Source: a virus
DNA: 20,608 nt
Strand: one strand, 5' to 3'
IMG/VR virus record: IMGVR_UViG_3300025276_000272
Span: 1 to 20,608 of that record
A model generated the notes under the pieces. That model did not search any database. It saw only the letters and a program-made list of their open reading frames with translations, and was not told the origin of the DNA. Below are positions 1-20,608 of this stretch, piece after piece; position 1 is the stretch's first letter; every line of letters starts with the position of its first letter. A program made the translations under genes and the position numbers.

Positions 1-1259
1 CCAAATGAAGTACCTGACGCACTGTCATTACCAGCAAGTCCTACAGATCTTGGAGCAAAAAACACATAATCATAAGTCCACCCTAGGTTGTACAAAATAT
101 TGTGTATGTTGAAAGGCTGTGTGGTCCCATCTGAAAACTTTTCTCTTTGAAACTTGTCAAATCTTTGGAATTCCATTTGTGTTGGACCACCAGATTCACC
201 TTGTACAGGCACTGATAGCCTATGGACCTCAGTTTTTTGTTGCACACCCAAACTTCCACCTCCTATCGCACCATCCATGTCCGGTGTCGACACCGGCATA
301 TGATAAGAAATAAATCTTGTTTTCTGTTTGCCTGCATATGCTGTGTCAAATCTTTCTTCGAATCCTGGATCGGCCTGTTTACTGTGAATAATATTAGGTG
401 TACTTCTTCCACTGGTTGTTACCACAACTGCAGGTACACCACCATATGGATTTCCATATGTACCACCACCATCTCCTGCACCGACTGTTACATCAGCCGC
501 TTGTATCAAAAATCTTAATGCCACATAGTGCATGCCACTCAGTTTACTTTCACCTGTGGGACTCCATTCGGGGTGTTCATTCAACAGTGATGAAACGGGT
601 TGATCCGCACTGCCATCAAAATATTGTATTTTTAATCTGTTGGCAAATGTGCCTTTGGTTATTGAATGTTGTGCGGGTTGTACACCACCCTTGCCAGAGG
701 CAAATATGCCACCATCTGCTTCTTGCAAATTTAATGCTGTGCTACCATCGTAGCCTTGTGAATAGTTTGGATTAGCAGTGTTTGTTAATCCGCCTAGGTG
801 CACAGGTTTACCACTAATAGTCATTCTTGAAAGCAAACTGCCCATTGCACCGTTCAAGGAGCTGGATGCCCCTATGTCACTGTTCGAACCGTGAAAGCCT
901 TGTGATATAACTGCCGCCATGTACAAATATTGTCTTGATGTATCAGCACTGTTGTCTCCCCACGTGCCAATGAATACAGGTATTGTGGCTTTTTCTAATC
1001 TGTTACCATACAACACCGGTACTGCTTGATTGGCCGCATTGAAATCTACTATTGTGGCGGCTTTGATAGCCGCACTGGTTTGGCCTGTGTTAATACTTGT
1101 ATCAGGCAAATCAAATCCGCCAGTGAAGGGTGATATAACTGCTTTTATTACTGATGAGCCAAAATCTAAAACCGGGTCAACTACGGCCTTTACACCTCTT
1201 TTAACCTCATTTGGTATTAGTTTTGAAACACGTCTTTTAACCTTGCTCCATAGTCCCAT
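1..1259 (-). CDS. Tail-tip / central tail hub protein, J-like (3' end outside window)
   Basis: An open frame runs from ATG at 1259 to the left edge with no stop, about 419 residues. The N-terminus is basic (MGLWSKVKRRVSK). Near residues 70-100 it reads NAANQAVPVLYGNRLEKATI followed by PVFIGTW. This 'prPVvYG' pattern is typical of the N-terminal part of lambda J-like tail-tip proteins, where it is followed by a strand-rich region that mentions a slow build of host-contact domains. The gene starts one base after the stop of the hub gene, and GGTGGGAAG upstream can serve as a weak ribosome site. Its place at the end of the tail cluster, after tape measure, distal tail and hub, fits a protein that closes the tail and contacts the host. 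Function is inferred from position and the short motif; the C-terminal, host-specific part is not in view. Confidence 0.75.
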   Translation of the reverse strand, partial: MGLWSKVKRRVSKLIPNEVKRGVKAVVDPVLDFGSSVIKAVISPFTGGFDLPDTSINTGQTSAAIKAATIVDFNAANQAVPVLYGNRLEKATIPVFIGTWGDNSADTSRQYLYMAAVISQGFHGSNSDIGASSSLNGAMGSLLSRMTISGKPVHLGGLTNTANPNYSQGYDGSTALNLQEADGGIFASGKGGVQPAQHSITKGTFANRLKIQYFDGSADQPVSSLLNEHPEWSPTGESKLSGMHYVALRFLIQAADVTVGAGDGGGTYGNPYGGVPAVVVTTSGRSTPNIIHSKQADPGFEERFDTAYAGKQKTRFISYHMPVSTPDMDGAIGGGSLGVQQKTEVHRLSVPVQGESGGPTQMEFQRFDKFQREKFSDGTTQPFNIHNILYNLGWTYDYVFFAPRSVGLAGNDSASGTSF

Positions 1260-1260
1260 A

Positions 1261-1866
1261 TTATTCTTCCCACCTTATGTTGCTTACATTGTTTGCACTA
1301 AAATTAAATCCTGTGTCATTAGGAAAAAGTTTTTGTTGTGATGCTGTGTTTGTAAAACCATAAATTGCAGTCCTATCAAAGTTTGAAAAAGGACCTCCAC
1401 AAAAAACTGTTACTAGTGCATCATCTGTTGTAACCTTGTATGACACGTTGTCCATTAACCCTTTGAACGCTAAAAATTCACCGCCATTACTGGCATCGTT
1501 TAATCCAGGATCAACTCTTTTTATGATATGCACTGTGCCGCCAGACACTGGATTGTTCAACAAAGTTCTTGCTATTGGTTCTGTTACAGATGAATCTGTA
1601 GCAACCGCACTAAAACTTATTTCAACTCTGTTGGCATTTATTTGTGATGTTAAAGGCAGTGCATTGTGTGACAAATATCCTTGTCCGGTTAGATACGTTT
1701 CATTAGTACTACCATCAACAAGGTTTGAAGTTGCATCAAAACTGTCATTAGTGAATCTTTTTACAATTCCATTTGGCAATTCAAGTCTAATTAAATCTAC
1801 AATCCTTAATTGACTGAGTGTTAATTTTTCTAATTGTGCATTTGTTAAATTTGTTATTCTTGGCAT
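1261..1866 (-). CDS. Tail hub protein, DUF2163-like
   Basis: 201 residues. The N-terminal half (VDLIRLELPNGIVKRFTND, then TYLTGQGYLSHNALPL) resembles the start of DUF2163-type hub proteins of gene transfer agents and siphophages, which open with a 'lf.l...dG...rfTdhd' strand and a 'tYla..g...sai' strand. The middle (ANRVEISFSAVATDSSVTEPI) matches the next segment of that fold. The order Dit-like, hub, J-like is that of the gene transfer agent and of many long-tailed phages. The usual NlpC/P60 peptidase between hub and J-like gene is absent. The start overlaps the previous stop as TAATG, with GAGG about ten bases upstream, so translation is probably coupled. The family call rests on motif memory only; confidence is moderate. 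Confidence 0.55.
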   Translation of the reverse strand: MPRITNLTNAQLEKLTLSQLRIVDLIRLELPNGIVKRFTNDSFDATSNLVDGSTNETYLTGQGYLSHNALPLTSQINANRVEISFSAVATDSSVTEPIARTLLNNPVSGGTVHIIKRVDPGLNDASNGGEFLAFKGLMDNVSYKVTTDDALVTVFCGGPFSNFDRTAIYGFTNTASQQKLFPNDTGFNFSANNVSNIRWEE

Positions 1867-2489
1867 TATACGTCCTCTATAAAATCTATGCTGTATTCAA
1901 AATAGCCATTTTGGTTTGTACCAATTGCAATTTCATCGCTAGTGTTAGTTACCGTCCAATCAATGCTGTTGTAACCAACTGTGGTTGCTGTTAGTGTTTG
2001 ACGCAGTGAAGGAAATATTGAAATAGTATCTACAGTTGATCCATCTAGATTAGTATCTGCTGTTAGTTGATATACTTTTGTGTGATCGCTGAATCTAACA
2101 AAGTCGCCTTTCTTTAGTGTGCCACTTCCGCCTGCTACTGCAATTGTTGTGCTTCCTTTAATAAAATTATACGCAGGTGCTGTGCTGGATAAAAGTTGCA
2201 CAGTTACAGTGCCACTTGCTGTGCCACTTGTGTTAGAAATAACTGGGGGTGAAACAGTGGTACTACTTTGACCAGTATACTGTTGACTCATAACTTCAAA
2301 TGCTTCTGATCTTAACAATGGTGGTGACTGTAAAGTAAATGACCAACGATGTCCTAAAAATTTTTGTGTTGCTTTTTGCCCAGAGTCGACCACACCTAAT
2401 CCATAATTGATACTTTTAAAATCTAACACTTTGTATGTTACTGCTTTGCCAGTATCATCAAAATTTTGATTGGCACTTATGTTACCCAT
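1866..2489 (-). CDS. Distal-tail-like structural protein, paralogue B
   Basis: 207 residues. It shares a set of motifs, in the same order, with the gene just upstream in the operon: FLGHRWSFTLQSPPL (about residues 44-58) against FGHQYWSFTIQTPPL; KGDFVRFSDHTKVYQL against FGDFFQFTDHKKIYMI; a short FPSLRQT against FPRVIKKT; and the ending TNQNGYFEY against TNQNGLFVF. The opening 'W.f.lq.PpL' segment is typical of phage distal tail (Dit-like) proteins that form the ring between tail tube and tip. The middle is strand-rich with an 'SGTASGTVTVQ' stretch that the partner lacks. TAATG overlap with the upstream stop and GGGAGG before it indicate coupled translation. Two adjacent copies suggest a duplication followed by divergence. 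Confidence 0.6.
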   Translation of the reverse strand: MGNISANQNFDDTGKAVTYKVLDFKSINYGLGVVDSGQKATQKFLGHRWSFTLQSPPLLRSEAFEVMSQQYTGQSSTTVSPPVISNTSGTASGTVTVQLLSSTAPAYNFIKGSTTIAVAGGSGTLKKGDFVRFSDHTKVYQLTADTNLDGSTVDTISIFPSLRQTLTATTVGYNSIDWTVTNTSDEIAIGTNQNGYFEYSIDFIEDV

Positions 2490-3124
2490 TAGAAAACCTC
2501 CCTAACTTCTTTTTCAAACACAAACAGTCCATTTTGATTTGTGCTAAAACTGTTTGTTTCTCCTAAAGCAATTACCTGCACACTTAAATCATTAAACTTA
2601 ACATTCTGTGTGCTTGTTTTTTTTATTACTCTAGGGAAGAACGAATATTGTGCTGTGGTGCAAGGTGCTCCTCCAAAGTTTGCTGGATCGAGACTTGCGT
2701 CATCGGTGTTAATCATATAAATTTTTTTATGATCTGTAAATTGAAAAAAGTCTCCAAAAGACAAACTCATTCCTGCAGTGCTGGTGTCAGTAAGTTCAAA
2801 GTCGATAACGTTAGCACCTTTGCTTCTTGCCGCTGATTCCAAAACCCCTGCTCCTGATGGGCTTGTAGTAGTATCTACACTACCATTAGCATCATGGAAT
2901 ATACCTGGTTTTATATCTAGTGTGGTTGCAGATTCAGTGTTGTTGAATAAAACTGCAAAGTCATCTTGAAATTGTTCTCTAGTAAGTGGGGGTGTTTGTA
3001 TGGTAAAACTCCAGTACTGATGTCCGAAGTCTGCAACATATCTCTTGCCGCTCAACGAAGTATTTTTAATGGTCTCAACGTTGCTTTGCCAATTGATTGC
3101 TGTTATCCTGTTTTCCAGTGCCAT
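2489..3124 (-). CDS. Distal-tail-like structural protein, paralogue A
   Basis: 211 residues, directly after the tape measure gene (TAATG overlap). The N-terminus RYVADFGHQYWSFTIQTPPL followed by an acidic helix (EQFQDDFAVLFNN) is the usual layout of Dit-like proteins: a strand pair ending in 'PPL', then a helix that spans the ring. The C-terminal half (GDFFQFTDHKKIYMIN, FFPRV, TNQNGLFVFEKEVREVF) is shared with the next gene, its paralogue. Tape measure then Dit then hub is the standard siphovirus order, and this copy sits in the canonical Dit position. I infer that it caps the tube; the division of labour between the two copies cannot be read from sequence. Confidence 0.6.
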   Translation of the reverse strand: MALENRITAINWQSNVETIKNTSLSGKRYVADFGHQYWSFTIQTPPLTREQFQDDFAVLFNNTESATTLDIKPGIFHDANGSVDTTTSPSGAGVLESAARSKGANVIDFELTDTSTAGMSLSFGDFFQFTDHKKIYMINTDDASLDPANFGGAPCTTAQYSFFPRVIKKTSTQNVKFNDLSVQVIALGETNSFSTNQNGLFVFEKEVREVF

Positions 3125-5049
3125 TAAGCAAGTCTCCTACCCTGCTGTCTAAATGCTTGTTGTATTGTACCAACAATTAAATTCTTTCTTGATAATAATA
3201 ATTCATCGAATCCCTGTGAGTCGATAGCATTGATGTTAAAGTTTACAACAACTTCTCCTCCCATTCCACCTGTTCCGCTACCTGATGACAGCTGGTCATT
3301 TGGAACAACTGTGCCAGTAGAGTTAGGAACAAATAATTCTGGTCCTTCCTCACCAACAACAACTGGTTGATTTGCTTTTGCTACACCACCTTCTGCAAGG
3401 AAAGGTATTTTAAATCCTGTTAACATTTCTATACCTTTAATAATTGCAATCCTAGCCGCAATCCTCATTAAGTCCGATATAACTGATCTAGTAAAGTCTT
3501 TGAAATTAAATTTACCTGTCATTACAAAGTTTGCAAGTGAGTCTGCCATTCCATTGAATGCATTGGCTCCTGCTTGTGCTAATTGTTTCTGTGCGTCGGC
3601 ACCTTCCTTCATTGCATTTTTGAAGCCACCTTTGTATGCACCAGTTAAGTCTTTGACTTTGCCCAACAACGTGTCATCCTGTTCAATCAGTTCTCCGTTC
3701 TTGCCTATCATGCCATCTAATTCTTCATTGACTGCTTTTAATTCTGTTCTTTTTTCTCGTAGGGCTTTAACTAATTCCAATGCCTTCGTGGTAAATTTTC
3801 CTTCAGATAATGTACCATCCGCCATCTGCATCAGCATGATGTCTAATTCTGAATTAGTGCCATCTATTGTTTTACTTAGGCCATTAAATTTCTTTCTTAA
3901 TTTGTCAGTCTCATTTCTTAAACTACTTCCGGCATTTTTATATTCTTGTGCTTTTTCTTCAAACCCTAATGCATCTAACACTTGGCCAATTTTTTCTTGT
4001 CCAGCCGCCATCACATCCATAAAGTCAGCAAATAAGTTAGTAATTGTTCCTAGAGCGGCTCCAATAGCAACCACTATGGCTTTACCTGTTAGTCCTAACA
4101 TTAAGAAACCAATCACACCTAGAGTTTTTATTGGTCCAGGTAATGCATCTGTGGCTGTTAGTATGTTATTGAAACTGAGTCTTAAAAAAGTGAATATAGG
4201 ACTTATTGCATCCAGTATCTGTCCACTGCCTAACAAGATGTCCTCTGTTGCAGTTATTATTCCTTGACCAATTTTTTCTGCAGATTTTTGTATGTCTCCA
4301 AACTTGCCTTGTAAAAAATCATCTAATAATGCCGCCGCGGCTTTTAATTGATCAAATCCACCAGCGTCTCCAACTTTTAATTGGAAGTTAAAAAACTTAT
4401 CTCCTATCATTGACAAAGTACCATCAAAGGTATTTGCTAATGCTATTGCCGCCTGTCCAAATTTTCCATCTGGACCAAAATCTCTTTGTAATGCCGCCGC
4501 TGTTTCTTCTGTGGTTATCTTGACGCCATCTTTAAATCCTAATAATGCTTTAACACCTCTTTCTCTTAAAAGATCTGCCGCACTTATACCACCAACTAAT
4601 GCTCTCTGTATTTGTTCACCAGCTGTCTTAAAGTCTAATCCTGATATAGCCGCTACGTTGGCTGTTATCTCTAAATTTTTTGTAAGTTCTTCTGCGTTTT
4701 TTGATACAACTGCCAAGTTACCTGATGCCGCCGCAATTTGATCCAGTGAGAATGGAACTTTACCAGCAAAGGTTGTTAATGCGTCAAAGGCTTTCGCACC
4801 TTCTTCAGCACTGTTGAATAAGAATTTAAATCTTAATCTTAAACTTTCAACACTTCTGCTTACGTCAACAAATCCTTTGGCAAGTTTAGTAGCACCAATA
4901 GCCGCAAAGACACCTAGTGCCGCTTTTGCTACTGAACCTAGACTTCCGGTGCTACTTTTTAATCTGTTAACATCGTTGTTAAGACGCCCAAGTGCTCGTT
5001 GGTTTTTTACTGCTACCTCAATACCTAATCTTGTTTTTGCATCAGCCAT
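3124..5049 (-). CDS. Tail tape measure protein
   Basis: 641 residues, the longest protein of the tail block. The N-terminal 50 residues are polar and helical (LGIEVAVKNQRALGRLNNDV), followed by the 'F..L...AGKVPFSLDQIAAASGNLAV' segment seen in many tape measures. A glycine-rich hydrophobic stretch lies near residues 305-340 (LGVIGFLMLGLTGKAIVVAI) and may insert into the host membrane during ejection. A charged helical region follows (about 365-460). The C-terminus has the lambda-type ending: FNFKDFTRSVISDLMRIAAR, then FLAEGGVAKANQPVVVGEEG. At about 0.15 nm per residue this would give a tail near 95 nm, shorter than lambda's. The start overlaps the stop of the frameshifted chaperone frame (TAATG). 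The call is firm from size, motifs and position. Confidence 0.92.
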   Translation of the reverse strand: MADAKTRLGIEVAVKNQRALGRLNNDVNRLKSSTGSLGSVAKAALGVFAAIGATKLAKGFVDVSRSVESLRLRFKFLFNSAEEGAKAFDALTTFAGKVPFSLDQIAAASGNLAVVSKNAEELTKNLEITANVAAISGLDFKTAGEQIQRALVGGISAADLLRERGVKALLGFKDGVKITTEETAAALQRDFGPDGKFGQAAIALANTFDGTLSMIGDKFFNFQLKVGDAGGFDQLKAAAALLDDFLQGKFGDIQKSAEKIGQGIITATEDILLGSGQILDAISPIFTFLRLSFNNILTATDALPGPIKTLGVIGFLMLGLTGKAIVVAIGAALGTITNLFADFMDVMAAGQEKIGQVLDALGFEEKAQEYKNAGSSLRNETDKLRKKFNGLSKTIDGTNSELDIMLMQMADGTLSEGKFTTKALELVKALREKRTELKAVNEELDGMIGKNGELIEQDDTLLGKVKDLTGAYKGGFKNAMKEGADAQKQLAQAGANAFNGMADSLANFVMTGKFNFKDFTRSVISDLMRIAARIAIIKGIEMLTGFKIPFLAEGGVAKANQPVVVGEEGPELFVPNSTGTVVPNDQLSSGSGTGGMGGEVVVNFNINAIDSQGFDELLLSRKNLIVGTIQQAFRQQGRRLA

Positions 5050-5249
5050 TATCTACGTCTCCTTGTTGCCTGTTGGGGCATGGTTTTCTGTTTGCTCATT
5101 TGTCTTTTCCTCTCTTCTTCCTCGTACAACATAAATCCAGCCCACAGTTCAATTTCCAATGTTGTCATTTGCAATACCTCTTGAATAGATTTTTTTAATC
5201 TATCCGCCAGCACCATTACAAATCGCAACTCAACATTGGAATCTATTCC
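5049..5249 (-). CDS. Tail assembly chaperone extension (GpT-like), reached by -1 frameshift
   Basis: The 194 bases between the chaperone stop and the tape measure are open in one minus-strand frame, -1 relative to the upstream chaperone gene. This frame can be entered only near the end of that gene and ends in a TAATG overlap with the tape measure start. It encodes about 66 residues: GIDSNVELRFV, then MVLADRLKKSIQEVLQ, MTTLEIELWAGFMLYEEEER, and a basic tail ending in RRRR. The 'TTLEIELWAGFMLYEEE' core resembles the T domain of G/GT tail chaperones, which contacts the tape measure and tail tube subunits. Independent starts exist: ATG at 5216 has no ribosome site, while ATG at 5168 has AAGAGG eight bases upstream and would give 39 residues. 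Frameshift fusion, a product of about 178 residues, is favoured by precedent in lambda and most siphophages. Confidence 0.65.
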   Translation of the reverse strand, partial: GIDSNVELRFVMVLADRLKKSIQEVLQMTTLEIELWAGFMLYEEEERKRQMSKQKTMPQQATRRRR

Positions 5250-5252
5250 TTT
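5183..5252 (-). promoter_or_regulatory. Candidate -1 frameshift signal of the tail chaperone
   Basis: In the zero frame the chaperone ends GCA AAG GAA TAG. A-AAG at 5252-5249 lets tRNA-Lys slip back one base onto AAA, entering the open -1 frame (GGA ATA GAT). It is not a full X-XXY-YYZ heptamer. GAATAGATT at 5248-5240, which covers the zero-frame stop, is perfectly complementary over nine bases to AATCTATTC at 5191-5183; a competing local stem of seven pairs uses 5203-5197 with 5191-5185. The -1 frame is closed by TGA 21 bases upstream of the A-AAG, so the slip must happen inside this short window. The +1 frame closes quickly. Confidence 0.45.
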
Positions 5253-5587
5253 GCGACAGTTTCCTGATCAAGGCTTAGTTTAACATTATTAATTAATGAA
5301 CCAACTTTAATGACCACCATTGGGTCTGCTTCGTTCATTAACTTGATCCTGTCAGCGTCATGGAATAATTTTTTGCCGTTTTTATCTCTAGCTTTTACAA
5401 TTATACTCTCCACAACTGCTTCGATTGTTTTCCCTTGGGATTGCAATTCGATAACCTTTGCCTCGTCTCTTAATGGATATGTGGTTCTGCAATAAATGTC
5501 AGTGTCCCACTCCTCCACATGGATCTTTTTCATATCACCACTAATGCTGTTAGCATAGTGTTTCGATATTTTGTCAGTTATACTCAT
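5243..5587 (-). CDS. Tail assembly chaperone (GpG-like), zero-frame product
   Basis: 114 residues, soluble, mixed charge, between the tail tube block and the tape measure, which is the invariant place of the G/GT chaperone pair. The body MSITDKISKHYANSISGDMKKIHVEEWDTDIY, with later 'AVVESIIVKARDKNGKKLF' and 'DRIKLMNEADPMVVIKVGSLI', has the look of small chaperones with a substrate-binding fold that report 'lf...d...l...dp.vi..i'. TAGAGGAGATATAAGATG gives a clear ribosome site for the start at 5587. The stop at 5243 is followed by an open -1 frame leading to the tape measure, so the full chaperone is expected as a minor, longer product. It would keep the tape measure soluble during tail assembly and is not part of the virion. 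Confidence 0.75.
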   Translation of the reverse strand: MSITDKISKHYANSISGDMKKIHVEEWDTDIYCRTTYPLRDEAKVIELQSQGKTIEAVVESIIVKARDKNGKKLFHDADRIKLMNEADPMVVIKVGSLINNVKLSLDQETVAKE

Positions 5588-5599
5588 CTTATATCTCCT

Positions 5600-5875
5600 C
5601 TATTTTATTGTTGTCTTAATGCTTGGTCCAACCACACCACGTGGGGCTTGTTTACTCCTACCATGTTCAAGTGCATGACCATATGGTTGTGGATTAGAAA
5701 TTGTATATTTTTTCTTGTTTCCACTCATACGCCAACTGTTCTTAAACAGACCGGAACGTACCGGTGATAATTGCCGAACCTTGTTTAACAATTTAACACT
5801 AGTATTCTTAACTGCTTGTTCGACATCGTCGTTAACAGATTTGATTAGTGCCTTGTTGTTAAACGTAATCTTCAT
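5600..5875 (-). CDS. Small neck / tail-completion protein, HK97 gp10-like
   Basis: 91 residues. The pattern NTSVKLLNKVRQLSPVRSGLFKNSWRM, then YTISNPQPYGHALEHG, is the signature of HK97 gp10-like proteins: a helix ending in 'sPvrtG.lr.sw', a strand, and 'n...Ya..lEyG'. They act in the neck or tail completion. The basic C-terminus (RGVVGPSIKTTIK) is usual. The gene normally lies between connector and tail terminator; here it lies after the tail tube gene. It starts four bases after the previous stop with no clear ribosome site, so it may depend on coupling. Confidence 0.75.
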   Translation of the reverse strand: MKITFNNKALIKSVNDDVEQAVKNTSVKLLNKVRQLSPVRSGLFKNSWRMSGNKKKYTISNPQPYGHALEHGRSKQAPRGVVGPSIKTTIK

Positions 5876-5879
5876 GTTA

Positions 5880-6296
5880 CTAAAGATCTGCTTTTGTTAA
5901 AGCGCCTGTACCTTGGAAAGATACTTCTGCCGTAACTGCCCCATCATTAGCAGTCGAAATTTCGTGACTGGTAATAATTACTTCTCCAGATAATTTAACA
6001 CCTGTAGCTTGTCCACTTGGGAATAGCTCGATAGATGCCGCCGCCGCTCCCGCGCCTGCAAACAATGCCGATTGTGCCGCATCGTCGTCTCTGAAGTATA
6101 AACTTAAACTGCCAGTAAAGTTTGTTAGTCCTGGTAGATAAGTTCTTGATGTTGATCCCATTGCTGAAGTCTCAATCGTATCACCTGTTTGTGATACAGA
6201 AAAAGAAATGATAGAAGCAACATTTGTTACAGAACCGCCAACGTCAAATTTAGCGACTCCTTGTGTTCCTGAATAGATTGCTGTGTTAGTAGCCAT
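5880..6296 (-). CDS. Major tail tube protein
   Basis: 138 residues. The sequence is strand-rich with almost no long helix: a start MATNTAIYSGTQGVAKFD, then ISFSVSQTGDTIETSAMGS, SLYFRDDDAAQSALF, and an end SHEISTANDGAVTAEVSFQG. 'v..w..s...d.iettamG', 'G..l..y.d..d..q..l' and 'G.v......s...dg...~~~~f.g.G' are the usual stations of siphovirus tail tube proteins of this small class. It has one of the strongest ribosome sites of the tail block (GAGGAGG, eight bases before ATG), as expected for an abundant virion protein. It would polymerise into the tube around the tape measure. The call is good from pattern and place, although some short families look alike. Confidence 0.8.
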   Translation of the reverse strand: MATNTAIYSGTQGVAKFDVGGSVTNVASIISFSVSQTGDTIETSAMGSTSRTYLPGLTNFTGSLSLYFRDDDAAQSALFAGAGAAAASIELFPSGQATGVKLSGEVIITSHEISTANDGAVTAEVSFQGTGALTKADL

Positions 6297-6299
6297 TGC

Positions 6300-6509
6300 C
6301 TATTCCTCCTCTTTTTTGTTGTTAATGACTTCAGCATCTGCTTTCGTAATTCGCATCTGCCTTTGTCTTGGTTTAATTTGGATTTCTTTCTGTGGTTTTT
6401 TAATCACAGCAGGTTTTTTAAATTTCCAGCCTGATCTCAAATGGTCTTGAACCTGTGGGTTGTCGACTATTTTTGAATTCCCTTGTTTATCATACATCTG
6501 TATTGACAT
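6300..6509 (-). CDS. Small basic protein of unknown function
   Basis: 69 residues, highly charged: MSIQMYDKQGNSKIVDNPQVQDHLRSGW, then lysine-rich KKPAVIKKPQKEIQIKPRQRQ and an acidic end NNKKEEE. The opening reads like the short 'm..~~dg....v......l...Gw' peptide that many head-tail clusters carry, where a small protein precedes the tail tube gene. No fold or catalytic motif can be named. It overlaps the tail terminator stop as TAATG and ends three bases before the tail tube start, so it is part of the same operon. It is likely expressed because the frame is fully open and the spacing tight. Confidence 0.6.
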   Translation of the reverse strand: MSIQMYDKQGNSKIVDNPQVQDHLRSGWKFKKPAVIKKPQKEIQIKPRQRQMRITKADAEVINNKKEEE

Positions 6510-6946
6510 TATGGATTACCTCTCTTGTAAGCATAAGTCACTGAAAGTGTTGCATTGAACTGCCCTAGTGGTTGTTGTCTTTCAACGACTTCTATGTTGT
6601 TAATTGATGATTGTACGTAGTGTGTGGCAGTGTTGTCAACAGTTATATTTCTATCTCTGCTTAACTCCAATGTTTCTTCTATTTTTTCAATTAGATTGTT
6701 TCTTGCTGTGTCTAGTTCACTGCCTCTGACAAAACATCTTAATTCTATTTCCATTGTGCCTTGTCTTTCTGACATACTGATGTCTTCTCTTTCCTCATTG
6801 CCACTGACAACAAGTATTGCTGGAAACTGTGTGATTGCTAGTTTTTCAAATTCAAAGAACTCTCTGCTAACCAAGACTGCTCCTGGTTTAGACATATTCT
6901 TTAATTGAGCAACGATATCTTTCGCTATGTTTTCTCTGGCACTCAT
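6509..6946 (-). CDS. Probable tail terminator / tail completion protein
   Basis: 145 residues. Segments: helix SARENIAKDIVAQLKNM; strand GAVLVSREFFEFEKLAITQFPAILVVSG; strand RQGTMEIELRCFVRG; helix ELDTARNNLIEKIEETLEL; and an end in strands (NNIEVVERQQPLGQFNATLSVTYAYKRG). An alpha-beta protein that opens with a helix, has 'fPai.v..g.e' in the middle and closes with 'p.g.f....~v~Y.y' is the tail terminator pattern (lambda gpU-like ring). It lies between connector and tail tube. The start at 6946 lacks an obvious ribosome site. The call is by pattern and place. Confidence 0.65.
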   Translation of the reverse strand: MSARENIAKDIVAQLKNMSKPGAVLVSREFFEFEKLAITQFPAILVVSGNEEREDISMSERQGTMEIELRCFVRGSELDTARNNLIEKIEETLELSRDRNITVDNTATHYVQSSINNIEVVERQQPLGQFNATLSVTYAYKRGNP

Positions 6947-6951
6947 GATTG

Positions 6952-7398
6952 TTATCTAACCAATCGATTGAAGTGTGTAGGTCTCTTTTCTGATCTTTCT
7001 ATTGTACCACTGCTATCGAAATCGTATTTGACTCCTTGTCTTAAGATTTTGTCGAATTCTGTTTTGTATTCTTGCCTGTAGTAGGCCATTTTTTCTCTGA
7101 ATACATCACCTTCAGGTGAGAACGTACTTAAACGCGGGTAAACAAAAAAGCCCAGTACATGATATACTGCACATCTTGTCCACTGGCTGTCTACAAGTAA
7201 GCTGTCTTCGAATTCTGCATCATTGGGTGTTGTTATGTCGTACATGGCTGATCCAGCACGAGGCCACCAATCTATTTCAATGTCTCTTTTTACGTCTGCA
7301 GTTGATAGTGTGTGGAGATCCGAGTAATCTTGGATTCCGTAATTTTTGATATCCGGTTCGTATTGTTCGATATCGGAATCAGTTGTAAAGTTAGCCAC
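6952..7398 (-). CDS. Head-tail connector protein
   Basis: 148 residues, first gene after the capsid terminator. It starts with GTG at 7398, chosen because AGGAGG lies eight bases upstream. The N-terminus FTTDSDIEQYEPDIKNYGIQDYSDLHTLS, then helices DVKRDIEIDWWPRAG and DSQWTRCAVYHVLGFFVYPRL, and a helix FREKMAYYRQEYKTEFDKILRQG, give an all-helical adaptor with an N-terminal 'l...dp.l...i..~~~' segment as in head-tail adaptor proteins. The C-terminal 'YDFDSSGTIERSEKR' is typical of these connectors in marine phages. It would bind under the portal and open the tail path. A promoter-like element and a small hairpin lie in front of it. Confidence 0.7.
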   Translation of the reverse strand: MANFTTDSDIEQYEPDIKNYGIQDYSDLHTLSTADVKRDIEIDWWPRAGSAMYDITTPNDAEFEDSLLVDSQWTRCAVYHVLGFFVYPRLSTFSPEGDVFREKMAYYRQEYKTEFDKILRQGVKYDFDSSGTIERSEKRPTHFNRLVR

Positions 7399-7447
7399 TT
7401 AAAAGTCCTCCTGTTAAAGTGTGTTGCAAGTCCTTCTTGCTAAAGTT

Positions 7448-7455
7448 TATTTATT
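7448..7455 (-). promoter_or_regulatory. Candidate late-promoter element AATAAATA before connector gene
   Basis: On the coding strand the block reads CAATAAATA. It lies 50 bases before the GTG start at 7398 and 28 bases past the capsid terminator, so it could restart transcription for the tail operon. Between element and start lies a perfect five-pair hairpin with loop AAGGA (GCAAG at 7440-7436, CTTGC at 7430-7426). No -35 box of sigma70 type is seen at the right distance. The same element is found before four other genes. Confidence 0.4.
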
Positions 7456-7482
7456 GCGTGTGCAACAGTGTTAAGCACTAAT

Positions 7483-7512
7483 AAAAAAGCCCCAAGTTTC
7501 CTCAGGGCTTTT
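7483..7512 (-). terminator. Rho-independent terminator after the major capsid gene
   Basis: Read on the coding strand, AAAAGCCCTGAG pairs with CTTGGGGCTTTT around a GAAA tetraloop (7512-7501, loop 7500-7497, 7496-7485). This is a twelve-pair stem with two G-U pairs, followed by a T run. It lies 40 bases after the capsid stop at 7553. It separates head genes from tail genes and should raise capsid transcript level against the tail genes. The clearest terminator in the window. Confidence 0.92.
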
Positions 7513-7552
7513 AGTATGAGCGAAAGGTTATTAACTCCTTTCTTAAATGTTA

Positions 7553-8419
7553 TTACGATTCAATTGATGAGTCGAAACTTCCTCTAATGCCTGCTAGATC
7601 GTTTAATTCGCCAGTCGCATAAATTGCTGAACCAACTATGTTAAATCCTCTAAGTGCCGCTTCTCTGCTTGATTCAATTTTGATGTCTTGCATCATTGCT
7701 AAACCAATTGCATCTTTGTGGAAAATTCCACAACCGTAGTCACCAGTAGTTGAACCATCTGCTAGATTTACTAGAGATGATTGGTACACTGGAACTCCGC
7801 CTAGATTTCCCATTAAGCCGTTTTTCAATGCATCATTACCCACTTGTGAAGCCGGAGCCGCAAAAGTTGAAGTAAGAGTTGACGCAACGTCAAACGCGAT
7901 GTTAGGGTGTAACACGATTGCACAATCATTTGATGTGTCGTATCCACCTGATCTTAGTTTTGCTATTGCTTGGAAAAGTAAAGCCGCAGTTGCCGCCGAA
8001 CTTGCACTTTCACCAACTCCACCCACAACTTGTGAGAAAGTGTTGAAAGATGCCATCATGTCAGTGTCCATTTTTCTTGCAATCGCTTCACCGAATAATT
8101 TTCCGATGTCAGCAACTACGTTTGAAGAAGATGCTTGGATTGAAAGATCTGAGACAGTTGCCATCAAACCAACTTCTGATACTGTTAAAGTAACACCGTC
8201 AGTTGAGATTGCTGTTGCAGTTGGAGCCGTTGCTTCTGTTAAAGCCGCCGCTGTTTGTTTTGGATAGATTGGAACAGTAATTGTTTTACCTTGTCCCGCC
8301 GCTATCGTGTAGTTTCTTACTAAACCTTTCATTATAGATTTTTCAGATGCTACGTATAATGCTTCTGCCGTGATTGCCGGTAAAAGGTCATTAAGTGTTG
8401 TTGTGTTTGTTAGAGCCAT
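7553..8419 (-). CDS. Major capsid protein (HK97 fold expected)
   Basis: 288 residues. The N-terminus MALTNTTTLNDLLPAITAEAL, then SIMKGLVRNYTIAAGQGKTITVPIYPK, is the usual start of short HK97-fold capsid proteins of marine phages (N-arm, then E-loop strands with 'G.t..iP.~'). TVSEVGLMATVSDLSIQASSS and a long helix with ARKMDTDMMASFNTF follow as P-domain spine. The C-terminal half has DCAIVLHPNIAFDV, LGGVPVYQSSLV and GCGIFHKDAIGLAMMQDIKIES, the A-domain pattern 'p.~~~~l....~...~G~pv~~s'. There is no N-terminal protease or delta domain in the protein; a separate scaffold precedes it. Strong ribosome site AAGGAG before ATG, and a strong terminator after it. Codon use for Ala-Ala is all GCSGC. Confidence 0.9.
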   Translation of the reverse strand: MALTNTTTLNDLLPAITAEALYVASEKSIMKGLVRNYTIAAGQGKTITVPIYPKQTAAALTEATAPTATAISTDGVTLTVSEVGLMATVSDLSIQASSSNVVADIGKLFGEAIARKMDTDMMASFNTFSQVVGGVGESASSAATAALLFQAIAKLRSGGYDTSNDCAIVLHPNIAFDVASTLTSTFAAPASQVGNDALKNGLMGNLGGVPVYQSSLVNLADGSTTGDYGCGIFHKDAIGLAMMQDIKIESSREAALRGFNIVGSAIYATGELNDLAGIRGSFDSSIES

Positions 8420-8446
8420 TATATGGTTCTCCTTTTGTTATTGTTG

Positions 8447-9163
8447 TTATGATACTATGCCGTGTTTTTTTCTGTACTCGGCGTAGATTGCTCTGTCTTC
8501 GGGCTTGTTCATGTCCAAAGACGCTATATCAACAGTACCAATGCCTGTAGAGGCCGTATTTGATTTTGCTCCGCTACCTGATGGGCCTGCACTTATAAAG
8601 TGCGGGTTGGTATCTAGGAACTCTTTGACTAAATTCTCAACTGAGAACGGTTCTCCAGATTCAGCATAACGTGGCGCACCATTTTGGTCCACTACTTCAA
8701 CATCTCCAGCTTCATTCAATTTAACTTGGCCTTTTATCAACTGAGAAACTTGTCCCGGGTTGATTGCCTTGTACTTGGCTGACGACTGCAATAATGCATC
8801 ATCAACTTTGATCGAATTTAACTGTGTGTGTAATTGATTAATTCTTTGGTCTTTCTTTTCAGCAGTGTCCTTAAGAATTTTTTCAAATTCACCTCGTTTT
8901 TTTTGTTCTTCAAGAACTTTTTCTTCTTCTTGAGTTAACAAAGCACGATACTTGTCAACGTCCACTCCATCAAATTTCTTTAACACATTTGCTTCTGCTT
9001 TTTTACGAACAGATGCCATTGCATCATTGAACTCTGCTTGAGTAAATGTTTTCGGTGTTGATACCTCTTCTTGAGATGTGTTACTTGGTGTAACTTTAGA
9101 GTCGACTGCTTCGTTCTCAATAGTCTCTGCAGTTTTGACTTCTGGTTGCTTATACTGTTCCAT
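8447..9163 (-). CDS. Capsid scaffolding protein
   Basis: 238 residues, very polar, directly before the major capsid gene. Residues 1-45 are acidic and disordered (rich in E, T, S). Residues 46-115 are a charged coiled coil: FTQAEFNDAMASVRKKAEA, then LTQEEEKVLEEQKKRGEFEK. Residues 116-185 hold the 'YKAINPGQVSQLIKGQVKLNEAGDVEV' segment, shared by scaffold proteins of many siphophages and podophages ('a..p~~v..ll......~..g.v.v.d'). The end has a glycine-serine linker (AGPSGSGAKSN) and a short helix AIYAEYRKKHGI that could bind the capsid subunit. Ribosome site AAGGAGG is excellent. No protease motif is seen, so how the scaffold leaves the head is unclear. Confidence 0.82.
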   Translation of the reverse strand: MEQYKQPEVKTAETIENEAVDSKVTPSNTSQEEVSTPKTFTQAEFNDAMASVRKKAEANVLKKFDGVDVDKYRALLTQEEEKVLEEQKKRGEFEKILKDTAEKKDQRINQLHTQLNSIKVDDALLQSSAKYKAINPGQVSQLIKGQVKLNEAGDVEVVDQNGAPRYAESGEPFSVENLVKEFLDTNPHFISAGPSGSGAKSNTASTGIGTVDIASLDMNKPEDRAIYAEYRKKHGIVS

Positions 9164-9191
9164 GTCAGTTCCTCCTTGGGAGTAGTGTTGT

Positions 9192-9199
9192 TATTTAAT
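9192..9199 (-). promoter_or_regulatory. Candidate late-promoter element ATTAAATA before scaffold gene
   Basis: On the coding strand the block reads GATTAAATA, 29 bases before the scaffold start at 9163, inside the 81-base gap after the HNH gene. A second TTAAATAA-like block lies just upstream (about 9202-9209). No sigma70 -35 box is at a fitting distance. An element here would supply scaffold and capsid transcripts after the interrupting endonuclease gene. Confidence 0.4.
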
Positions 9200-9215
9200 C
9201 AATTATTTAACTGTT

Positions 9216-9247
9216 TAATAAGCGTATGGATAGATTATGGCTTATTA
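9216..9247 (-). terminator. Possible weak terminator or stop-codon hairpin after HNH gene
   Basis: TAATAAGC (9247-9240) is perfectly complementary to GCTTATTA (9223-9216), eight pairs with a 16-base loop. It starts at the stop codon of the HNH gene. It is AT-rich and is followed by AAACAG rather than a T run, so it is a poor rho-independent terminator and might instead protect the 3' end. Confidence 0.3.
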
Positions 9248-9691
9248 GAGGTGTTGCCAATTCTTCCGAGACTTGATGTATGAAATCGTTGGTTGCGAGA
9301 CCCCATAGTCTTGTGCTATTTGTTTCTGAAACCTATTGTCTGCCCTAATGGCCAACACATCTGTTTGTGTCAGTCCAGCTCTGTTCAAAACAATACCACG
9401 TGCTTGTCTATGCTTTTGCTGTCGGTCCTTTATGTTGTCCTCAATCGTTCCTTCCCACAAATGCCAAGGATTTACACAACTGGGGTTGTCACATATGTGA
9501 CATACACATATGTTACTGGGTAATGTTTTTTTGTTGATGTATTCATAGATCCATCGATGAGTTCCACACTGATGTTTTTGATACCAAAAAAGTCCATAGC
9601 CATTTCCGTCGATAGCCCCTCTCCATTCCCAACAGTCATCGTGTCCTAGCACTTTGACTTTGTTCCAGAACCTATCTATTGCTTTTACCAT
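9245..9691 (-). CDS. HNH homing endonuclease with C-terminal helix-turn-helix
   Basis: 148 residues. The HNH core runs from about residue 45 to 90: H45 (THRWIYEYIN), then VCHICDNPSCVNPWHLWEG with C64, H65, C67, C72, N74 and H77, then DNIKDR. The cysteines and histidines are the zinc and catalytic positions of HNH proteins of this phage class. Residues 108-148 hold a helix-turn-helix (LTQTDVLAIRADNR, QKQIAQDYGVSQPTISYIKS, W145), typical for site binding. It would make a break in an allele that lacks the gene and spread by repair. It lies as a free-standing gene in the portal-scaffold interval. It has its own sigma70-type promoter about six bases before the start codon and no ribosome site. Confidence 0.9.
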   Translation of the reverse strand: MVKAIDRFWNKVKVLGHDDCWEWRGAIDGNGYGLFWYQKHQCGTHRWIYEYINKKTLPSNICVCHICDNPSCVNPWHLWEGTIEDNIKDRQQKHRQARGIVLNRAGLTQTDVLAIRADNRFQKQIAQDYGVSQPTISYIKSRKNWQHL

Positions 9692-9703
9692 AGTTTGAAT
9701 ACA

Positions 9704-9731
9704 ATTATAACACAGAAAGCAAATAAGTCAA
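9704..9731 (-). promoter_or_regulatory. Sigma70-type promoter of the HNH gene
   Basis: On the coding strand, TTGACT (9731-9726) and TATAAT (9709-9704) are separated by 16 bases. The -10 box is perfect and the -35 box matches five of six. Expected transcription start is near 9697, only about six bases before the ATG at 9691, so the message would be almost leaderless. It is the best host-type promoter in the window and lies in the short gap after the preceding gene. Confidence 0.75.
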
Positions 9732-9737
9732 CAGAAT

Positions 9738-9974
9738 CTAGGTTTTTGGAATCCTTTTTGGATCAATAGAGTACAGTGTTAACAGTTCAAGTTTTCTTAG
9801 GTGTGCAAGGTCCTTTATCTTCTTCAATGCCTTCCTTGCCTTGAATGCACTCAGTTGTGATTGCCATTCTATAGTACGTCTGTTAAGTTCTTTGTACTCT
9901 TTGTAAGCATTGTCCAATGCTATGCTGACTGACGTTTCTATTGCATTGCCACCTAGTTTTCCTTTGTATGGCAT
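9738..9974 (-). CDS. Small helical protein of unknown function
   Basis: 78 residues: MPYKGKLGGNAIETSVSIAL, then DNAYKEYKELNRRTIEWQSQ and ARKALKKIKDLAHLRKLELLT, ending in DPKRIPKT. It is predicted to be nearly all helix, basic, with a possible coiled coil over residues 20-65. There is no membrane segment and no cysteine. The ATG follows the stop of the upstream gene with no spacing (TAA ATG), so it is probably translated by ribosomes that finish the gene before. It sits in the accessory island between portal and scaffold. I do not recognise the family. Confidence 0.6.
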   Translation of the reverse strand: MPYKGKLGGNAIETSVSIALDNAYKEYKELNRRTIEWQSQLSAFKARKALKKIKDLAHLRKLELLTLYSIDPKRIPKT

Positions 9975-10187
9975 TTATTTGTATATAAACGGATCTCTTT
10001 TTTTTAGTTTTTTTATTTGCTTGTTGAATTTGTTTTCTTCTATTGGACAGTTGCAGTTTTCACACTTACATTCTGTACATTTTTTTTTGCAGTGTGATGT
10101 GTGTCCACAACTGCAACGTTTCACTCCAAATATTTTGTCAGTGAGTTTGTCTATTGCTCCAAAAACTTTCAATAAAAAATTATTCAT
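9975..10187 (-). CDS. Small cysteine-cluster protein, probable zinc binder
   Basis: 70 residues. Residues 25-47 contain eight cysteines and two histidines in 23 positions: C25, C27, H29, H32, C33, C37, C40, C42, C45 and C47. A helix of about 20 residues precedes it (MNNFLLKVFGAIDKLTDKIF) and a basic tail follows (KQIKKLKKRDPF). The cluster can hold two or more zinc ions or act as a metallothionein-like centre; it has no standard zinc-finger spacing. The gene starts inside the end of the SpeD-like gene (eight-base overlap), with GAGG six bases before the ATG, so both are made together. Function is unknown. Confidence 0.6.
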   Translation of the reverse strand: MNNFLLKVFGAIDKLTDKIFGVKRCSCGHTSHCKKKCTECKCENCNCPIEENKFNKQIKKLKKRDPFIYK

Positions 10188-10626
10188 ATGCTACCTCGTC
10201 TTCCCAACTTGCGTTGTATTGTTTGTTGTCCCACCAACTTAATTCATTGTCAGCAAGTGTTTTAAATGTGTGTTCTCTGTCTAGGTACTTGTAGTCCAAC
10301 TGTTCAATGTCAAACTGTGCCAACCAAGTGAACACATCCTTAATCTTAAAGTTCTTGCAACTGTACACGTCCAATTGTATTAAGCTGGTGTCTATCCAAC
10401 TGTGAAATGTGATTGAACTGGTGTCTATAATTGCTGTTGAACTCCATCCTTCATTGCCTACAACACTGGAGTATGCAGTGTGTGGTCCACTCAATATGTT
10501 CATGTCTATTGCTTTAATTAAACTTTTTATTTCTTGGGTAAGCCGGTCACTGCTATAATTGTATAATGGTGGAGAGTTTACTTGTGCTCTAACTAGTAGG
10601 TGTTTGTGGACTAATTTTGGATTCAT
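10180..10626 (-). CDS. SpeD-like pyruvoyl-dependent decarboxylase homologue (AdoMet decarboxylase family)
   Basis: 148 residues, slightly longer than bacterial class 1b AdoMet decarboxylase (about 125). The core near residues 55-92 (WSSTAIIDTSSITFHSW, then LIQLDVYSC) aligns without gaps to the SpeH core ('[20 protein letters not shown]', 'ASIDVYTCG'). The residue that becomes the pyruvoyl group, S63 in the family, falls on S70; H68 (processing) on H75; C83 (proton donor) on C90. The spacings of +5 and +20 are exact. Differences: the Glu before the cleaved Ser is T69, and the next His is S71. It may make decarboxylated AdoMet for polyamines, or act on another amino acid, as some SpeD relatives do. 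The start has AAGGA ten bases upstream and a promoter-like element 25 bases upstream. Confidence 0.7.
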   Translation of the reverse strand: MNPKLVHKHLLVRAQVNSPPLYNYSSDRLTQEIKSLIKAIDMNILSGPHTAYSSVVGNEGWSSTAIIDTSSITFHSWIDTSLIQLDVYSCKNFKIKDVFTWLAQFDIEQLDYKYLDREHTFKTLADNELSWWDNKQYNASWEDEVAYE

Positions 10627-10972
10627 TTTTTTTGTTTCCTTTTCTAGCTTTATTTAATGTCTCGAGATCTTGTTGAATCAATATTGGAGTTGGTGCTGAA
10701 TGGCCCTTGTACTGTGGATGTGAATACAACCACTCCTCGTGTGGTCTATCGTCATTTAATCTGTAGTGTATGTTGCACAACACACGTCCACTTGCGTTGG
10801 GATGAAGCCACATCCTAGCCACATAGTCTCCTAGTGGTGTAATCTTTGTTTGACCACGCCAACGTTGCACGTCAATCTTCTGTTTGGCCCAGTATGCCTT
10901 GCTCCAAGGACAGACTCCTGTAATTGAAGCAAAGTATTCTGCCCAGTTAACCTCTTTTTTTCTTACCGCCAC
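10589..10972 (-). CDS. Unknown conserved-looking phage protein with N-terminal 'YFASITGVCPWS' motif
   Basis: 127 residues. The start is GTG at 10972, with AGAGG eight bases upstream; it overlaps the end of the tiny basic peptide gene. The N-terminus NWAEYFASITGVCPWSKAYW, then IDVQRWRG, is a pattern I associate with small marine-phage proteins of no known role. The middle is rich in aromatic and histidine residues (ARMWLHPNASGRVLCNIHYR, HEEWLYSHPQYKGH). The end is basic and polar (KARKGNKKNESK). No catalytic motif is recognised. It overlaps the start of the SpeD-like gene by 38 bases, so the two are in one transcription unit, but nothing shows a common pathway. Confidence 0.6.
   Translation of the reverse strand: MAVRKKEVNWAEYFASITGVCPWSKAYWAKQKIDVQRWRGQTKITPLGDYVARMWLHPNASGRVLCNIHYRLNDDRPHEEWLYSHPQYKGHSAPTPILIQQDLETLNKARKGNKKNESKISPQTPTS
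10651..10658 (-). promoter_or_regulatory. Candidate late-promoter element ATTAAATA before the SpeD-like gene
   Basis: On the coding strand the block reads CATTAAATA, 25 bases before ATG at 10626. Unlike the other four copies it lies inside a gene, in the last 70 bases of the preceding frame. It could give the SpeD-like gene and the two genes behind it a separate transcript. Confidence 0.35.
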
Positions 10973-11021
10973 GTTTGCCGCCTCTTTTTGACGCCATAGG
11001 CTTCTTCTTTGCTCTAGCCAT
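10947..11021 (-). CDS. Tiny lysine/arginine/glycine-rich peptide (24 residues)
   Basis: 24 residues, MARAKKKPMASKRGGKRGG ending KKKRG, with no acidic residue. The ATG at 11021 has a full ribosome site (AAAGGAG, six bases upstream), the only good one in this frame. The frame stays open upstream to ATG 11243, with further ATGs at 11195 and 11126, so a longer form of 59-98 residues is possible, overlapping the end of the portal gene. The short form could bind nucleic acid, for example as packed DNA counter-charge, but that is a guess from charge. The next gene starts inside it. Confidence 0.5.
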   Translation of the reverse strand: MARAKKKPMASKRGGKRGGKKKRG

Positions 11022-11160
11022 TATGCTCTCCTTTGTGTTTGCCCACCATCCGCCCAAGCCTTTAAAAAAGGCCTTCGCCTTAAACGCACAACTTCTTTTC
11101 ATCCGTCGTGACATCTTATCAAGCATTCGCTCAATTCTGTAAATCCTTACTTTAAGACTT
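11022..11160 (-). other. Stretch between portal stop and tiny peptide: open in frame, terminator-like hairpin
   Basis: 139 bases. The frame of the tiny peptide stays open through it and would read MLDKMSRRMKRSCAFKAKAF and GLGGWWANTKES; no ATG here has a ribosome site. On the coding strand AAGGC-GAAG-GCCTT at 11081-11068 is followed by a T run (11067-11064), a short five-pair hairpin that could act as a weak terminator after portal. Coding and terminator readings compete. Confidence 0.35.
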
Positions 11161-12738
11161 TTATAATTCTTCTGGTGGTGTTTGTGTTTGGTCATTGCTA
11201 AAAAATTGTTCCATCTCTGGATGTAGTTGTTTAATCTGTTCATCCGTGTAACCTTCTTCTACCATTGATCTCATATGTTTGACTAGGTCTTCCACATTAG
11301 TGTATGGTGGGTGTTCCATGTCGGTGTTCAGAGGTTGTTGTGGTGTCATCATCTCTGCTAATTCTTCCTCGTCGTGGGCTAATAGTTCTTTAATTTTTTG
11401 GTTTAATATTTTTGCTGTGTCTAAGTCATTTGATTTTGCCATTGTTGCTGACGTATCTGCAATTTTCTTAAGGATGTCCATATCCATGTTCTTGTCTCTG
11501 ATATGGAACGCCATTGGATATCTTATTGTGCCATCGAATTGTTCACCAATCCAATTTGCAAACAATCTCCAAATTTGTTCTTCAGCTAATTGTAAATTTT
11601 TAGCTTTGTCACAAAGTTTTGCGTCTAACAATAGGAACTCTGACTGCATAGCAACACCCGACATCTGTCGTGTTTCGATACTTCTTATTGCACCTAAATG
11701 TGCCATTCTATCAATTGCTTTTATTTTGTCATCAATACTTTTTAGGATACCGTCAACACTTTGTCCACCTGGCTGTAACAAATAAGGTTTTAGTCCTGCA
11801 TCTGTTTCATTTGGAATTTTTATAATTGCACCTGCACCTGCCGCCGCATCCACTTCTGGAGTAACAACTAGGCTTGGGTGGTTTGTTAATCTAATTAATT
11901 GTTCACACTCTGACCATTCATTTGAAATAGCCATTGCCATGTCTGCTATGTCACCAACATCTGATATACCAACACCTCTTGTTGGTCCTCTGTTGGCATA
12001 CACAAACACTGCTGGTATCTTGCCCAGTTCGTTTGGCATTTGTTCAACTATGTTTTGTTTTGAGATGTCTGTCTTAGACATCATTGACAACGTCACTGTG
12101 TCTCTGGTAAATTCTCTTATGTAATAATCTGATACTTGTCCATATGCTTTTTGTTCTACTTCTAATAATTTTAAGTATACCAATTCATATTTGCCACCTT
12201 CTGTTCTTTGGAACTCCCAATCAAGTATGTTTTCTGGAACAAATAAATTTGCGTAAGGACGAATGCCTTGATCTAATTCTTCTGCTCTTGTGCCTGCTGT
12301 TGACTTTGGTTTGTCCATTAGTACCAATACATGGCCAAACACTGTGCTCCACGTGTTCACGTCTCTCATGAATGAATCCCAAGTTCTTCCTTCTAGATCT
12401 GCATCTTCTAGGAAGTTTTGTAATTCTGGTCTGTTTTTTATTGAACCATAATCTCTCATTGGACTATTTCTGTACAAGAACGCATTGTAAGTGGATGTTA
12501 TTGATTTAACATGGTTGTCATAGGGTGTGCTGGCTATTCTCTTGCCATACTCAGCACCACTTTCGTACACATACTTTGTAAGGTATTCACCAGTCTTCCA
12601 TTCATAGCCACCCATGTAAGAATTTGCTAAAAATTTCCATCTTGGATAGTGTGTTCTGTATTCTTCATGTACACCCATTGCATCGTAACTGTCTGTTAGT
12701 GCTCTAGGATCTTGGTTTACTGTAAAATCTGCTGGCAT
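11161..12738 (-). CDS. Portal protein
   Basis: 525 residues, three bases after the large terminase stop. Stations of portal proteins: TPYDNHVKSITSTYNAFLYR (clip entry helix); RTWDSFMRDVNTWSTVFGHV with LVLMDKP (the 'yG....lvd.p' strand); strand-rich KYELVYLKLLEVEQKAYGQV; FVYANRGPTRGVGISDVGDI; and the long wing/crown helices EWSECEQLIRLTNHPSLVV and MAHLGAIRSIETRQMSGVAM, with EFLLLDAKLCDKAKNLQLAE. This is the DUF4055/SPP1-like style. The acidic C-terminus (LAHDEEELAEMM, then DEQIKQLHPEMEQFF) would lie at the crown inside the head. GAGGATATAACAG before ATG provides the ribosome site within the terminase end. The ring of 12 anchors head to tail and serves as the packaging channel. Confidence 0.9.
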   Translation of the reverse strand: MPADFTVNQDPRALTDSYDAMGVHEEYRTHYPRWKFLANSYMGGYEWKTGEYLTKYVYESGAEYGKRIASTPYDNHVKSITSTYNAFLYRNSPMRDYGSIKNRPELQNFLEDADLEGRTWDSFMRDVNTWSTVFGHVLVLMDKPKSTAGTRAEELDQGIRPYANLFVPENILDWEFQRTEGGKYELVYLKLLEVEQKAYGQVSDYYIREFTRDTVTLSMMSKTDISKQNIVEQMPNELGKIPAVFVYANRGPTRGVGISDVGDIADMAMAISNEWSECEQLIRLTNHPSLVVTPEVDAAAGAGAIIKIPNETDAGLKPYLLQPGGQSVDGILKSIDDKIKAIDRMAHLGAIRSIETRQMSGVAMQSEFLLLDAKLCDKAKNLQLAEEQIWRLFANWIGEQFDGTIRYPMAFHIRDKNMDMDILKKIADTSATMAKSNDLDTAKILNQKIKELLAHDEEELAEMMTPQQPLNTDMEHPPYTNVEDLVKHMRSMVEEGYTDEQIKQLHPEMEQFFSNDQTQTPPEEL

Positions 12739-12741
12739 CTG

Positions 12742-13986
12742 TTATATCCTCACTGACCAATTGGTTGGTACTGGTTGTTTGCTGTATTGTCTTGTAATTG
12801 GGAACAAGTAACTGATACCGTAACCAAGTGCGTCATTCATGTGATCCCAACCACCGTCTTTGTCTGGTTGTGATGTGCCTGGTTTGTAAATCTGTCTCTC
12901 TAAACAACTGATTAGTTTTTTACATTTTGGATGTATCAATATTTGTCTCTCTCCCTTGCCGTTGCAAAGCATTGAATTTACTGAATTTATTCTGTCTCTT
13001 ACTGGCATGTGTCTGTTTGGTGCTTTCACAATAAAACCTGCGTTAGCAAGTATACTTAAATCCGTACGTCCTGCGGCTGAACTTTTTCTGGCCTTGGCAC
13101 TTGGATCAGGATAGGCAAATATTTTGGTGCCTGGGAACCTTGAGTATATTTCATTAACAAGTTCGTCAGTGTTTGAGCCAAACATTTCAATTTCATCTAT
13201 GATAACAACTTTGTTGTCTGATATCACAAAACAAACTGCTGACATTGGATCAATGTTCATGTCAATTGCTATGTGTATAATTTTTTGTGGTTGATTAAAT
13301 GAAAATTCTTTCACGTTCTCTGCTCTCTTGAATCCGTAGTACACCATACCACTGTATGTTACAAATGTTGCTTCAAATTCTTGTTCGTATGTTTTTTTAT
13401 CTAGATCTCTTTTGGCTTGTTCAATCTCTCCTTCACTCACAAAGCCACCTTGTGCTGTTGTGAATGCAAAAGACTTCCATTGGTCCTGTGTTGTGTCTTC
13501 ACCTGCTTGATACAAGTCGTATAGGAAATTACCAACGCCTTTGGGTGTTCCAATGAACAATGCACGTCCTTCTGAATCAGCCAGTGCTGGACGTAATACT
13601 TCTGACCATGCCTGTGATGGAATGTTTGCCGCTTCATCCAATACCAAGAAGTTTAATTTTGCACCTCTTAGGTTTTCAAAGCCGGCGCCATCTGCACCTT
13701 TCAAACTTATCTTGCTGTTGTTTTTCAACACAATAGATAGTTCCGCTTCATTTATTTTTTTTACCCAGTTAAGGCTTTTTAATTTTGTTTTTAGTTGATC
13801 CCACCAAACCATTTTTGCTTGTCTGTAACTTGGAAGCACTGCCCAACAAATTTGATCAGGTAGTCTTGCATGATAGCATATTTCTCTGATAGCCAATGTA
13901 GTTTTGCCAAATCTTCTGCCAGCAATTACTGTTTTAAATCTTGCTGGATCTTGTGCTACTGTTTTTTGTGGTATAGACAGTTTCAT
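12742..13986 (-). CDS. terL: Terminase large subunit (DNA packaging ATPase and nuclease)
   Basis: 414 residues from ATG 13986. This start overlaps the small subunit stop as TAATG with GAGGA upstream; an in-frame ATG at 14007 lacks a ribosome site. ATPase domain: Walker A AGRRFGKTT at 22-30, Walker B LNFLVLDEAA with D117 and E118, coupling motif FIGTPKG at 144-150. Nuclease domain (RNase H fold): IAIDMN with D242, VVIIDEIEM with D264/E265, AYPDPS near 291, and the final acidic site DHMNDALGY with D381/D384. All expected catalytic residues are present, so it should be active. It cuts concatemers and drives DNA through the portal. It is small, near the lower end for the family. Confidence 0.96.
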   Translation of the reverse strand: MKLSIPQKTVAQDPARFKTVIAGRRFGKTTLAIREICYHARLPDQICWAVLPSYRQAKMVWWDQLKTKLKSLNWVKKINEAELSIVLKNNSKISLKGADGAGFENLRGAKLNFLVLDEAANIPSQAWSEVLRPALADSEGRALFIGTPKGVGNFLYDLYQAGEDTTQDQWKSFAFTTAQGGFVSEGEIEQAKRDLDKKTYEQEFEATFVTYSGMVYYGFKRAENVKEFSFNQPQKIIHIAIDMNIDPMSAVCFVISDNKVVIIDEIEMFGSNTDELVNEIYSRFPGTKIFAYPDPSAKARKSSAAGRTDLSILANAGFIVKAPNRHMPVRDRINSVNSMLCNGKGERQILIHPKCKKLISCLERQIYKPGTSQPDKDGGWDHMNDALGYGISYLFPITRQYSKQPVPTNWSVRI

Positions 13987-14309
13987 TATTCTTTTTCCTC
14001 GTCCCATGGTAGTGGTGTTGAATGTTCTTCTCCATTAGGGTCATCTTTTTGCTCTAGATAGTTTCTACCTAACCATATTTGCATTCTTGTATCACCTGCT
14101 AGTGCTTTTTCAAATTGTGCTTGTCTTAAACTTGCTTTGCCTTTGGCTCTGCCTTCTTCAATAACTTTGCTGAATCTTTTTTTGACACCTTCACCAGTCA
14201 TGCCGATGATGTAGCCAATCTCCTCAAACGTACACATAGTAGATGCTAATCTCTTAATCATCTCTGCGTCGTGTGTTTTATATTTCTTGCCTTTGTTATT
14301 TGGAACCAT
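13986..14309 (-). CDS. terS: Probable terminase small subunit
   Basis: 107 residues, just before the large subunit with a TAATG overlap at both ends. The N-terminal half contains a helix-turn-helix: HDAEMIKRLASTMCTFEEIG then YIIGMTGEGVKKRFSKVIEE, the layout of small terminases that bind the packaging site. SLRQAQFEKALAGDTRMQIWLGRNYLEQKD at about 60-90 is a motif I know from many phage small terminases ('lr..q...a..gn..m~iwlgkq~lgqrd'). The tail is acidic (PWDEEKE). It would recognise phage DNA and load the large subunit. Length is short but within the usual range. Confidence 0.82.
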   Translation of the reverse strand: MVPNNKGKKYKTHDAEMIKRLASTMCTFEEIGYIIGMTGEGVKKRFSKVIEEGRAKGKASLRQAQFEKALAGDTRMQIWLGRNYLEQKDDPNGEEHSTPLPWDEEKE

Positions 14310-14674
14310 TATTCTAATCCTTTATCTTTGCAGATAATTCTAAAATGTCTTGAGTCTGTGTCACCTGCTGATGTGGCTATTTTTACTTCTATTGGATACA
14401 CGTTGCCTGCTGTTCCACCACTCACTCTAAATGTTACTTTGGTTGTTGTGGCTTGTACGTCAGTGCCATGTCCGTTTGGATGTGTTAATGGAGATGCATC
14501 TCCTGATATGGTACCTATGGTTACCACTGGTGAACTTGCTGATGAATCATCTACTATGGTATCACCATTGTTCAAATATTCTGTGAAGTCTAGTGCATAT
14601 TCTATACTTGCGTCAGGATCTTTAATTATAAAAATTCCTTTGTTGTCTTTTTGATATCCTGTTAGGTCTGCCAT
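14309..14674 (-). CDS. Probable fibre-tail adaptor / small virion protein
   Basis: 121 residues. FIIKDPDASIEYALDFTEYL, then NGDTIVDDSSASSPVVTIG, VTFRVSGGTAGNVYPIEVKI and TSAGDTDSRHFRIICKD match the pattern of small phage proteins annotated as fibre-tail adaptors: 'kdp.a..dy..dws..l..gdti', then an Ig-like fold ending 'v.lsGG..g..y.v...i.t..G..~~r~~~i~v~~'. It is one Ig-like domain with no membrane segment. Good ribosome site (AAGGAG) at the start; TAATG overlap with the small terminase. The gene next to it in the operon is a repeat protein of the fibre module, which agrees with a role in attaching fibres. Confidence 0.6.
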   Translation of the reverse strand: MADLTGYQKDNKGIFIIKDPDASIEYALDFTEYLNNGDTIVDDSSASSPVVTIGTISGDASPLTHPNGHGTDVQATTTKVTFRVSGGTAGNVYPIEVKIATSAGDTDSRHFRIICKDKGLE

Positions 14675-14686
14675 GCGTTATTCTCC

Positions 14687-15289
14687 TTATGCTAATTCAA
14701 ACACCCTTGTTTCTTGTTTCACTTTGTTAACTCGTGTTTCACGCTGGATTGTATTTAAGCGTGTTTCTTGGCTTACAATAAATGTATTAAATGAACTTGC
14801 CTCAATATCGAACACATTGGTGCCCATATTGATTGTTGATGTTATTGGTAGTGTGGCTGTAAAAGCTCTTGTCCTAACTGCAGACACAGTTACGTTTGCG
14901 GTTGCAATAGATAAAGCTGTTGCTAGATCTAAATCAAGTGCTGTTATGGTAGCTGTTGATGTTATTGGTAGTGTTCCAGTAAACCCTCTTGTTCGAACTG
15001 CAGATACAGATATGTTTGCACTTGTATTAATTGAAACACTTGCTAATTTTAAATTAAATGCTGTTGCGACAGCCGTTGAAGATATCGCCATGGACGATGT
15101 GCCAGGCATAAACCCAACTGCTGAAACAGTAATGTTACTTGATGCAATAGATAAGTTTGTTGCAAGATCTAAATCTTGTGCAACTGTATTACCTTCTACA
15201 TAATCTAATGCTACGTAATCATTGGCAACGTAGGGGTTACCAAAAAACGAATTGATTTCTAATGTTGCTGATGCAATTAATAATGCCAC
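14687..15289 (-). CDS. Repeat protein with three 40-residue units and three ETR nonapeptides, probable fibre part
   Basis: 200 residues. The start is GTG at 15289 with AGGAG eight bases upstream. Residues 37-76, 77-116 and 117-156 are three units of exactly 40 residues, with a core like LDLATALSIATANVTVSAV and a second part like RTRAFTATLPITST. Two strands and a turn per unit suggest a stacked beta structure. Residues 173-199 are three nonapeptides: SQETRLNTI, QRETRVNKV, KQETRVFEL. Such ETR repeats occur in virion proteins of marine phages. There is no enzyme motif. Between fibre and adaptor genes it is likely a fibre or decoration component. Repeat number could vary between relatives. Confidence 0.65.
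   Translation of the reverse strand: MALLIASATLEINSFFGNPYVANDYVALDYVEGNTVAQDLDLATNLSIASSNITVSAVGFMPGTSSMAISSTAVATAFNLKLASVSINTSANISVSAVRTRGFTGTLPITSTATITALDLDLATALSIATANVTVSAVRTRAFTATLPITSTINMGTNVFDIEASSFNTFIVSQETRLNTIQRETRVNKVKQETRVFELA
14822..15181 (-). repeat. Three tandem 120-base units within the 40-residue repeat gene
   Basis: DNA anchors of near-identical sequence (GTTGATGTTATTGGTAGTG) begin at 14835 and 14955, with a diverged third at 15075: spacing is exactly 120 bases. Two units are close in DNA, the third (5' most in the gene) has drifted. Unit size equals the 40-residue protein repeat, so copy number can change without breaking the frame. Confidence 0.85.
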
Positions 15290-15319
15290 AGATGTAACTC
15301 CTAAAAATTAAACTGTGAA

Positions 15320-15724
15320 TTAGTCTATTGTAATTACTAAACCGCTCGCGTTGATTTGAAAAGTATCACCATCACTAATAACTTTAGATGCCGCTAGTAC
15401 TCCGTGTGCCAATAAATTGCCACTTGAACTTGCATCAAAGATACCGATGTGTGTGATTGTTCCAAATGCACCACCACTTGCCGCGGCAAATGTGATCACT
15501 GAACTGTTTGTGATTTGACTGTTGTCTGGGTTCGATGTTGCAGAACTCATTTTGTTGTCTATTCTTATTCTTGCGTATCCAGAACCACTTGCTTCTGTGC
15601 CTGATGCTGAATCAGTTGGGTCCGATGTGAATAAGCCTATGTGTGCTTGAGGTACAGTGTAGGCAGTGTTCTTAAACACGTGATCCAGTAACTTCTTCTC
15701 AGCATATGAACTTAAAGCTGTCAT
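15320..15724 (-). CDS. Small virion protein of the 'GLFTSDPT' family (often annotated tail fibre-like)
   Basis: 134 residues. ALSSYAEKKLLDHVFKNTAY, then VPQAHIGLFTSDPTDSASGTE, SGYARIRIDN, ITFAAASGGAFGTITHIGIF and GNLLAHGVLAASKVISDGDT form the full pattern of a well spread phage family: an N-terminal helix 'yaen.lLd...', the strand 'vGLftsdPtd', 'G.yaRq', and 'fp.a.~~wGtith.gif.a~~gg~ll~~g.l'. Family members lie among tail and fibre genes and are thought to be virion parts. The length is typical. Very good ribosome site (AAAGGAG). It lies just after the large fibre gene and has a candidate late-promoter element 40 bases upstream. Confidence 0.7.
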   Translation of the reverse strand: MTALSSYAEKKLLDHVFKNTAYTVPQAHIGLFTSDPTDSASGTEASGSGYARIRIDNKMSSATSNPDNSQITNSSVITFAAASGGAFGTITHIGIFDASSSGNLLAHGVLAASKVISDGDTFQINASGLVITID

Positions 15725-15763
15725 TAATGTTCTCCTTTAAAGGGTTGTTTGTTATAACAACTC

Positions 15764-15771
15764 TATTTAAT
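15764..15771 (-). promoter_or_regulatory. Candidate late-promoter element ATTAAATA before the GLFTSDPT gene
   Basis: On the coding strand it reads CATTAAATA, 40 bases before ATG 15724 in the 72-base gap after the fibre gene. A 12-base palindrome TTGTTATAACAA follows it and a perfect 19-base palindrome (15784-15802) spans the fibre stop codon upstream. No sigma70 -35 box is seen. Confidence 0.4.
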
Positions 15772-15796
15772 GTTTTTTTTGTAGAATAATATTATA

Positions 15797-18700
15797 TTAT
15801 TCAGTTTCAATGAATGTTTTGCCTGAAAGTTTTTCAACTTCTTTAATCATTGCTTCCATATTAACTCTAACAGTTTTGCCTGTTATTGTGTTCTTAGAAT
15901 AGTATTCCCAATCACCTGCAGTGTTGTGGGGAGATATTTTAGTAATGTTACCTGCTTCATCAACAACGTGTACTTCTGATGAACCTGAATCATCTTTGGC
16001 AAATATCCAACCAAAGCCATCACCGTGTGTGGGATCACCTGTGTTGTCTAATCTTATTGCACCCATTCTTGATTGTGCCGCCGCGTCTTCTGAGTAGAAT
16101 GCGTATCTGTTGGTTGCCGCATTATCCTCAGCACCTTCGTTGTAGTATGCGTAGATGTTTGTGATAACATCACCTGATGTCTTGTAGTATGAAGCACGAT
16201 AGTTGTATGCATTATCAACGGTTGCAGTCCCTGATGCACTTCCGTCGTCATCTGCCGAGTAAATGGTTGAGTTGGCACCATACACAGCATTAATTGTTAG
16301 ATCACTGGCAAGGTTGCTGGCTGTTGAAACATAGATACCTGCCTGTGCATCAAACCCTCTTAAAGTTTTAAGTGTGGACGCACTGCCACCACTGTTCATC
16401 GCTGTGGAACCAAATGTTAATGCCACTGGCCCTCTTGAAAAACCTGATCGTGTGTAAGAGAAAGCGTTCATGTCTGTGGTGTTGGTCACCAACATGGTTC
16501 TCTGCCTGAAGTTGGAGTTTGAACTTGAACTTGCTGTGATAAGTTTTGTGTCTTGGTTAACCACATTCATATAGTTTCTGCCTGTGGTGTTGGCATTTAC
16601 TTCTTGGTTGGTGTTGATTACAACACCTCTGATGTTACTTGTGCCTCCAAAGAAGTCTGTGTATTTTGTTCCTTCAAATATGCTGGAATCATCCGTGGAT
16701 AATTCAATAAGTCCTGTGCCGTTTGTGCCTATTACAAGATTGGCATTTGAATCATTAGTTGAAATTGTGTTGTCTGTGATTGTGACACCGTCTAAATTTG
16801 AAGCACCTGTAACACCTAGTGTGGTTGAAACGGTTGCCGCTCCTGTGACTGCAAGTGTTGATCCATTAAATGTTAAATTTGCTTCACCATTCATTGCGTC
16901 AGCACCTGTGGCTGTTACAATTCTGTTGTCTGAACCGTTGGTTAAAAAGTCTGATACATCAACTGATACAGCATCTGCCGCCACATCAATACCTGTGCCT
17001 GCTATAACATTAAGTGTGACATCTCCTGTTGTGCCACCACCTGTCATACCTGCACCTGCTACCACTGAAGTTATGTCTCCACCACCGCCAGCGGCGGCGT
17101 CAACATATGCTTTGATTGATTGCTGTGTTGCAAGTTTTACGTCTGAATTAGAAGACATGTCGTCTTCATCCAGTATGCCTGTGACTGTTGCTCCGTCACC
17201 TGCCACTGATAAATTTTCTAATACCACTGTGCCTGAACCGTTTGCATTTATTTCTAAGTTTGCATTTGAGGCATTTGTAGTTACGGTGTTGTCTATGATT
17301 CTAACTCCGTCTATATCTGCAAAATTTTCTACGAGTAATGTTCCACCATCATCATCAGAGCTACTATCTTTAAGAACAGATAATTTATTACCATCAAAAG
17401 TTAACAGGGAAGCACCTTCTATATTATTTGCACTTCTGACAGTGCAAAGGTAATCTTGTGTTCCATCGGATGACAATGTACATTTCGTGTCTGCATATGT
17501 TTTGATTGATTGTTGTGTGGCAAGTTGTGTGTCACTGTTAGTAGCCATATCATCTTCGTCTAATACTGCTGTTCCACTTACACCTAAAGTAAGCACAGGA
17601 CTTGTTATTTCTTTGTTTGTTAATGTTTGGCTACCTGCGTTCAATGTTACTACGTTTGCGTCTACTTGTACGTCATTGGCATTGGCTGTGATACCTGTGC
17701 CACCAATAACATTAAGTGTTACATCGCCTGTTGTGCCACCACCTGTCATACCTGCACCTGCTACCACTGAAGTAACGTCTCCAACTTGTCCGTTAATGGT
17801 TACTACACCTGCTGAATCTGTTGCTGTCGTTATACCAGTGCCACCTTGTATGTAAACTGTGCCACCTTCTGCTATATCAACAGTTGCTGAGTCATCACCA
17901 ACCACTTTGAATCCTTGTCCTGTGTGGGCATCAACATATGCTTTAATTGATTGTTGTGTGGCAAGTTGTGAGTCACTGTTGGTAGACATATCATCTTCGT
18001 CTAATACTGCTGTGCCACTTACACCTGTTTTAAGAACTGCTGATGTTAGTGTTTTGTTTGTTAATTCTTGTGAACCTGCCAGTGTTGTGACTGTTGAGTC
18101 TATGGCTATATCATTAGCGTTGGCTGTGATACCTGTGCCACCCACAACATTTAGTGTTGCATCACCTGTTGTTGCACCGCCTGTTAGCCCTGCTCCTGCT
18201 ACCACTGATGTGATATCTCCAGTTGCATTGATTGTTACAACTCCTGCTGAATCTGTTGATGTGGTTACGTTTGTACCACCCTGTACGTAAAGTGTGCCAC
18301 CGGTAGCTATGTCAACACTGGCTGAATCGTCTCCAGCTACTTTAAAACCTCCTGCCCCTGCTGATGCATCCACGTATGCTTTGATGGCTTTGGCTGAAGC
18401 AAGTGTTGTGTCTGTGCCTGCCACTGCGTTTAGGTCAGTGTCTAGCACACCTGATTTTAAATTGGCAACTTCTATGTTGGTTAATGAGTTACCTGTGCCA
18501 TCTGCATCAAATGTTTTGTTTGTGAATGTTAATGTATCACTGGCAATGTTGGCATCTTGTGCATCTACATATGCTTTTACACTTTGTTGACTTGGTGGTC
18601 TTGTTGATGAATTTGTACTAAAACTGTCTTCATCTATAAGACTTAATGTTGTGTCTGTGGAATTGATTGTTACAACTCCTGCTGAATCTGTTGATGTGGT

Positions 18701-18910
18701 TACGTTGTCTCCACCTTGAATGTATATGGTGTCACCTGCACCTACTTGTATAGTGGCTGAATCATCCGCCGCTATGCCAAAACTTTGGTCTCGTAGGTTA
18801 ATAAAATTTGAATCTAATTGATTGTGTGTTAGTTGTGATCCTTTTGCTAGGTTATCACTGGATACTGTTGAAGCACTTATGCCTCTGGTTGTAAGTTTGG
18901 CTTTAGCCAT
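15797..18910 (-). CDS. Large repetitive tail fibre protein
   Basis: 1037 residues. Residues 1-640 are built of repeated blocks: GVVTIN near 80, 223 and 367; 'GDITSVVAGAGLTGG' segments; LTNKTL; and QQS-KAYVD near 111, 178 (variant), 323, 470 and 602. Glycine and threonine are rich and cysteine nearly absent, as in trimeric fibre shafts. Residues 640-900 are less regular. The last 90 (GDGFGWIFAKDDSGSSEVHV, ISPHNTAGDWEYYSKNT, GKTVRVNMEAMIKEVEKLSG) are the C-terminal module shared by many marine phage fibres. It likely binds the host surface. The start ATG 18910 has GGAG eight bases upstream, and that site can be masked by a hairpin. Two pairs of exact direct repeats of 45 and 47 bases lie in the gene. 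Confidence 0.88.
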   Translation of the reverse strand: MAKAKLTTRGISASTVSSDNLAKGSQLTHNQLDSNFINLRDQSFGIAADDSATIQVGAGDTIYIQGGDNVTTSTDSAGVVTINSTDTTLSLIDEDSFSTNSSTRPPSQQSVKAYVDAQDANIASDTLTFTNKTFDADGTGNSLTNIEVANLKSGVLDTDLNAVAGTDTTLASAKAIKAYVDASAGAGGFKVAGDDSASVDIATGGTLYVQGGTNVTTSTDSAGVVTINATGDITSVVAGAGLTGGATTGDATLNVVGGTGITANANDIAIDSTVTTLAGSQELTNKTLTSAVLKTGVSGTAVLDEDDMSTNSDSQLATQQSIKAYVDAHTGQGFKVVGDDSATVDIAEGGTVYIQGGTGITTATDSAGVVTINGQVGDVTSVVAGAGMTGGGTTGDVTLNVIGGTGITANANDVQVDANVVTLNAGSQTLTNKEITSPVLTLGVSGTAVLDEDDMATNSDTQLATQQSIKTYADTKCTLSSDGTQDYLCTVRSANNIEGASLLTFDGNKLSVLKDSSSDDDGGTLLVENFADIDGVRIIDNTVTTNASNANLEINANGSGTVVLENLSVAGDGATVTGILDEDDMSSNSDVKLATQQSIKAYVDAAAGGGGDITSVVAGAGMTGGGTTGDVTLNVIAGTGIDVAADAVSVDVSDFLTNGSDNRIVTATGADAMNGEANLTFNGSTLAVTGAATVSTTLGVTGASNLDGVTITDNTISTNDSNANLVIGTNGTGLIELSTDDSSIFEGTKYTDFFGGTSNIRGVVINTNQEVNANTTGRNYMNVVNQDTKLITASSSSNSNFRQRTMLVTNTTDMNAFSYTRSGFSRGPVALTFGSTAMNSGGSASTLKTLRGFDAQAGIYVSTASNLASDLTINAVYGANSTIYSADDDGSASGTATVDNAYNYRASYYKTSGDVITNIYAYYNEGAEDNAATNRYAFYSEDAAAQSRMGAIRLDNTGDPTHGDGFGWIFAKDDSGSSEVHVVDEAGNITKISPHNTAGDWEYYSKNTITGKTVRVNMEAMIKEVEKLSGKTFIETE
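17025..17773 (-). repeat. Exact 47-base direct repeat pair in the fibre gene
   Basis: 17025-17071 and 17727-17773 are identical over 47 bases, spacing 702. They encode the TSVVAGAGMTGGGTTG part of the shaft block. The spacing is a multiple of three, so recombination between the copies would delete 234 residues in frame. Confidence 0.85.
18227..18706 (-). repeat. Exact 45-base direct repeat pair in the fibre gene
   Basis: 18227-18271 and 18662-18706 are identical over 45 bases, spacing 435, a multiple of three. They encode NVTTSTDSAGVVTIN, the turn of the shaft block. An in-frame loss of 145 residues could follow from recombination. Confidence 0.85.
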
Positions 18911-18915
18911 TGTTT

Positions 18916-18970
18916 AATCTCCAATTGTTAATGTCTTTAACTCCGCAAGTATTTATTGGAGTTGGAGATT
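18916..18970 (-). promoter_or_regulatory. Hairpin that can mask the fibre ribosome binding site
   Basis: AATCTCCAA (18970-18962) is perfectly complementary over nine bases to TTGGAGATT (18924-18916), which contains the fibre Shine-Dalgarno GGAG (18922-18919). The loop is 37 bases. An inner stem AACTCC/GGAGTT (18963-18958 with 18944-18939) competes for two bases. A message coming from upstream genes would carry both arms; one starting inside the loop would lack the first arm. Confidence 0.55.
18950..18957 (-). promoter_or_regulatory. Candidate late-promoter element AATAAATA before the fibre gene
   Basis: On the coding strand it reads CAATAAATA, 40 bases before ATG 18910 and inside the loop of the masking hairpin. 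If the start point lies six or seven bases after the box, as at T4 late promoters, the message begins near 18943 and lacks the arm that covers the ribosome site. Confidence 0.45.
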
Positions 18971-18989
18971 ACTATATGTACGTTTTAAA

Positions 18990-19514
18990 CTACTTCTTCT
19001 TGTATCTAGGCCAAACGTTTTTGAATGTTTCCAGTATGTCTGGTATAAGATCAGGATTTTGTTTCAAATACTCCTGTTGTGCATCTGCATCTCTGTTGAT
19101 GTCCATCTGTCTCTTTACTTCTTGTGATGACACCATGGGTTCTTCATCATCTGCATTGGTTGGATCCAACACAGGACACCAAGGCAACTCCTTGTCCATC
19201 TTTTTAAGTCCAGCTTTTAACTTTAACAGTGCTTTGCACAGTTTCATCAGTTGTGCTTCAGTTATGTCCTTGTTTCTGCCACCTCTGTGATGAGGTCCAA
19301 CATTGTCTGCCACACCTGGTATAACTTTTTCATCATGATCATTCCAATCCGGCAATAGATTTTGTTCCTGCAACAACTGTTTGATGTGTTCTAGGTCACA
19401 ACAATAGCTGTACAGTTTGCTTCTCTCTTCTGGTGACATGGTCAGCATCACTGCGGCTTTGTTTTTGCCAGTAGCAGTCCAGTAACCATTTTTTAGTGTG
19501 TGCAATCTGCTCAT
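18990..19514 (-). CDS. Unknown protein, 174 residues
   Basis: Start ATG 19514 overlaps the previous stop as ATGA. Segments: SRLHTLKNGYWTATGKNKAA at the N-terminus; a helix SPEERSKLYSYCCDLEHIKQ; a linker with VGPHHRGGRNKDITEAQLMK; a lysine-rich helix LCKALLKLKAGLKKMDKELP; and an end LKQNPDLIPDILETFKNVWP. No fold is recognised. Basic helices and the 'HHRGGRNKD' turn would fit nucleic acid or protein binding. It is the last gene before the fibre and the candidate promoter gap, thus the end of an upstream transcription unit. Confidence 0.55.
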   Translation of the reverse strand: MSRLHTLKNGYWTATGKNKAAVMLTMSPEERSKLYSYCCDLEHIKQLLQEQNLLPDWNDHDEKVIPGVADNVGPHHRGGRNKDITEAQLMKLCKALLKLKAGLKKMDKELPWCPVLDPTNADDEEPMVSSQEVKRQMDINRDADAQQEYLKQNPDLIPDILETFKNVWPRYKKK

Positions 19515-19756
19515 CTAGAACTTTCTTTTGGATCTTTTGGTATTTCCGATGTTTCTGGCACATTTGGTTCACTGTTAGCCCGTTGTCTGTCGAACTCTTT
19601 GGCACTGACTTCTATCTCTTCTAGCATGTCCACTATCTTCTTGTGCAACAAGCCCATTGTTAACAGTTCATTGCCTCTGAACATGCCTTTTTGTGAAGCA
19701 ACGTCAATTAGGTTTGCTATCAGTTTTAGTTCTTGTGGTTCTAATTGTGTTTTCAT
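19511..19756 (-). CDS. Small helical protein of unknown function
   Basis: 81 residues: KTQLEPQELKLIANLIDVAS, then KGMFRGNELLTMGLLHKKIV, and a charged disordered end (NSEPNVPETSEIPKDPKESS). The first 50 residues follow a pattern of small phage proteins, 'lt.~El~li~~~L~~a~~~gg~~~~~~~~ll~~kl', whose role is not known. Good ribosome site (AAGGAG, eight bases). ATGA overlap couples it to the next gene. Confidence 0.6.
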   Translation of the reverse strand: MKTQLEPQELKLIANLIDVASQKGMFRGNELLTMGLLHKKIVDMLEEIEVSAKEFDRQRANSEPNVPETSEIPKDPKESSR

Positions 19757-19770
19757 TATTTCTCCTTGTG

Positions 19771-20016
19771 TTAGTGTATGGTTGGTGCTATTTGTGTTAT
19801 TGTAAAGCCTTCCTCATCACAGGCATTGCAGTATCTTCCATTAAGATCGCCACACACGTGTGAGTCGTTGTTCTTTATACTGTTCAGCAGTTGTATGATC
19901 TGTTGTTCTTCCGCATCTGCAATCCTTTGACTGGATAGTTTTTGCTTTTGGTCTTCTTGATTCATCTTATCCACCAGCTGTTTGAAGTTGGCAAATTTAT
20001 GTTTGGTCTTTCTCAT
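19771..20016 (-). CDS. Small protein with C-terminal cysteine knuckle, unknown function
   Basis: 81 residues from ATG 20016, chosen for a GGGGA upstream; an in-frame ATG at 20097 would add 27 residues overlapping the gene before. The N-terminus is helical and charged (MRKTKHKFANFKQLVDKMNQ, ADAEEQQIIQLLNSIKNN). The C-terminus has HVCGDLNGRYCNACDEEGF: three cysteines and a histidine that could bind one zinc. The ending (FTITQIAPTIH) is short. It overlaps the end of the NUMOD3-like gene by 20 bases. Confidence 0.5.
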   Translation of the reverse strand: MRKTKHKFANFKQLVDKMNQEDQKQKLSSQRIADAEEQQIIQLLNSIKNNDSHVCGDLNGRYCNACDEEGFTITQIAPTIH

Positions 20017-20473
20017 CTGTTTCCCCTTTTCTCTTTTTCTTTTGTTGTTTGTTGCCGTTGGTATTGGTTCTGCGTATAACCTTGCCATCCTTATCACAGG
20101 CGTTCTTTCTATGTCCTGCTTGGCTCTGTGTCATTATGGTCACATTGCCAATGGTCCAACCCTCTGTTCTGTCAACCCTGCAAAGGTTCATTGCGTCAGC
20201 ACGATTGCCCAATTGGTCCACGTGGTCCAACAGCAGGTCTCTGTACTGATCCCAACTTATCTGCCATTCCTGATGCCAATACTTGGCTTGGTTTTTGGCC
20301 ACCAACCATCTGCGTCTCAGTCTTTGCACTATGGGGTCTGGTCCTGTGATCCATCTGTAGGGCCTCTTGCCCGTGTTCTTGCCTTTATTGGCTTGGCTTA
20401 TCTTGTCTCTGGATTCTTGTTTCATGGGTGGCATCTTCATGCCCTTGTTCCATGACGGTTTTGTGTTGCTCAT
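19997..20473 (-). CDS. NUMOD3-motif protein, possible degenerate homing endonuclease
   Basis: 158 residues from ATG 20473, which overlaps the upstream stop (ATGA) and has AAGGAGAAC at a proper distance; an in-frame ATG at 20584 lies in the preceding gene. Residues 6-33 (WNKGMKMPPMKQESRDKISQ, ANKGK) are a NUMOD3-type DNA-binding motif. Residues 58-125 (WLVAKNQAKYWHQEWQISWD, then LCRVDRTEGWTIGNVTIMTQ) resemble the 'l.Rid...Gw...Nv..mt' end of small HNH-like phage proteins, but a clear catalytic His-Asn-His set is not visible. The end is lysine-rich. It may be a homing endonuclease in decay or a DNA-binding protein. Confidence 0.5.
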   Translation of the reverse strand: MSNTKPSWNKGMKMPPMKQESRDKISQANKGKNTGKRPYRWITGPDPIVQRLRRRWLVAKNQAKYWHQEWQISWDQYRDLLLDHVDQLGNRADAMNLCRVDRTEGWTIGNVTIMTQSQAGHRKNACDKDGKVIRRTNTNGNKQQKKKRKGETDEKDQT

Positions 20474-20608
20474 TGTGTTAGTTCTCCTTGTGTGGGTGGT
20501 TGTGTGTTGAAACGTGTGCAGTGCCAAGCATCTGTGCCTATCTGCCAATCCTGTTGTGAAGGATATGTGAGCACCACGTGCCATGTGCCTGATGTGGGCT
20601 CCAAGGAG
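20470..20608 (-). CDS. C-terminal end of an unknown protein (5' part outside window)
   Basis: A frame open from the right edge ends at TGA 20472-20470 and gives 45 residues: SLEPTSGTWHVVLTYPSQQD, then WQIGTDAWHCTRFNTQPPTQ and GELTQ. The tryptophan-rich, strand-like content and the ATGA overlap with the next gene argue that it is real, and that the ATG at 20584 in another frame is not used. The protein is not recognised. Confidence 0.5.
   Translation of the reverse strand, partial: SLEPTSGTWHVVLTYPSQQDWQIGTDAWHCTRFNTQPPTQGELTQ

Follow-up and report, generated by a model that had tools for sequence, protein, structure and literature searches.

Is the tail fibre-like gene of a small uncultured phage translated from every RNA that runs into it, or is its ribosome-binding site opened only on RNAs that start late in infection within its own leader? 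The question is raised by the minus strand of the window (i.e., the whole stretch of 20,608 nucleotides that was analysed), where a repeat-containing ORF of 1037 aa (15797..18910, minus strand) starts with an ATG at 18910, matches PHROG tail fiber/tail families in a profile search and has an N-terminus that is orthologous in the IMG/VR records L002-L008. A same-strand gene of 174 aa (18990-19514, minus, with an ortholog in L081) lies 79 nt upstream, and the sequence of the fibre leader is TAATCTCCAACTCCAATAAATACTTGCGGAGTTAAAGACATTAACAATTGGAGATTAAACAATG. A repeat search returned a 10-nt inverted repeat, 100% complementary, with its arms 37 nt apart. The Shine-Dalgarno (SD) GGAG (18919-18922, minus, 12 nt before the ATG) falls fully within the 3′ arm TTGGAGATTA (18915-18924, minus), which is paired in both the MFE and the centroid structures with the anti-SD 5′ arm TAATCTCCAA (18962-18971, minus). 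In the loop lies AATAAATA (18950-18957, minus), an element that resembles a T4-type late promoter and is conserved in five relatives of the fibre gene. The first-pass annotation had described a perfect repeat of nine bases (18916-18924 / 18962-18970), which is indeed perfect and is really 10 bp long; its placement of the SD opposite a segment 37 nt upstream, with the element in the loop, agrees with our coordinates, while its description of the fibre as the "most abundant" repeat protein of the phage found no support.

We think that the leader is probably a translational timing switch with two promoters, in the style of T4. Transcripts from upstream (early sigma-70-type RNA or other read-through) would include the 5′ arm, fold into a stem of 10-14 bp and hide the fibre SD, and little fibre would be made. 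Late in infection, RNA polymerase would start at AATAAATA inside the hairpin, and the late RNA, beginning about 34 nt before the ATG and lacking the 5′ arm at 18962-18971, would be translated. The short RNA was modelled according to the T4 rule as starting 6 nt past the element, with a predicted start at 18944 (minus) and the element at -13 to -6. We infer the promoter use of AATAAATA, the RNA start, the early read-through, the effect on translation and the recognising protein; the observed arrangement is confirmed, and its interpretation as a timing switch is partly supported.

The computed folds behave in the way that the first-pass annotation had predicted, with the long RNA burying GGAG and the short one exposing it. 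Between the read-through and the element-started RNA, the probability that the SD is unpaired climbs from 0.00 to 0.66 for the window. The five relatives show a rise as well, with decreasing strength (0.00 to 0.70 in L002, 0.00 to 0.63 in L004, 0.00 to 0.75 in L006, 0.12 to 0.53 in L003, and 0.38 to 0.90 in L007). The cost of opening the SD is 6.4 kcal/mol in the long and 1.0 kcal/mol in the short form of the window, as compared to 11-13 and 1.0-1.4 kcal/mol in L002/L004/L006. In the short-form fold, a small 5′ hairpin (GTTAA-AGACA-TTAAC, 18927-18941, minus) is placed before the SD. When 43 leaders with NATAAATA were ranked by the gain in SD exposure, fibre leaders took the top four places. 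The same calculation was run on T4 leaders as positives, for which the long/short probabilities of an unpaired SD were 0.00/0.84 for e, 0.00/0.68 for 49, 0.00/0.63 for I-TevI and 0.00/0.83 for I-TevII, while segB (0.00/0.25) and soc (0.33/0.79) showed the expected behaviour only in part; T4 49 and I-TevI likewise use AATAAATA.

Any CTCC near any GGAG will pair. The complementarity could be a chance match of the purine-rich SD with a CT-rich stretch beside the promoter, and near relatives could have inherited it by common descent. We screened 148 leaders with an SD, taken from the window and from nine related records, for exact helices of 6 bp or more that cover the SD; only four leaders had one, and the three longest of these helices (10, 9, and 7 bp) all belong to fibre leaders. 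We also swapped the 32-nt 5′ arm for shuffled sequence (mononucleotide shuffling, 500 shuffles, floor p = 0.002), and obtained p = 0.018 for the window and the floor value of 0.002 for L002, L004, and L006, whose stems are all 14 bp long. Taken individually, the most diverged pair of relatives, L003 (p = 0.07) and L007 (p = 0.22), did not reach significance, and the evidence is hence strong for close relatives but weak for these two distant ones. The 68-nt fibre leader folds with z = -3.4, a value equalled by one of 200 shuffles, and in a 121-nt region (z = -1.6) the stem is still present in the MFE and centroid structures. As the upstream sequence of the window is otherwise very different from that of the L002 types, and as the helix counts and the leader z-score agree with the earlier judgement that a coincidence was unlikely, we regard chance as improbable, the least probable of the explanations weighed here.

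A DNA search with the leader gave no match among 50,697 phage records. Of the fibre relatives, five keep the arrangement: three have the 14-bp stem, one has two-sided changes, and one has a weak stem. In L002, L004, and L006, GTTTRATCTCCAAT stands opposite ATTGGAGATTAAAC over 14 bp. In L003, a 6-nt bulge separates GTGGT from CTCCAAT; these stand opposite ATTGGAG and ACCAC, and three pairs differ from the others on both sides. For the window and L003, covariation was judged in a structural alignment from which the 6-nt bulge had been taken out manually, L007 being excluded, and 92.9% of the cells were paired, falling to 29-54% once slid. This covariation, which involves a single lineage and needs the hand-set bulge, was matched by 32 of 500 shuffles. 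The stem of L007 is broken, with TAAAT/ATTTA and CTCT/AGAG at best. A lack of compensatory changes, which the first-pass annotation had named as a refuting result, was not borne out, although the compensation comes from one lineage only. To judge from sequence, the changed yet complementary outer arm of L003 speaks for RNA pairing over a DNA site, again in that single lineage. A DNA operator was rejected as a candidate, since the outer sequence of L003 changes while the complementarity stays.

The alignment of all six leaders also brought forward another pairing. RNAalifold favours a short CTCC/GGAG helix over the SD stem, which is explained by the outer arms sitting in different alignment columns, and this 4-bp helix is unbroken in 6/6 sequences. 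In the window, a tandem duplication of CTCCAA (18956-18967, minus), revealed by leader comparison with L002/L004/L006, makes a competing pairing of 5-6 bp with the first GGAG (18941-18944) possible. What matters could then be the small hairpin surrounding the promoter, or the DNA as such, and SD masking would be a by-product. The conservation of this helix stops at 4 bp, however, while complementarity to the SD reaches 14, 14, 14, 10, 5+7, and about 5+3 bp in sequences that differ from each other, and in the window MFE the first-GGAG pairing forms together with the outer stem. We consider this explanation quite unlikely, marginally ahead of chance, and SD masking by the outer stem remains our preferred function.

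The element was also considered in its own right. In the window AATAAATA is not rare by itself (two sites vs. 1.5 expected), and its significance is only group-wide. In ten related records, some of them near-duplicates, all 33 occurrences are on the gene strand. In a set in which repeated contexts were collapsed, the strand ratio is 30:0, and 26 of 35 sites (74%) lie 12-62 nt ahead of SD-bearing starts, as compared to 9.7% of positions. In the terminase relatives, NATAAATA is distributed 102:14 by strand in all. The sites precede the post-capsid gene, the scaffold-like gene, HNH genes and fibre genes; some overlap a sigma-70 -10 hexamer instead (TATAATAAATA), and one recurrent site lies within the end of a fibre gene, in a stretch of conserved coding sequence; the sites are therefore not all independent evidence. 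Strand and position mark AATAAATA as a genuine promoter-like motif within the group. Import of the promoter together with the fibre gene of a T4-like phage was rejected, since one such event does not account for a motif that precedes many of the group's structural genes.

The second AATAAATA of the window (7448-7455, minus) precedes the gene at 6952-7398 and follows an intrinsic-terminator-like sequence (7482-7510, minus) directly behind the major capsid gene. This site shows no SD masking; a small hairpin, AGCAAGAAGGACTTGC, follows it (window 7400-7460), and both site and hairpin are conserved in L152, L181, L183, L186, L187, and L189. Similar small 5′ hairpins were seen in other late leaders (TTGTTATAACAA, TTGTAATTACAA, and GTGGTAATCCTGCCAC).

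A masked SD has a rationale if RNAs enter the fibre gene from upstream. In G002, the fibre strand carries, about 1.8 kb before the fibre (L151 5239-5211), a sigma-70 promoter that matches TTGACA-17-TATAAT at 12/12 positions; no terminator-like site separates the two on this strand, and L154 has a close version of the promoter. The window stops short of the matching position, so that the promoter itself is outside, and its minus strand has no terminator-like site from the upstream gene to 20608. The (near-)consensus promoter in two relatives makes read-through plausible, in which case the rationale for SD masking would match that of T4 e. Near-perfect sigma-70 promoters were located at L151:5239-5211, 6544-6516, and 6639-6612 and at about 13484 in L150; in several of them the -10 hexamer overlaps AATAAATA (TATAATAAATA), and these are possibly dual early/late promoters.

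The same layout of same-strand, tightly packed upstream genes with no terminator would also suit a static hairpin, which adjusts or lowers fibre translation, or serves in coupling or RNA stability, on RNA that all comes from upstream, with AATAAATA being no start site, and such a hairpin would fit the lack of a gp55 match in complete relatives (see below). Against it, AATAAATA is identical in all six fibre leaders despite variable flanks, and its bias in strand and position is extreme throughout the group; moreover, an always-masked fibre would be poorly made unless its translation were coupled across the gap of 79 nt. We hold the static hairpin to be unlikely, although it is the strongest of the alternatives to the timing switch.

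A second hairpin case was found in the leaders of HNH genes in G009, G010, and L172, where the element forms part of the 5′ arm, and the 3′ arm holds both SD and ATG. These leaders fold with z-scores of -7.2 (G009) and -6.6 (G010), the L172 leader folds too, and the three sequences at hand include one two-sided change (A-U to U-A). The hairpins of these HNH endonuclease-like genes are located at L159:2375-2440 (G009) and around 1470-1512 in L170 and L172. In T4, homing endonucleases are under regulation of such a kind (PMC2988022).

In order to see what could read the element, we turned to complete relatives, as the window itself is a fragment. G009 (L159+L164), taken as complete because of its 77-bp terminal repeat, and L162 (the circular DSL-LC06) both have complete genomes, about 30-32 kb in size, and carry the T4-type late motif. 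Profiles of gp55 (phrog_234) and gp45 (phrog_223), which matched all positive controls (T4, S-PM2, and HTVC008M) and can miss distant relatives, gave no match in G008, G009, DSL-LC06 or the other related records. No replication genes were recognised in the scanned parts of G009 or in the annotation of DSL-LC06. A Sigma70_r2 (PF04542) match in G002 was below the cut-off, contained stops, and was taken as chance. A terminase-based host search found no relative in 84,980 genomes, and a search of a literature collection for satellites with T4-type late promoters, or for such promoters in small siphophages, returned nothing. The logic of T4 e and soc invoked by the first-pass annotation thus applies to the layout and the computed signature; with gp55 and gp45 not found in the complete relatives, the likeness to T4 is one of layout and not of known machinery. 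A different factor may serve the group, or the factor of a co-infecting T4-like phage may be borrowed. More tentatively, and less likely than not, these genomes could represent a siphovirus-like family of about 30 kb with T4-type late promoters, some of them hairpin-gated, and with neither the T4 late sigma and clamp nor recognised replication genes. As a hypothesis only, phages of this family might encode their own virions yet depend on a T4-like helper, with the gp55 system of the helper reading their promoters; alternatively, they could carry an unrecognised late factor.

The nearest named terminase relatives (48-50%) are DSL-LC06 (OR003941, proposed 'Nanhuiviridae', PMC10611076) and the pelagiphages HTVC202P and HTVC111P. 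NATAAATA is distributed 7:1 by strand in DSL-LC06 and without strand bias in HTVC202P and HTVC111P, in which no fibre hairpin was found. The late promoters of cyanomyoviruses (NATAAATA, S-PM2; PMC2984593) have the same octamer, before structural genes and only on the coding strand; cyanomyoviruses possess g55, g33, and g45, whereas the complete relatives of the window gave no gp55/gp45 match. The closest parallels are T4 e, soc, 49, and I-TevI (also I-TevII and segB, as well as Aeh1 mobE), which share with the fibre leader a late promoter inside an SD-masking hairpin. According to reviews, the first four are masked in long RNAs, and the T4 late RNAs, where worked out, have a free SD and miss the 5′ strand (PMC3014915, PMC2988022); by computation, the fibre leader loses its masking upon a late start in a similar manner. 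It differs from the T4 cases in several respects: the gene under control encodes a tail fibre, the phage is small and of non-T4 type, the loop is longer and has the element at its margin, gp55 and gp45 had no match, and the switch of the window is predicted by computation. This kind of switch is hence already known from T4 and its kin, and what is new is its setting, i.e., the fibre gene of an uncultured small marine phage. It raises a testable question, namely which factor recognises T4-type late promoters where the phage seemingly lacks the T4 late sigma, and it would carry a regulatory design of T4-like myoviruses over to a fibre gene and to uncultured marine phages of small size.
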